From Bacteroidales bacterium (lineage in GTDB: Bacteria; Bacteroidota; Bacteroidia; Bacteroidales; F082), in the NCBI GenBank assembly GCA_016290215.1, contig JAEETH010000019.1, positions 1-52,382 on the forward strand: a stretch of 52,382 nt of DNA, read 5' to 3'. The notes beneath the pieces were generated by a model. That model worked only from the letters and a program-made list of their open reading frames with translations. It did no database searches and had not been told where the DNA came from. A program made the translations under genes and the position numbers. Shown one piece after another: positions 1-52,382 of the stretch. The first letter of the stretch is position 1; every line of letters starts with the position of its first letter.

Positions 1-95
1 GCCATATCTCTACGGCAAACATTGCCCCTGGCACCTATTTCCTTCGCCTCATCAGTGGTGAACAGGTTAAGACACAAAAGATTGTACTGCAATAG
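1..95 (+). CDS. 3' end of a secreted protein with T9SS-type C-terminal tail (partial)
   Basis: Reading from base 3, an open frame runs off the left edge and ends at TAG 93-95. The last 30 residues include APGTYFLRLISGE and end in QKIVLQ. This is the final beta-strand pattern of the type IX secretion sorting domain (Por secretion tail), where a G-x-Y-x-L/R-L motif precedes a short K-I-V end. The M6 protease further along ends almost the same way (GVYMLRLINGN, then QKIVISR). The parent protein cannot be identified. It was probably exported across the outer membrane and anchored or released after tail cleavage. Confidence 0.75.
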   Translation, partial: HISTANIAPGTYFLRLISGEQVKTQKIVLQ

Positions 96-159
96 TTCTC
101 GCAACACTTTTTCTTTCTCCAACATCATGGTCCGGCTTCAAAGCCAGGCCGCGTTTTTT

Positions 160-191
160 TTTGCACTATCCGAATAATCTTACTACTTTTG
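160..191 (+). promoter_or_regulatory. Bacteroidota-type promoter of the C10 protease gene
   Basis: TTTG at 160-163 and TACTTTTG at 184-191 are 20 bases apart, matching the TTTG-N19-21-TAnnTTTG promoter of the Bacteroidota primary sigma factor. The start codon lies 35 bases downstream. A short GGCTT/AAGCC hairpin with a T-run at 132-162 just upstream may terminate the preceding gene. Confidence 0.7.
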
Positions 192-226
192 CATCACAAA
201 CCGAAAAATAAAAAAATCAGACAGCT

Positions 227-3200
227 ATGAAGAGACTTTCACTAATCGTGGCATTGTTGCTGATGGTGGCGATGCCAATGATGGCCGAGCGCGTGACACC
301 TGAAACCGCTCAAAAAGTGGCCAAGACATTTTTGAATAACAACGGAGCGAAGTCAGCCCAGCTGACCGACCTCTCAAGAGCAGCTGGGTTCTCCAACCTA
401 TACATCTTCAACGGCGAAGAAGGGTTTGTCGTGATGGCAGCCGACGACTGTGTACAGCCTATTTTGGGCTATTCACTGACGGGGAAATTCATCACCGAAA
501 ACATGCCTAAGAATATCAAAGGCTGGCTGGAAGGCTACAATGACGAAATACAGTATGCCATCGACAGTAAGATGAAGGCCTCCACCGAAACCACCAAGCA
601 ATGGAAAGACTTGATTGATGGCGACAGCAAAGCTGCTAAGGCGACCACAGTTGTGAGCGCCCTTTTGCAGACTACTTGGGACCAAAACGGGTATTATTAC
701 TATAGCGGCGGACAATTGCTAATTTATGAATTATACAACAATCTATGTCCCTACGACAACAATGCGGGAGAGCGAACCGTAACGGGTTGCGTGGCTACGG
801 CAATGGCTCAGATTATGAAATACTGGAGCTATCCCGCGTATGGTGTTGGCTCACATTCCTACACACCTACAGCCCATCCTGAATACGGCGTGCAATCCGC
901 CAACTTTGCCGCGACAAACTACGCATGGAACAACATGCCCAATGAATTGACTTCCTCGTCAACAACCACGCAGAAAAACGCCATTGCCACCTTGATGTAC
1001 CATTGTGGCGTGTCAGTGGACATGGACTACGACATTGGCAACAACGGAGGCAGTGGAGCCTATTCAGAAGACGTTCCTTATGCCCTGATTAATTACTTCA
1101 ACTACAAATCAACAGCCAGCATCAAATACAAATCAAACTTCTCCGACAACAATTGGATCAACTTACTAAAAACGGAACTTAACGCTTCCCGGCCTATCCA
1201 ATACAGCGGCAGCGGAACTGGCGGACACGCCTTTGTTTGCGATGGCTACAACAGCAGCAATTATTTTCACTTTAACTGGGGTTGGAGTGGCAGTAACGAT
1301 GGCTTTTATTCGTTGTCAAGCCTCAATCCCGGAAGCGGTGGTGTTGGCGGTAGCAACTATAATTTCACAAACAATCAAAGCGCCATCATTGGCATTGAGC
1401 CTGCCTCAAATATCGCCGCGCCTACGAACCTTTCATACACCCTCAGCGGAACACAAAACATTACCTTGACTTGGAATGCCGTCAGCGCTGCCTCAAGTTA
1501 CAATGTCTACCGCAACGGCAGCCCTATCGGCAATGCCTCGGGAACCACATTTTCTGAGACAGCACCTTACGGCAGCAACAGCTATTATGTCCGCGCCGTT
1601 GACGCCAACGGACAACAGTCGCTGCCATCCAACACGGTCACTGTCTACATCGAATACTCAACTCCCATCGCTACCAACTTAACAGCCACTCTGTCCGGCA
1701 ACAATGTCAACCTGTCTTGGACTGCCCCGGCGTGGTGCTATCCTCCCTCCCCTTCGGTAACCTTGACTTACGGAGACGGCACGTTTAATGGAAGAATTGG
1801 TTTTGGTGGCGGAAGCAATATGTATTGGGGACATCGATACCCGGCCAGTAGCCTTACCTCATACAACAGGATGTCCATCTATAAAGCCGCATTCTATGCT
1901 TATGAAACCGGTGCATATAAAATTTTTGTGTATAAAGGAACAAACACTTCCAATTGCCCACAAACAAAGTTATTAGAACAATCGCTTAATGTCGGAACAA
2001 CAGGTTGGTTCGAATTTGATTTGACGACCCGATTAGTCATTGACGCCACCAAAGACTATTGGATATTCATTTACGACCCTCAAGGGCGAGACTATCCCGC
2101 AACCTATAGTTCCTATTCAGGCAGTGAAGGTGATTATTATACATCAGCTCCTACTTCATGGGTCAGTAATGCAGGCAATCTGGCATTCCTCATCCGCACT
2201 TACATCACAGATGGCATTTACACCTACGACCTTTGGGACAATAGTACCAAAATTGCTGACAATATCGCTAATACCATCTACACGATATCCAACATCACCA
2301 GCAACGTCCTCCACCAGTATTACGTAAAAACCAACTATTATGGTGGCGATACAGACGCTTCCAACAAAGCAGATATCGTTAAAGGAACCGTTTCAGTGTC
2401 TTCATTAAGCCTCGGCGCTACCGACAAATTAACTATCACCGCAGGCAGCAAGCTCACCGTCACGGGCACCCTCAGCAACAATGTGGCCAGCAATCTCGTC
2501 ATTGAAAACGGCGCCCAACTCGTCAATAGCTCCAACGGCGTGAAAGCCACGGTGATACAAAACATCAGTGCTTACACTCGCGACCAAAGCAAGGGCTGGC
2601 ATCTCATCGCCTCACCCATCACGGAAAGCATCACGCAAAGCTCAGGAAACGGATTGTTCTCCAACACGTACGACCTTTATTCATACAACCAAAGCGAAGA
2701 GCTCCAATGGCGAAACATCAAGGCACAAAGCTTTGCTCTCAACAACAAAGGTGGCTACCTCTATGCCAACAGTGGCAATCCAACCATTTCATTCTCAGGC
2801 ACATTAGTTGGGAGCACCGCATCCACCCCCTTAAGCTACAATGCCAATGTCACGGGCAAAGGATTCAACCTCATTGGCAATCCCTATCCTTGCAATGCCA
2901 ACGCCAACAGAAGCTTCTATGTCTTGAACGCTGACGGTTCCGACTTCATCCTCGGCAGCAATCCCGTTCCTCCTTGCGCTGCCATATTGGTGCAAGCACA
3001 AGGAGCCAACCAAAGCGTCACCTTCAGCAAGGCGAGTTCAAAGTCGTCGCCATCTATCACGCTTTCCGTGATGCAAGGCGATGCCGAAGACAACGCCGTC
3101 CTCGACAGGGTCAGGATCAACCTCGATTCGGATGAAAGCCTTGAGAAATATTCCATGCGTGAAGACAACGCCAAGCTCTTCATCCCGCAAAACGGTCAAG

Positions 3201-3430
3201 ACCTCGCCGTGACCAGTGCCAATGGACTAAACGAGCTGCCCATCAGCTTCAAAGCAGCCCAAGACGGCACATACACTCTCAGTCTCGAAGTTGAAAATGC
3301 AGAAATTGGTTATCTCCACCTCATCGACGACCTCACAGGCAAGGACATCGACCTGCTGAAGACAACAAGTTACACTTTTGAGGCCAAGACCTCAGACCTT
3401 GTCGAACGATTTAGAATAACCATCGAATAA
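227..3430 (+). CDS. secreted C10-family (streptopain-like) cysteine protease with FN3 domains
   Basis: 1,067 residues. Residues 1-20 form a signal peptide (hydrophobic core LIVALLLMVA, cut near MMA-E). Residues 21-130 resemble the inhibitory propeptide of streptopain/prevotellain proteases. The catalytic domain follows: Cys188 in TGCVATAMAQ and His334 in GGHAFVCDGY, followed by NWGWSG, which carries the conserved Trp. Two fibronectin-III-like segments (about 400-490 and again near 500) and a long beta-rich region follow. The C-terminus (VERFRITIE) is beta-sandwich-like and may be a T9SS sorting signal, but it is not the classical tail of the neighbouring gene. The likely role is extracellular protein degradation, with self-processing of the propeptide. 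It has its own promoter. Confidence 0.9.
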   Translation: MKRLSLIVALLLMVAMPMMAERVTPETAQKVAKTFLNNNGAKSAQLTDLSRAAGFSNLYIFNGEEGFVVMAADDCVQPILGYSLTGKFITENMPKNIKGWLEGYNDEIQYAIDSKMKASTETTKQWKDLIDGDSKAAKATTVVSALLQTTWDQNGYYYYSGGQLLIYELYNNLCPYDNNAGERTVTGCVATAMAQIMKYWSYPAYGVGSHSYTPTAHPEYGVQSANFAATNYAWNNMPNELTSSSTTTQKNAIATLMYHCGVSVDMDYDIGNNGGSGAYSEDVPYALINYFNYKSTASIKYKSNFSDNNWINLLKTELNASRPIQYSGSGTGGHAFVCDGYNSSNYFHFNWGWSGSNDGFYSLSSLNPGSGGVGGSNYNFTNNQSAIIGIEPASNIAAPTNLSYTLSGTQNITLTWNAVSAASSYNVYRNGSPIGNASGTTFSETAPYGSNSYYVRAVDANGQQSLPSNTVTVYIEYSTPIATNLTATLSGNNVNLSWTAPAWCYPPSPSVTLTYGDGTFNGRIGFGGGSNMYWGHRYPASSLTSYNRMSIYKAAFYAYETGAYKIFVYKGTNTSNCPQTKLLEQSLNVGTTGWFEFDLTTRLVIDATKDYWIFIYDPQGRDYPATYSSYSGSEGDYYTSAPTSWVSNAGNLAFLIRTYITDGIYTYDLWDNSTKIADNIANTIYTISNITSNVLHQYYVKTNYYGGDTDASNKADIVKGTVSVSSLSLGATDKLTITAGSKLTVTGTLSNNVASNLVIENGAQLVNSSNGVKATVIQNISAYTRDQSKGWHLIASPITESITQSSGNGLFSNTYDLYSYNQSEELQWRNIKAQSFALNNKGGYLYANSGNPTISFSGTLVGSTASTPLSYNANVTGKGFNLIGNPYPCNANANRSFYVLNADGSDFILGSNPVPPCAAILVQAQGANQSVTFSKASSKSSPSITLSVMQGDAEDNAVLDRVRINLDSDESLEKYSMREDNAKLFIPQNGQDLAVTSANGLNELPISFKAAQDGTYTLSLEVENAEIGYLHLIDDLTGKDIDLLKTTSYTFEAKTSDLVERFRITIE

Positions 3431-3466
3431 TTGGCTCACTGCGTTTCGGCGAGTCCATGATTTTCG

Positions 3467-3474
3467 TACCTTTG
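3467..3474 (+). promoter_or_regulatory. -7 box of the mfd promoter
   Basis: TACCTTTG fits TAnnTTTG. A TTTC 20 bases upstream (3443-3446) is a near match to the -33 TTTG. The mfd start codon is about 44 bases downstream. Confidence 0.6.
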
Positions 3475-3517
3475 CGCCACAAATCGAAGATCCTAACGGA
3501 GTTAATTTTCAAGCACC

Positions 3518-6500
3518 GTGGCAAGCATAAAGTACCAACCTTATAAAGCTGATGCCCACATCGACGCGATAATCAAGACTTTGCGCGATGGAGGGCATTT
3601 GCTTTGTTCCAATTTGGCTGCCTCGTCGAAGGCCTTTGTCGTAGAGGAAACCTTCCGACAGATAGGCGGCCAGCACCTTATCGTATGCGCCGACAAGGAA
3701 GACGCAGCCTATTTTTACAACGACCTCGAAAGCCTCCTCGGCGAGCGTGGCATGGACTACAGCAAGAAGCAGGTACTCTTCTACCCCACCTCCTATAAAC
3801 GTCCCTACGAGCCCGAAAAACCCGACAACACCTATATCCTATCGCGCACCGAGGTGCTGCAACGCGTTTCCACATCCGAACGCAAGACTTTGATTGTCAG
3901 TTATCCAGAGGCATTGAGCGAAAAAGTCTTCACGCGCAAACTCTTATCTAAAAACACCACTAAAATCAAAGTCGGTGACAAAATCAATCTCGACTTTCTT
4001 ACCGACGTGCTGTATGAATACGAGTTTGAGAACGTCGAATTCGTGGTGGAGCCGGGACAGTTTGCCATCCGTGGCGGTCTGGTCGACGTGTTTTCGTTTG
4101 CCAACGACTACCCCTACCGTATCGAGTTCTTCGGCGATGAGGTAGAAAGCATCCGTAGCTTCAACATCGCCGACCAGCTCTCCATTGAGAAGCTAAAGCA
4201 GATCGTGCTGCTACCCAATATGCAGGAACGCGCCTTCATCGAGGAGCGAGAGGCCATCCTGCAATACCTGCCCGAAGCCACCACCGTGTGGCTCACCGAC
4301 ATGGCCTTCTTTGCCACCCAGGTCGACAAGGAATACGACCGCGCCGTGGAGGCCTTCGAGAAGATGCAGGAGCAGGACGAGGAAGTGAAGGCTTTGAAAC
4401 CCGGGCAGTTGTTCAGCAAATCGGATGAGTTGCTTGACAACCTTATAAAGCACCCTACGGTTGAGTTTGGAGTTTCCAGCAAACTACAACTAACATCGCC
4501 CATAGATTCCAGCTCACCCACAAGCCCCAGCAGGAATGACATGGGCGATGACGTGGACAACTCCCAACTGACAACTGTCACGTTCCATACGAAACCACAG
4601 CCTATCTTCAGCAAGAACTTCAACTTGCTCATTGATGACATTGCCGAGCATAAGGAGGAAGGCTACCGCGTCATCGTGTTCTCCGAGAGTAGCAAACAAC
4701 TCTCTCGTATTCAAGCGATTCTGAACGACATCAACCACAACGACGAGAGCCATCGCGACTTCGATACCGAGACCATCGCCATCCATGGCGGCTTCATCGA
4801 CGAAGACTTGAAGATATGTTGCTACACCGACCACCAAATCTTTGAGCGTTATCACCGCTTCCACCTGCGCGACAACTTCTCCACCAAGCAAGCCATCACG
4901 CTGAAAGACCTCTATGAGCTGAAACCCGGCGACTACGTCACCCACATCGACCATGGCATCGGGCGCTTTGACGGTTTGGAGACCATCGAGAACAATGGCA
5001 AGCCCCAAGAAGCTATCCGATTGATTTACAACAACGGAGACCTGCTTTACGTGAGCATCCATTCGCTCCACCGCATCGCCAAATACAGCAGTAAGGACGG
5101 AACAGAACCACATTTAAGCACCCTCGGTAGCGGTGCTTGGAACCGACTGAAAAACAAGACCAAGAGCAAGGTCAAGGACATCGCCCGCGAGCTCATCAAG
5201 CTTTACGCCGAGCGCAAACGCACGCCTGGCTTCAAGTTCTCGCCCGACAATTACCTGCAAAACGAGTTGGAGGCATCCTTCATCTATGAGGATACCCCCG
5301 ACCAGCTGAAAGCCACCAACGACGTGAAACGCGACATGGAAAGCGAGAACCCCATGGACCGCCTCGTGTGCGGCGACGTGGGCTTCGGCAAGACTGAAGT
5401 GGCCATGCGCGCCGCCTTCAAGGCCTGCTGCGACTCGAAACAAGTGGCGGTTCTCGTGCCGACAACGGTACTTGCTTTGCAACACTACCACACCTTCACC
5501 GAACGCTTCAACGGCTTTCCCGTCAACATAGAATACCTCAACCGCTTCAAGACGACCAAGCAACAAACTGAAATTCTAAAAAAACTCGAGAAAGGCGAAA
5601 TTGACATCATCATCGGTACGCATCGCCTCACTGGAAAAGATGTGAAGTTCAAGGACTTGGGGCTGCTCATCATCGATGAGGAACAGAAATTTGGCGTGGC
5701 CGTGAAAGAGAAACTGAAAGAGATGAAGGCCAACGTCGACACGCTGACTTTGACCGCCACGCCTATCCCCAGAACACTGCAGTTCTCCATGATGGGTGCC
5801 CGCGACCTCAGCGTCATCACCACACCACCGCCCAACCGTTATCCAGTGCAGACTGAGCTTCGTGGCTTCGACGGCGAGCTCATCCGCGACGCCATACAGT
5901 TTGAGCTGGCGCGCAACGGACAGGTCTTCTTCATCCACAACCGCATCCAGAACATCATGGATGTGCACGACTTCATCCTGAAGTACGTGCCAGGCGTGCG
6001 TATCGCCGTCGCCCACGGCCAGATGGAAGGCTCGAAGCTTGAGGACATCATGCTCGGCTTCATCAACGGCGACTACGACGTGCTGCTTTGCACCACCATC
6101 GTTGAGAGCGGTTTGGACATCCCGAATGCCAACACCATTATCATCAACGACGCACACCGCTACGGCCTCAGCGACTTGCACCAGCTGCGTGGGCGTGTAG
6201 GCCGTTCCAACAAGAAGGCCTTCTGCTACCTGTTGACGCCTCCGCTCAACACCTTGACCCAAGAAGCCCAAAAACGACTCCGTGCCTTGGAGGAGTTTTC
6301 CGACCTCGGAGAGGGCATCAACATCGCCATGCGCGACTTGGACATCCGTGGCGCCGGTAACATCCTCGGCGCCGAGCAAAGCGGCTTCATCAACGATATC
6401 GGCTTCGAGACCTATCATAAAATCCTCGATGAAGCCATCCTTGAACTGAAAGAGACTGAATTTCAGGATATTTTCGACAAGGAAGAAGAAAAAACATACG

Positions 6501-6970
6501 TCTCAGACTGCACCATCGAGACCGACATGGAGGTGCGTTTCCCCGCCGACTACATCAACTCGACACAGGAGCGTGTGAGCCTCTATAGCGAACTCGACCG
6601 CACCAAGACCGAGGATGCCCTGATGAAGTTCACCGACCACCTCATCGACCGTTTCGGTCCTATTCCCAAGCAGGTCAATGACTTACTCAACACCGTCCGC
6701 CTACGTTGGATTGCCAAAGATTTGGGCTTTGAAAAAATCTTGTTGCGCCACCATAACATGACGGCGTATTTCGTCAGCAACCAGGCCTCGAAATACTACG
6801 AGAGCAACACTTACATGCAGATTATGCAATACATCATGAGCCACCCGAAGCGCACCGCACTCAAGGAGGCCAACGACAAACTGCAGTTGACCGTCAAAGA
6901 GGTTAGTACTGTGACACAAGCGTTAGAATTGCTACGAGAAATGTCTCATGCAGAATCCACTGGTCTTTAA
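3518..6970 (+). CDS. mfd: transcription-repair coupling factor Mfd
   Basis: 1,150 residues, the usual size. Mfd removes RNA polymerase stalled at DNA lesions and recruits UvrA. In order: the UvrB-like N-terminal module, the RNA-polymerase-interaction domain (GDYVTHIDHGIGRFDG, about 485-500), a RecG-like superfamily 2 helicase with Walker A (GDVGFGKTE), DEEQ box (LLIIDEEQKFGV), TATPIPRTL, and the QLRGRVGRS motif VI, then the C-terminal TRCF domain. The start is GTG at 3518; an in-frame stop at 3503-3505 excludes anything further upstream. Oddities: about 20 extra residues (326-345) are encoded by a palindromic dispersed repeat between conserved blocks, and the last residues (MSHAESTGL) appear to come from an intergenic repeat. 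Confidence 0.97.
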   Translation: MASIKYQPYKADAHIDAIIKTLRDGGHLLCSNLAASSKAFVVEETFRQIGGQHLIVCADKEDAAYFYNDLESLLGERGMDYSKKQVLFYPTSYKRPYEPEKPDNTYILSRTEVLQRVSTSERKTLIVSYPEALSEKVFTRKLLSKNTTKIKVGDKINLDFLTDVLYEYEFENVEFVVEPGQFAIRGGLVDVFSFANDYPYRIEFFGDEVESIRSFNIADQLSIEKLKQIVLLPNMQERAFIEEREAILQYLPEATTVWLTDMAFFATQVDKEYDRAVEAFEKMQEQDEEVKALKPGQLFSKSDELLDNLIKHPTVEFGVSSKLQLTSPIDSSSPTSPSRNDMGDDVDNSQLTTVTFHTKPQPIFSKNFNLLIDDIAEHKEEGYRVIVFSESSKQLSRIQAILNDINHNDESHRDFDTETIAIHGGFIDEDLKICCYTDHQIFERYHRFHLRDNFSTKQAITLKDLYELKPGDYVTHIDHGIGRFDGLETIENNGKPQEAIRLIYNNGDLLYVSIHSLHRIAKYSSKDGTEPHLSTLGSGAWNRLKNKTKSKVKDIARELIKLYAERKRTPGFKFSPDNYLQNELEASFIYEDTPDQLKATNDVKRDMESENPMDRLVCGDVGFGKTEVAMRAAFKACCDSKQVAVLVPTTVLALQHYHTFTERFNGFPVNIEYLNRFKTTKQQTEILKKLEKGEIDIIIGTHRLTGKDVKFKDLGLLIIDEEQKFGVAVKEKLKEMKANVDTLTLTATPIPRTLQFSMMGARDLSVITTPPPNRYPVQTELRGFDGELIRDAIQFELARNGQVFFIHNRIQNIMDVHDFILKYVPGVRIAVAHGQMEGSKLEDIMLGFINGDYDVLLCTTIVESGLDIPNANTIIINDAHRYGLSDLHQLRGRVGRSNKKAFCYLLTPPLNTLTQEAQKRLRALEEFSDLGEGINIAMRDLDIRGAGNILGAEQSGFINDIGFETYHKILDEAILELKETEFQDIFDKEEEKTYVSDCTIETDMEVRFPADYINSTQERVSLYSELDRTKTEDALMKFTDHLIDRFGPIPKQVNDLLNTVRLRWIAKDLGFEKILLRHHNMTAYFVSNQASKYYESNTYMQIMQYIMSHPKRTALKEANDKLQLTVKEVSTVTQALELLREMSHAESTGL
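4494..4550 (+). repeat. palindromic dispersed repeat inserted in frame in mfd
   Basis: Arms CATCGCCCAT (4494-4503) and ATGGGCGATG (4541-4550) are perfect inverted repeats, with inner ATTCC/GGAAT and AGCT/AGC pairs. The core (CATAGATTCC ... GGAATGACATG) recurs at 20437-20481 and, inverted, at 20358-20404, both intergenic. The length is a multiple of three, so the mfd frame is kept. Confidence 0.75.
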
Positions 6971-6973
6971 TTG

Positions 6974-7086
6974 TCTCACGCAGAATGCGCAGAAATCGCA
7001 GATTCGACGAAGTCAATTATGAGAAGCGCGAGGCGACGATAAATTTACGTCCGACAGGTTCTGCGAGTTCAGCGATTTCTGCGTGA
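6974..7086. repeat. inverted repeat between convergent mfd and symporter genes
   Basis: TCACGCAGAATGCGCAGAAA (from 6976) and the reverse-complementary arm ending TTCTGCGTGAAA (to 7086) flank about 50 bases. A third partial copy (TCTCATGCAGAATCC, 6944-6958) encodes the C-terminus of Mfd. The structure may act as a bidirectional terminator. Nothing else is visible in this gap. Confidence 0.55.
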
Positions 7087-7092
7087 AAAAAC

Positions 7093-8643
7093 TCATTCCG
7101 CGTGACGCGATTCCCAAAAATCTGCACCGTCCACACCAATTTCCTTTGGGTCGAACACGGGATCTTTGCCTTCTTTCTTCTGACGTTCGTACGACCGCAA
7201 GGCCTTGAACGCCTTCCGGGACAATAAAAGGATGGCGATAATGTTAATCCACGCCATCGCGCCCACGCCGATGTCACCTATGGTCCACACCAAACCGCTG
7301 CCCACCATCGAGCCAAGAAATACCGCTGAGATGGTGCCAATTCTCAGTATCCATATCACGATTTTCTCACCTCGGTCATCACCGAAATGCATGTCGGCAC
7401 GCTCCAATTCGTCAAGCTTTTCAGGATGTTTCTTGAAAATGCGGCGGCGCCAACGATTGAATATGTACACGAGGTTGGTTTCGGCATAATAGTAATACGC
7501 CATGATGGTGGTAAACGCAAAGAAGAATAAGGCGATGGAGATAATCATGTCGCCAGTGCGTTGTCCCACCACCGTTCCAAGGGCTCCTGTGGTGTAGAAC
7601 ACGCCAGGTTCGCCAAGAGGAGCATCGGGATTCTGCTGCAGATAAGTGACCACAACACCCGACGCGGTCTGCTCGACGGTGTCAACGATGTTGTATGTGC
7701 GGCAAGCCAGAATCATCATGGCTGTGGCGGTGCAGACGAGAAGGGTGTCGATATACACTGAGAACGCCTGGACAAGACCTTGTTTTACAGGATGACTCAC
7801 TTTGGCAGCCGCTGCCACGATAGGTCCAGTGCCTTGGCCTGCTTCATTGCTGTAGATGCCACGTTTGACGCCCCATGCTATGGTACTTCCTATCAACGCG
7901 CCTCCCACCTCGTTGAGACCCACGGCACCGCGCAACATCTGAAGAAACACATCTGGGACAATTCTGTAGTTGATGACCAGCACCACTATCGATAAGAGGA
8001 TGTAAATCACCGCCATGACGGGGGCTACAATCTGAGCCACATTAGCAATACGCTTAACGCCACCGATGATGACCAAGGCGATGAGCACGGCAACCACAAC
8101 GCCAATCACCCAAGGGGCAACGCCGAAGGCACGTGAACACGAGAGGGCGATGCCATTGCACTGCACCGGAGGCAGGAACACACCGCAAGCCAAGGCTGCC
8201 AACACAGCGAAAAACGCACCGAAAAACGGCGACCGGAGTCCGTTTTCTATGTAGTAGGCTGGGCCACCCCTAAACTGCCCGTTGTGGTCTTCCTTAAAGA
8301 CTTGCGCCAAAGTAGCCTCCACAAAGGCGCTGCCTGCCCCAAAAAACGCTATGATCCACATCCACACTATGGCGCCAGGACCGCCAAAGCCGATGGCCGT
8401 GGCCACACCGACGATGTTGCCTGTGCCCACACGTCCCGACAGCGCCATAGAGAATGCCTGAAACGAGGTGATGCCCGTCTTTTGCGTCTTGTCTGTCGAG
8501 AAGAGTAGTCGTGCCATTTCGCGGAAACGCCGCACCTGCACGAAGCGTGTGCCGATGGTGAAATACAAGCCCGCCAGCAGACATATCGCCACCAAGGCTG
8601 GACTCCAGACCCAATTGTAAACGGTTTGTATGATTTGTTCCAT
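7093..8643 (-). CDS. alanine/glycine:Na+ symporter, AGCS family
   Basis: 516 residues, a typical length, with about 11 hydrophobic segments. Family motifs include GRVGTGNIVGVATAI near residue 70, the FGGPGAIVWMW segment, the GGVKRIANVAQ loop, and YSNEAGQGTGPI (about 265-277). AGCS proteins import alanine or glycine with sodium across the inner membrane. The hydrophilic C-terminus contains the DPKEIGVDGADFW segment. The start codon at 8643 is 23 bases downstream of a good -7 box. The gene is monocistronic and convergent with mfd. Substrate preference cannot be read from the sequence. Confidence 0.93.
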   Translation of the reverse strand: MEQIIQTVYNWVWSPALVAICLLAGLYFTIGTRFVQVRRFREMARLLFSTDKTQKTGITSFQAFSMALSGRVGTGNIVGVATAIGFGGPGAIVWMWIIAFFGAGSAFVEATLAQVFKEDHNGQFRGGPAYYIENGLRSPFFGAFFAVLAALACGVFLPPVQCNGIALSCSRAFGVAPWVIGVVVAVLIALVIIGGVKRIANVAQIVAPVMAVIYILLSIVVLVINYRIVPDVFLQMLRGAVGLNEVGGALIGSTIAWGVKRGIYSNEAGQGTGPIVAAAAKVSHPVKQGLVQAFSVYIDTLLVCTATAMMILACRTYNIVDTVEQTASGVVVTYLQQNPDAPLGEPGVFYTTGALGTVVGQRTGDMIISIALFFFAFTTIMAYYYYAETNLVYIFNRWRRRIFKKHPEKLDELERADMHFGDDRGEKIVIWILRIGTISAVFLGSMVGSGLVWTIGDIGVGAMAWINIIAILLLSRKAFKALRSYERQKKEGKDPVFDPKEIGVDGADFWESRHAE

Positions 8644-8665
8644 AAAAGCATTCGTTTTGAAGGGT

Positions 8666-8673
8666 CAAAGATA
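8666..8673 (-). promoter_or_regulatory. -7 box of the AGCS symporter promoter
   Basis: On the minus strand TATCTTTG, matching TAnnTTTG. A TTTG at 8696-8699 is 22 bases upstream, slightly longer than the usual spacing. Confidence 0.6.
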
Positions 8674-8741
8674 GAGAATAATGGCAAAAAGTCGACAAAC
8701 CTTTCGTTTTTTTGTCATTTTTCCTGCAGTAAACAATTCCC

Positions 8742-10019
8742 TCACCCCAACAGCCAGTCAATGGCGGAAACAACATGTATTTTGGTGCCATCGACCTCAA
8801 TGTCTCTTGTGGGCGAAAACGTGACAAGGGTAAGGCTGTTGCATTTCAAGTCCTGCGAGGCTTTCAGCATGGCCGAGGTCTCACGATTAAGGGCTTTCTC
8901 TTTCTCAATGTCGTATGCCACTTGTATCAATTCAACAGGTCGGTTACGGTTGCAGACAACGAAATCCACTTCTTTCGAACGGGACGTAGGCTTGTAATAA
9001 TATACATCAAGAAATTCCTTCGTGCATCGACGCAGCAACTCAATGTAGACCACATTCTCCAAACGCCATCCTATGTTTTCCCCTGCCATGAAATAGCTTT
9101 GGTTGTTTTCGAGTCCCGTGTCAACAACGTATGATTTCTCACCTTGTATCCGCTCGCGACTTTTATAGGAAAACTTCGGCAACAATTGTATCAAAAATGC
9201 TTGCTGCAAATAATCGACATACTTCCTTAACGTCTTGTCCGTCACACCCAACACCTCCGACAAATCCTCATAATTGACGATTTGGCAGGCATTGCTGATT
9301 AGATAATAGGCGGTTTTCTTCAAAGCGTCCATGTTGCGTATCTTGAAGCGCCGCTGTATGTCTTTTTGCAATACGGCATCCAACAAACTTTGTACATAGC
9401 CTCGTTTGTTATTCATAGCCAGCATTTCAGGGAATCCACCTGTATTGATGTATTCCATGAAAGCACTTTTGCGTTCGGCCTCTGCTTTTGTGGTGATGGC
9501 AACCGTATCTATCTTATTCATAGCGCAATACTCACGATAAGAGAAAGGATACAGTCGTATTTCGTTATAGCGCCCCGTCAAATGCGTCGCCAATTCACCG
9601 CTGAGCAACTTGGCGTTACTCCCAGTCACGAAAACATGCATGCCACTTCGCAACAACCTGTTGACAAAAAGATACCATCCGTCAACATCTTGTATTTCAT
9701 CCAAGAAAATATAGCGAACGTCAGTACCATAAAGCTGGTATAGACACGAAAGCATTGTGTTGAGATCCTCAGTTTGCATTCCCGATAACCGGTCATCATC
9801 GAGATTGGCATACGCATACGCTATCCCCTGCCCTTTCAGCACTTTGTGACATAGTGTGGATTTCCCACTGCGGCGCACACCTATCACCACTTGGGCCAAT
9901 GAGCTTTCAAACTCAAACAAGTCTTCCTCTTTGCGGTCAACCCATGACTGAGGTTGAAAGCCAAGAACATCCTCTTTCTGCTCTGCAAGTACTTGAACAA
10001 GTGTCTTTTCGTCTATCAT
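8742..10019 (-). CDS. AAA ATPase with DUF4143 C-terminus (ATPase 1)
   Basis: 425 residues from ATG at 10019. Walker A is GVRRSGKSTL; Walker B/sensor regions are RYIFLDEIQDVDGW and HVFVTGSNAKLLSGELATHL, followed by the AAA_14 signature GRYNEIRLYPFSYREY. The C-terminal DUF4143 region has a winged-helix-like part and an ending related to PD-(D/E)XK folds (SKEVDFVVCNRNRPVELIQV), though the usual ExK is degenerate here. An upstream TTG (10043) would overlap the -7 promoter box, so the ATG was chosen. The function of this widespread family is not established. It lies downstream of the CobW gene in the same direction but has its own promoter and a three-copy 32-bp repeat array between 10065 and 10150. 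A related gene with a similarly built array occurs at 38329. Confidence 0.88.
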   Translation of the reverse strand: MIDEKTLVQVLAEQKEDVLGFQPQSWVDRKEEDLFEFESSLAQVVIGVRRSGKSTLCHKVLKGQGIAYAYANLDDDRLSGMQTEDLNTMLSCLYQLYGTDVRYIFLDEIQDVDGWYLFVNRLLRSGMHVFVTGSNAKLLSGELATHLTGRYNEIRLYPFSYREYCAMNKIDTVAITTKAEAERKSAFMEYINTGGFPEMLAMNNKRGYVQSLLDAVLQKDIQRRFKIRNMDALKKTAYYLISNACQIVNYEDLSEVLGVTDKTLRKYVDYLQQAFLIQLLPKFSYKSRERIQGEKSYVVDTGLENNQSYFMAGENIGWRLENVVYIELLRRCTKEFLDVYYYKPTSRSKEVDFVVCNRNRPVELIQVAYDIEKEKALNRETSAMLKASQDLKCNSLTLVTFSPTRDIEVDGTKIHVVSAIDWLLG

Positions 10020-10040
10020 AATTACGGCATTTTTATGCCG

Positions 10041-10048
10041 CAAAGATA
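10041..10048 (-). promoter_or_regulatory. -7 box of ATPase 1 promoter
   Basis: Minus-strand TATCTTTG, 22 bases before the chosen ATG. The -33 region falls inside the first unit of the 32-bp repeat array, so the repeats are well placed to affect initiation. Confidence 0.65.
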
Positions 10049-10064
10049 CAACTATTTATTAATT

Positions 10065-10150
10065 ATTCCGATAAAATGTCATTTTTTAGGAACTATATTC
10101 CGATAAAATGCACATTTTTGGGAATTATATTCCGATAAAATGCAGTTTTT
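10065..10150 (-). repeat. three-copy 32-bp palindromic repeat array upstream of ATPase 1
   Basis: ATTCCGATAAAATG begins at 10065, 10097 and 10129, a period of exactly 32. Each of the first two units is a near-palindrome: TTCCGATAAAATG, a 1-2 base centre, then CATTTTT..GGAA. The third is truncated and runs into the CobW stop codon (10149-10151). The array lies between the CobW coding end and the ATPase -7 box. Similar length, copy number and place to the array at 38204, but a different sequence. Confidence 0.9.
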
Positions 10151-11408
10151 ACCTCGTCAAGCAAGCATCCAGATCCTTCACCAGGGCTTCCTTGTCTAAG
10201 TGCTGACCGATGAAGACGAGCTTCTGCATGCGGTCGCCGTAGGTGTCGTCCCAGTCGCGACGGAGGGTGGGCTCGCGGTCCATGAAGGCCGCCAACTCGT
10301 CGGCGGGCATAGTGGCAAACCACTGACCGGCGTCACGCAGCTGCACCTGCTTGCCTGCCTGCTCGAAGATGTAGCAGTTGTCGTATTCGTTCTTGAAGTA
10401 GCAGATGCCCTTCACACGAATGACATTTTTCGGCATCTTGCGCGCCACAAACTCATCGAAACGCGCCATGTTGAACGGCTCGCGACGGTAATACACGAAA
10501 GTCCCGATGCCGTATTCCTCCACCTCGCCACCTTCGTGGTCGTGGTGATGATGGTGGTGATGGCCGTGCTCCTCTTCCTCGTCGTCATCATCATGGTCGT
10601 GATGATGGTGATGATGCTCGTGGTCATGGTCATCGTCATCATCATCGTGATGGTGATGTTCTTCTTCCTCTTCCTCCACGGCACCCTCGACGCCTTTGAT
10701 CCAAGCGGCAGAAGTAGCCACCTTGTCGAAGTCGAACATGTGGGTGTTGAGAATCTTGTCGAAGTCGACGTCGCCATAGTCGCAGGTGATGATTTCGGCG
10801 GTGGGCTGCAAGGCACGGATGATGCTCTTGACGCGACCCAACTCCTCAGGCGTGACCTCAGAGGCCTTATTGAGCAGGATGATATTGCAGAACTCGATTT
10901 GCTGGATGACCAGGCTTTCCAAGTCGTCCTCAGCCAGGTTTTTCTTCATCAAGTCATCACCGCAGCCGAACTCACTCTGCATACGCAGTGCATCGACGAC
11001 GGTCACGATGCAGTCAAGAATCGGAATACCGTCCTTGGTGAGTTGCCATGCCATGTCAGGGAAGGAACAAATCGTCTGGGCGATAGGCTCCGGCTCGCAG
11101 ATGCCGCTGGCCTCGATGACGATGTAGTCAAAGCGCTGCATAACGATGATCTCATGCAGCTGCTGGATGAGGTCCATTTTCAAGGTGCAGCAGATGCAAC
11201 CGTTCTGCAAGGCGACCAAGCTGTCATCTTTTTGGCCGACCACGCCGCCTTTTTCAATCAAGTCTGCATCGATGTTCACTTCGCCTATGTCGTTGACAAT
11301 CACGGCGAATTTGATACCTTTACGGTTATTCAATATCTTGTTGACCACAGTGGTCTTGCCGCTACCGAGGTAACCAGTGAGCAGCAATACGGGAATATCT
11401 TTTTTCAT
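10149..11408 (-). CDS. CobW/COG0523-family GTPase, putative zinc metallochaperone
   Basis: 419 residues. GTP-binding loop GYLGSGKTT (12-20), the metal-binding CxCC motif of the family (C71-I-C73-C74), the FDYIVIEASGICEPEPI switch region, and LLNKASEV as the NKxD-like motif. A long His/Asp/Glu-rich stretch (about 240-297) separates the GTPase from the C-terminal CobW_C domain, which runs from IGTFVYYRREPF. COG0523 proteins deliver zinc or other metals to client enzymes; the metal-binding linker suggests zinc, but this is inference. No Zur-type operator was recognised. The start is supported by a -7 box 26 bases upstream. Confidence 0.9.
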   Translation of the reverse strand: MKKDIPVLLLTGYLGSGKTTVVNKILNNRKGIKFAVIVNDIGEVNIDADLIEKGGVVGQKDDSLVALQNGCICCTLKMDLIQQLHEIIVMQRFDYIVIEASGICEPEPIAQTICSFPDMAWQLTKDGIPILDCIVTVVDALRMQSEFGCGDDLMKKNLAEDDLESLVIQQIEFCNIILLNKASEVTPEELGRVKSIIRALQPTAEIITCDYGDVDFDKILNTHMFDFDKVATSAAWIKGVEGAVEEEEEEHHHHDDDDDDHDHEHHHHHHDHDDDDEEEEHGHHHHHHHDHEGGEVEEYGIGTFVYYRREPFNMARFDEFVARKMPKNVIRVKGICYFKNEYDNCYIFEQAGKQVQLRDAGQWFATMPADELAAFMDREPTLRRDWDDTYGDRMQKLVFIGQHLDKEALVKDLDACLTR

Positions 11409-11433
11409 TTCTTTGGCTTTTTTAAACGAGGTG

Positions 11434-11441
11434 CAAAGGTA
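11434..11441 (-). promoter_or_regulatory. -7 box of the CobW GTPase promoter
   Basis: Minus-strand TACCTTTG, matching TAnnTTTG, 26 bases before the start codon. Confidence 0.6.
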
Positions 11442-11480
11442 AGAAAATTCAAGATTTAAAGATTCAAAATTTATTATTTA

Positions 11481-11607
11481 GATTCCCTGCAGGAATGGAG
11501 TTATTCACTCAGTTAAAATGCGGCGGCAAATGGGTCCTACGAACGGTAAACACCACAAGCCGCCGCTAAAAAAAAAGACAAAGGAATTCCATTCCCGAAG
11601 GGAATCC
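11481..11607. repeat. nested inverted-repeat element, copy 1
   Basis: Outer arms GATTCCCTGCAGGAATGGAG and CCATTCCCGAAGGGAATCC; inner arms GCGGCGG and CCGCCGC. A related element with the same order of arms is at 30364-30494. This copy ends 11 bases before the -7 box of msrC. Confidence 0.75.
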
Positions 11608-11617
11608 CATTTTTTAC

Positions 11618-11625
11618 TACTTTTG
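11618..11625 (+). promoter_or_regulatory. -7 box of msrC promoter
   Basis: TACTTTTG, 19 bases before the start codon. Its upstream region is occupied by the nested inverted-repeat element. Confidence 0.6.
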
Positions 11626-11644
11626 CAGAAATTAGATTAGAAAA

Positions 11645-12100
11645 ATGAGCAAACAAGAAGACTATAAACTCCTCCTTTCGCAAGTAAAAGCGATGGTGAA
11701 GGACGAGAGCGATGCCGTCGCCAATATGGCCAACGTGGCCGCATTGATCCAAGAGGCCTTCCATTTCTGGTGGACCGGCTTCTACCGCGTCATTGACGAG
11801 CAACTGGTGCTCGGTCCTTTCCAAGGTCCTGTGGCTTGCACCCGCATCGGCTACGGCAAGGGTGTGTGCGGCACCTCTTGGAAAGACAAGAAAACCATTG
11901 TGGTTGAGGATGTTGAGCAGTTCCCTGGTCACATCGCTTGCAGTAGTGAGTCGAAGAGCGAGATTGTGGTGCCCTTATTTAAAGGTGAAGACGTCATTGG
12001 CGTGTTGGACATCGACAGCGAGAAACTGGCTACGTTTGATGCCGTCGACAAGGAATGGCTGGAGCAGATTGCAGAAGTTGTTTCCGCTGTGATTAGTTAA
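11645..12100 (+). CDS. msrC: free methionine-(R)-sulfoxide reductase (GAF domain)
   Basis: 151 residues forming a single GAF domain. Three cysteines at 65 (PVACTRI), 75 (GKGVCGT) and 99 (HIACSSES) have the same 10- and 24-residue spacing as the catalytic and resolving cysteines of E. coli fRMsr (84, 94, 118). The enzyme reduces free methionine-R-sulfoxide in the cytoplasm using thioredoxin. EIVVPLF and GVLDIDSE also fit the family. The gene is alone on its strand and convergent with the OxyR-like regulator. A role in oxidative-stress recovery fits, but co-regulation is not shown. Confidence 0.93.
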   Translation: MSKQEDYKLLLSQVKAMVKDESDAVANMANVAALIQEAFHFWWTGFYRVIDEQLVLGPFQGPVACTRIGYGKGVCGTSWKDKKTIVVEDVEQFPGHIACSSESKSEIVVPLFKGEDVIGVLDIDSEKLATFDAVDKEWLEQIAEVVSAVIS

Positions 12101-12114
12101 TGAACCTAATATTT

Positions 12115-12206
12115 GACGCGGGACACGGGACTGCGGGACACGGGACATTCAGTCAGCAAACTCTAAGACCTTTGTCTCGCGTCCCGCGTCTGATCGTCTC
12201 GCGTCT
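12115..12206. repeat. dispersed hairpin between convergent genes, probable terminator
   Basis: GACGCGGGACACGGGAC and a second GCGGGACACGGGAC are followed by a complementary arm with GTCTCGCGTCCCGCGTC. The family recurs at 39598-39671 (GACACGAGAC ... GTCCCGTGTCCCGAGTC). It fills the gap between msrC and the LysR-type gene. Confidence 0.6.
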
Positions 12207-13133
12207 TTATAGCCTCAGATAATCCGCTCGAATCACGCCATCGAGGAACTCCGACGGCACTAAAGTCTTGATGGCCTTAACGACGATGTTCATCATCCGC
12301 TCATGCACATAATCCTTCCTGAACGCCAAGCCTATTGTTCGCTGCGGCTCAGGGTTGACAATCGGCCTGATTCGGTCTTTTGCAGTCTCTGGCAACAGAT
12401 GCAAATGTGATTCTGGTACAATGGTTATACCTCCATTTTCGTCCGTAATCTGAATCAAGATGCCCACGCGTCCACCTTCATACAACTTATCATATTTAAT
12501 CTCCTCCTCCGAGCGCACCTTCGAGCGGTCGAATAGTCTCACGCCGTCTTTCATCGTCCACACCTTTAATTGCCTCAGCTGCTTCCGCTCAATGCTTTTC
12601 GCCTGATACATGGCATCTTGTGGCGAAACGTAAGCGAAAAAACGTTCATGATACAACGGCACCTCCAACAAATCCGGGTCGTTGACGGGATAGGTGACGA
12701 TACCCATGTCGACCTCGGCTTTCTTCAATTTGGTAATAATTGTCGCCGTGATCATTTCCTCCACCCGAAGACGAATCGCAGGATTTTTCGTCCACATATA
12801 ATGGAACAGACCTGGCATCAGTACAGGAGCCACCGTCGTGGTCATGGCAATGCTGAGGTCGCCCGAAGCCTGTTCTTTCGCCGAACGCGTCATCTCCACC
12901 AACTGCTTGGTATGAAAAATAGCCATCTTCGCCTCGTCAATCACCTTGCGGCCCATTTCGGTGACCGTGACGGGATGCGTGTCGCGGTTGAATATTTTGA
13001 CATCCAATTCCTCTTCCAGTTTCTTAATCATCAGACTCAGTGTTGATTGCGTAACGCCACAGGCCTCAGCCGCGTTGACGAAATAGCCATGCTGTTCCAC
13101 AGCGATGATGTATTCCAATTGTTGCAAAGTCAT
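12207..13133 (-). CDS. LysR-type regulator, OxyR-like but without redox cysteines
   Basis: 308 residues. N-terminal winged helix (TLQQLEYIIAVEQHGYFVNA, then CGVTQSTLSLMIKKLEEEL) and a periplasmic-binding-like effector domain. Overall it aligns with OxyR, including the GGITIVPESHLHLL block. Where OxyR has the peroxidatic cysteine (usually E-D-G-H-C), this protein reads MKDGVRLFDR, and its only cysteine is Cys25 in the DNA-binding helix. It should not sense peroxide by disulfide chemistry. A palindromic site lies just upstream of its start codon, and it is divergent from trkH, so regulation of itself and of the K+ transporter is a reasonable guess. Confidence 0.85.
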   Translation of the reverse strand: MTLQQLEYIIAVEQHGYFVNAAEACGVTQSTLSLMIKKLEEELDVKIFNRDTHPVTVTEMGRKVIDEAKMAIFHTKQLVEMTRSAKEQASGDLSIAMTTTVAPVLMPGLFHYMWTKNPAIRLRVEEMITATIITKLKKAEVDMGIVTYPVNDPDLLEVPLYHERFFAYVSPQDAMYQAKSIERKQLRQLKVWTMKDGVRLFDRSKVRSEEEIKYDKLYEGGRVGILIQITDENGGITIVPESHLHLLPETAKDRIRPIVNPEPQRTIGLAFRKDYVHERMMNIVVKAIKTLVPSEFLDGVIRADYLRL

Positions 13134-13139
13134 CTATTT

Positions 13140-13154
13140 ATTGATTTTATCAAT
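13140..13154. promoter_or_regulatory. LysR-type palindrome between LTTR gene and its -7 box
   Basis: ATTGATTTTATCAAT, a perfect 5-bp palindrome with the T-N11-A form of LysR-family sites. It lies between the -7 box (13156-13163) and the start codon of the regulator, a position suited to autorepression. Confidence 0.55.
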
Positions 13155-13155
13155 G

Positions 13156-13163
13156 CAAAGATA
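13156..13163 (-). promoter_or_regulatory. -7 box of LysR-type gene
   Basis: Minus-strand TATCTTTG, about 22 bases before the start codon. Confidence 0.6.
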
Positions 13164-13198
13164 AACATTATTGTATTGACTCATAAAAAACACCGAGA

Positions 13199-13206
13199 TA
13201 ATTTTG
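13199..13206 (+). promoter_or_regulatory. -7 box of trkH promoter
   Basis: TAATTTTG, 26 bases before the trkH ATG and divergent from the LysR-type promoter. Confidence 0.55.
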
Positions 13207-13232
13207 CCTCTGTTTTTCAAAATCGACGACCC

Positions 13233-14687
13233 ATGAAGAAATGGAATATCACCATCCGATATACAGGCTTTTCCCTAATAGGTGTTGCCATGCTTATGTT
13301 TTTAGCTGCATATATCTCGTTTAGGAACAACATGGACGATGGCTTCGACCCTTTGGCTTTTTCGGGCATGGCGACGTTGCTCTGCGGCGTTTTCGCCATC
13401 ATCGTCACGAAACCGCAAGAAAACATGAGTATTGAAGATGGCTGCTGTATCGTCACAGGTTGTTGGATTGAAGCTTGCATTTTTGGAGCCATGCCGTTCA
13501 TGATTTACGGAGGTGAGTTCACCGTGATTAACGCCTTCTTCGAGAGCGTGTCGGGCTTCACTACCACGGGCGCATCCATCCTCAACAACATTGAAGCCCT
13601 GCCCGATGGTATGCAGTTTTGGCGCATTGCCACCGCTTGGATGGGTGGTATTGGCATCGTCACCCTCGTCTCGTTAGTCATCTCCGCACAGCACGACCGC
13701 CATTCCGTTTTGGCCAGTGCGGAGCTGTCGGACCTCGCCAAATCCTACTACGGCGGGCGCAAAAAAAACTTCGTCTATCGGATGCTGGCAGTCTATTTGA
13801 TCATCACTGTATCATCAGCCATTGCATTGAAACTCACCAAAATGCCTTGGTTCGATGCCGCCACCTTGGCCATGTCGGCCTGTAGCACTTGCGGTTTCTG
13901 CACAAAAAACATCAGTGTCGCTTTCTATGACAACGTCGCTGTGGAAATCATCCTTATCGTTGCCATGTTGATGGGTGCCAGCAACTTCAGCCTCATGTTT
14001 TCAACCGTCTGGCCTGACAAAAACCGCCAAAAGAACCTCTTCAACACACAAGTGGTTCGATGGTTTTTAAGCCTTTTTGCAGTATCCACGCTTATCGTCA
14101 CGGCCAACCTCTACTTCAGTGGCTATTATCTCACATTTCCGAAAGCCTTGCGCATGGCAGCTTTTCAAGTTTGCTCGCTATCCACAACGACAGGTTTTGC
14201 CACCGCCGACACCAACTTATGGCCTTCAGGCAGCATAGGCGTACTCATACTTTGTTCATTGGTATGCGGCTGCTCGGGTTCCACTTCGGGGGGCATGAAA
14301 ATGGACCGTTTCGTCATCGTCATCAAAAGCTTTCGCGGTATGGTAAACTCACTCATTGAAGCCAACGTTTTCAACCGAACCAAATTAGACGGGCAAGTAA
14401 AGACAGATGAAAACATCACTTCAATCATCACCTTTATGGGCATCTATGTTCTCATCATCGTTATCGGCACAGTCATTTTCGCCATCAGCATGGATTTCAA
14501 GACTTCGCTCACGGCTTCCATTGCCTGCATGGGTAGCGTTGGGCCTGGCTTTGGCGACGTTGGTTCTTTGGGCAACTACGCCGGACTGATGGGCTTTCAG
14601 AAAGTAGCGGCCATGCTCATCATGCTCTTAGGCCGTGTCGAAATCTACCCTATGCTCATCGCCTTCAGATGTGTTTTCCGCCGATGA
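13233..14687 (+). CDS. trkH: TrkH-type potassium uptake membrane subunit
   Basis: 484 residues from ATG 13233, which is just downstream of a -7 box; an earlier in-frame ATG would extend into the LysR gene. Four pore loops with filter glycines are visible: ESVSGFTTTGAS, CSTCGFCTKN, SLSTTTGFATAD, and GSVGPGFGDVG. GMKMDRFVIVIKSFRG is the conserved segment between M3 and M4. The protein conducts K+ (or Na+) inward and normally works with a cytoplasmic TrkA/KtrA nucleotide-binding subunit, which is not in the window. The next gene overlaps or follows directly, so co-transcription is likely. Confidence 0.93.
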   Translation: MKKWNITIRYTGFSLIGVAMLMFLAAYISFRNNMDDGFDPLAFSGMATLLCGVFAIIVTKPQENMSIEDGCCIVTGCWIEACIFGAMPFMIYGGEFTVINAFFESVSGFTTTGASILNNIEALPDGMQFWRIATAWMGGIGIVTLVSLVISAQHDRHSVLASAELSDLAKSYYGGRKKNFVYRMLAVYLIITVSSAIALKLTKMPWFDAATLAMSACSTCGFCTKNISVAFYDNVAVEIILIVAMLMGASNFSLMFSTVWPDKNRQKNLFNTQVVRWFLSLFAVSTLIVTANLYFSGYYLTFPKALRMAAFQVCSLSTTTGFATADTNLWPSGSIGVLILCSLVCGCSGSTSGGMKMDRFVIVIKSFRGMVNSLIEANVFNRTKLDGQVKTDENITSIITFMGIYVLIIVIGTVIFAISMDFKTSLTASIACMGSVGPGFGDVGSLGNYAGLMGFQKVAAMLIMLLGRVEIYPMLIAFRCVFRR

Positions 14688-14743
14688 AACTTGCGCAATT
14701 CAGAAAAAATGCAGTTCTTTGCAACCTACAAAGTCATAACCCC

Positions 14744-16117
14744 ATGAAAAATTTCTTACAAAAAGCACTCCGTTATCTCAGGGCTCTCATCCATCTCTCC
14801 GACGAAATCGACTACGAAAACGCCAGCGCCTCCATCCGCAAAAACATCGCCTTCAGAGGCACTAATGTCTTTATCTTAGCCTGCGCCATCATCATCGCCT
14901 CGGTAGGACTGAACGTCAATTCCATACCTGTCATCATCGGAGCCATGTTGGTCTCGCCAGTGATGGGTCCCATCTTAGGTTTTGGTTTAGGTCTCGCCAC
15001 CGAGGACACCCTCTTAGTGAAAAACTCGCTGAAAAACTACAGTGTGATGGTCGGCATCAGCATCATCGCCTCTACCCTGTTTTTCGTCCTCAGCCCCTTG
15101 AGTCTTGCCAACCCTTCGGAGCTTTTGGCGCGTACCAACCCCACCGTTTTTGACGTGCTTATCGCCCTCTTCGGCGGTTTGGCGGGCATTATCGAGACCT
15201 CGCGCAAAGACAAGGGTACCGTCATAGCGGGTGTTGCCATTGCAACAGCACTCATGCCACCACTTTGCACCGTCGGCTATGGCATCTCCATCTGGAAAGG
15301 AAAGGTCATCTTTGGCGCCCTCTATCTCTTCATTATCAACAGCATCTTCATTGCCTTGGCCACCTTTGCCGCCGTGAAATACTTCAGGTTCCCCATCGTT
15401 GAGACCTCAGGAGAAACAAAACAACACATGCCCAAAACGGCAGTTTATCTCATCCTGCTTATCGTCGTCACACCCAGCGTATTAACGGCCATCAACGTGG
15501 TGAGAGAAAACAATTTTATCATCCATGCAGAACGATTGGTATCCGAAAACAAGAACCTTGGTAAGTGTTTCATCTACGACCACAAGGCCACTTATTCGCG
15601 TAAGGACCCCAAATTAGAGTTGTTCCTTGCCGGCGAGCCTCTCACTCCTCAGGCCAAGGAACACGTTTACAAGGAAGCCGAAGGGTACGGCATCACACAC
15701 AGCCAAATCGTTTTCCATGAAGATGCCACAATTATGCGTCAAGAGTTTTCAGAAAAGGAAATCGTGAAAGGCATTTACGAACAGACCGAAAAGCAAATCA
15801 AGACATTGAATGACAGCATTGCCAAATTGTCGTCTACACTATCCGACTACCAATCGAAGGAAATTCCCGTAGAGGCCATCTCAAAAGAGCTGTTTGCCCA
15901 ATACCCCGACATCACCGAAGTCAGCTTGAGCCGAGGCTCGTCGGTGAATGCTGCCGACAGCACCACCACCGAACAAATCATCGCCTTTGTCACCACCACC
16001 AAGCCGATGGACGACGAACTCCACGACCGCATTGAACGCTGGCTGAAAGTGAGGCTGAACAACAATAATGTGATGCTGGTGTGCCAATCGGCCCAAACTG
16101 AAACGGACACAGAATAA
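14744..16117 (+). CDS. DUF389 (TIGR00341-type) inner-membrane protein
   Basis: 457 residues from ATG 14744. The family core is clear: ASIRKNIAFRGTNVFILACA, the VNSIPVIIGAMLVSPVMGPI helix pair, and a GVAIATALMPPLCTVGYG segment. About six membrane helices fill residues 35-260; a hydrophilic, coiled-coil-prone C-terminus of about 190 residues follows. Function of the family is unknown. Start choice is uncertain: an in-frame ATG at 14684 overlaps the trkH stop as ATGA and would add 20 poorly conserved-looking residues, consistent with translational coupling. Its place after trkH suggests ion- or envelope-related physiology, as inference only. Confidence 0.85.
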   Translation: MKNFLQKALRYLRALIHLSDEIDYENASASIRKNIAFRGTNVFILACAIIIASVGLNVNSIPVIIGAMLVSPVMGPILGFGLGLATEDTLLVKNSLKNYSVMVGISIIASTLFFVLSPLSLANPSELLARTNPTVFDVLIALFGGLAGIIETSRKDKGTVIAGVAIATALMPPLCTVGYGISIWKGKVIFGALYLFIINSIFIALATFAAVKYFRFPIVETSGETKQHMPKTAVYLILLIVVTPSVLTAINVVRENNFIIHAERLVSENKNLGKCFIYDHKATYSRKDPKLELFLAGEPLTPQAKEHVYKEAEGYGITHSQIVFHEDATIMRQEFSEKEIVKGIYEQTEKQIKTLNDSIAKLSSTLSDYQSKEIPVEAISKELFAQYPDITEVSLSRGSSVNAADSTTTEQIIAFVTTTKPMDDELHDRIERWLKVRLNNNNVMLVCQSAQTETDTE

Positions 16118-16137
16118 TATCAAATCAAGTAATTACT

Positions 16138-18966
16138 ATGAAAAAACTATTCATCTTATTGATGGCGTGTTTCTGCATTGCCAGTGCTCATGCTGCTTTT
16201 CTGAGAAACATCCCTATGACTGTAAACCAACCCGATGGTACCGTTTTGCATTGTTATGCCTCGGGAGATGAGTTTTTCAACTTCCTACACGACAGCAATG
16301 GCTATACCATTATTCAGCATCCCGAAACGGGGTATTATGTTTATGCCGAAAAACGGAATGGCAAATTGGTGGCCACAAACCACGTTGCTGGCGTTTGCGA
16401 CCCGGCAAGCAAGGGTCTTGAGCCATACACTGTCATCTCACCTGAAGAATGGACGGCGAGAAGACAAGCTCGGCAAATGTCCGACAAGCATCCCCAAAAC
16501 CGCGAAGCCAACCACGGCACACTCAACAACCTATCGATATTCATCCGTTTCGCCGATGAAACAGAATTCACCAATTCCTACTCCTCCATCGACAACATGT
16601 TCAACGACGTGTCGGAAAATGCCATTTCCATGAGGTCTTATTTCCGTGCGGCTTCCTACGGTGCCATCGAGATTCCAACCACTTTCTATCCCGGACACGA
16701 TGGTGAGAATATCATTTCCTACCAAGACATTTATCCCCGCAATTATTATCAACCTTATTATTCGAGCACAAATCCAAACGGTTATCATGGTGACGCTGAA
16801 GGTTGGGAACGCGAGTTTTCCTTGTTGGAAAGAGCCATTAATTATGTCAACGACAACTACCCGATACCTTCCGATCTGAACATCGATTATGACGACGACG
16901 GCCTTGTTGACAACATTTGTTTCATCATAAAAGGTGATGTGGACTCATGGTCCTCTTTGCTTTGGCCTCACCAATGGTGGTTCTACGATAGAACGGTCTA
17001 CATCAATGGAAAACAGGCATATAACTTCAATTTCCAATTATCCAATGCCACTGACTATTTCAACACTTCAGTGCTGTGCCACGAGATGAACCATTCATTG
17101 GGCGCACCTGATTTGTATCATTATGCTGGACAAATGTTCGTATTTCCGGTAGGACCTTGGGATTTGATGGATAGCAACGCCACACCGCCTCAACATTGTG
17201 GAGCCTATATGAAGATGAAATACGGGCATTGGATTGATGAAATCCCTGAAATCGCACAAGCTGGAACTTATACCCTAAACCCTATCAGTTCAGCTACGCC
17301 GACCAATGTGGCTTACAAGATACAGTCAAACGATCCCAACCAATTTTATGTGCTAGAATATAGAGACAACACTTCGTTGTTTGAGTCATCGTTGCCTGGG
17401 TCTGGACTTCTCGTTTACCGTATCGATACCCGTTTCAATGGTAACCAAAATTACAACCCGAGTAGTGGCATTTACGATGAAATTTACCTTTTTAGGCCTG
17501 GAGGATCAGCCACGTCGAATGGCAATCTAAATAACGCATATTTCAGTTCGGACGTCAACAGGACCGAATTCAGCGCATCTACAAATCCCCGTCCGTTTCT
17601 CACCAATGGCGCTGCCGACAATAGCCTCAGGATATACAATATCTCAAGTGCAGACAGCACGATTTCTTTCTCATACGGCAGTGAATGTGAGCCTCCAACC
17701 CATCTCGTTGCCACTGTTGAAGGCAATGATGTGACATTGTCGTGGGATACAGTTACCAATGCCTTGTCATACAATGTTTTCAGGAACGGAACACTTATCG
17801 GCACTACTGATGAAACAACGTATTTAGACAGCGAGGTTGACGCTGGTTTTTATACCTATTATTTGAGAAGCATGGATACCTACGGAATGGCATCTAATCC
17901 TTCGGAAACGGCCACTGTGTCTGTTATGTTGGAAGGTAACGTCATCGTCGGTGATGGAAGCTTAGCTGCCAACACTTTGCTTCCGAGCAATTCGTATTAC
18001 AACTATTCACTCACCCAACAAATCTATACCGCTGATGAGATAGGCGAAGCAGGTTTCATTACTGGAATAGCTTTCTACCTTGATGGAGCTGAAGATACTC
18101 GCACCTTCGACTTATATATGAAGAGCACGTCAAAGAGTGTCTTCTCCAGCGCTACCGATTGGGATACCCTATCCGATGCCAACAAGGTGTTTAGTGGTAG
18201 CGTCGCTCTGGCAGCCAATGCTTGGAACTTGATTCCTTTCGACACCACATTTATCTATGATGGTACATCCAACATTGTCCTTGTTACCGATGACAATACC
18301 GGTTCAGACAGCACAACCATGTCATTCAGAGTTTTCGATGCCCCGAACCAAGCCATTAGCGTTTGCAGCGAAGAAACGAACTTTGATCCAGTGACGCCTC
18401 AAGCATCTTATTATCAGGCTGCCGACCTGCTTGCAGTAAAGAACCAAATCATTCTCACCAAGGAGCCATTCCCGACAGACCTTTACAACATTACGGCTAC
18501 TGCCCTTCCTGCCGAAGCCGGCACTGTGAGCGGAGGAGGACTCTACAGATTTGGCGAGACCTGCACAGTGACCGCCACACCGATTGCTGACGACTACTCC
18601 TTCGACAATTGGACCCAAAATGGAGAGGTGGTTTCCACAGAGGCTTCTTATTCCTTCATGGTCATCAGCGATGTGGATTTAGTGGCCAACTTCTCAGAGG
18701 TGTTATCGATTGGAGACGAAAGCAGTGCCGATGCTTTGACAGGCTCAAAGACCTTCGGTTTCATTAATGACAGTGGCAACCTCTGCATTTTAGGCATCGA
18801 AGGTGAGGCCACGTTGCAAGTCGTCGATGTCATGGGCCGCATCCTCAACAGTGAAAACTTCAATGGTAGCTACGAGAAGCGTCTTGATGTCGTCCCTGGC
18901 GTCTACATGCTCCGCCTCATCAATGGAAACAATGTTAAGGTACAGAAGATTGTAATAAGTAGATGA
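16138..18966 (+). CDS. secreted M6-family metalloprotease with FN3 and T9SS tail
   Basis: 942 residues. Signal peptide 1-19 (LFILLMACFCIASAHA). A propeptide-like segment (FNFLHDSNGYTIIQ) of M6 proteases follows. Zinc site HEMNH at 315-319 within the longer CHEMNHSLGAPDLYHY, plus the downstream WDLMDSNATPP turn. After the catalytic domain come an FN3-like domain (about 520-600), an all-beta region (about 600-775), an InlB-B-like repeat (YNITATALPAEAGTVSGGG and NWTQNGEVV) and a C-terminal sorting domain ending in GVYMLRLINGN and QKIVISR. It is likely exported by T9SS and digests proteins outside the cell. It starts 20 bases after the DUF389 gene, but no separate promoter was recognised. Confidence 0.92.
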   Translation: MKKLFILLMACFCIASAHAAFLRNIPMTVNQPDGTVLHCYASGDEFFNFLHDSNGYTIIQHPETGYYVYAEKRNGKLVATNHVAGVCDPASKGLEPYTVISPEEWTARRQARQMSDKHPQNREANHGTLNNLSIFIRFADETEFTNSYSSIDNMFNDVSENAISMRSYFRAASYGAIEIPTTFYPGHDGENIISYQDIYPRNYYQPYYSSTNPNGYHGDAEGWEREFSLLERAINYVNDNYPIPSDLNIDYDDDGLVDNICFIIKGDVDSWSSLLWPHQWWFYDRTVYINGKQAYNFNFQLSNATDYFNTSVLCHEMNHSLGAPDLYHYAGQMFVFPVGPWDLMDSNATPPQHCGAYMKMKYGHWIDEIPEIAQAGTYTLNPISSATPTNVAYKIQSNDPNQFYVLEYRDNTSLFESSLPGSGLLVYRIDTRFNGNQNYNPSSGIYDEIYLFRPGGSATSNGNLNNAYFSSDVNRTEFSASTNPRPFLTNGAADNSLRIYNISSADSTISFSYGSECEPPTHLVATVEGNDVTLSWDTVTNALSYNVFRNGTLIGTTDETTYLDSEVDAGFYTYYLRSMDTYGMASNPSETATVSVMLEGNVIVGDGSLAANTLLPSNSYYNYSLTQQIYTADEIGEAGFITGIAFYLDGAEDTRTFDLYMKSTSKSVFSSATDWDTLSDANKVFSGSVALAANAWNLIPFDTTFIYDGTSNIVLVTDDNTGSDSTTMSFRVFDAPNQAISVCSEETNFDPVTPQASYYQAADLLAVKNQIILTKEPFPTDLYNITATALPAEAGTVSGGGLYRFGETCTVTATPIADDYSFDNWTQNGEVVSTEASYSFMVISDVDLVANFSEVLSIGDESSADALTGSKTFGFINDSGNLCILGIEGEATLQVVDVMGRILNSENFNGSYEKRLDVVPGVYMLRLINGNNVKVQKIVISR

Positions 18967-18999
18967 GCAAATATAGTTTACAAAAAGGTAAGAGAATTT

Positions 19000-19062
19000 G
19001 GCCGTCAGCAGTCAGCCATGATGCCACCAGGCTGATAGCTGACGGCTGATAGCTTACAGCCA
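19000..19062. repeat. imperfect inverted repeat after the M6 protease gene
   Basis: GGCCGTCAGCAGTCAGCC and GGCTGATAGCTGACGGC are reverse complements with few mismatches, followed by GGCTGATAGCTTACAGCC. It may act as a terminator for the plus-strand protease, but lacks a T-run. Confidence 0.5.
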
Positions 19063-19108
19063 AGAATACTGTACATTATTTTAAACGATTACTTATAATA
19101 ACAATTGA

Positions 19109-19168
19109 GGGTAAAGAAACGAAAAGCAGGGACGGACCAAAAGGCCTGTTCCCGCTTTCATTTTACCC
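19109..19168 (-). terminator. long hairpin downstream of tRNA-Ala(CGC)
   Basis: GGGTAAAGAAACGAAAAGCA and the complementary arm TGTTCCCGCTTTCATTTTAC form an imperfect stem of over 20 bp. It lies 3' of the minus-strand tRNA and between it and the plus-strand M6 protease. Confidence 0.5.
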
Positions 19169-19196
19169 TAAGGCTCTTTGTAAACCACCGGTTTCG

Positions 19197-19269
19197 TGGA
19201 GATTACCGGACTCGAACCGGCCACCTTCAGATTGCGAACCTGACGTTCTACCAGATGAACTAAATCCCC
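19197..19269 (-). tRNA. tRNA-Ala, anticodon CGC
   Basis: A complete cloverleaf of 73 bases. Acceptor GGGGATT/AATCTCC includes the G3-U70 wobble that marks tRNA-Ala; D stem GTTC/GAAC; anticodon stem TCAGG/TCTGA with loop TTCGCAA (anticodon CGC, codon GCG); T arm GCCGG-TTCGAGT-CCGGT; discriminator A73. The CCA end is not encoded. The D stem is GTTC rather than the commoner GCTC. Confidence 0.88.
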
Positions 19270-19280
19270 AATTGAGAGTG

Positions 19281-19288
19281 CAAAAATA
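19281..19288 (-). promoter_or_regulatory. -7 box of tRNA-Ala(CGC) promoter
   Basis: Minus-strand TATTTTTG, 11 bases upstream of the mature 5' end. Confidence 0.6.
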
Positions 19289-19371
19289 CAATAAAATTGC
19301 TTATCAGGACAATCCAGAAAGAAATTATTTACAATCTACCCAAAACACTTACTTCTTTGAAGAATAAAGCG

Positions 19372-19379
19372 TATTTTTG
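19372..19379 (+). promoter_or_regulatory. -7 box of the leader-ORF/choline-kinase-like operon
   Basis: TATTTTTG, matching TAnnTTTG. It would give a leader of about 90 bases before the kinase start, containing the hairpin and short ORF described next. Confidence 0.6.
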
Positions 19380-19402
19380 CCCACCATTAAAAGCAGTCCT
19401 GA

Positions 19403-19422
19403 CCCTTCTTATAAGGGGGAGG
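19403..19422 (+). promoter_or_regulatory. hairpin abutting an unusually strong Shine-Dalgarno
   Basis: CCCTT (19403-19407), loop CTTAT, AAGGG (19413-19417) form a 5-bp stem whose 3' arm runs into GGGGGAGG (19415-19422), 2 bases before ATG 19425. Strong Shine-Dalgarno sequences are uncommon in Bacteroidota, so this one may be a regulated ribosome site. Confidence 0.5.
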
Positions 19423-19424
19423 AA

Positions 19425-19478
19425 ATGCCCACAGTTATTCAAAAAGACATTAATTCATTAAAATTCATACTACAATGA
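19425..19478 (+). CDS. 17-residue leader ORF overlapping the choline-kinase-like gene
   Basis: ATG CCC ACA ... CAA TGA encodes MPTVIQKDINSLKFILQ. It is preceded by a GGGGGAGG ribosome site. Its TGA (19476-19478) overlaps the kinase ATG (19475-19477) as ATGA, the typical arrangement for translational coupling. No codon run suggests amino-acid attenuation. It could be a real leader peptide or a ribosome-loading device; alternatively the site is fortuitous. No homology was recognised. Confidence 0.45.
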   Translation: MPTVIQKDINSLKFILQ

Positions 19479-20347
19479 CTATTGAAGACTACATCCTTTT
19501 TAGAGTGAATGCCCTACTCCATGCCCACGATGCCAAAATCGTGATGCGCTTAGAAGGCGGCATGAGCAACTACACTTACGTTGTTGAATGTCAAGGTAAA
19601 AAATACACCTATCGTGTACCTGGCAAGTTTGCCGAAAAGTTCGTCGACCGCGAAGAAGAATGGGCCAACATCCAGGAGGTCAACCGCTTGGGATTAAACA
19701 ACATCACGGAATATGTGGAAATCCGATCGGGTGAGAAACTGGCCGAGTATGTGGAAGGCACCATCTTGAGCACCACTGACGTGGTTTCCTACAACGAGAT
19801 GTCGGTGAAAGCGCTGAAGAAAATCCACAACTCCGACATGAAATTCAAGGACTATAACGCTTTTGGCCGCCTCGATGCCGACCAAAACTACTGCCTCGAA
19901 ACGGGCTATGTCTTTCCTCAGGAATACCTCGACCTCCGCAAGAAGCTCGATGACATCCGTGCCACGCAAACCAACGTGCCCAAGGTGCCCTGCCACTGCG
20001 ACTATCAGCCCACCAACCTCGTCATCAGCGGTGATAAACTCTATGTTTTGGACTGGGAGTTTGCCGGCATGAACGACCCGTTCTACGACATCGCTTGTTA
20101 CGGCAATGTGGGCTTCGACAAGGCCTTGTCGTTATTAGAGGCCTACGTAGGTCACAAACCCACGAAGGAGGAATTGCGACGCCTCTATTTCCATCGTGCC
20201 TTCCAATGCCTGCAATGGTTCAACGTGGCCATCTTCAAGGACCGCGTGGGCCTCAGCAAGGACTTGAACATGGACTTTAACGCCGTGGCGTTTATGTTCC
20301 TTGGAATGGCGAAAGACCTTTTGGAGAATTACGATAATCTCAAGTAG
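19475..20347 (+). CDS. choline/ethanolamine-kinase-like phosphotransferase (LicA-like)
   Basis: 290 residues. A glycine-rich nucleotide loop (RLEGGMSNYTYVV, 25-37), the Brenner motif H174-C-D176 with N181 (PCHCDYQPTN), and the metal-binding D193-W-E (VLDWEFAGMNDPFYDIACYG) match choline kinase and LicA-like aminoglycoside-phosphotransferase folds. Such enzymes phosphorylate choline, ethanolamine or related small alcohols in the cytoplasm for phospholipid or surface phosphocholine synthesis. No LicB/LicC partners are adjacent, so the substrate is uncertain. The start overlaps the leader ORF. Convergent with sufT/sufE, with a strong bidirectional hairpin between. Confidence 0.82.
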   Translation: MTIEDYILFRVNALLHAHDAKIVMRLEGGMSNYTYVVECQGKKYTYRVPGKFAEKFVDREEEWANIQEVNRLGLNNITEYVEIRSGEKLAEYVEGTILSTTDVVSYNEMSVKALKKIHNSDMKFKDYNAFGRLDADQNYCLETGYVFPQEYLDLRKKLDDIRATQTNVPKVPCHCDYQPTNLVISGDKLYVLDWEFAGMNDPFYDIACYGNVGFDKALSLLEAYVGHKPTKEELRRLYFHRAFQCLQWFNVAIFKDRVGLSKDLNMDFNAVAFMFLGMAKDLLENYDNLK

Positions 20348-20414
20348 GTTTCAGAAGGCATGTCATCCCTACGCTGGCTTGCGGGCGAGCATGGGATCTA
20401 TGGCTTCTGAAACC
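20348..20414. repeat. inverted repeat of the mfd-palindrome family
   Basis: GGTTTCAGAAGGCA and TGGCTTCTGAAACC pair at 13 of 14 positions, with inner ATCCC/GGGAT. The core, read on the minus strand (CCATAGATCCC ... AGGGATGACATG), matches the element inside mfd (4494-4550). Confidence 0.65.
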
Positions 20415-20422
20415 GTCAAAAG

Positions 20423-20494
20423 AAAAATCCTGTCCCTCATAGATTCCCACAGCGCACAAACCTCAGCTGGAATGACATGAGAGACAGGATTTTT
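20423..20494. terminator. bidirectional terminator hairpin carrying the dispersed palindrome
   Basis: AAAAATCCTGTC(C)CTCAT and ATGAG(A)GACAGGATTTTT form an 18-bp arm with one mismatch and give T-runs on both strands. It separates the convergent kinase and sufT. The inner sequence CTCATAGATTCC ... GGAATGACATGAG is the same family as in mfd. Confidence 0.75.
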
Positions 20495-20850
20495 CAATAT
20501 AAGAAGTCCGAAGCGGAAAACGAACCGTACTCTCCATCCAAGCCCAATTCGGCTTTGGCTTCGTCAGAGAGCATGTCGATGCTCCAAACGGGGTCGAAGG
20601 TCAACTCCACATCGACTTTTTTCACGCCCATGATGGCTTGTACGCGATTGCGCACCTCGGCAGGCAGGGTCTCGGCCACGGGACAATTGGGAGCCGTCAC
20701 CGTCATCACTATCTTCACGTTGCCCTCATCATCGACGTCGACACCATAAATCAAATGCAACGTCCAGATGTCGACGGGAATCTCTGGGTCGTAGATGGTC
20801 TTTAGGACTGAAATAACGGTCTCTTTCAAGGTGTTGGTTTCTTCTGTCAT
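20494..20850 (-). CDS. SufT/MIP18-type (DUF59) Fe-S assembly protein
   Basis: 118 residues. The DUF59 domain is complete: YDPEIPV at 20-26, the IYGVDV strand, and the conserved cysteine C56 in TAPNCPVAETLP. These proteins help mature Fe-S proteins or bind clusters in the cytoplasm. The start ATG overlaps the SufE stop as ATGA (20847-20850), so the two are translationally coupled. The product ends with a short unconserved tail rich in Ser and Asp. The coupling with sufE supports an Fe-S role here. Confidence 0.88.
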   Translation of the reverse strand: MTEETNTLKETVISVLKTIYDPEIPVDIWTLHLIYGVDVDDEGNVKIVMTVTAPNCPVAETLPAEVRNRVQAIMGVKKVDVELTFDPVWSIDMLSDEAKAELGLDGEYGSFSASDFLY

Positions 20851-21275
20851 ACCTGTTCCTCCTTCAATTTAAATGCTTCTGCATAGAGTAACATTTGCTT
20901 CAACATGGCCAACAAACCGTTGGAACGCGTAGGCGACAAATGTTCCTTCAGCCCTATTTCGTCCAAAAACGAAAGGTCGGCGGCAAGGATGTCTTCTGGA
21001 GTTTGTCCCGAAAACACTCTTATTAATAGGTTTACAATGCCTTTGGTGATAACCGCGTCGCTGTCGGCGCTGTAATACACTTTGCCGTCCTTCAACTCGG
21101 CATTGAGCCAAACGCGCGACTGGCAACCATTGATGAGGTGCGCCTCGTCGCGGTATTTGTCGTCGATGATGGGACATTCCTTCCCCATCTCAATAAGCAT
21201 AGCGTAGCGATCCATCCAGTCGTCGAACATGGAGAAGTCTTCCACGATGCTATCTTGTATTTCCTTGATGGTCAT
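20847..21275 (-). CDS. sufE: SufE-family sulfur acceptor protein
   Basis: 142 residues from ATG 21275. The active-site loop is LINGCQSRVW with C51, matching the SufE cysteine that receives persulfide from SufS. SFLDEIGLKEHLSPTRSNG is the conserved C-terminal helix region. An apparent upstream extension would overlap the -7 box, so the ATG at 21275 was chosen. SufS and the SufBCD scaffold are not in the window. Together with the coupled SufT gene it forms a two-gene Fe-S biogenesis operon. Confidence 0.92.
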   Translation of the reverse strand: MTIKEIQDSIVEDFSMFDDWMDRYAMLIEMGKECPIIDDKYRDEAHLINGCQSRVWLNAELKDGKVYYSADSDAVITKGIVNLLIRVFSGQTPEDILAADLSFLDEIGLKEHLSPTRSNGLLAMLKQMLLYAEAFKLKEEQV

Positions 21276-21294
21276 ATCATGTAATTTTGAGTTG

Positions 21295-21302
21295 CAAAAA
21301 TA
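21295..21302 (-). promoter_or_regulatory. -7 box of sufE-sufT promoter
   Basis: Minus-strand TATTTTTG, about 20 bases before the sufE ATG. Confidence 0.6.
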
Positions 21303-21316
21303 CAAAAAAAAGCTGG

Positions 21317-21355
21317 ATTGCTTCTTCCGTCTTCACGGAATGAGGCCTCGCAATG
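21317..21355. repeat. dispersed repeat, copy 1 of the ATTGCTTCTTCCG family
   Basis: ATTGCTTCTTCCGTCTTCACGGAATGAGGCCTCGCAATG; a second copy is at 29901-29939. It contains a small CCGT/CACGG hairpin and outer ATTGC/GCAAT arms. Confidence 0.6.
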
Positions 21356-21375
21356 ACGCGAAGCAACAAAAAAGA

Positions 21376-21400
21376 AAGGCAACCCTTTCGGATTGCCTTC
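21376..21400 (-). terminator. rho-independent terminator of the giant adhesin gene
   Basis: AAGGCAACCC, loop TTTCG, GATTGCCTT. T/A-rich tracts flank it on both sides; on the minus strand the run TTTCTTTTTT follows the stem, 58 bases past the adhesin stop codon. Confidence 0.7.
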
Positions 21401-21414
21401 CCTTTTTTTTCGGT

Positions 21415-21443
21415 TGTAGAGACGCAATGATTGCGTCTCTACA
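21415..21443. repeat. near-perfect palindrome TGTAGAGACGCAAT-G-ATTGCGTCTCTACA
   Basis: Fourteen-base perfect arms around a single central G. It lies just 3' of the giant adhesin gene and upstream of the terminator hairpin with respect to minus-strand transcription. A generic dispersed palindrome; a role in mRNA 3' end stability is possible. Confidence 0.7.
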
Positions 21444-21457
21444 TTAACCGATGTCAA

Positions 21458-24400
21458 TTAGTGCATGACAGTGACACGCTTCACGGTCACACCTTCGTTG
21501 GTGTAAACGCGGACCATGTACATGCCAGTGTTGAACTGAGCCATGTTCAGGATGTACTCATCTTGATCAAGCTCGGTGTCGAACACCACCTGGCCGAGGA
21601 CGCTCACCACAGTGATGCGTTCCATGCCCTTGGCTTGGATGGTCACGTTACCCTTCGTCGGGTTCGGGAAGAGGTTCACATTGTCGCTGTTCTCACCGAT
21701 GCCGGTGACACCAACCATGACGTAGTTGACTTCAGGATCGATGCCAGAGATGGCAGGTTCAGATTCGCAACCGTCAGCGTAGACGGCGGTCACCTGATAG
21801 TAGTACGTGCCAGCCTCAGGAGTATCGAAGTACTCAGTCACGTCACCAGGAACAGTGCCGATGAGTTCGTATTCGACTCCATCAACAGAACGGTAGATGT
21901 TGTAAGCAACGATTTCACCGTCGCGGTTGCCCATGCCACGGACATTCAGTTCAACGTCGTCGATATTCAGACGGAACATGTCGGTGCAGTTGAAGTGGCG
22001 GATGGCGATATAGCCAGTCATGCCAGCATAGTCGCTCAGGTCGACAGTGTACTGATACCAAGTACCAGCGCGGTTGCCACCATCGCGGGTGTCTCTCGTC
22101 ATGGCGCCAGTGCTCTTAGCTGACATCGTCCACTCTTGGATGGTGGTGAAGTCGGAAGCATTGGTGTTGCCAGAGGTTGAGATAGCCACGCCGAAGTGTT
22201 CAGCAGCCCATGAGGCATCCTGAGCGCAAGCCCAGAAGGTCAATGTGCCACCGAGGGTCACTTGAGGCGAAACGAGGTAGTTGTCAGGATAGAGGGCGCT
22301 GCTGGTGTAAGAAGCTGAGGTAGCCCAAGAATCACCACCGTGGGCGATATTCTCGTCCCAACCAACTTCAATCCAGTTCAAGGTGTACCAGTCGTTACCG
22401 TCGCCGTCGGCGTCGATAGTCGTCCAGTCGGCAGGAATTTCCTGACCGCTCACGCCTTCGAAGCCCTCTGCGAACGAGCTGTACTCTTCAGGAGTCGGAG
22501 GTTCGGGTTGTTCAGCCCAGTAGAGGTGGACTTGGTCGAACTCGTTGTTCACTTCAGCGAACAGAGGAGCGCCAGCTTCGCATTCGTCGACGACTTCGCC
22601 GTTGGTGCTCATGCACACCGGGCAACCCATCGAGAAGTAGTAGTTGGTGTCGGACAGGATCTGCGGGCCAGGATAGATCGGGCGGACGCAGTAGACGTGC
22701 TCGCCAAATTCACCGAGGTGGTCATACTCACGTACATCGGGACCAACGATATCGAGGTATTCGCCATCTTGAGTGATGAGGAAGCCGATGATGTCGGAAG
22801 GAACAACGATGTCGCAGTCGGTCTCGCCTTCACCTTCAGTCTTAGTGAAGTCGATGACGCAAGGCTGTTGTGAATAGTTGGTGATCATAAGGACATAGTA
22901 TTCACCGACCTGAGGCTCATGATAGTTGATGGAGCCGTGGCTGGTGTTGTGCTGATGCTGACCTTCAGGATAGCCGAGATACACATCCTCAGTGTAAGAG
23001 GCGCTGTAGCAGCAGTCCATGATCTTGTCACCAGTCAGGTGAGTGCAAGCATAACCAGAAGTGATTTCCTGCTCGGTGTAGGGACCCCACATGCAGAAGT
23101 CGATGTCTCTGGTGGTGGAAGCATTGTTAGGATCGTGGCCTTCCATGTGGATGACGAAAGGACCACCAGTGTGTATCCTCATGTGGTAGAACGAAGGATT
23201 GTAGGAAGAACCGATGCAACCATCGTCCATGCCTTCTTCTTGAGCCGTGCTGCTGGTGCTGGCGGCTTCGAATTCGATCAAATCAGAGGTGCAGAACGGC
23301 AGTGAGTTGATGCACTGGTCGTTCTCGACTCTAGCGTTGCGGAGAGCAACATCCATGGTGATGGAGAGGTAGTTCTGAGAAGCAACGCCGCTCTTCCATT
23401 CGTTCATACGGTCGAGGATGTCATACTTGCTCAGCAGTGAGAAGTTGTAGGTAGCATCCTGATAGAAGCTTTCAAACTCTTCCATGAAGTTGTTCATGTC
23501 GGAAGCAGGAGTCAGGACAAACTGACCATACTGGGCTTCAGCAGTCAGTGAGAAGCGGCTGTCCTTGCTGATGTTGTAGAGCAAGTAGGCTCTGAGGTCA
23601 ACATTGTCGAGGGCAAGGAAGTTCAGTGTAACACCGTCTTCAGCATACTGGTTGTAGAAGGCGCCACCCGAGACCAAGCTCAGGCCACCACCTCTTTCAA
23701 CATTCATCTCGATGTCGTCGACATTGAGGATGAACTGGTCAGTGCAGTTGAAGTGACGGATAGCAACATAACCGGTTTGGCCAGCGTAGGCGCTCAGGTC
23801 AACGGTGTATTGCGTCCAAGTGGTTTGACGCATGCTGTCGCTGCGGGTGTAGCGTGTCTTAGCGCCTTGGCCCTTAGCAGCGATCGTCCACTCTTGGAGG
23901 GTGGTGAAGTCGGCAGCATTGGTGTTGCCAGTGGTGCTCACGGCCACGCCAAAGTGTTCATGGCAGTAGGAATCGTCTTGACCACAAGCCCAGAAGCTGA
24001 AGGTACCACCGAGGGTCACTTGAGGCGACACTAAGTAGTTGTCAGGAGTCAAAGCTTGATAGGTCTGGTTGGCATACGAACCAGAAATCACGTATGCAAC
24101 AGATTCGTTGTGACCCGTACCAGTCAGATCAACACCAGCGTTATGATAGATACCAGGAGTCATGCTCGAAACCCAGACATTACCGTCGCCATCAGCGTCG
24201 ATATTGGTCCAGCCTTCAGGCATACCATCTTCGCAGTCGTAGCTGAACGAGCTGGCATCACCTTGCGGTTGATCAGGATCGATAGGACCAACCCACTGGT
24301 TGTGACCATGTTCAAACACCCACTCGATGTGGTTGCCTTGTGACTGAGTGCCAACGGTAACTTCGTCGACAGGTCCCCAGTGTTCGCAAGGTTCATACTG

Positions 24401-27400
24401 CCAAATGACAGCTTCGCTCCAAGCGCTTTGGCCAGTGCTGTAGATAGCGCAAACCTTCACTTTGTAGCGTTCACCTTCAATAAGGACATCGGCTCCAGAC
24501 CAAGGATCGACAGTGGTGAGCTGGCAGAACGGTTGGTCGGCAGGAGTGTCATGGTTGAAGATAGGCTCATCGTCGATGCTCGTGCACATGATCTTATAGC
24601 CTTCGAGGTGGCGTTCTTCGCGAGTGGTGTAGCCAATACCAAAGTTGATGTTGTCAACCTTGAAGCAGTCACCATCGGGGTTCACGCTGCTGTCCTTGCT
24701 GTATTCCCATCTGAAAGTGTGGGTGCCTTGGGCAACATTGAATCTGTAGTTGTTCCAACCAGCAACCTCGGCACCATGAGTGAATTGAGCTTCACCATCG
24801 ATGTAGAACATGCACTTATCCCAAGCGGTGGTAAGACCTTCACCTTGGCAGAGAGCGTCGAACTTAATCTGACCAGCTTCGATGTAGTCAACAGTGGCTT
24901 CGATAGCTGAAGTGCTGCTGGAAACGCCGGCATTGCCGCTCTTGATGCAATAAGTGGTGTGGAAAGGACCTTCTTGAACAACGGTCCACGGATATTCAGC
25001 GTCATTCACGAATTCGAAGTCGCCGAAGCCGTTTTCGAAGTCGAGGACTGCGGGCTGATCATCAGGAGTGATGGGTTGCCACATAGCCCAACCAGTGCGG
25101 CTGACGTAGACGTTCTTCACGCTGTAGATGATTTCGGTCAACACATAGCGGAGTTCGCGATCCGTCCAGATGGGTTCTTCCACTTGGAGGGTCTCATAAC
25201 CAGGCAGTGAAACAGTGACCAGATAGGTGCCCTTACGGAAGGTCGGGAACACATAGTGGCCAGTGGCATCCAAAGTGATAGGAGCCTGAGGATGATTCAT
25301 CTGCTCACCAGGCATCAGGTTGAGGAAGCTCACCACGGTGCCTTCTGGGCTGTCGGCGCTGTTCAACACAACGTTGACAGAGACATTGTTGAGGTACATA
25401 TCCTTGTCGATGCAAGGCTTGCAGTCGGTATGCCACACGATTTCGCTTTCGCGTTCTTCGTTAGGATACTCAACGCGCGGGTTGTTCGGGTTGTAAGGAT
25501 AGTTGCCACGATACACAGCGCTCACGCCATACTTGTAGACACCCGTCGGCACTTCAGGCCAGTTCACATCGAAGTAAGAGGTGTCGGGACGCCAAACGGT
25601 GGCCAAGAACGTGGTGTTCTCATCGGTGTAAGGACCATCATTGTAGCAGTCAGTGCGGTAGATGTTGTAGTGGTGCAAGGCACGGTTGTTAGCTGCATCT
25701 TCAGGATGACCGACGAACACGATGTTGTCGATGGTGAAGCAGTCGCCGGTGGGGTTCACGCTGCTGTCCTTGGTGTAGCTCCAAGTGAAGCTGTGGGTAC
25801 CAGCAGTGATAGGCGTGCTGAAGGCTTGCCATCCAGCGAGGTCGGCACCATGGCTGAAGATGGTGTTGCCATCCATCACGAAGTCGCAGTGATCCCAGAA
25901 GGTGTAAGAACCTTCACCTTGGCAGTTGTATTCGAAGCTGAACATACCGTCTTGCGGGATGTTAACAGTCACGGAGATTGCAGAAGTGCTGCTGGCGACA
26001 CCGGCATTGCCGCTCTTCAAGGCATAAGTGCCTTCGTGAGCATCGGTAGTCAGCGTCCAAGGATAGGTAGCATCGTTCTGCCAAGCAAACGGGGTGTTGT
26101 CCCAGTCTTCGAAGTTCTCTCTCAGTTCGGTGAAGAAGTTGAAGTCCCACCAAACTTGAACGAGGGTGTCACCTTGCACGCCAGGCACGTAGATAGGCTC
26201 GGCGCAAACGTGGGCAGGAGCCAGGAAGAGCTCGTCCATGATGAAGTCAACATGGTCGGTCAGCTCTTGGTAAACGATATCCAAAGGCAGCGGGTGTACC
26301 GTGATGGCATCCTGATAGCCTTCCATTTGGGCGACGGCAATCGGATAAGTGCCAACATGGATAGCGCCTTCATAGTAACCGTTCTCGTCGGTGACGAAGG
26401 TGTAGGTTTCAGGAGCGTTGAATTCGTTGAAGCCTTGGATGGTGACAGTGACACCGCCAATCGGGGTGACGCCATCTTGTTCGTAAGCGGTACCGCTAAC
26501 GTTACCATTGCCGCTCACCCAAATCTCAACTGCGTTCGACTTCGGGCTTTCGCCTTCGTCGTAAACAGCGGTCACTTCGAACACATAACCATGGCCGACA
26601 TAGTATTCGCCACTCATGTTGTAAGTCAGCAGGTCTTGAGGAATGACCCAACTGGTGGTCTCAACATTGTCAGGAGTGTCATAGACACGCTCGCCATCCA
26701 TGTAGACGCGATAACGACGGTAGGTACGGTCGTTGTTGCGATCAACGATAGGATCCCAAGTCAAGGTCACAGTCTCTTCATATTCGAAGATACGGGTGTT
26801 GGTGGCGGTCAAGTTCTGAGGAACGTTGAAAGTGGTGGTGAAACCAAACACAGGACCCTGGGTGTAGCATTCCCATTCAGTGCCTGGGTTGCTACGCTGG
26901 TCGATACGCCAGAAGTAGTTGGTGTTGTTCCAAAGTTGGTAACCGTTGGCTTCCAAAGCTGCGCTGATGTTGAACGACTCTTGCAGGTCGCTGCTCCATT
27001 CGGTCACGAAGGTGGCAGGATGCTCGGTGTCGATTTCATCTTCCGGCCAGTAGGTGCTGCTGAACACGAGACGCCATTCGTTGGCGTAGTCGTTGAGCTT
27101 CCAGCGGAGGATCAGGTCGTCAGGAGAGATGCCCCATGCGTTGTCTTCAGGATAGATGTTGGTGACAGCGGGAATCGGGCAAGGAAGTTCTTGGTAATTG
27201 ATAGTCACTTCGAAGTCGGGATCCGTTGAGGAGGCCACCAGGTAGTAGGTGCCCTTCAGCACGTTCAGGTTCTCGATGACAGGACCGGCTGAGAAGCTGG
27301 TAGGAATCTCAGGAACGACAGGTGTAGGATCATCGCCAGGTGTGGGATCATCACCGGGAGTAGGATCATCACCAGGTGTAGGATCATCACCAGGTGTAGG

Positions 27401-29830
27401 ATCGTCGCCAGGTGTAGGATCATCGCCAGGTGTAGGATCATCGGGAGTGACACTGGTGCCAGTGTTCATAGTGACATCGTCAAGCAAAACCGAGTATTGG
27501 TTATAAGCATGATGATGGAAAGCAATCCAAACATTTTGTCCAGCGTAGGCACTCAGATCAAGAGTGACATATTCCCAATTGCCAAGACGATTGTTAAAGT
27601 TGAAATTACCAATACTATTCTGTCTATTGCTTCTACGCTCACCTCCATTGTTCCAAATGGGAGTAAAGTCCCAAGCAGTAGGCGATGCAACAGTAGCAAT
27701 GCAGACTTCCATATAGTCAGGATAATCGTAAACCAACTGATCATGGTAGAAGCTCAAAGTGGCATTGTTTTCGAGAGCATAAGCTTGAGGAGAAACGAGG
27801 TAGTTGTCAGCATCGACCGCGCCATAACCATTGACATAAGAGACACCAATAATAAAGTTGTCTGAGCCATTAGCACCATTACCTTCGACTCCAGTGTACA
27901 AATCAGAAACCATCATCCACGCAATGCCATCACCATCGTTGTCAATATTGGTCCAGCCTTCAAGGTCGTTCTCGAAGTTGTAGGCGTACTCATCGCGGTT
28001 GCCATTGATACGGCCACCTTCGAAGACGATGTTGTCGACTGCAAAATAGTCACCCATAGGATTGACGCTTCCATCCTTTTCGTAAATCCAGCTGAAAGTG
28101 TGCTCACCAGCGGCCACTTCGGTGCTGAAATTATTCCAAATTTGAGTAGCGCCTTCGCGGAACATCTCTTCGCCATCGATCAGGAAAACACATTTGTCCC
28201 AAATGAGGTAGTCGCCTTCACCCCAAGCGGCATAGTCGAAGCTGACGGTACCGTTGGTGGTGTAATTCACCGTGGCGGTGAAGGTGGAAGCACTGCTGGC
28301 AACACCAGCATTGCCGCTCATCATGCCATAGCTGCCCGTGTAGGCGGCATCAGCGCTGATGTACCAAGGATAGGTAGCATCATTGGTGTAGTTGCCGAAC
28401 TGGCTGAAGTTACCCGTCTCGAAGTCAATGGTGGAAGGAGCCACAGGGGCGCCACCGCCGCCAGCGTTGAACGGACGCATGGTGTAATTGTTGTCAGCCA
28501 TCGGGCCAGGACGGCCGGCGAAGTCCTCACGATAGAGGGCCACCTTGCCGTTGGCACCATCGCTCACGTAAGCGTTGAGCATGATGTCGTGGTCAGCCGT
28601 GAACTTCATCACAGCGTCGTAGCCTTCCGGAATCTCGGGGAAGGGCAACGTGTAGTTGTCATGCAGGTTGTACTCAACCTCGGGGTTCACCTCGTTCCAC
28701 ATCTCGGAGGCATACATGTGCCAAGTGGTACCGGTGGTGACAGTGCCGATGTTGTAGGCCTTCTCGACCACATCGGGGCAATAGGGCTGATAAGGAACAG
28801 CGATGATGTTGAAGAGGTGCGTGCTGCGCTCGGTGGTGTTCACCGCGAGCAGGCTGTTGATGACATCGGTGCTGGTCCAGTTGATGTTGGTGGTTAGGAA
28901 GAGGTCAACACCAGGACGGCCGTTGTTTTCAACCGTGAAGTTGTACAGGTCGTCGTCAATCATGCTGAAGTAACCATTGTTGTGCAGGAAGTCAATCAAC
29001 ACAACCTCGACGTCATAATCACCGTCGTTGTAGAGGTTGAAGTGATAGGGCTCCATCCAAGCACCGTTAGGACGCTCGATGTAGAGCAGGTCGATGAGCT
29101 CACGCTCGTAGTCACCCACGCCATAATAAGCCAAGGTGTGGAGACCAGGCACATAAGCCGGTTCTGGTTCTGGGTCAACCGGCGGGACAATTTCGCCTTC
29201 GCCAGGGACGAGAGTGATGTCGTCGACGACGAACATCCACTGGCCGTCGCCGAAGTGACGGATGGCCACGTAACCTTCGCCGCTGAAAGCGCTCAGGTCG
29301 ACGGTGTACTCGTACCAAGTGCCAAAGTAGATCGAACGCACTTCTCTACCAGTCTTTTGTGCAACGGGTTCGCCGTAGCGAATCGTCCATTCGTCGACCA
29401 TGGTGAAAGCATTCGGGTCGTAGTTGTTGGTCGTTGACACGGCCACGCCGAAATGCTCTTCACTCAGGAACAGGTCGGCTCTGCTCGTAGCCCAGAAGCT
29501 GATGCTACCGCCCAGAGTCACGCGAGGTGAAACCAGGTAGTTGTCATGCTCAAGGCCAAAGAAGAGGTGCCAAAAGTCCCTCGACTGTGAAGCCAGGAAG
29601 TACTGTGAGCCGTCATGGCCATAACCTCCAAAGAGGTTGATGCCCCATGCGTTGAGCAGGCTGGATGTGGTCATCCAATCGTAGCCATCATGGTTGGCAT
29701 CGATGGTGGTCCAGCCTTGGAAGCCTCCGTTTTCGAAGTCGAATGTGTACGACGACGGAGCCTGCGCACGCGCCACGCCCATAAAGGCGAGCACGAGCGT
29801 CATCATCAAAGAAAATACTTTCTTTTTCAT
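21458..29830 (-). CDS. giant secreted multi-domain adhesin-like protein with T9SS tail
   Basis: 2,790 residues. Signal peptide 1-24. Four cleaved-adhesin/choice-of-anchor-J modules like those in P. gingivalis HagA and gingipains lie at about 28-208, 610-787, 1863-2047 and 2450-2632 (shared motifs DNYLVSPQVTLGG, EHFGVAVST, YVAIRHF). Three further copies of another module (SGNAGVASS ... GDYFAVDNIVF type) lie at about 465-608, 1240-1377 and 1593-1737. A seven-copy PTPGDD linker is at about 793-837, FN3-like segments near 1000-1100, and a carboxypeptidase-regulatory-like domain at 1107-1187. The C-terminal sorting domain starts near 2723 (LFPNPTKGNVTIQ) and ends GMYMVRVYTNE. No protease motif was recognised, so a pure adhesin or host-glycan/protein binder is the best guess. 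Confidence 0.9.
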   Translation of the reverse strand: MKKKVFSLMMTLVLAFMGVARAQAPSSYTFDFENGGFQGWTTIDANHDGYDWMTTSSLLNAWGINLFGGYGHDGSQYFLASQSRDFWHLFFGLEHDNYLVSPRVTLGGSISFWATSRADLFLSEEHFGVAVSTTNNYDPNAFTMVDEWTIRYGEPVAQKTGREVRSIYFGTWYEYTVDLSAFSGEGYVAIRHFGDGQWMFVVDDITLVPGEGEIVPPVDPEPEPAYVPGLHTLAYYGVGDYERELIDLLYIERPNGAWMEPYHFNLYNDGDYDVEVVLIDFLHNNGYFSMIDDDLYNFTVENNGRPGVDLFLTTNINWTSTDVINSLLAVNTTERSTHLFNIIAVPYQPYCPDVVEKAYNIGTVTTGTTWHMYASEMWNEVNPEVEYNLHDNYTLPFPEIPEGYDAVMKFTADHDIMLNAYVSDGANGKVALYREDFAGRPGPMADNNYTMRPFNAGGGGAPVAPSTIDFETGNFSQFGNYTNDATYPWYISADAAYTGSYGMMSGNAGVASSASTFTATVNYTTNGTVSFDYAAWGEGDYLIWDKCVFLIDGEEMFREGATQIWNNFSTEVAAGEHTFSWIYEKDGSVNPMGDYFAVDNIVFEGGRINGNRDEYAYNFENDLEGWTNIDNDGDGIAWMMVSDLYTGVEGNGANGSDNFIIGVSYVNGYGAVDADNYLVSPQAYALENNATLSFYHDQLVYDYPDYMEVCIATVASPTAWDFTPIWNNGGERRSNRQNSIGNFNFNNRLGNWEYVTLDLSAYAGQNVWIAFHHHAYNQYSVLLDDVTMNTGTSVTPDDPTPGDDPTPGDDPTPGDDPTPGDDPTPGDDPTPGDDPTPVVPEIPTSFSAGPVIENLNVLKGTYYLVASSTDPDFEVTINYQELPCPIPAVTNIYPEDNAWGISPDDLILRWKLNDYANEWRLVFSSTYWPEDEIDTEHPATFVTEWSSDLQESFNISAALEANGYQLWNNTNYFWRIDQRSNPGTEWECYTQGPVFGFTTTFNVPQNLTATNTRIFEYEETVTLTWDPIVDRNNDRTYRRYRVYMDGERVYDTPDNVETTSWVIPQDLLTYNMSGEYYVGHGYVFEVTAVYDEGESPKSNAVEIWVSGNGNVSGTAYEQDGVTPIGGVTVTIQGFNEFNAPETYTFVTDENGYYEGAIHVGTYPIAVAQMEGYQDAITVHPLPLDIVYQELTDHVDFIMDELFLAPAHVCAEPIYVPGVQGDTLVQVWWDFNFFTELRENFEDWDNTPFAWQNDATYPWTLTTDAHEGTYALKSGNAGVASSTSAISVTVNIPQDGMFSFEYNCQGEGSYTFWDHCDFVMDGNTIFSHGADLAGWQAFSTPITAGTHSFTWSYTKDSSVNPTGDCFTIDNIVFVGHPEDAANNRALHHYNIYRTDCYNDGPYTDENTTFLATVWRPDTSYFDVNWPEVPTGVYKYGVSAVYRGNYPYNPNNPRVEYPNEERESEIVWHTDCKPCIDKDMYLNNVSVNVVLNSADSPEGTVVSFLNLMPGEQMNHPQAPITLDATGHYVFPTFRKGTYLVTVSLPGYETLQVEEPIWTDRELRYVLTEIIYSVKNVYVSRTGWAMWQPITPDDQPAVLDFENGFGDFEFVNDAEYPWTVVQEGPFHTTYCIKSGNAGVSSSTSAIEATVDYIEAGQIKFDALCQGEGLTTAWDKCMFYIDGEAQFTHGAEVAGWNNYRFNVAQGTHTFRWEYSKDSSVNPDGDCFKVDNINFGIGYTTREERHLEGYKIMCTSIDDEPIFNHDTPADQPFCQLTTVDPWSGADVLIEGERYKVKVCAIYSTGQSAWSEAVIWQYEPCEHWGPVDEVTVGTQSQGNHIEWVFEHGHNQWVGPIDPDQPQGDASSFSYDCEDGMPEGWTNIDADGDGNVWVSSMTPGIYHNAGVDLTGTGHNESVAYVISGSYANQTYQALTPDNYLVSPQVTLGGTFSFWACGQDDSYCHEHFGVAVSTTGNTNAADFTTLQEWTIAAKGQGAKTRYTRSDSMRQTTWTQYTVDLSAYAGQTGYVAIRHFNCTDQFILNVDDIEMNVERGGGLSLVSGGAFYNQYAEDGVTLNFLALDNVDLRAYLLYNISKDSRFSLTAEAQYGQFVLTPASDMNNFMEEFESFYQDATYNFSLLSKYDILDRMNEWKSGVASQNYLSITMDVALRNARVENDQCINSLPFCTSDLIEFEAASTSSTAQEEGMDDGCIGSSYNPSFYHMRIHTGGPFVIHMEGHDPNNASTTRDIDFCMWGPYTEQEITSGYACTHLTGDKIMDCCYSASYTEDVYLGYPEGQHQHNTSHGSINYHEPQVGEYYVLMITNYSQQPCVIDFTKTEGEGETDCDIVVPSDIIGFLITQDGEYLDIVGPDVREYDHLGEFGEHVYCVRPIYPGPQILSDTNYYFSMGCPVCMSTNGEVVDECEAGAPLFAEVNNEFDQVHLYWAEQPEPPTPEEYSSFAEGFEGVSGQEIPADWTTIDADGDGNDWYTLNWIEVGWDENIAHGGDSWATSASYTSSALYPDNYLVSPQVTLGGTLTFWACAQDASWAAEHFGVAISTSGNTNASDFTTIQEWTMSAKSTGAMTRDTRDGGNRAGTWYQYTVDLSDYAGMTGYIAIRHFNCTDMFRLNIDDVELNVRGMGNRDGEIVAYNIYRSVDGVEYELIGTVPGDVTEYFDTPEAGTYYYQVTAVYADGCESEPAISGIDPEVNYVMVGVTGIGENSDNVNLFPNPTKGNVTIQAKGMERITVVSVLGQVVFDTELDQDEYILNMAQFNTGMYMVRVYTNEGVTVKRVTVMH
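27320..27442 (-). repeat. 18-bp tandem repeat encoding the PTPGDD linker
   Basis: About seven near-identical 18-bp units (minus strand GGTGATGATCCTACACCT type) encode repeated Gly-Asp-Asp-Pro-Thr-Pro. The high DNA identity suggests recent expansion or ongoing copy-number change. Being multiples of three, changes would not shift the frame. Confidence 0.85.
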
Positions 29831-29877
29831 AATGAATTGATTTGATTAATAAATAGGTTAATTAATAAATTTGTGTT

Positions 29878-29885
29878 CAAAAATA
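29878..29885 (-). promoter_or_regulatory. -7 box of the giant adhesin gene
   Basis: Minus-strand TATTTTTG, 48 bases before the start codon. A second TATTTTTG in the same direction at about 30138-30145 could give a leader of about 300 bases. Confidence 0.5.
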
Positions 29886-29900
29886 ATAGGCATTCCCTAC

Positions 29901-29939
29901 ATTGCTCCTTCCGTTCCCACGGAATGAAACCTCGCAATG
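29901..29939. repeat. dispersed repeat, copy 2 of the ATTGCTTCTTCCG family
   Basis: ATTGCTCCTTCCGTTCCCACGGAATGAAACCTCGCAATG, closely matching 21317-21355. The two copies lie at opposite ends of the giant adhesin gene, both in the same orientation. Confidence 0.6.
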
Positions 29940-30218
29940 GCTGGGGAAAAATGCGAAATGCACCGCTACCAAAGGGCACGGCGTCAGCTAATTTCCTAAG
30001 CATAATACGAACATTCGAATGCATAGTAAACGCGTTTGTTTTGTTGTCTAGACATCTATAAGACGCATAACTTCGGTTTTACCCTTAGTCAAGATGCGAC
30101 TTTTTTTGCTTCCTTTCGGAAACCCTATTAATAGGCTGCAAAAATACGACAAAAACAGGCTTGAAAGAAAAAAAATGAAAAATTTTCGCAAAAATGTTTG
30201 GCGAATTGAAAAATGTTG

Positions 30219-30226
30219 TATTTTTG
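30219..30226 (+). promoter_or_regulatory. -7 box of tRNA-Ala(GGC) promoter
   Basis: TATTTTTG, with TTTG 18 bases upstream (30197-30200), 13 bases before the mature 5' end. Confidence 0.6.
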
Positions 30227-30239
30227 CAGCCGCAAACGA

Positions 30240-30313
<74 letters not shown>

Positions 30314-30319
30314 CAAAAG

Positions 30320-30349
30320 AAAAACCCGTTGAGTTTCAACGGGTTTTTT
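30320..30349 (+). terminator. rho-independent terminator after tRNA-Ala(GGC)
   Basis: AAAACCCGTTGA, loop GTT, TCAACGGGTTTTTT; a 12-bp stem running into a T-tract just after the tRNA. Confidence 0.85.
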
Positions 30350-30363
30350 GTTTGCCTATAAGA

Positions 30364-30494
30364 GATTCCCTGCGGGAATGGAGAAGATTATATATTGTAA
30401 TGCGGCGGCAAAATAGATCCTACTATCTTCAAGACCTATATGCCGCCGCTGTTTATGGCAAAGCCAAGCCCTTCATTCCCCCAGGGGGAATCTT
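30364..30494. repeat. nested inverted-repeat element, copy 2
   Basis: Outer arms GATTCCCTGCGGGAATGGAG and CATTCCCCCAGGGGGAATC; inner GCGGCGG/CCGCCGC. Same order of arms and similar spacing as 11481-11607. It fills the gap between the tRNA terminator and the S41 protease 3' end. Confidence 0.75.
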
Positions 30495-30495
30495 A

Positions 30496-32085
30496 TCAAT
30501 TACTTCCCAATTCCTTTATTGCCCTCTGTAGTACCTCATCCATAGGAGCGTAAATCGGATAGAAGCCCTCGTCATCATAGAGGTTGCGGGCAATATATGC
30601 CTTCAATAGGATGTCAGCCTCGCGGCGCGCCACTTGTTGTTGTTCTTCTGTGCCTTTGATACCCTTCTCCCCTGCCTGCTTCACTAGTTCGTTAAACATG
30701 AGGTCAGTCACCTTAAAGCCTTTGTCGAAAGCCTCGACGGTCTTGAAGCGTTGCAACTGATTGCGATGGCGGTCGGTATAGTCAAAGGCATACTGATAAA
30801 GCAGGCCCGTGTTGACGATGCGGTTGAAATAATACTGCGTGCTGTCGTCGACAAGGGGCACGTAGATGTCGGGCATGATGCCACCGCCGCCATAGACCGT
30901 TTTGCCTTTCGGAGTGGTAAATTTCAGCGAATCAGCGAAATGGATGCTATCGGGATGGAACAATTCACCGTTCTCATAACGTTCGTAGGATTCCAAGAGG
31001 TATTTCTCATGGTCTTCGTCGTATGGCTTTTGGATGCACCGGCCCGTGGGCGTATAGTAACGTGCCACGGTGAGGCGGATGGCTGAGTTGTCGCTGAGCA
31101 TAATCTGCTCCTGCACCAGCCCTTTACCAAAAGAACGGCGTCCAATGATGGTGCCACGGTCGTTGTCTTGCAAAGCTCCGGCCACAATTTCACTCGCGCT
31201 GGCCGACTCGCCATCGATGAGCACCACCACACGGATGTCTTCCAACATGCCTCGGCGGCGTGCCTTCATATACTGGCGCGGGCGGTTGCGGCCTTCAGTG
31301 TAGACGATGAGGCTACCCTTGGGCAAAAACTCATCGGCAATGTCGACGGCGGCGGCAAGGTAGCCACCCGTGTTGCCGCGCAGGTCGAAAATGAGTTGCT
31401 TCATGCCTTGTCCTCTCAAGTCGGCAATCCCTTGCTTAAACTCCTTGACGGTGGTGGCGGAAAACTTGCTGAGCTTGAGGTAGCCAATATTGTCGTCGAG
31501 CATGTAGGCGATGTCGACGCTGTAGGTGGGAATGGCATCACGAGTAATCGTATAATCAAGTAAACCCTCCACACCACGACGCAACACGCGAACGGCAACC
31601 TTGGTACCCTTGGGACCTTTCAACTTACGCATCACATCTTCGTTGGTCAGTTTTTTGCTTGCCACCAGCGAGTCATCAACATAGATGATACGGTCACCAG
31701 CCATGATGCCCACCTTCTCCGACGGACCTCCCTTGATGACGTTGACGATGGCAATGGTGTCTTTCTCAAGGCGGAATTGCACGCCGATACCGTCGAAGCT
31801 ACCCAGCAACGGGTCGTTCACTTCGTTGAACTCGTCCAAGGAGATGTAGGCACTATGCGGGTCAAGTTCTTCCATCATGGCAGCGATGGCCTCATCTTGG
31901 AGTTTGTGGGCATCGGGCACGTCGACATAGTCGTTGTTGACATACCACATCACCTCGTCGAACTTGCTACCGCTTTCAACGTTGACCTTTTTGCCGTTTA
32001 CACCTTTATTAATATAGAGGCCGAAAAGGATGCCAGCCAACAACATCACGGCCACTACTAAAGGACGAGTTCTATTGTTTTCCAT
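30496..32085 (-). CDS. S41-family C-terminal processing protease
   Basis: 529 residues. One N-terminal membrane anchor (LVVAVMLLAGILFGLYI, about 9-25), so probably periplasmic and inner-membrane anchored. A PDZ domain (FDGIGVQFRLEKDTIAIV, about 95-180) precedes the peptidase domain. The catalytic serine lies in GESASASEIVAGALQ and the lysine in GRRSFGKGLVQEQ, the Ser-Lys dyad of CtpA/Prc proteases. These trim C-termini of periplasmic or outer-membrane proteins. The C-terminal 100 residues are extended and helical. No close promoter box was seen; 118 bases separate it from fabD upstream. Confidence 0.93.
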   Translation of the reverse strand: MENNRTRPLVVAVMLLAGILFGLYINKGVNGKKVNVESGSKFDEVMWYVNNDYVDVPDAHKLQDEAIAAMMEELDPHSAYISLDEFNEVNDPLLGSFDGIGVQFRLEKDTIAIVNVIKGGPSEKVGIMAGDRIIYVDDSLVASKKLTNEDVMRKLKGPKGTKVAVRVLRRGVEGLLDYTITRDAIPTYSVDIAYMLDDNIGYLKLSKFSATTVKEFKQGIADLRGQGMKQLIFDLRGNTGGYLAAAVDIADEFLPKGSLIVYTEGRNRPRQYMKARRRGMLEDIRVVVLIDGESASASEIVAGALQDNDRGTIIGRRSFGKGLVQEQIMLSDNSAIRLTVARYYTPTGRCIQKPYDEDHEKYLLESYERYENGELFHPDSIHFADSLKFTTPKGKTVYGGGGIMPDIYVPLVDDSTQYYFNRIVNTGLLYQYAFDYTDRHRNQLQRFKTVEAFDKGFKVTDLMFNELVKQAGEKGIKGTEEQQQVARREADILLKAYIARNLYDDEGFYPIYAPMDEVLQRAIKELGSN

Positions 32086-32115
32086 ACTATATCTTTCGCT
32101 GTTTACTTAAAACAC

Positions 32116-32184
32116 GGAACCTTCGATAAGCTCAGAATCCACGATTTCTGTAAGAGAAAAGGTCCCTGAGCCTGTCGAAGGGCC
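32116..32184. repeat. inverted repeat of the CTTCGACAAGCTCA family
   Basis: GGAACCTTCGATAAGCTCAGA (32116-32136) and CCCTGAGCCTGTCGAAGGGCC (32164-32184) are imperfect inverted copies. A related stretch is inside the sigma-54 activator gene at 43389-43411. It lies between fabD and the S41 protease gene. Confidence 0.6.
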
Positions 32185-32202
32185 GTCTTATAATGATTCA
32201 CT

Positions 32203-33090
32203 TTATTCAATTACCGCACTCGATAAATCGAGGTTGCGATCCACCTTGCGGAACAAACCTTGCAACACCGTGCCCGGACCCACTTCGATGATGGAGCGCA
32301 CGCCTGTAGCGAGAATGTTGTTCATGGTCTGCGTCCACAACACGGGTGAGGTAAGTTGGGCGATGAGGTTCTTCTTGATGATTTCGGGGTCGTTGACCGA
32401 CTGGCCAGTGACATTCTGATAAATCGGGCAAATGCCTTGGTTGAAAGTAGTGGCTTTGATGGCTTCGGCAAGTTCGACGCGAGCCGGTTCCATCAGCGGG
32501 CTGTGGAAGGCGCCGCCCACTTTCAGCGGCAACACGCGCTTGGCGCCTGCTTCCTTCAGCTTCTCGGAAGCGGCATCCACGCCCTCAATCGACCCGGAAA
32601 TGACAATCTGACCAGGGCTGTTGTAGTTGGCAGGCACCACTACGGCATCCTTCACCGAGGCACAGATGCTCTCGATGACCGTATCTTCCAAGCCAATGAC
32701 GGCGGCCATGGTGCCAGGCTGGGCCTCACAAGCCTTCTGCATAGCCAAGGCGCGTTTGCTCACAAGGCGCAGGCCGTCTTCAAAGCCGAGCACCTTGTTG
32801 GCGACAAGGGCTGAAAACTCGCCCAACGAATGGCCAGCCACCATGGTGGGGTCGAAATCTTCGAGCATGGAAGCCAGAATGACAGAGTGGAGGAAAATGG
32901 CCGGTTGGGTTACCTTGGTCTGGCGCAAGTCCTCATCGGTGCCTTCAAACATGACATCCGTGATTTTAAACTTCAGGATACTGTTCGCTTTCTTGAACAT
33001 GTCCTTGGCTTTCGGGAACTTATCGTACAGATCTTTGCCCATCCCTACAAACTGGGCACCCTGACCGGGGAAAACGTATGCTTTTATCAT
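32203..33090 (-). CDS. fabD: malonyl-CoA:acyl carrier protein transacylase
   Basis: 295 residues, standard for FabD. FPGQGAQFVGMG at the N-terminus, the nucleophile Ser88 in VAGHSLGEFSAL, and the histidine in GGAFHSPLMEPA (about 199). It loads malonyl groups from CoA onto ACP for fatty-acid synthesis in the cytoplasm. Other fab genes are not adjacent. An AT-rich repeat tract separates it from folE upstream, and no clear -7 box was found. Confidence 0.95.
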   Translation of the reverse strand: MIKAYVFPGQGAQFVGMGKDLYDKFPKAKDMFKKANSILKFKITDVMFEGTDEDLRQTKVTQPAIFLHSVILASMLEDFDPTMVAGHSLGEFSALVANKVLGFEDGLRLVSKRALAMQKACEAQPGTMAAVIGLEDTVIESICASVKDAVVVPANYNSPGQIVISGSIEGVDAASEKLKEAGAKRVLPLKVGGAFHSPLMEPARVELAEAIKATTFNQGICPIYQNVTGQSVNDPEIIKKNLIAQLTSPVLWTQTMNNILATGVRSIIEVGPGTVLQGLFRKVDRNLDLSSAVIE

Positions 33091-33096
33091 TATTAG

Positions 33097-33146
33097 ATTT
33101 AAAATTTAAAATTTAAAATTCAAAGATTCAAAGATTCAAAATTTGA
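33097..33146. repeat. AT-rich short tandem repeat tract
   Basis: Runs of AAAATTT followed by ATTCAAAG units (ATTCAAAGATTCAAAGATTC). A similar tract is upstream of the CobW gene (11448-11472). Probably simple-sequence DNA. Confidence 0.55.
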
Positions 33147-33150
33147 AGAT

Positions 33151-33774
33151 TCAATGCAGGTTTGATCCTATCAGTTGGAAAAATTCCTCTCGTGTCGACT
33201 CGCGTTCAAAGGCACCGATAAAGTCGCTGGTGGTGGTCACGGCACTTTGTTTCTGCACACCTCGCATCGACATGCACAGATGTCGGGCCTCGATGACGAC
33301 AGCCACGCCCAAGGGATGCAAGGCCTCATTGATGGCGTTCTTGATTTGCGTGGTCAGACGTTCCTGCACCTGTAGGCGACGCGAATAGGCTTCCACCACA
33401 CGGGCAATCTTGCTCAGCCCAGTGATGTAGCCGTTGGGGATGTAGCCCACATGCGCCTTGCCAATGAAAGGAATCAAATGATGTTCGCACAAGGAGTACA
33501 CTTCGATATCCTTGACAATCACCATCTGTCGATAGTCTTCCTTGAACTTCGCTGACAATAGGATTTCCATCGGGTCCTGCTCATACCCTTGCGTGAGGAA
33601 CTGCATTGACTTGGCTACGCGCAAAGGCGTCTTTAGAAGACCTTCGCGTTGGGGGTCTTCTCCAAGTAGCTCCAGGATGGCGGTATAGTGCTCCTGAAGT
33701 TTGGCCAGCCTTTCCGTGTCAAATTGCTCAATGGCTTCGTAGCCGAAATGCTTTTTAAGCCTTTCGTTCATCAT
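33151..33774 (-). CDS. folE: GTP cyclohydrolase I (type I)
   Basis: 207 residues from ATG 33774. Zinc ligands C96 and H99 in [10 protein letters not shown] and C167 in [19 protein letters not shown] and AHVGYIPNG are family signatures. It converts GTP to dihydroneopterin triphosphate for folate or other pterins. The start ATG overlaps the bactofilin stop as ATGA (a second ATG follows directly), so it is coupled to the upstream operon of bactofilin, PorW/SprE and the pseudokinase. Why folE should sit with cell-envelope genes is not clear from the sequence. Confidence 0.95.
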
Positions 33775-34142
33775 CAGCCTATTTTTTGCTTGGGCATTGC
33801 CACTGTCGACTGCTGTCCCATGGTGCACTTACCCGTGAATTGGGCACCCACTTCGATGAGTAGTTGTTTTGTATTAAGGTCAACTTCCACCTTCGAGGTA
33901 GCTTTGAGAGCAGTCAGCTCTTCCGTGTTGATGTTGCCTTTCACCACGCCTGCCACTTCAGCTTGTTTGCAGGTGAGGTCGCCTTCCATGACGCCGGTTT
34001 GACCAATCGTGACCTTACCGTTCGCTTTCAGCGAGCCAATGAGATGGCCGTCGATGCGAATGTCGCCATTCGACTCAATATCGCCCTTGATAGTGGTGCC
34101 AGTGCCAAGGAGATTACGCACTTGTGATTCCATTAATGCCAT
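33774..34142 (-). CDS. bactofilin (DUF583)
   Basis: 122 residues. The core is a right-handed beta-helix built from repeated G-x-I-x-x-x-G/D-I units ([20 protein letters not shown], then [11 protein letters not shown]). Bactofilins polymerise into filaments at the inner membrane and act as scaffolds in morphology or surface structures. It starts four bases after the PorW/SprE stop and overlaps folE by four bases. No N-terminal membrane helix is present. Association with a T9SS gene suggests an envelope-scaffold role, as inference. Confidence 0.9.
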
Positions 34143-34146
34143 AGCT

Positions 34147-36810
34147 TTAGTTTTTATTAGATTCTATGAATTGTATATATTCGTCCAAGTTTTTGGACTG
34201 GTAATAGACGGGATAGTTCTTTATAGAAATAGGTGTGACGGTATAGTTTGCCTTATCAATGCCGCCAAACACATAGTCCGTGAGGAACAGGGAGGTGATG
34301 TAATCGGCGGCTTGTTTCTCGTTGTCAAAGTTGCCGATGGTCACGATGCTGTGGGTTTCGTCGAGTTCCACATTATTGATGTTGAACGTCTTAGTACGGT
34401 GTTCCTTCTTGTTGAAGTCGCTGAGACGCACCTTCAGCGGCTCTATGCGCACCAACTTGGAGTTGCAAACCACCATGACGAAATGTTGGGTATTGGGCTC
34501 GTATGTGTAAGGTGCTTCTTTCTTGATTTCGGGTTCGTCGGCACCTTCCTTGGTGATGTTTTCGAGCACCATGCCCAGATGATATTCCTCGTTGACCTCT
34601 TCCAAAACGCGACGTGCATAGGAAGTGATGCCACTGTTGGGATAAGTGCGTACCAAGTCGTAAAGGGCGTATGCCATCGTGTCGATGGAGACGAGACGAC
34701 CTTGAGCGACGGCATGGAGGAAGGCAAAGCGCGGCATGAAAGCTGTGTCGGACTCAAACATCTCCATAGCACGTTCGGTGTTCATCTTCACACGGTAGTA
34801 CTGACCCTGCTCAAAAGCCTCATAGGTCTTGGTGTAGAAGTCGGAAGCCTCACGTTCTTGGGCCTGCATCCGTTCGAAATACGATGGATCGTTGATGAAC
34901 TCGGCGTAACTTGATGTGGGGTATTTGTCGAAAATCTTGCCTTTGTAAGTCAACGACTGCTCCTCGTGGTTGAGGTCCTTGTGCATCTTATAGAGCGCGT
35001 ACCAAGTGGGCAGTTCCATGTCGTTGCCAGGATAGCGCGTGTCAAGTTTTTCATACGACTCGATGGAACGTGGCAAGTCGGAGAGACGGTCCATATAGAG
35101 GAAGCCAAGATGGTAGAGACCGTCGGCGATGAGCGAGTCGGCCACGGCTTTCTGTTCTTCAGTGAAAGGCAGGTTTTGGAGGTAATAGCCACGATCGTGG
35201 TTGGTGAAGTTGCCCGACAAGCTGTCGCTGCCTGCTTCTTGGGCAGTTTCTTTATCGTCGTCGCCGCTGTCGGAGAAAGCGTTGGCAAGGCTACGCTTGT
35301 CGCTGATGAACCAGTTGTCCTCGTTCTTTCTCATGCCCCACTTCCGGGTAAATTCAGTCATGCCCTTCGAAACGGTGGCTTGGTTATAGAAATACCATGT
35401 GGCACCGCTTTGTGGGCCTTGCTGCGTATTATCGTCGAGTTTCGACTTGCTTGTGGTGGAGCCCATCAGCTCTAACTGTTCTTCATACTCTTGGCGTTCG
35501 CGCTCAAGGCGTTCCTCTTCGATGACCTGTGCAATGATGCGGTCGATGAGCTTGTTGCGTGAAACGGAATCCATGGCGGCAACACGCAACAGGCTGTCCT
35601 GCTCGTAGACGGTGCCGGCATACATCACCAACTCGTTAAGCGTCTGCGAGATGTTCATGAGGCTGTCGTAACCTTCATAATCCCGAGGCATGTTGGAGAC
35701 GGCAGTATCGTAGTAAGCCTGAGCCAGTTCGTATTCGTTTTTGTCGAAGAACATGGAAGCCACCTTGAGTGACGATTGTATCCTTTGGTTTTGGTTGTCC
35801 TTAAAGGCGGCCACCGATTCCCTGAGGTAACGGATGGCTTTGGCTTCGTCGCCTTCACGGAGCGCCAACTCTGCCATGGCGTAGTAGATGCGGTCAAGAT
35901 AATCCTCGTTTTTCGAATCACGGAGCATCTTGTTCATCATCTTGTAGAGCTCGGCAGCGTTGTTAGCAGAGCCCATCTTAGCCATGTTCATCCTCGATTC
36001 GAAAACCATCTCGTAGACTGGGTTGCGCTTGATGACCTTCTTGAACTGCGCGGTGGCTCGTTGCGCGTCGTCCTGCTGCATGTAGATTTGTCCCAAGATA
36101 AACATGGCACGGGTGCGCAAATCACGATCGTTGTTAAGCAAGATGCCGCTTTTCAGATAAGGGACGGCCTTATTATAGTCCTTCACGGCGATGTAGTAAT
36201 CAGCGATGGTGAAGTCCATATTGCGCATCAGCTCCTTGGGTTGTTTGCTCACCCCTGCCGACCTGGCCAGCAGCTGTTCAATCATAGCCACGGCCTTAGG
36301 ATATTCTTCGGTTTGGATATAAGTCTTGATGAGCCACATGTTGGCCACAAGTGCGATGTCGTTGTATCCATATTCCGTAGCCACAAAGTCGAAGGTGCGC
36401 TTTGCGGGGATGTAGTCGTGCTTGAAGAAATGGGCCTTACCCATGACAAGATAGGCATCGTCGATCCATCTCACGCGTTCACGGTTGTTGAACTTCATGG
36501 AGTGTTTTTGCACGCAGATGGAGGTCTTTTCGAGGGCGCGGTCCATGACCGAGTTGAGTGCCATGCCATTTTGCTGGGTGCCGTAGTTATACACTCTCAG
36601 CACTTTGGAATAATCGTCCTTGACGGAGCTGCGAAGTTGTTTTTCGCCTTCCTTTAGGCTGGCTTCGCCGTTGAAATAGATGTTGTAATGGCTGGTGAGG
36701 TTATGGAACATGCGGCGGGTAAGCGTGTTCTTTTTTGTGGAGCAGCCGCTGAAAAGCAGCAGTCCAATGACACAGCCTATCGCCACAATTATGTTGGTTC
36801 TTCTTTGCAC
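34147..36810 (-). CDS. PorW/SprE-like T9SS lipoprotein with TPR repeats
   Basis: About 887 residues. From the GTG at 36810 the N-terminus is MQRRTNIIVAIG, followed by a hydrophobic stretch and a lipobox-like FSGC (Cys23), so an outer-membrane lipoprotein. A TTG ten codons earlier (36840) is an alternative start. The opening RRMFHNLTSHYNIYFNGEAS is characteristic of SprE/PorW, required for type IX secretion and gliding in Flavobacterium and Porphyromonas. TPR-like helical repeats fill about 80-420 and again about 550-680. The C-terminal domain (HFVMVVCNSKLVRIEPLKV) is SPOR-like. Second gene of the operon, after the pseudokinase. The secreted proteins in this window with sorting tails are likely clients of the same system. 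Confidence 0.85.
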   Translation of the reverse strand: MQRRTNIIVAIGCVIGLLLFSGCSTKKNTLTRRMFHNLTSHYNIYFNGEASLKEGEKQLRSSVKDDYSKVLRVYNYGTQQNGMALNSVMDRALEKTSICVQKHSMKFNNRERVRWIDDAYLVMGKAHFFKHDYIPAKRTFDFVATEYGYNDIALVANMWLIKTYIQTEEYPKAVAMIEQLLARSAGVSKQPKELMRNMDFTIADYYIAVKDYNKAVPYLKSGILLNNDRDLRTRAMFILGQIYMQQDDAQRATAQFKKVIKRNPVYEMVFESRMNMAKMGSANNAAELYKMMNKMLRDSKNEDYLDRIYYAMAELALREGDEAKAIRYLRESVAAFKDNQNQRIQSSLKVASMFFDKNEYELAQAYYDTAVSNMPRDYEGYDSLMNISQTLNELVMYAGTVYEQDSLLRVAAMDSVSRNKLIDRIIAQVIEEERLERERQEYEEQLELMGSTTSKSKLDDNTQQGPQSGATWYFYNQATVSKGMTEFTRKWGMRKNEDNWFISDKRSLANAFSDSGDDDKETAQEAGSDSLSGNFTNHDRGYYLQNLPFTEEQKAVADSLIADGLYHLGFLYMDRLSDLPRSIESYEKLDTRYPGNDMELPTWYALYKMHKDLNHEEQSLTYKGKIFDKYPTSSYAEFINDPSYFERMQAQEREASDFYTKTYEAFEQGQYYRVKMNTERAMEMFESDTAFMPRFAFLHAVAQGRLVSIDTMAYALYDLVRTYPNSGITSYARRVLEEVNEEYHLGMVLENITKEGADEPEIKKEAPYTYEPNTQHFVMVVCNSKLVRIEPLKVRLSDFNKKEHRTKTFNINNVELDETHSIVTIGNFDNEKQAADYITSLFLTDYVFGGIDKANYTVTPISIKNYPVYYQSKNLDEYIQFIESNKN

Positions 36811-36875
36811 TTTCGTTGTTGTTTTTAGCAATAACTCCAAATTGGCCCGATTATTTCAATGCGAAAGCATAAAAG

Positions 36876-38072
36876 TCACTCGCGTTGTCCGTACCATTTT
36901 CTAGCTTCTTCCAAGAGTTGGGCATCGGTGGGTTCTTCTAATGCCGAGCGCATCACTACGGCGATGCTATCGGTACTGTTCTTGAATTCGTTGAGCAGCA
37001 GTTGGTCGAAGTCGGCTTGGCGGTGTTTTTCAATGCCCACTCTTTGGCCCTCAATAGCCTGCATGGCCTTGGCCTTGTAGTCGTCCATGGCCAAGTATTG
37101 CACCAAATTTCCAACGTATCTCAAGCTATCTTCCGACCAGTCGACGGCGATGGGCTCCGACAAGGATCTCAACGCATACTTTTCGCACAATTGGGGCAAC
37201 TCGCCTTGTATCTGCTCAACCTGACGAGAGAACTCCAACGCCAACCGTTGGGCGCGTTCCTTCTCCACGTTGGCCTTGATTTTGGGAACATAGATGAATG
37301 CCAAAACAGCCAAGATAGCTGCCACTACTGCCAAGATGATGATTTTCACAAAATTATGGCCTTTCGAAATTGCCGAACGCACATCGCTGATATTGTCGTA
37401 ACGCTGTTCTTTTGAGAACTGCGTGCAATGGGTGGCAACGGAGCCAAATTGCTTGGAGATGTTGCGCTCGCCGATAAATTCCATGATTTTACCCAAGGAA
37501 TACACATCGGCGCGGCTGTCGAAATCCTCGCCCTTGATAATCTCGGGAGCGATAAACGCCATCTCCTTGATGAGAAGCTCGCGGTCGGCATCCTGCTTGG
37601 TCTCAGGCACTCCGATATCAATGATGCGAACACGGTAGTCGTTGGCCGTCACCATGATATTTTCGGGACTAAGGTTGCAGTGTACCACACCGTTGCGATG
37701 CATATAATTCAAGCCGTCGCACACTTCGGCGAGGATGCTCTTCACCTGTTTCTCGGAGAGTGTCCCCACACGCACATGTTCAGCCAATGTCTTTCCATCG
37801 ATATATTCGTAGATGATAGAGTCGCCCAAACCTTCGACATGAACGAAATCCATAACCTTGCGGATATACTTGTTGTCGAGCATGGAGGTAGTTTCAAACT
37901 CCCGTCTCAGCGAAGCCAAGCATGCCGGATCGTCGACATATTCCTTTTTCAAAGTCTTGACAATGACTTTCTTGCCATGAAAATTGGCGGTAAAGACACG
38001 GCTGTTCCCGTATTGGGAAGTATGGAGCAGACGGAGGTCAGTGTAGTCGTTTGAAATCTTGTTTTCTGACAT
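36876..38072 (-). CDS. Hanks-type protein kinase homologue, predicted pseudokinase, membrane-anchored
   Basis: 398 residues from ATG 38072. The kinase fold is recognisable: nucleotide-binding lysine K39 (VIVKTLKK), helix-C glutamate near 58-60, catalytic loop H131-C-N-L-S-P-E-N, metal-binding D152 (IDIG, normally DFG), and FIAPEIIKG. The catalytic-loop aspartate of HRD is replaced by N133, and the usual K of LKPEN by S. This predicts weak or no phosphotransfer but retained nucleotide or metal binding. A membrane helix (IIILAVVAAILAVLAFIYV, about 250-270) leads to a coiled-coil-prone periplasmic C-terminus. It is the first gene of the PorW/SprE-bactofilin-folE operon. Confidence 0.82.
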   Translation of the reverse strand: MSENKISNDYTDLRLLHTSQYGNSRVFTANFHGKKVIVKTLKKEYVDDPACLASLRREFETTSMLDNKYIRKVMDFVHVEGLGDSIIYEYIDGKTLAEHVRVGTLSEKQVKSILAEVCDGLNYMHRNGVVHCNLSPENIMVTANDYRVRIIDIGVPETKQDADRELLIKEMAFIAPEIIKGEDFDSRADVYSLGKIMEFIGERNISKQFGSVATHCTQFSKEQRYDNISDVRSAISKGHNFVKIIILAVVAAILAVLAFIYVPKIKANVEKERAQRLALEFSRQVEQIQGELPQLCEKYALRSLSEPIAVDWSEDSLRYVGNLVQYLAMDDYKAKAMQAIEGQRVGIEKHRQADFDQLLLNEFKNSTDSIAVVMRSALEEPTDAQLLEEARKWYGQRE

Positions 38073-38093
38073 TCCTATTAATATATTTGGGTG

Positions 38094-38101
38094 CAAAGAT
38101 A
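38094..38101 (-). promoter_or_regulatory. -7 box of the pseudokinase-porW operon
   Basis: Minus-strand TATCTTTG, 21 bases before the ATG at 38072. It probably drives pseudokinase, PorW/SprE, bactofilin and folE. Confidence 0.6.
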
Positions 38102-38203
38102 ACGCATTTTTCCGAACCAATGGCAAAAGAGGTGGGGAAAAAGATTATTTGATGAAAAAGCCTAATGATGATTTTTCAAATTCCTTCTAACGCCCAAATA
38201 AAC

Positions 38204-38299
38204 CGCGGAAAAAATTCCGCACTATTTTGAAAAAACGAGGAAAAAATTCCGCAGAATTTTAAAAAATCGCGGAAAAAAATCCGCAGTTTTGAAAATATG
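38204..38299 (+). repeat. three-copy 32-bp palindromic repeat array upstream of ATPase 2
   Basis: CG(C/A)GGAAAAAA begins at 38204, 38236 and 38268, period exactly 32. Each unit contains GCGGAAAAAATTCCGC or a close variant (a 6-bp-arm palindrome), followed by an AT-rich spacer (ATTTTGAAAAAA type). The last unit ends 2 bases before the -7 box. Confidence 0.9.
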
Positions 38300-38301
38300 T
38301 G

Positions 38302-38309
38302 TATTTTTG
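38302..38309 (+). promoter_or_regulatory. -7 box of ATPase 2 promoter
   Basis: TATTTTTG, 19 bases before the chosen ATG. An in-frame GTG at 38299 would overlap this box and was rejected. Confidence 0.65.
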
Positions 38310-38328
38310 CGACAAAATTGAATGCCTT

Positions 38329-39495
38329 ATGGAAAGCCTATACGAACTATTCTATGCAAAACTGAACGAAACCCCGATGGGTTTCCAACGCTACCTGTTT
38401 GACAGAATCAACTGGAAAAACCGCATGATTGCCGTTTTGGGAGAACGCGGAGTGGGAAAAACAACGCTCCTACTGCAAAAGATAAAATCAGACGGCACAG
38501 ATAACACCCTGTATTTCAGTGCAGACAATATCTACTTTGCCCAACACACCTTGTTCGACACCGCCAATGAATTCTACCGCAAAGGAGGCACCAAACTCTA
38601 TATCGATGAAATCCACAAATATCCTTCATGGTCTACGGAACTGAAGATGATTTACGACAACTGCACTCATTTGCAGGTGGTTGTCACCGGCTCCTCCATC
38701 CTCGACCTCTACAAAGGCACCGCCGACCTTAGCCGAAGGGTTATTCCTTATCATCTTAAAGGCCTGTCGTTCAGGGAATATCTGGCAATGAACAAAGGCA
38801 TTGTCTTGCCTCCCGCTTCATTCAAACAAATCCTTGAACACAAAATCACTTTCCCCGAAGGCGAAAAGCCCCTGGCCTTGTTTGACGACTATCTGAGAAC
38901 AGGTTACTATCCTTTTTGGAACGAACCCGATTTCACGACCCGACTGAACAATGTCATCAACCTAACCGTCGAAAACGACATCCCCACCTACGCCAAGATG
39001 AATGTTTCTACAGCTCGTAAACTCAAGCAGTTGTTGTTCATCATCTCGCAAAGCGTACCGTTCAAGCCTAACTATACGGCCATCGGTGCCGCCATGGAAT
39101 GCGACCGCGGAAGCGTTTCCGACATGGCCTACTACATGGAAAAAGCCTGCCTAACCATGCAACTCAATCATCCTGACGATGGCATGAAGAATTTCGGCAA
39201 ACTTGAAAAAACCTACCTAGGCAACACCAACTTAGTTTACGCCTTGTCGGAAAACAAACCCGAGATAGGTAATCTTCGGGAGACATTTTTCTTGTCACAA
39301 ATGCAAGTCAACCAAAAAGTCTTCGCGGCAAAAGTCTCTGATTTTCTTATTGATGGAAAGACCTTCGAAGTCGGAGGAAAAAGCAAGGGAAAAAAACAAC
39401 TCGCCGAAGTCAAAGATGACTTTGTGGTGAAAGATGACATTGAATACGGCTATGGGAACATCATTCCACTTTGGCATTTTGGAATGAATTACTAA
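38329..39495 (+). CDS. AAA ATPase with DUF4143-like C-terminus (ATPase 2)
   Basis: 388 residues from ATG 38329. Walker A GERGVGKTTLLLQKI near residue 40, Walker B (LYIDEIHKYPSW), sensor-like VVVTGSSILDLYKG, and AAA_14 signature RVIPYHLKGLSFREYLAMN. The C-terminal domain includes a PD-(D/E)XK-like segment (SDFLIDGKTFEVGGKSKG, with D and ExGGK). Sequence identity to ATPase 1 is modest. Both have a short monocistronic layout, their own -7 box and a three-unit 32-bp array directly upstream. The biological role of this family is unknown. Confidence 0.87.
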   Translation: MESLYELFYAKLNETPMGFQRYLFDRINWKNRMIAVLGERGVGKTTLLLQKIKSDGTDNTLYFSADNIYFAQHTLFDTANEFYRKGGTKLYIDEIHKYPSWSTELKMIYDNCTHLQVVVTGSSILDLYKGTADLSRRVIPYHLKGLSFREYLAMNKGIVLPPASFKQILEHKITFPEGEKPLALFDDYLRTGYYPFWNEPDFTTRLNNVINLTVENDIPTYAKMNVSTARKLKQLLFIISQSVPFKPNYTAIGAAMECDRGSVSDMAYYMEKACLTMQLNHPDDGMKNFGKLEKTYLGNTNLVYALSENKPEIGNLRETFFLSQMQVNQKVFAAKVSDFLIDGKTFEVGGKSKGKKQLAEVKDDFVVKDDIEYGYGNIIPLWHFGMNY

Positions 39496-39525
39496 GTCCG
39501 TCCCAACCTTTTTCAAAAAACCGCG

Positions 39526-39538
39526 TGACATTTTGTCA
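39526..39538. promoter_or_regulatory. palindrome TGACATTTTGTCA upstream of pheT promoter
   Basis: Perfect 5-bp arms TGACA/TGTCA around TTT. It ends 8 bases before the TATTTTTG at 39547-39554, a position where a bound protein would affect transcription. It could be an operator or chance. Confidence 0.35.
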
Positions 39539-39546
39539 GTTTTTTG

Positions 39547-39554
39547 TATTTTTG
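39547..39554 (+). promoter_or_regulatory. -7 box, probable pheT promoter
   Basis: TATTTTTG. The long gap (155 bases) to the pheT ATG holds a dispersed hairpin, so the leader is long or another promoter is used. Confidence 0.45.
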
Positions 39555-39597
39555 CCGCTCAATTCAAACAGATGAGCGAATTAAGATTACATAAAAG

Positions 39598-39671
39598 ACA
39601 CGAGACTGCGAGACAAGAGACACGAGACATGGAGCTTGTCCCGCGTCCCTAAGTCCCGTGTCCCGAGTCAA
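39598..39671. repeat. dispersed hairpin, second copy of the 12115 family
   Basis: GACACGAGACTGCGAGAC ... GTCCCGCGTCCC ... GTCCCGTGTCCCGAGTC. Arms are imperfect inverted repeats. It lies in the pheT leader. Confidence 0.55.
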
Positions 39672-39709
39672 AAAAGAATGAAGTTTAATATTTAACGGTA
39701 ACATACAAA

Positions 39710-42178
39710 ATGAAAATCTCTTATAACTGGTTGAAACAATACGTCAACTGCGATTATTCGGCTGAAAAAGTCAGCGAGCTGTTGACCTCCACAGGCCTCG
39801 AAGTGGAAGACCTCGAACGTTTTGAGTCGGTGAAGGGCGCCTTGAAAGGCGTCGTCGTGGGCAAAGTGCTCACCTGCATCGACCACCCCAACTCCGACCA
39901 CCTGCACATCACCACCGTCGACGTCGGCGGCGAAGAACCCCTGCACATCGTATGCGGCGCACCCAACGTAGCGGCTGGACAGAAGGTGCTTGTGGCCACC
40001 ATCAACACCGAACTCTGGATTGGCGACGAACACATCACCATCAAAAAAGGCAAGATCCGTGGCGAGGTCTCTGAAGGTATGATTTGTGCCGAGGACGAGC
40101 TGCAACTCGGCACCTCGCACGATGGCATCATGGTGCTGCCTGATGACTATGAAGTGGGCAAGCCTGCCTCATTCTATTTCCCTGTGGAAGAGGATTATAC
40201 CATCGAAATCGGCCTCACCGCCAACCGCAGCGATGCCACCTCGCACATCGGCTCGGCCCGCGACCTCGTGGCCGCCCTCAACCAGCGTGAGAACACCACG
40301 AAATACCACCTCATCCGTCCCTCAGTGGACGACTTCAAGGTGGAAAGCCATAACCTCGACATCGACGTGGTCGTTGAAGACACACAGGCCTGTCCGCGCT
40401 ACTCGGGCGTGACCGTCAGCGGCGTGAAAGTCGGCGAGTCGCCGGCCTGGCTGAAGAACCGCCTTGCCGCCGTCGGCATCCGCAGCATCAACAACATCGT
40501 CGACATTACCAACTATGTGCTGATGGAAGTCGGCCAACCCATGCACGCTTTCGACGCCGACAAAATCACGGGAAAGAAGGTCGTTGTGAAATGCATGCCC
40601 GAAGGCACACCTTTCGTCACCCTCGACGGTGTGGAACGCAAGCTGAACAGCCGTAACCTAATGATTTGCAACGCCGAAGAGCCCATGTGCATCGCTGGCG
40701 TGTTTGGCGGACAGAAGTCGGGCGTGACGATGGAGACCACCAACGTCTTCCTCGAGAGTGCCTACTTCAACCCCACCAGCATCCGTAAGACCTCCAAGTT
40801 CCACGGCCTGCAAACCGACGCCTCGTTCCGTTACGAGCGTGGCGCCGACCCCAACATCACCCTCTTCGCCCTGAAACGCGCCGCCTTATTAATAAAGGAG
40901 TTGGCTGGCGGAACGATTTCTTCAGAAATCAAGGACGTGAAAAACGGCGACTTCGCCCCAGCCCGCGTGGACCTGAAGTTCGACTACCTGAACAAACTGG
41001 CTGGCAAGGTCATCGACCCCGTCCAAGCCGTCAACATACTGAAGAGCCTTGAGTGCCAAGTCGTTGAGCAAGACGACAAGCACGTGGTCGTCGACGTGCA
41101 CACCAGCAAGGTCGACGTGACCCGTCCCGCCGATGTGGTCGAGGAAATCCTCCGCATCTACGGCTATGACAACATCGAAATCCCGAGCCGCATCCATGCC
41201 TCCATCAGCCGCGCCACCAAGCCCGACGCCGACAAGATGCAGCAGAAGATCAGCGACATGCTCGTCGCCAACGGCTTCTACGAGATCATGAACAACTCAC
41301 TCACCAAGGCCGCCTACAGCGAGGCCTTCCCCGCCTTCGACCCTGCCCAAAACGTGAAGATTCTCAATCCTTTGAGCAGCGACCTCAACGTGATGCGCCA
41401 GACCCTGATGTGGGGCGGATTGGAAAGCATCGCCTTCAACCAAAACCGCAAGGTCAGCGACATGAAGTTCTTCGAGTTCGGCAGTGTCTACTTCTTCGAC
41501 GCAAACAAAGTCGGCGACGAGACCAAGCCGCTCAAGCCCTACAACGAGCACACCTGCCTCGACCTCTTCCTCACCGGCAACAAGCAAGCCGAGCTGTGGA
41601 ACGTCCCGACCCAAGCCATCGACTATTTCGACTTGAAGGAATACGTCATGGGCGTGCTCAACCACTTCAAATTCGACTTCAAGGCCTTGGAAGCCAAGGA
41701 AGCCAACCTTCCGCATTTCGACTATGCGACCACCTATTGCGTTGACGGAAAGGAGATTGTCACCCTCGGCAAACTCAGCAAGAAGACCTTGAAGCACTTC
41801 GACCTGAAGAAAGATGTGTTCTATGCCACCTTCAACTGGACCATGATGATGCAATGCTTAGCCAAGGCCAAGGAAGTGCACTTCGAGCCGCTGTCGAAGT
41901 TCCCCGCCGTGCGTCGCGACCTCGCCATGATTTTCGACAAGAACGTGACCTTCGACGAAGTCAAGAAAGTCGCCATGGCCGCCGAGAACAAGATCCTGCA
42001 ATCCATGAGCCTCTTCGACGTCTACGAAGGCGAGAAAATCCCCGCAGGCAAGAAACAATATGCCATGAGCTTCGTGCTAATGTCACCCACCACCACCCTC
42101 ACCGACAAGGTGATAGAAAAAACTATGGGCAAGATTCAAGGCGCGTTTGAACAGCAGTTGGGAGGAGTTTTGAGATAA
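39710..42178 (+). CDS. pheT: phenylalanine-tRNA ligase beta subunit
   Basis: 822 residues. An N-terminal MKISYNWLKQYV start, the tRNA-binding OB fold (VVGKVLTCIDHPNSDHLHIT, about 45-65), the B3/B4 editing domain, B5 domain, and C-terminal FDX-ACB domain (FPAVRRDLAMIFDKNVTF) are in the normal order. It pairs with PheS for charging tRNA-Phe; pheS is not in the window. The base composition is richer in G/C at third positions than the flanking intergenic DNA. A repeat cluster follows its stop codon. Confidence 0.97.
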   Translation: MKISYNWLKQYVNCDYSAEKVSELLTSTGLEVEDLERFESVKGALKGVVVGKVLTCIDHPNSDHLHITTVDVGGEEPLHIVCGAPNVAAGQKVLVATINTELWIGDEHITIKKGKIRGEVSEGMICAEDELQLGTSHDGIMVLPDDYEVGKPASFYFPVEEDYTIEIGLTANRSDATSHIGSARDLVAALNQRENTTKYHLIRPSVDDFKVESHNLDIDVVVEDTQACPRYSGVTVSGVKVGESPAWLKNRLAAVGIRSINNIVDITNYVLMEVGQPMHAFDADKITGKKVVVKCMPEGTPFVTLDGVERKLNSRNLMICNAEEPMCIAGVFGGQKSGVTMETTNVFLESAYFNPTSIRKTSKFHGLQTDASFRYERGADPNITLFALKRAALLIKELAGGTISSEIKDVKNGDFAPARVDLKFDYLNKLAGKVIDPVQAVNILKSLECQVVEQDDKHVVVDVHTSKVDVTRPADVVEEILRIYGYDNIEIPSRIHASISRATKPDADKMQQKISDMLVANGFYEIMNNSLTKAAYSEAFPAFDPAQNVKILNPLSSDLNVMRQTLMWGGLESIAFNQNRKVSDMKFFEFGSVYFFDANKVGDETKPLKPYNEHTCLDLFLTGNKQAELWNVPTQAIDYFDLKEYVMGVLNHFKFDFKALEAKEANLPHFDYATTYCVDGKEIVTLGKLSKKTLKHFDLKKDVFYATFNWTMMMQCLAKAKEVHFEPLSKFPAVRRDLAMIFDKNVTFDEVKKVAMAAENKILQSMSLFDVYEGEKIPAGKKQYAMSFVLMSPTTTLTDKVIEKTMGKIQGAFEQQLGGVLR

Positions 42179-42183
42179 AAGGG

Positions 42184-42282
42184 CTATGGCTGATGGCCAA
42201 TGACTATGGCCTGACCCACGGAAAATCTTGGATTTCAAGCTTTCGGTGGAACAAGCCATAGGCCATGAGCCATAAGCCATAG
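42184..42282. repeat. inverted repeat after pheT
   Basis: CTATGGCTGATGGCCAATGA and the complementary ATAGGCCATGAGCCATAAGC (to about 42282) are imperfect arms. May serve as a terminator for pheT. Confidence 0.55.
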
Positions 42283-42284
42283 TA

Positions 42285-42322
42285 ACTGAACAACTGAACA
42301 ACTGACTAACTGAACAACTGAC
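42285..42322 (+). repeat. CTGAACAA-type tandem repeat abutting the sigma-54 activator start
   Basis: ACTGAACAACTGAACAACTG ... ACTGAACAACTGAC runs directly into the ATG at 42323, so the translation-initiation region is repeat sequence. Confidence 0.7.
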
Positions 42323-43570
42323 ATGGACGTACAAGCAATAAAACGAACTTTCGGAATCATCGGCACCGACCCTGAGCTCGACCGCGCCATCGGGATCGCA
42401 GCACAGGTGGCCGCCACTGACCTCACCGTGCTCATCATGGGAGAAAGTGGCACGGGCAAGGACGTGTTCCCGAAGATCATCCACCAAAACAGTGCCCGCA
42501 AGCACGGACAATACTTTGCCGTGAACTGTGGCGCCATCCCTGAAGGCACCATCGACTCGGAGCTGTTTGGTCACGAGAAAGGCGCATTCACGGGAGCCGT
42601 TGGCGAGCGCAAAGGCTATTTTGAAATTGCCGACAAAGGCACGCTTTTCTTGGATGAAGTCGGCGAATTGCCCCTCTCTACCCAAGCAAGATTGCTACGC
42701 GTTTTGGAAAACGGCGAGTTTATCCGCGTTGGCGGCAGCAAAGTGATGAAAACCGACGTCAGGATTGTGGCTGCCACTAATGTCGACCTGCCTTTGGCTA
42801 TCGAGAAAGGCCGTTTCCGCGAAGATTTGTATTACAGGTTGAACACCATCCCGATCCACATCCCCGCCTTGCGCGAAAGGAAAGGCGACATTCCCTTGTT
42901 ATTCCGCAAGTTTGCTACCGACTTCGCAGAGCGCAACCACATCCCTGCCATTATGCTGACACCTGATGCGATGAAGATGCTGGAAAACTACCGTTGGGAC
43001 GGCAATGTGCGCCAGCTGAAGAACGTCACCGAGCAGATTTCCATCATGGAGACCGACCGCAACATCAAGGCAGAGACCTTGACAAAGTACCTGCCTGTCA
43101 GGGTGCAAAGCAACCTACCCGTGCTCTTACCCCGTGAGGACACGCCCGAAGGCATGTCAGAACGAGATTTGCTTTATCGCGTCTTGTTCGACATGAAGAA
43201 AGACATAGCAGAGCTGCGTGCCCAAGTCAACAATATGAGCAGTGGTCGCCCTGTGGAGAAAAACTATGTGCAAAGCAATCCTGTCACCCAAATCGGTGAT
43301 ACCGTGGTAACACGCGTGAACCAAAGCGAGCCCGAAGTGGCTGAGCCTGAGTTTACCGAATTTATCCCTGCCGAGGAAACCTATGGTGGCCTCTCGACAA
43401 GCTCAACGACCCATCCGTCCGAGACGCTTTCCCTTGAGCATCATGAAAAAGAGATGATTATCAAGGCATTGGAAGCCCACCGCGGCAAGCGCAAAGATGC
43501 GGCGAAGGCTTTGGGCATTAGCGAACGAACCTTATACAGAAAGATCAACGAATACGGCATAGACCTATGA
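42323..43570 (+). CDS. sigma-54-dependent transcriptional activator (AAA+, Fis-type HTH)
   Basis: 415 residues with no N-terminal receiver domain. Walker A GESGTGKD (the usual E is D), sigma-54 contact motif GAFTGA, Walker B GTLFLDEVGELPL, and a C-terminal Fis-type helix-turn-helix (GKRKDAAKALGISERTLYRK). It remodels RNA polymerase-sigma-54 at its target promoters; targets are unknown. A 10-residue linker near 356-366 (GGLSTSSTTHPS) is encoded by part of a dispersed repeat. The stop overlaps the lptE start by four bases. No -7 box was found upstream, consistent with transcription from further upstream or a non-standard promoter. Confidence 0.92.
   Translation: MDVQAIKRTFGIIGTDPELDRAIGIAAQVAATDLTVLIMGESGTGKDVFPKIIHQNSARKHGQYFAVNCGAIPEGTIDSELFGHEKGAFTGAVGERKGYFEIADKGTLFLDEVGELPLSTQARLLRVLENGEFIRVGGSKVMKTDVRIVAATNVDLPLAIEKGRFREDLYYRLNTIPIHIPALRERKGDIPLLFRKFATDFAERNHIPAIMLTPDAMKMLENYRWDGNVRQLKNVTEQISIMETDRNIKAETLTKYLPVRVQSNLPVLLPREDTPEGMSERDLLYRVLFDMKKDIAELRAQVNNMSSGRPVEKNYVQSNPVTQIGDTVVTRVNQSEPEVAEPEFTEFIPAEETYGGLSTSSTTHPSETLSLEHHEKEMIIKALEAHRGKRKDAAKALGISERTLYRKINEYGIDL
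43389..43411 (+). repeat. dispersed repeat fragment within the sigma-54 activator gene
   Basis: GCCTCTCGACAAGCTCAACG resembles the arms of the inverted repeat at 32116-32184 (CTTCGATAAGCTCA). It codes for the flexible linker between the AAA+ and HTH domains. Confidence 0.5.
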
Positions 43571-44073
43571 AAATGAGGGCGATAGTAGCGGCATTGATGT
43601 TGGCTTTGGCATTGATTTGTCACGGTTGCGGCATTTATTCCTTCTCGGGAGCGTCGATACCCGCCGAGGCCAAAACCATCTCGGTGGACTACTTCCCCAA
43701 CCACGCACAGCTCGTCAACCCTTTATTGAGTGACAACCTCACCACTGCCCTACGCGGTGCCATGACCAGCCAAACCACATTGGACTTAGTGGAAACAGGC
43801 GGCGACCTTGCCTTTGAAGGTGAAATCACGGATTACAAAACCACCCCCGTAGCCATCACCGGACAGACCGCAGCCATGAACCGTCTCACCATCACGGTAA
43901 AAGTACGCTTTAGCAACCGCATCGATGAAACAAAAGACTTTGAGCAAACCTTCTCGCGCTACGAGGACTATCCCAGCAACCAAGACTTGAACTCGGTGCA
44001 GGAATCGCTGACTACAACGATCGTCGACCAATTAGTGGAGGATATATTCAATAAGGCATTGGTGAACTGGTAA
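43567..44073 (+). CDS. lptE: LptE-like LPS-assembly lipoprotein
   Basis: 168 residues. A lipoprotein signal (hydrophobic ALMLALALI, then CHGCGIYSFSG) and the LptE-family pattern: YSFSGASIPAEAKTISVDYF, the segment NPLLSDNLTTALRGAM, and DLAFEGEITDYKTTPVA. LptE plugs LptD for LPS insertion in the outer membrane. Its start overlaps the sigma-54 activator stop (ATGA), so the two are coupled. In other Bacteroidales the same order (activator, LptE, hypothetical, SecG) is common, from general knowledge. Confidence 0.88.
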   Translation: MKMRAIVAALMLALALICHGCGIYSFSGASIPAEAKTISVDYFPNHAQLVNPLLSDNLTTALRGAMTSQTTLDLVETGGDLAFEGEITDYKTTPVAITGQTAAMNRLTITVKVRFSNRIDETKDFEQTFSRYEDYPSNQDLNSVQESLTTTIVDQLVEDIFNKALVNW

Positions 44074-44076
44074 TTA

Positions 44077-44230
44077 TGAATGATGAATGATGAATGCGGA
44101 ATGATGAATGCGGAATGATGAATGTGGAATGATGAATGTGGAATGCGGAATGCTGAATGTGGAATGTGGAATGTGGAATGTGGAATGATGAATGCGGAAT
44201 GTGGAATGCGGAATGCGGAATGATGAATAA
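44077..44230 (+). repeat. 22-unit heptamer tandem repeat (GAATGNN type)
   Basis: TGAATGA, TGAATGC, GGAATGT and GGAATGC heptamers repeat about 22 times without interruption, starting three bases after the lptE stop codon. Degenerate at positions 1 and 7. Confidence 0.85.
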
Positions 44231-44261
44231 CGAACAACTTTAAACTATAAACTTACAACTA

Positions 44262-44301
44262 CTCTAAACTCTAAACTCTAAACTCTAAACTCTAAACTCT
44301 C
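44262..44301 (+). repeat. second heptamer repeat (CTCTAAA) before the next gene
   Basis: Five or more CTCTAAA units end 10 bases before the ATG at 44312. Changes in copy number would alter the distance between any upstream signal and the start codon. Confidence 0.75.
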
Positions 44302-44311
44302 AACTGAAAAG

Positions 44312-45118
44312 ATGGATAGCAAGCAACTCATAGGATACATGACGTGGCCGGAAACGCTGAAAGGCGAGGCAGTGAAAAAGGTGGAACAGATAGTGACGGA
44401 TTATCCCTATTTCGCCATCGGACAGACTTTGTTGACCATCGCCTATCAGAACACCAATGACGACCGCTATGAAAATCAGTTGAAACAAACAGCCGCTATT
44501 ATGCCTAATCGCGACAAGCTGCGGCTGTTCACCTTGATTGCCCGCCATCGTTGGGAAAGCACACCCGAAATCCCTGCCCTCCCCGACGAAGTGGCACCCA
44601 TCGACAATGATTCTTCCAACATCGAAACTCAGGAAAAACAAAGCACGAGCATCATCCGCGAAAAGGTGTTCATCATCCCGGAAATCGACCTTAGCAGCAC
44701 CCATGAAGAGCTCTCCGCTGAGATGGCTTTGCTTGAGGAAAAACGCAAGTCGCTCGATGAATTGAAAGCCATCATTGCCAACCGGCTGAAAGAACTCGAG
44801 GCGGAGAAACAACGTAAAGAAACCGAGCAGCCCAAGCCCAAGAAACTATCTCGCAAAGAACTGATAGACAAATTTATACTTGAAAACCCAAGCATCTCAC
44901 GACCCAAGGCCGAATTCTACAATCCCATCTCGGTGGCACAAAACAGTATCATCGATCAGGAAAACATCGTGAGCGAAACTTTGGCCAAAATTTATGAAAA
45001 ACAAGGGTATATCGAAAAGGCAATTTCAATTTATGAAAAATTAGGCTTGAAATATCCAAAAAAAAGTCGTTATTTTGCAGCCCAAATTGAACGCTTACAA
45101 GAAAGCAAAGAAAGTTAA
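44312..45118 (+). CDS. conserved hypothetical protein, TPR-like C-terminus
   Basis: 268 residues, no signal peptide or membrane helix. An N-terminal helical part (MTWPETLKGEAVKKVEQIV and PYFAIGQTLLTIAYQ) is followed by a Glu/Lys-rich coiled-coil-like stretch (about 135-175) and a C-terminal TPR-like hairpin (VSETLAKIYEKQGYIEKAIS). Its role is not known. It lies between LptE and SecG, 18 bases before secG, so probably a cytoplasmic partner of envelope biogenesis. A heptamer repeat precedes the start codon. Confidence 0.75.
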   Translation: MDSKQLIGYMTWPETLKGEAVKKVEQIVTDYPYFAIGQTLLTIAYQNTNDDRYENQLKQTAAIMPNRDKLRLFTLIARHRWESTPEIPALPDEVAPIDNDSSNIETQEKQSTSIIREKVFIIPEIDLSSTHEELSAEMALLEEKRKSLDELKAIIANRLKELEAEKQRKETEQPKPKKLSRKELIDKFILENPSISRPKAEFYNPISVAQNSIIDQENIVSETLAKIYEKQGYIEKAISIYEKLGLKYPKKSRYFAAQIERLQESKES

Positions 45119-45136
45119 ACAATTAAATAATTAAAA

Positions 45137-45496
45137 ATGTACACATTAGTAGTAATTTTAATCCTGATTGTCAGCGTGTTATTAGGATTGATCGTTCTGG
45201 TTCAGAACTCAAAAGGTGGCGGTTTGGTCTCCAATTTCGGTGGTGCCAACCAGATGATGGGCGTTCGTCAGACGACCGATTTCCTCGAAAAAGCCACTTG
45301 GACGTTGGCCGGCGTGCTGGTTGTGCTCTGCCTGATTTCGAGTATCACCCTGCCAAAGGCCAACAAAGAAGGCACTCCGAAGAGCGAAGTCAGTTCGCAA
45401 ATCGAGAATGTGATGCCTAGCGTTCCTGCCACGGATGCTCCAGCCGCAACGATGGAAACTCCCGCTGCGACAGAAGCACCTGCTGAACAACAATAA
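45137..45496 (+). CDS. secG: Sec translocase subunit SecG
   Basis: 119 residues. N-terminal helix (LVVILILIVSVLLGLIVLVQ), the family motif NSKGGGLVSNFGG, a second helix (TWTLAGVLVVLCLISSI), then an Ala/Pro/Glu-rich tail of about 35 residues typical of Bacteroidales SecG. It assists SecYEG export. It ends the activator-lptE-hypothetical-secG run, followed by a terminator. Confidence 0.93.
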   Translation: MYTLVVILILIVSVLLGLIVLVQNSKGGGLVSNFGGANQMMGVRQTTDFLEKATWTLAGVLVVLCLISSITLPKANKEGTPKSEVSSQIENVMPSVPATDAPAATMETPAATEAPAEQQ

Positions 45497-45521
45497 TAAG
45501 GCGCTACAAAAACAACCCCTG

Positions 45522-45553
45522 AAAAGCCAAGGTGGAAACGCCTTGGCTTTTTT
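45522..45553 (+). terminator. rho-independent terminator after secG
   Basis: AAAAGCCAAGG, loop TGGAAACG, CCTTGGCTTTTTT; an 11-bp stem followed by a T-run. Confidence 0.9.
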
Positions 45554-45597
45554 GGGTTGAAAGGCATGGATTATCTCAAATATCAAAAAAATAGTCG

Positions 45598-45605
45598 TAC
45601 TTTTG
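45598..45605 (+). promoter_or_regulatory. -7 box of MMPL transporter operon
   Basis: TACTTTTG, 22 bases before the ATG at 45628. Confidence 0.65.
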
Positions 45606-45627
45606 CACCTTATTAATATCACTCCTG

Positions 45628-48108
45628 ATGCATAAGATTTTTCTTCCCTTATATCGTTACTTCAGTAGTCACAAACCGCTGATGTACATTATCTTAACGG
45701 TCACCACCCTCGTCTTTCTCTTCTTCGGGCTCCAACTCAAATACGAGGAAGACATCTCAAGGCTCCTCCCCTCTTCGAGCGTCGAGAGCCAATTAGCCTT
45801 CACTTCCATTGAGTTAAAGGACAAAATCTACATCCAGGTGACTTCGGCTGACCAACCTTTGTCTCCTGAAACCCTTTGCGAACGAACCGACGAATTCATC
45901 GACCTGTTGTTTGAGAAAGACTCGTCGAACCATTTCATCTCCAATGTATTGTACAAGATGGAGCCAGATATGGCCATCAACGGTTTGGACTTCGTATTGG
46001 AGCATCTGCCTTCTTTTGTCGACACCACGGCCTATCCTGCCTTTGAAGCAGCCTTGCAACCCGAAGCCGTGGAAGCCCAAATGTGGGTCAACTACGAGCA
46101 GATGATGGAAGACGAAACCGGCGACATCACGCAAACCATTGCCTACGACCCGCTCAACCTGCGCAAAGCCGTCCTCGGCGATGCCATGGAAGGCGCCATT
46201 GGCAACTTCAACATCATCGATGGGCATCTCTTCTGCCCCGACAGCACCGTGGCCTTGGCTTACCTCGCCCCTGCCTTCCGTTCTTTGGATTCAAAATCCT
46301 CGACCGCATTCAGCCGCATGTTGAAACGCGCCCAAAAAGAATTTGAAACTTTACATCCCGACGTGAAGGTCCACACCCATGGCGACCCCATCGGCAGCGT
46401 GTCGAACTCAAGACGAATCAAATCCGACCTTGTGGTGACGGTAGGCATTTCCATCGTCCTGATTTTGATACTTATTGGACTGTGTTTCAGAAGTTTCCCA
46501 TTCATTTGGAAACTATTGTTGCCTATATGCTATGGCGTGGCGTTCTCGCTCGCCTGCATCTATTGGATCAAAGGTGGCATGTCGCTGATGGCCTTGGGAT
46601 TGGGAGCCGTTGTTCTGGGCGTGGGCATTAGCTACTGCTTGCACGTGCTCATCCACCATTTCTTCGTCGGCGACCCTGAGAAGCTGTTGTTGGACGAGTC
46701 AACACCCGTGTTTTTAGGCTGCATCACCACCGTGGGAGCTTTCTGTAGCTTGCTATTCACCGAAAGCGACCTGCTCCGCGACTTCGGCATGTTCGCATCG
46801 TTCTCCTTGTTGGGCAGCACGATGTTTGCCCTCATCTTTTTGCCACATTTCCTGCCCAAGCGCCATGCTGATGCCGATGGCAAGACCTTCCGACGCATTT
46901 CACGCCTCAATAACCTGCCATTCGACAAGAAGCCTTGGTTCCTTGCCATGATTATCATCATCGTCATCGTAGGTATCATCTTCTCACCTAAAGTGAAGTT
47001 TGACAGCGACTTGCGCAACCTCGACTACAACTCACCCGATGAAGTGGCCGCCGAAAGTCTCTTCAACGAAAAGAACAACGACGGATTCTACCACTTGTAT
47101 TTTGCCACCGTCAGCACCGACATCGACGAGGCATTGGAAGCCGACAAATCACTGATGGTCATCTTGGATTCGCTGAAACAGCAAGGCTATGTCCATAGCT
47201 ATACCGACCTGATTCCCAAACTCTTCGTCACCATGGAAGACCAAGAGCAACGCATTGCCTACTGGAACGCCTACTGGACCGAAGAACGCAAAGCCGAAGC
47301 CATACGCTTGGTGGACAAAGGGGCTTTGGAGTTTGGCCTCGATCCCATGATGTTCTACGATTTCAAGGAGCTGCTGAATGCCGAATACGAGTCCGCCTCG
47401 CTGTTGGAAAGCGGTGTGGTGCCCGAAAACCTGCTTGGCAACTTCATCGAATGTAATGCCGACAACCAATACATGGTCTTCACCGACGTTTCCATGAACT
47501 TCAACGAAAAGGACATCGTCACCGATGCCTTGGTGCTCAACCCCAAGACCTTCGTTTTGGAGCCGTTCTACTACTGCAAGAGCATGGTAGAGGTCGTCAA
47601 CGACGACTTCAACATCGCCGTGTGGATTTCCTCGCTGTTTGTGCTATTGATTTTATTGGTCTCATTCCGCAACCTCATCACTGCACTGCTGTCGTTCCTC
47701 CCCATGATGCTCAGCTGGTTCATGGTGCAAGGCTACATGGCCATCATCGGATTGGAATTCAACCTCATCAGCATCATCATCTCCACCTTCATCTTTGGTG
47801 TGGGCGTTGACTACAGCATCTTCATCATGGAAGGTCTGCTCACGCAAGCGCGAACGGGCAACGGCGATGTACTTACTTGGCACAAGGTGGCCATCTTCTT
47901 CTCGGCTGCCATCCTTGTCATCGTGGTGTCATCGTTGCTCTTTGCAGTGCATCCAGCCATCCGTTCCATCGGTCTCAGCACCCTCATCGGCATGGCCTCA
48001 ACCATCATGATCTCATACTCGCTGCAGCCGTTTGTGTTCTGGCAGCTAATGAAGTGGCCTTGGTACAAGCGCAGTGTTTTGAAGAAAAATAACACGACAC
48101 TCCAATAA
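45628..48108 (+). CDS. RND-superfamily MMPL-type exporter
   Basis: 826 residues with the twofold RND layout: a first helix (PLMYIILTVTTLVFLFF), a large periplasmic domain (about 40-265), five helices (about 270-420), then a repeat of the same plan. Motifs include LGLGAVVLGVGISYCLHVLI and FIFGVGVDYSIFIMEG, which carry the intramembrane acidic residue in the second half. MMPL proteins use the proton gradient to export lipids or lipid-linked compounds. The next gene is LolA-like, 40 bases downstream, suggesting joint lipid or lipoprotein transport to the outer membrane. No biosynthetic genes are adjacent. Confidence 0.88.
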   Translation: MHKIFLPLYRYFSSHKPLMYIILTVTTLVFLFFGLQLKYEEDISRLLPSSSVESQLAFTSIELKDKIYIQVTSADQPLSPETLCERTDEFIDLLFEKDSSNHFISNVLYKMEPDMAINGLDFVLEHLPSFVDTTAYPAFEAALQPEAVEAQMWVNYEQMMEDETGDITQTIAYDPLNLRKAVLGDAMEGAIGNFNIIDGHLFCPDSTVALAYLAPAFRSLDSKSSTAFSRMLKRAQKEFETLHPDVKVHTHGDPIGSVSNSRRIKSDLVVTVGISIVLILILIGLCFRSFPFIWKLLLPICYGVAFSLACIYWIKGGMSLMALGLGAVVLGVGISYCLHVLIHHFFVGDPEKLLLDESTPVFLGCITTVGAFCSLLFTESDLLRDFGMFASFSLLGSTMFALIFLPHFLPKRHADADGKTFRRISRLNNLPFDKKPWFLAMIIIIVIVGIIFSPKVKFDSDLRNLDYNSPDEVAAESLFNEKNNDGFYHLYFATVSTDIDEALEADKSLMVILDSLKQQGYVHSYTDLIPKLFVTMEDQEQRIAYWNAYWTEERKAEAIRLVDKGALEFGLDPMMFYDFKELLNAEYESASLLESGVVPENLLGNFIECNADNQYMVFTDVSMNFNEKDIVTDALVLNPKTFVLEPFYYCKSMVEVVNDDFNIAVWISSLFVLLILLVSFRNLITALLSFLPMMLSWFMVQGYMAIIGLEFNLISIIISTFIFGVGVDYSIFIMEGLLTQARTGNGDVLTWHKVAIFFSAAILVIVVSSLLFAVHPAIRSIGLSTLIGMASTIMISYSLQPFVFWQLMKWPWYKRSVLKKNNTTLQ

Positions 48109-48147
48109 AAAGGCACGCTTTTTGCATAATTGCGACAACCAATTATT

Positions 48148-48684
48148 ATGACAATAGAAATGAAGCATTTTTCACTGATTATCATCGCTTTACTGTTTTC
48201 AACGACAGTCTTTGCGCAAAACAACATCGAAACCGATTTCACCCAAACCAAGGTAATGAAAGTGTCAGGCAAGACCACCGAAAAGGCTGGCCACATCATT
48301 TTTGACGGCAACGACCATCTCACCATGACCTACACCGAGCCTGAAGGCGAGTATTTCATCATCGAAGGCAACATGGTCAAAATCAACATGGACGGCAAGA
48401 AAGCTGAACTCGACGCCAACAAGGTAAAAATGGTCGGGCTGCAACGTTCCACGCTTTTGAACTGCCTAAAAGACAATTGGGAACAAGCTGCCACCGACAA
48501 CAACGCCGAACTGACCATCACCGAAGAAAAAGGCATAAAGACCGTCTCCATCGTTGCCAACGGCAAAGTGCCCAAGGGCGGTTACAAATCGGTTGTGTTG
48601 ACCTATCGCCTCAGCGACGGCAAGATGACCAAGATGGTTTTGGAAGAGGCTATTGGGGCTATTAATACGTATAATATAGAATGA
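48148..48684 (+). CDS. LolA-like periplasmic lipoprotein/lipid carrier
   Basis: 178 residues from ATG 48148 (48160 is a possible alternative). Signal peptide with core FSLIIIALLFSTTVFAQ, cleaved after AQ. The mature part has a LolA-type beta fold: DFTQTKVMKVSGKTTEKAG, GHIIFDGNDHLTMTYTEPEG, YFIIEGNMVKINMDGKK, and SVVLTYRLSDGKMTKMVL. LolA carries lipoproteins through the periplasm, but genes beside MMPL exporters often carry other lipids, so 'LolA-like' is used. No lipobox. A REP cluster follows the stop. Confidence 0.82.
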   Translation: MTIEMKHFSLIIIALLFSTTVFAQNNIETDFTQTKVMKVSGKTTEKAGHIIFDGNDHLTMTYTEPEGEYFIIEGNMVKINMDGKKAELDANKVKMVGLQRSTLLNCLKDNWEQAATDNNAELTITEEKGIKTVSIVANGKVPKGGYKSVVLTYRLSDGKMTKMVLEEAIGAINTYNIE

Positions 48685-48727
48685 TTTAAGAATTGAATGG
48701 GGGATTGAGGCAACCGTGACGCTAATT

Positions 48728-48811
48728 GCGGCTGCCGTGGTACGACAGCCCTACAGACCAATGGGACAAATTCGCCCTGGGGCTGGAGGGCTGTCACATC
48801 GTGGCAGCCGC
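48728..48811. repeat. REP pair (BIME) A
   Basis: Inward half GGCTGCCGTGGTACGACAGCC-CTAC and outward half GGAG-GGCTGTCACATCGTGGCAGCC. The 5' GTAG/GGAG tetranucleotide followed by a short imperfect hairpin is the classical REP form. First of three tandem copies (period 107-108 bases) in a 353-base gap that has no gene. Confidence 0.85.
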
Positions 48812-48834
48812 AAAAAAACCGCAAACATCAATGT

Positions 48835-48917
48835 GGCTGTCGTAATACGGCAGCCTTACAACCTAACAGGACAAATTCACCCCAGGGACTGTAGGGCTGT
48901 CACATTGTGGCAGCCGC
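48835..48917. repeat. REP pair (BIME) B
   Basis: GGCTGTCGTAATACGGCAGCC with TTAC, and GTAG-GGCTGTCACATTGTGGCAGCC. The AAAACCGCAAACATCAA spacer between A and B recurs between B and C. Confidence 0.85.
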
Positions 48918-48942
48918 AAAACACAAAACCGCAAACATCAAC

Positions 48943-49027
48943 GCTGCTGTCGTAATACGGCAGCCCTACAACCTAACGGGACAAATTCGCCCCAGGGGTT
49001 GTAGGGCTGTCACATTGGGGCTGCCGT
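48943..49027. repeat. REP pair (BIME) C
   Basis: GCTGTCGTAATACGGCAGCC-CTAC and GTAG-GGCTGTCACATTGGGGCTGCC. It ends 11 bases before the 3' end of the RAYT gene. Confidence 0.85.
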
Positions 49028-49037
49028 ATCGCATAAA

Positions 49038-49703
49038 TCACCGTTTTTTATAAAACCGATCCGTTTCCCATTTTATAGGATTGTTTTGGACATATTGGGC
49101 AATATGATTCATTTCTGTCCAATTACGAATGATATGGTCATGAAAACGCGGTTGCCATGCAAACGAAATATCGTGTTCGTTGGCATATTTGGTGACAGCG
49201 GATTTGTATTGTCCAATGATACGCGACAGTCGCCCGCAACAATTGGAACGGCGTTGCATTTCTTCGTTTTTATCTAATTGAGAATCGTCAATGATTGGTT
49301 CTTCCCAACGGCTGCCGTGGTACGACAGCCCTACAGTCCCAGATTCATGCATCATGTTCCCGTTTTGGACTGTAGGGCTGTCACATTGGGGCAGCCGCTG
49401 GTCGAATTGCGACGATTGTTCATCATCCGGCCATTCAATTGGATTGTCAATAATAACAATCATGTGAACATGATTCGGCATCACCACAAATTCAGGAACT
49501 GCGACATTATCATTGATTTCCGGGATTTTTTCGATGCAATGCAGTGCAAATTTTCCGATTTCCGACAATTCCATCCGACCATCAATCACGTCGCCAAAAT
49601 ACAAATCATGGTTTTTCGTGCAAAAGGTCACGAAATACCTCCCGCCATTGTAATCGTGCCATGTGGCACGCGGTGATTTCCGTTGTGGTAGATTGTATGG
49701 CAT
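49038..49703 (-). CDS. REP-associated tyrosine transposase (RAYT, Y1/HUH type)
   Basis: 221 residues. The HUH-type motif is H78-V-H80 in VVMPNHVHMIVII; the catalytic tyrosine is probably Y166 in RIIGQYKSAVTKYA; the C-terminus has FAWQPRFHDHIIRN and YVQNNPIKW, standard for RAYTs. RAYTs nick single-stranded REP sequences and are domesticated, single-copy transposases. This one lies between REP pairs A-C and E. Residues about 102-132 are an extra loop encoded by REP pair D, in frame, making it about 30 residues longer than the usual form. The start is supported by TACCTTTG at 49722-49729. Activity with the extra loop is unknown. Confidence 0.9.
   Translation of the reverse strand: MPYNLPQRKSPRATWHDYNGGRYFVTFCTKNHDLYFGDVIDGRMELSEIGKFALHCIEKIPEINDNVAVPEFVVMPNHVHMIVIIDNPIEWPDDEQSSQFDQRLPQCDSPTVQNGNMMHESGTVGLSYHGSRWEEPIIDDSQLDKNEEMQRRSNCCGRLSRIIGQYKSAVTKYANEHDISFAWQPRFHDHIIRNWTEMNHIAQYVQNNPIKWETDRFYKKR
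49309..49398. repeat. REP pair (BIME) D inside the RAYT gene
   Basis: GGCTGCCGTGGTACGACAGCC-CTAC and GTAG-GGCTGTCACATTGGGGCAGCC, about 90 bases and in frame with the RAYT. Residues coded: RLPQCDSPTVQ, then a unique middle, then TVGLSYHGSRWE. Confidence 0.9.
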
Positions 49704-49721
49704 TGACAGTCAATTTTTCCG

Positions 49722-49729
49722 CAAAGGTA
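49722..49729 (-). promoter_or_regulatory. -7 box of the RAYT gene
   Basis: Minus-strand TACCTTTG, 18 bases before the RAYT ATG at 49703. Confidence 0.6.
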
Positions 49730-49786
49730 TTTGTTTTTTCTTGACAAAACAATTCGGCGGAAAACAATTATTCAATTTTCATGATT

Positions 49787-49868
49787 GCGGCTGCCGTGGT
49801 ACGACAGCCCTACAGCCCAATGGGACAATTTCATCCCTGGGTTGTAAGGCTGTCACATTGTGGCAGAC
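49787..49868. repeat. REP pair (BIME) E upstream of the RAYT gene
   Basis: GGCTGCCGTGGTACGACAGCC-CTAC and GTAA-GGCTGTCACATTGTGGCAGA. The right half is slightly degenerate. It bounds the REP island next to the AT-rich insert. Confidence 0.85.
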
Positions 49869-49869
49869 G

Positions 49870-49900
49870 AAAAAAAAAGCGTGTCCATTATTGAACACGC
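49870..49900 (-). terminator. terminator of the DUF262-HEPN operon
   Basis: On the minus strand GCGTGTTCAATAATGGACACGC followed by TTTTTTTT. It lies 76 bases 3' of the HEPN stop codon; no gene is visible in between. Confidence 0.8.
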
Positions 49901-49975
49901 AGATTATTCCTTGATGCATTTTACTAAATGATTGGTTAGTTTTAACATATGGTGTCATTAAAGACTATTGGCAAC

Positions 49976-50668
49976 TTAATGCATATTCAGATATTTTTTG
50001 TTAGAAATATAGTTTTCGACTTCCTTAATCAACAAATCCATACATTCAAAAACATCATCTTTTAGAGTTTCTATTTCTCTTAATATATAAAGTGAGCCAA
50101 GAGAAGAAAAAGAAACTTCTCCGTGAGCTAACTTATTTCTTGCATTTTTAATTTTTAATAGTGATTGAGGCACGGAACTTGATTTGAACTGGAAATTAAT
50201 ATTGCATCCCAATGGGGTAAAAACTTCCACAATTTTTCGATAATCTACATTACCAGAGAAAATATTATCAGAAAAACATATTTCTATAGCCTCATTTGGC
50301 TGCAACATGTGCTTTTTTGATAACTTGCGAATTTTTTCAATCCCAAGTTTGCTTGAATACTGTGTTTTATGCCATACCTCAAAAACTTTGTTTGTCAACT
50401 TTGAAAATGGAATGGACTCATCCTTAATAGTATCACATATTGTCTGGAGGCATTCATATGTAGTAAATTCAACAACATTATAAAGCGTTAATAATAACTG
50501 TGATTTTAGACACTTTTGTAATTCTGATGTCACAATAATGGTATCATTTGATGTTGGAGAATGTACCTTTAAATGTTTATAAGCTTCGATTCCATCAACA
50601 AAACTAAGATGCTCAAATTGAATAGTAACATCTTCGAACCTTGTTTCAAAACTATTCTTTAAACTCAT
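49976..50668 (-). CDS. HEPN-domain protein (MAE_28990/MAE_18760-like), putative RNase
   Basis: 230 residues, mostly alpha-helical. The HEPN RNase motif Rx4-6H is present as R177-N178-K-L-A-H182 (IKNARNKLAHGEVSF). The N-terminal helices (LKSQLLLTLYNVVEFTTYECLQ) fit MAE_28990-type HEPN proteins, which are predicted metal-independent RNases or toxins. The ATG overlaps the DUF262 stop by four bases, so the two are made together. The gene is AT-rich compared with pheT or mfd, suggesting transfer. No target or trigger can be read from the sequence. Confidence 0.75.
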   Translation of the reverse strand: MSLKNSFETRFEDVTIQFEHLSFVDGIEAYKHLKVHSPTSNDTIIVTSELQKCLKSQLLLTLYNVVEFTTYECLQTICDTIKDESIPFSKLTNKVFEVWHKTQYSSKLGIEKIRKLSKKHMLQPNEAIEICFSDNIFSGNVDYRKIVEVFTPLGCNINFQFKSSSVPQSLLKIKNARNKLAHGEVSFSSLGSLYILREIETLKDDVFECMDLLIKEVENYISNKKYLNMH

Positions 50669-51756
50669 ATTTTCAAGAAAGCATTTTTTACAATATCGAT
50701 TCTTTCTTTGATTTTCTTTGCTGTGTGCGTTCGATAGCGTCCTTCGACCTGAACAGAAAATGGAGTTTTCTCTTGTTTGTTTAATATCAATTCTTTTGGT
50801 GCTTTTACAGGGAGTGTGCTTTGCTCTAATAATGCTTGGTGCACACCAATGGATATTGCCTCAAAATACGGTTTTGATATTCCTGTAACACCTTTCTTTT
50901 TAGCAAATCCTTGTCCTGGATATGCTTTTGCTACATAAGACACCATTTGCTTGAAACTCTTTCTTTTACTTTCCATTTCTTCCTCTGTGCAAGTATCATT
51001 CTTTTCCTTCAAATAATCATCTAAATATGCAGACACCCCCATTGATTCGACTTTTTTAAAAGATGGATAACAATCACAAAAAGCGAAAAATCTAAGAAGC
51101 AGTTCTTCCTCTTCTCTCCTATTTTCCATGTATTTACTAATGGGACACAGCTTTTTATACTCTTTATCTTTAGCTAATTCTATAATAAGATTTGTAAATC
51201 TCCCTTTGTAGATTCCACGACGTGTTTCCATTGGAAGCAATGGCACACTGCTAGTGTTAATCCTATCGAACATCTCATTTCTAACATCTTCAGTTGCTTT
51301 CGATGAGAGAACAACCATTCGAATGGCGATATTCTTTATTAACCGTTGACGCGCTATGGGTAGTTGGCTGTACTTTGTATTATTTAATTCGGTCAATTTT
51401 TCTAGTCCAGACAATTCTAACTCATCTTTTAAAAAAGCTGCCATGGTTCTAATTCTCTGTGAACCATCAACTATTTCTAATCGCCCATTTTCCCTTATCT
51501 CTGCAGCAAAAATGAATGGCACTGGCAGTCCAAGAATAAGACTCTCAATAAATCTTGATTGGTGCTTATTATCCCAAACAAATTCTCGTTGATAGTCCGG
51601 AATATAAAGTTCATTGTCATCCTTCTCTAATCCATCAAGGTACTTTTGAACATAAATTTCAACGGTAAATTCTCTCACATCAAACGATACTGGCTTTTGT
51701 TCTGCCTCAATCTGTTTGTCAATTCTTTGTAATTTTTCCTGATTTAGATTTTCCAT
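50665..51756 (-). CDS. DUF262 (GmrS-N/ParB-like) protein
   Basis: 363 residues. DUF262 motifs: IPDYQREFVW at 52-61, then FIESLILGLPVPFIF, and the DGSQR box at 97-101 (usually DGQQR), where the ParB-like fold binds nucleotide. The rest is helical with a Lys/Glu-rich C-terminus. In GmrSD-type and other defence systems DUF262 proteins hydrolyse NTP or sense modified DNA; here the usual C-terminal nuclease domain (DUF1524) is absent, and the following gene supplies a HEPN domain instead. Overlaps the HEPN gene. AT-rich, like its neighbours. Confidence 0.85.
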   Translation of the reverse strand: MENLNQEKLQRIDKQIEAEQKPVSFDVREFTVEIYVQKYLDGLEKDDNELYIPDYQREFVWDNKHQSRFIESLILGLPVPFIFAAEIRENGRLEIVDGSQRIRTMAAFLKDELELSGLEKLTELNNTKYSQLPIARQRLIKNIAIRMVVLSSKATEDVRNEMFDRINTSSVPLLPMETRRGIYKGRFTNLIIELAKDKEYKKLCPISKYMENRREEEELLLRFFAFCDCYPSFKKVESMGVSAYLDDYLKEKNDTCTEEEMESKRKSFKQMVSYVAKAYPGQGFAKKKGVTGISKPYFEAISIGVHQALLEQSTLPVKAPKELILNKQEKTPFSVQVEGRYRTHTAKKIKERIDIVKNAFLKI

Positions 51757-51824
51757 ATTTTAGATTGTTTTGTGGTCAAAATGTCCTTAAAAATTTTAGA
51801 CTTGGGTGTTGAACAATGTATATA

Positions 51825-52103
51825 TCATTTTTTTGTGAATAGATACTGTATTGAATCTTTCACAAGCCAAACACCAGCCAGTGCCATTAGCCCTAAATAT
51901 ATAGGGGCAGCAGACATCCCGCCACCTCCATTGGAACTATAATCATATAACCAATTTGTCGACAAGTCTCGCATTGTCGCAAAATTCCAGTTGCAATCGA
52001 ACAGACATAAAACAAATGCAAAAACACCAAGTATTGGTGGTATCAAGAATAGAATACCGATAATGCATTCTATTTTCTTTCCTTTAATCTTTGATTCTTC
52101 CAT
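51825..52103 (-). CDS. small two-helix membrane protein, unknown
   Basis: 92 residues. Two membrane helices: IECIIGILFLIPPILGVFAF (about 11-30) and IYLGLMALAGVWLVKDSIQY (about 68-87), with a Gly-rich loop (SSNGGGGMSAAP). No family was recognised. It lies 68 bases upstream of the DUF262 gene on the same strand and shares its AT-rich composition, so it may belong to the same insert, either as an accessory (for example membrane-acting) component or as a bystander. Confidence 0.6.
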   Translation of the reverse strand: MEESKIKGKKIECIIGILFLIPPILGVFAFVLCLFDCNWNFATMRDLSTNWLYDYSSNGGGGMSAAPIYLGLMALAGVWLVKDSIQYLFTKK

Positions 52104-52122
52104 ATTACTATTTTTTAATTAA

Positions 52123-52154
52123 AAGCTGGGCAGCCCCTTTGAGCCACCCAGCTT
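52123..52154 (-). terminator. terminator of nifJ
   Basis: On the minus strand AAGCTGGGTGGC, a loop, GCTGCCCAGCTTTT. It is directly 3' of the nifJ stop codon and precedes the small membrane protein gene. Confidence 0.75.
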
Positions 52155-52167
52155 GAAAATTAAAAGA

Positions 52168-52382
52168 TTATTTCCCTTCGCTCAGCTTCTTATACCCTTC
52201 GTATCTCAGCTTGGCGAATTGCTCGGTCTTGGCGAACAGTTCCTTGGCTTCCTCGGGGAAGGTCTTCACGAGCGAGTTGTAACGCACCTCACCCATGATG
52301 AACTTCTGGAAGTCGGCCCAGTTGGGTTCCTTCGAATCCAAGTGGAAGCCGTTCTTGCCTTCCTCTTCCTCGGCGGGGTTGA
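52168..52382 (-). CDS. nifJ: pyruvate:ferredoxin (flavodoxin) oxidoreductase, C-terminal part
   Basis: The 71 visible residues (NPAEEEEGKNGFHLDSKEP, then FIMGEVRYNSLVKTFPEE) and the ending KLRYEGYKKLSEGK match the C-terminus of NifJ-type pyruvate:ferredoxin oxidoreductases. The enzyme decarboxylates pyruvate to acetyl-CoA and reduces ferredoxin or flavodoxin, typical of anaerobes. The gene runs off the right edge on the minus strand. The rest cannot be judged. Confidence 0.9.
   Translation of the reverse strand, partial: NPAEEEEGKNGFHLDSKEPNWADFQKFIMGEVRYNSLVKTFPEEAKELFAKTEQFAKLRYEGYKKLSEGK

Follow-up and report, generated by a model that had tools for sequence, protein, structure and literature searches.

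Candidate private operators at the promoters of PDC-S01 ATPase genes in Bacteroidales

The stretch of Bacteroidales DNA analysed here, 52,382 nucleotides long and referred to throughout as the window, contains two genes for AAA ATPases, each preceded by three copies of a 32-bp repeat. The layout of the two arrays is the same and their sequences differ, raising the question of what such an array does for the gene that follows it. The first-pass annotation of the window suggested co-evolution of each array with its own ATPase, the array serving as a specific operator, a nucleoprotein site or the DNA target of a nuclease-like domain. We consider it probable that each array is a private multi-site operator, bound by the ATPase encoded beside it, which thereby represses its own gene.

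The array upstream of the second gene, ATPase 2, is composed of the following features:

38204..38221, + strand: putative operator unit 1, CGCGGAAAAAATTCCGCA, with a perfect GCGGAA/TTCCGC dyad at 38205-38220
38236..38253, + strand: putative operator unit 2, with one mismatched pair in its dyad
38268..38285, + strand: putative operator unit 3, promoter-proximal, with one mismatched pair in its dyad
38302-38309, + strand: -7 box of ATPase 2, TATTTTTG, read directly from the sequence
38329..39495, + strand: ATPase 2 gene, of the PDC-S01 family, with its ATG at 38329, an AAA_14 domain and a remote DUF4143 C-terminal half

The unit starts originally given for this array (38204, 38236 and 38268, exactly 32 bases apart) were confirmed both by direct reading and by TRF, which reported an array at 38200-38286 with a period of 32, 2.7 copies and 85% matches. 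The palindrome ascribed to every unit is perfect only in unit 1 (GCGGAAAAAATTCCGC), the other two being imperfect as listed. Similarly, the array was said to end two bases before the -7 box, which is accurate for the third 32-bp unit, ending at 38299, and not for its palindrome, which ends at 38284; the centre of this last dyad lies ~26 bp upstream of the -7 box. The box itself, judged against the consensus TAnnTTTG, is presumably that of a Bacteroidota-type promoter.

The other gene, ATPase 1, lies on the opposite strand, with its array 28 kb from that of ATPase 2:

10128..10142, - strand: putative ATPase-1 operator unit, distal, CATTTTATCGGAATA
10096..10110, - strand: putative ATPase-1 operator unit, middle, from sequence reading and TRF
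10064..10078, - strand: putative ATPase-1 operator unit, promoter-proximal, from sequence reading and TRF
10041-10048, - strand: -7 box of ATPase 1, TATCTTTG, read directly from the sequence
8742..10019, - strand: ATPase 1 gene, of the PDC-S01 family, with AAA_14 and DUF4143 domains

TRF placed this array at 10064-10151, again with a period of 32, upstream of the gene running from 10019 to 8742, such that the correspondence of layout, with a different sequence, stands as first described. In the ATPase-1 array the unit is for the most part a direct repeat, and not every array in the family is clearly palindromic. These two were the only arrays of period 29-36 in the window at a TRF score of 40. 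They had been called convergent, a description that has to be abandoned: both ATPases belong to one large family, in which the layout is common and the motif has diverged.

The membership of this family was established from profile matches. In Pfam, ATPase 1 matched AAA_14 (E 8e-33) and DUF4143 (E 5e-24), and nothing else at E <= 0.001; at the same threshold ATPase 2 matched AAA_14 (E 6e-27), with a sub-threshold match to AAA_22, and its match to DUF4143 reached only E 0.01, below the Pfam cut-off. The PDC-S01 profile models of PADLOC matched ATPase 1 at E 5e-102 and ATPase 2 at E 7e-25, and in the alignment of the ATPase-2 subfamily (A2) all 81 members matched these models, as all 81 matched DUF4143 at E <= 1. 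PHROGs yielded no family, NCBIfam had none near its cut-off, and among solved structures there was no useful relative, the RecA entries matching only the stretch around Walker A. PDC-S01 is catalogued in PADLOC-DB as a phage-defence candidate, and experimental validation is described as still pending for most such candidates (PMC12988326). The family is a very common one, and its ATPases are suspected of being antiviral.

The window's genome is rich in such genes, with 28 DUF4143 and 49 AAA_14 matches in a profile search, and the upstream DNA of the best 30 of the 49 AAA_14 matches was oriented and read. Visual inspection showed, for most of them, a repeated motif of their own immediately ahead of the -7 box. 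Repeats were scored where two 18-mers within 150 bp upstream agreed at 15 or more positions, a measure that identified them before 26 of these 30 genes, with a spacing of 32-33 bp in 19 of the 26. Among control genes, drawn from 20 stretches (~400 kb) of the same genome, 22 of 231 had any repeat by this measure, at spacings of 14-24, 49, 63 or 69 bp, and none of the 231 had one spaced at 31-34 bp. TRF alone detected arrays before 18/30 of the AAA_14 genes, compared with 10/228 controls, and none of the 228 controls had an array of period 29-36 within 250 bp upstream at a score of at least 50. The 20 control stretches in their entirety contained one array of period 29-36 at a score of at least 80, with a period of 30.

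The same pattern extends to homologues elsewhere, although the counts are descriptive, because related genes are not independent. Using the 18-mer measure, repeats preceded 19/29 genus homologues of ATPase 2, 26/29 genus homologues of ATPase 1, 38/80 loci in a scan of named genomes and 37/48 further regions. When 280 distinct homologues were merged, these coming from Bacteroidota apart from a few (L209, L213 and L222) whose records carry other titles, repeats were found upstream of 175/275 genes against downstream of 24/279; spacings of 20-24, 31-34 or 62-68 bp, which are helical, accounted for 149 of the 175 upstream and 12 of the 24 downstream matches. No direct repeat was detected by this measure for 100 of the 275, more than a third. 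In genomes of Actinomycetota, to which G065 with its record title Enterorhabdus belongs, repeats were upstream of 21/38 homologues against downstream of 2/37, with 17 of the 21 spaced at 22-23 or 32-33 bp. Hence the proposed survey of upstream DNA has borne out the association, as arrays precede most of the homologues examined, and are seldom found either before unrelated genes or in the downstream DNA of the homologues themselves. The expected period of 30-34 bp proved too narrow: 32-33 bp is the commonest spacing in the window's own genome, but 22-23, 40-44 and ~51 bp also occur. Chance or low complexity as the origin of the arrays is rejected by the control genes, the downstream controls and the shuffles.

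The distribution of these genes has some features of its own. Three genomes of the same genus (G048, G050 and G056) carry large expansions, with at least 23, 29 and 23 matches, respectively, to ATPase 1 alone. Among plasmid homologues from several phyla, TRF at a score of 40 found arrays in 2/14, with periods of 22 bp in Qingshengfaniella and 40 bp in Segatella; repeats of ~22 bp were seen by eye, outside this count, in plasmid homologues of Marinobacter, Agrobacterium and Ilyobacter. In MAGs titled Enterorhabdus and Atopobiaceae (L209, L222 and G065), ATPase-2-like genes are accompanied by TTGCAC..GTGCAA dyads, with an apparent sigma-70-type -10 box in L209, and 16 DUF4143 matches in G065. 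These could represent either transfer between phyla or a binning error.

The position of the repeats relative to the promoter was measured in the ATPase-2 subfamily, using a pool of 106 non-redundant proteins from which L029, a non-member, was left out except in the column-shuffle test described below. A confident pair of units was found for 89 of the remaining 105 genes, of which 80 had a recognisable -7 box. The second dyad of the chosen pair was centred 15-18 bp before the box in 50 of these 80, at 22-26 bp in 11 (nine of them at 26 bp, the kind to which the window's ATPase 2 belongs), and at 40-78 bp in 19, the last group reflecting, at least in part, the choice by the finder of a pair further upstream. 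The internal geometry is also regular. Across 47 matches to GTGC half-sites in 41 genes, the gap inside the dyad was 7 bp in 32 and 8 bp in 14, and the gap between dyads was 17 bp in 42, resulting in a period of 32 or 33. Because of these dyad gaps and this period, half-sites recur at about one and two helical turns.

For both window genes, and in the family sets, a repeated site was found to overlap the promoter of the gene itself or to lie against it. Among ATPase-1-like genes, the arrangement includes units on both sides of the -7 box (L288, L338 and L348), and the palindrome TGTCACATGTGACA between the -7 box and the start codon in place of an upstream array (L320, L339 and L346). Other palindromes lie between the -7 box and the assumed start in L327, L336 and L341.

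The motifs of the two window genes are private to them. In the 3.8-Mb assembly, which is 85% complete in 153 contigs, the exact ATPase-2 unit has three copies, all in its own array, and the exact ATPase-1 motif likewise occurs in its own array only. The next best places for the ATPase-2 motif were one with two mismatches and 19 with three, compared with nine places for the reversed control pattern; the ATPase-1 motif had two other places with one mismatch, and its reversed control had one. As exact copies are confined to the motifs' own arrays in this assembly, a regulon reading of either motif is unsupported. Between most paralogues of the genome the array sequence differs.

Close orthologues retain these motifs. 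In seven orthologues of ATPase 2 at 80-91% identity (L080 and L082-L087), dyads of the G[C/A]GG..CCGC type are kept, two to four being visible and often imperfect; an eighth, at 97% (L081), starts too near its match for its upstream DNA to be read. Two orthologues of ATPase 1 at 95-97% keep CATTTTATCGGAATA, and homologues at ~50% mostly have other dyads. In the longest alignments, upstream similarity between ATPase 2 and L082-L086 (80-82%) stops at the array, between -92 and -129 from the ATG. In L110 and L111, close orthologues of ATPase 1, and in close pairs such as L083/L084, it continues past the array into neighbouring DNA, meaning these comparisons carry no information on the array boundary.

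If each protein reads its own array, the operator sequence should follow the residues that recognise it. The segment of ATPase 2 predicted to contain them was located through its relatives:

39064..39168, + strand: predicted winged-helix segment, ATPase 2 residues 246-280, assigned via matches of relatives
39100..39126, + strand: predicted recognition-helix residues 258-266 (C-D259-R260-G261-S-V-S-D-M), the best predictor of operator sequence

In 28 relatives of ATPase 2, residues 206-290 matched HTH_Crp_2 in 13, Rrf2 in eight and MarR in six at E <= 5, with best E-values that are weak for all three (4e-4, 2e-3 and 1e-3, respectively); the best match of this region was DUF4143 itself in all 28. 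The equivalent segment of ATPase 2 had no winged-helix match of its own, and only DUF4143 at E 0.18.

Within the ATPase-2 subfamily, the single column that best predicted shared motifs, once overall identity had been removed, was residue 261, and the best 7-residue windows for motif similarity were centred on residues 258-264. The statistical support for this is modest, as 23 of 2000 shuffles of column order reached the best window, and 29, 61 and 67 did so in variants of the test; residues 247-280 account for five of the 20 best columns (hypergeometric p 0.04). When nearest neighbours were compared, the top-ranking window of the 381 began at residue 260 at each of three identity caps, scoring 14.7, 14.4 and 12.7 against 14.2, 12.9 and 10.7 for the rest of the protein. 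The window chosen in advance, 258-264, took 9th, 5th and 21st place, and with the loosest cap (0.60) its score of 13.95 was a little under the 14.18 of the rest of the protein. The equivalent analysis of ATPase-1-like proteins was not significant, with 183, 542, 308 and 1355 of 2000 shuffles reaching the best window; either a mostly asymmetric motif combined with divergent proteins accounts for this, or a different code is in use among them.

The residues that accompany each motif can be seen when the 89 genes with confident units are divided into operator classes, which were drawn after the motifs had been viewed by eye and then tabulated. Firstly, the 53 genes of the GTGC class have R260 without exception, and N261 in 52. 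Secondly, all eight genes of the AGGGA class have K260, which occurs in none of the other 81. Thirdly, the three genes of the CCGC class all have D259. The remaining 25 genes, with other kinds of motif, also have R260 in 21 cases, and N261 in eight. When sites upstream of the -7 box were counted across all 105 genes, two or more AGGGA were present in 9/9 S-K-N genes against 2/96 others, and two or more GTGC in 60/73 R-N genes against 2/32 others. The corresponding association of CCGC with D259 was weak (3/7 against 4/98). A stronger version of it, 5/7, was discarded as inflated by GCGG in the -7 region; the count shrank to 3/7 when that region was omitted.

In a tree built without the winged-helix columns, the S-K-N genes occupy two separate, well-supported places, both with AGGGA. 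D259 is found with CCGC dyads in the ATPase-2 clade and in L230, and L041 has K260 but lacks AGGGA sites. In tests of independent pairs, R-N/GTGC gave a median p of 0.039 over 12 pairs; both of the two K/AGGGA pairs went in the same direction, as did an average of 2.4 of four D/CCGC pairs (the latter with the inflated counts), each being too few for significance. These sequence comparisons support the view that, in the ATPase-2 subfamily only, operator class follows the predicted recognition-helix residues. The repeats private to the two window genes, their phasing with the helix and with the promoter, their conservation in close orthologues and the covariation in the ATPase-2 subfamily are patterns legible in the DNA itself. 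The original suggestion of a specific operator co-evolving with its own ATPase thereby gains support from upstream enrichment, from the motifs kept in orthologues and from this covariation, all at the level of sequence.

A mechanism can be proposed on this basis. In each PDC-S01 ATPase, consisting of AAA_14 and DUF4143, a winged helix would recognise a half-site that is particular to that ATPase. Two such half-sites would make up a dyad in the ATPase-2 subfamily, where the dyads, recurring every 32-33 bp, would present their half-sites on one face of the DNA. The bound ATPase would repress its own gene, keeping the level of ATPase low, until ATP hydrolysis, or a signal such as infection, remodelled or released the complex. 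The direct binding, the repression, the cooperativity and the trigger are all steps that we infer. As the array covers or abuts the promoter core, self-repression is the most likely outcome, judged from the position of the sites, with activation as the other possibility; sites on both sides of the promoter core would also suit a repressor better than an activator.

A more elaborate form of this proposal can be entertained tentatively. The ATPase's own promoter DNA might act as a private docking lattice, making the paralogues separate, self-controlled switches in which release activates both the ATPase and its gene. Were this true, each paralogue would have its own pairing of helix and half-site, in dozens of copies per cell, and part of the residue-to-base code would already be legible from sequence.

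Other explanations of the arrays differ in what they would be for. The best of them makes the array mainly an assembly platform or guard site, on which the oligomerised ATPase would constitute a resting defence complex, triggered by disturbance, with control of the promoter secondary. AAA+ proteins commonly oligomerise on DNA, and two to ~five units per gene (by eye), with the near-constant 17-bp gap, exceed the needs of simple repression; the listing of the family by PADLOC as a phage-defence candidate is also in keeping with such a role. However, most genes measured have their units at a set distance from the -7 box, and some ATPase-1-like genes have repeats around it or downstream of it, both as promoter control predicts, and there is no evidence of an effector response. 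We therefore regard a platform as unlikely to be the main role.

Much less credible is the suggestion, made when the arrays were first noticed, that they serve the nuclease-like DUF4143 domain as DNA targets; these could be self-cleavage or homing sites, for instance. The published description of PDC-S01, as an ATPase fused to a PD-(D/E)XK or PD-(D/E)XK-like domain, gives this some grounds (PMC12988326). Nevertheless, the putative motif in ATPase 1 (EVDFVV...IQVAYD) is degenerate, as it reads IQVA where a nuclease would have ExK, leaving the nuclease-target role unsupported. Of 123 ATPase-1-like proteins, 30 have the motif in a form matched by a narrow regular expression, eight with E..K and 22 with Q for E; the search is uninformative on the other 93. 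In addition, the covariation in the ATPase-2 subfamily peaks in the predicted winged helix, not in the C-terminal domain, and the sites are in register with the promoter.

The location of the repeats in promoters would equally be expected if they bound a separate host regulator, or were an element of Bacteroidota promoter architecture, though there is very little likelihood of either. Firstly, paralogues within one genome mostly have different sequences here, yet close orthologues retain theirs. Secondly, the motif tracks the ATPase's own residues within the ATPase-2 subfamily. Thirdly, control promoters lack the element, and Actinomycetota homologues also have repeats. Finally, replication iterons, which periods of 22 and 32-33 bp resemble, or a CRISPR-like array, can be dismissed almost entirely, as Pfam found no replication initiator domain in either protein, a single genome has arrays ahead of numerous separate genes, spread over many contigs, and units are few, with the motif tied to each promoter.

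The private operator favoured here has partial parallels in known systems, the nearest analogue found being RptR, the autorepressor of a defence island encoding type I restriction-modification and DarTG2 (PMC12255303). As that system is presented, the product of a defence locus represses its own promoter via three short repeats with palindromic cores; RptR itself is a dedicated 9-kDa repressor that recognises one conserved 6-bp site, TAGCTA, in 9-bp repeats (PMC12255303). This hallmark, a TAGCTA core in three adjacent 9-bp repeats, is absent from the window arrays, whose units differ in sequence and spacing. Unlike RptR, the presumed reader of these arrays is the ATPase itself; the usual spacing of its sites is 32-33 bp, and the majority of paralogues have their own site.

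A second parallel exists within the same genome. Sibling ATPases on contigs 114, 80, 134, 108, 12, 152, 92 and 63 (L432, L433 and L435-L440) have upstream inverted repeats, a different one for each gene; the four tested match PDC-S27, and the two tested match the ATPase_2 profile, one of these two PDC-S27 ATPases also having a weak match to DUF234. The resemblance lies in sibling ATPases of one genome, several of which have upstream inverted repeats differing by gene, and the difference in their being inverted repeats instead of 32-33-bp arrays, with three of nine exceeding the 95% control score. Perhaps this is the same principle in another geometry.

Iteron initiators offer a more distant comparison, as they are winged-helix proteins that read tandem sites phased at two or three helical turns, close to the promoter of their own gene. 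The window ATPases, in contrast, are without a Rep domain, and a genome contains many unlinked copies of such genes. Winged-helix proteins that regulate their own genes are already known. The first-pass annotation knew of no account of the pairing of arrays with ATPases, and no description of these operators was found in the literature searched, of which subscription papers and preprints were mostly beyond reach; the main text of PMC12988326 has no occurrence of promoter, operator, tandem repeat, autoregulat or winged helix. What appears to be new is a family-wide arrangement in which defence-like AAA ATPases would each read a private operator, by a code that is partly visible.

Many PDC-S01 genes seem to carry both their own switch and their own address, a feature that is testable now. 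Private operators suggest how 30 or more paralogues could coexist in one cell without cross-regulation. There may be many orthogonal pairs of self and operator, useful for the study of winged-helix recognition, as in the comparison of R260/GTGC with K260/AGGGA. The operators also provide a reporter-based route to the triggers of PDC-S01 proteins.

The window contains other repeats of different kinds. A 110-bp repeat at 48728-49026 (2.8 copies, 84% matches), with GGCTGTCGTAATACGGCAGCC-like stretches, lies between open reading frames, and an 18-bp repeat at 27319-27443 (6.9 copies) is within an open frame of 2790 codons on the - strand. Arrays of 7-bp and ~15-bp units are found between genes at 44072-44305, 12115-12147 and 39596-39629, and short-unit repeats of a similar kind were seen by eye to be behind several of the period-21 matches among the control genes.
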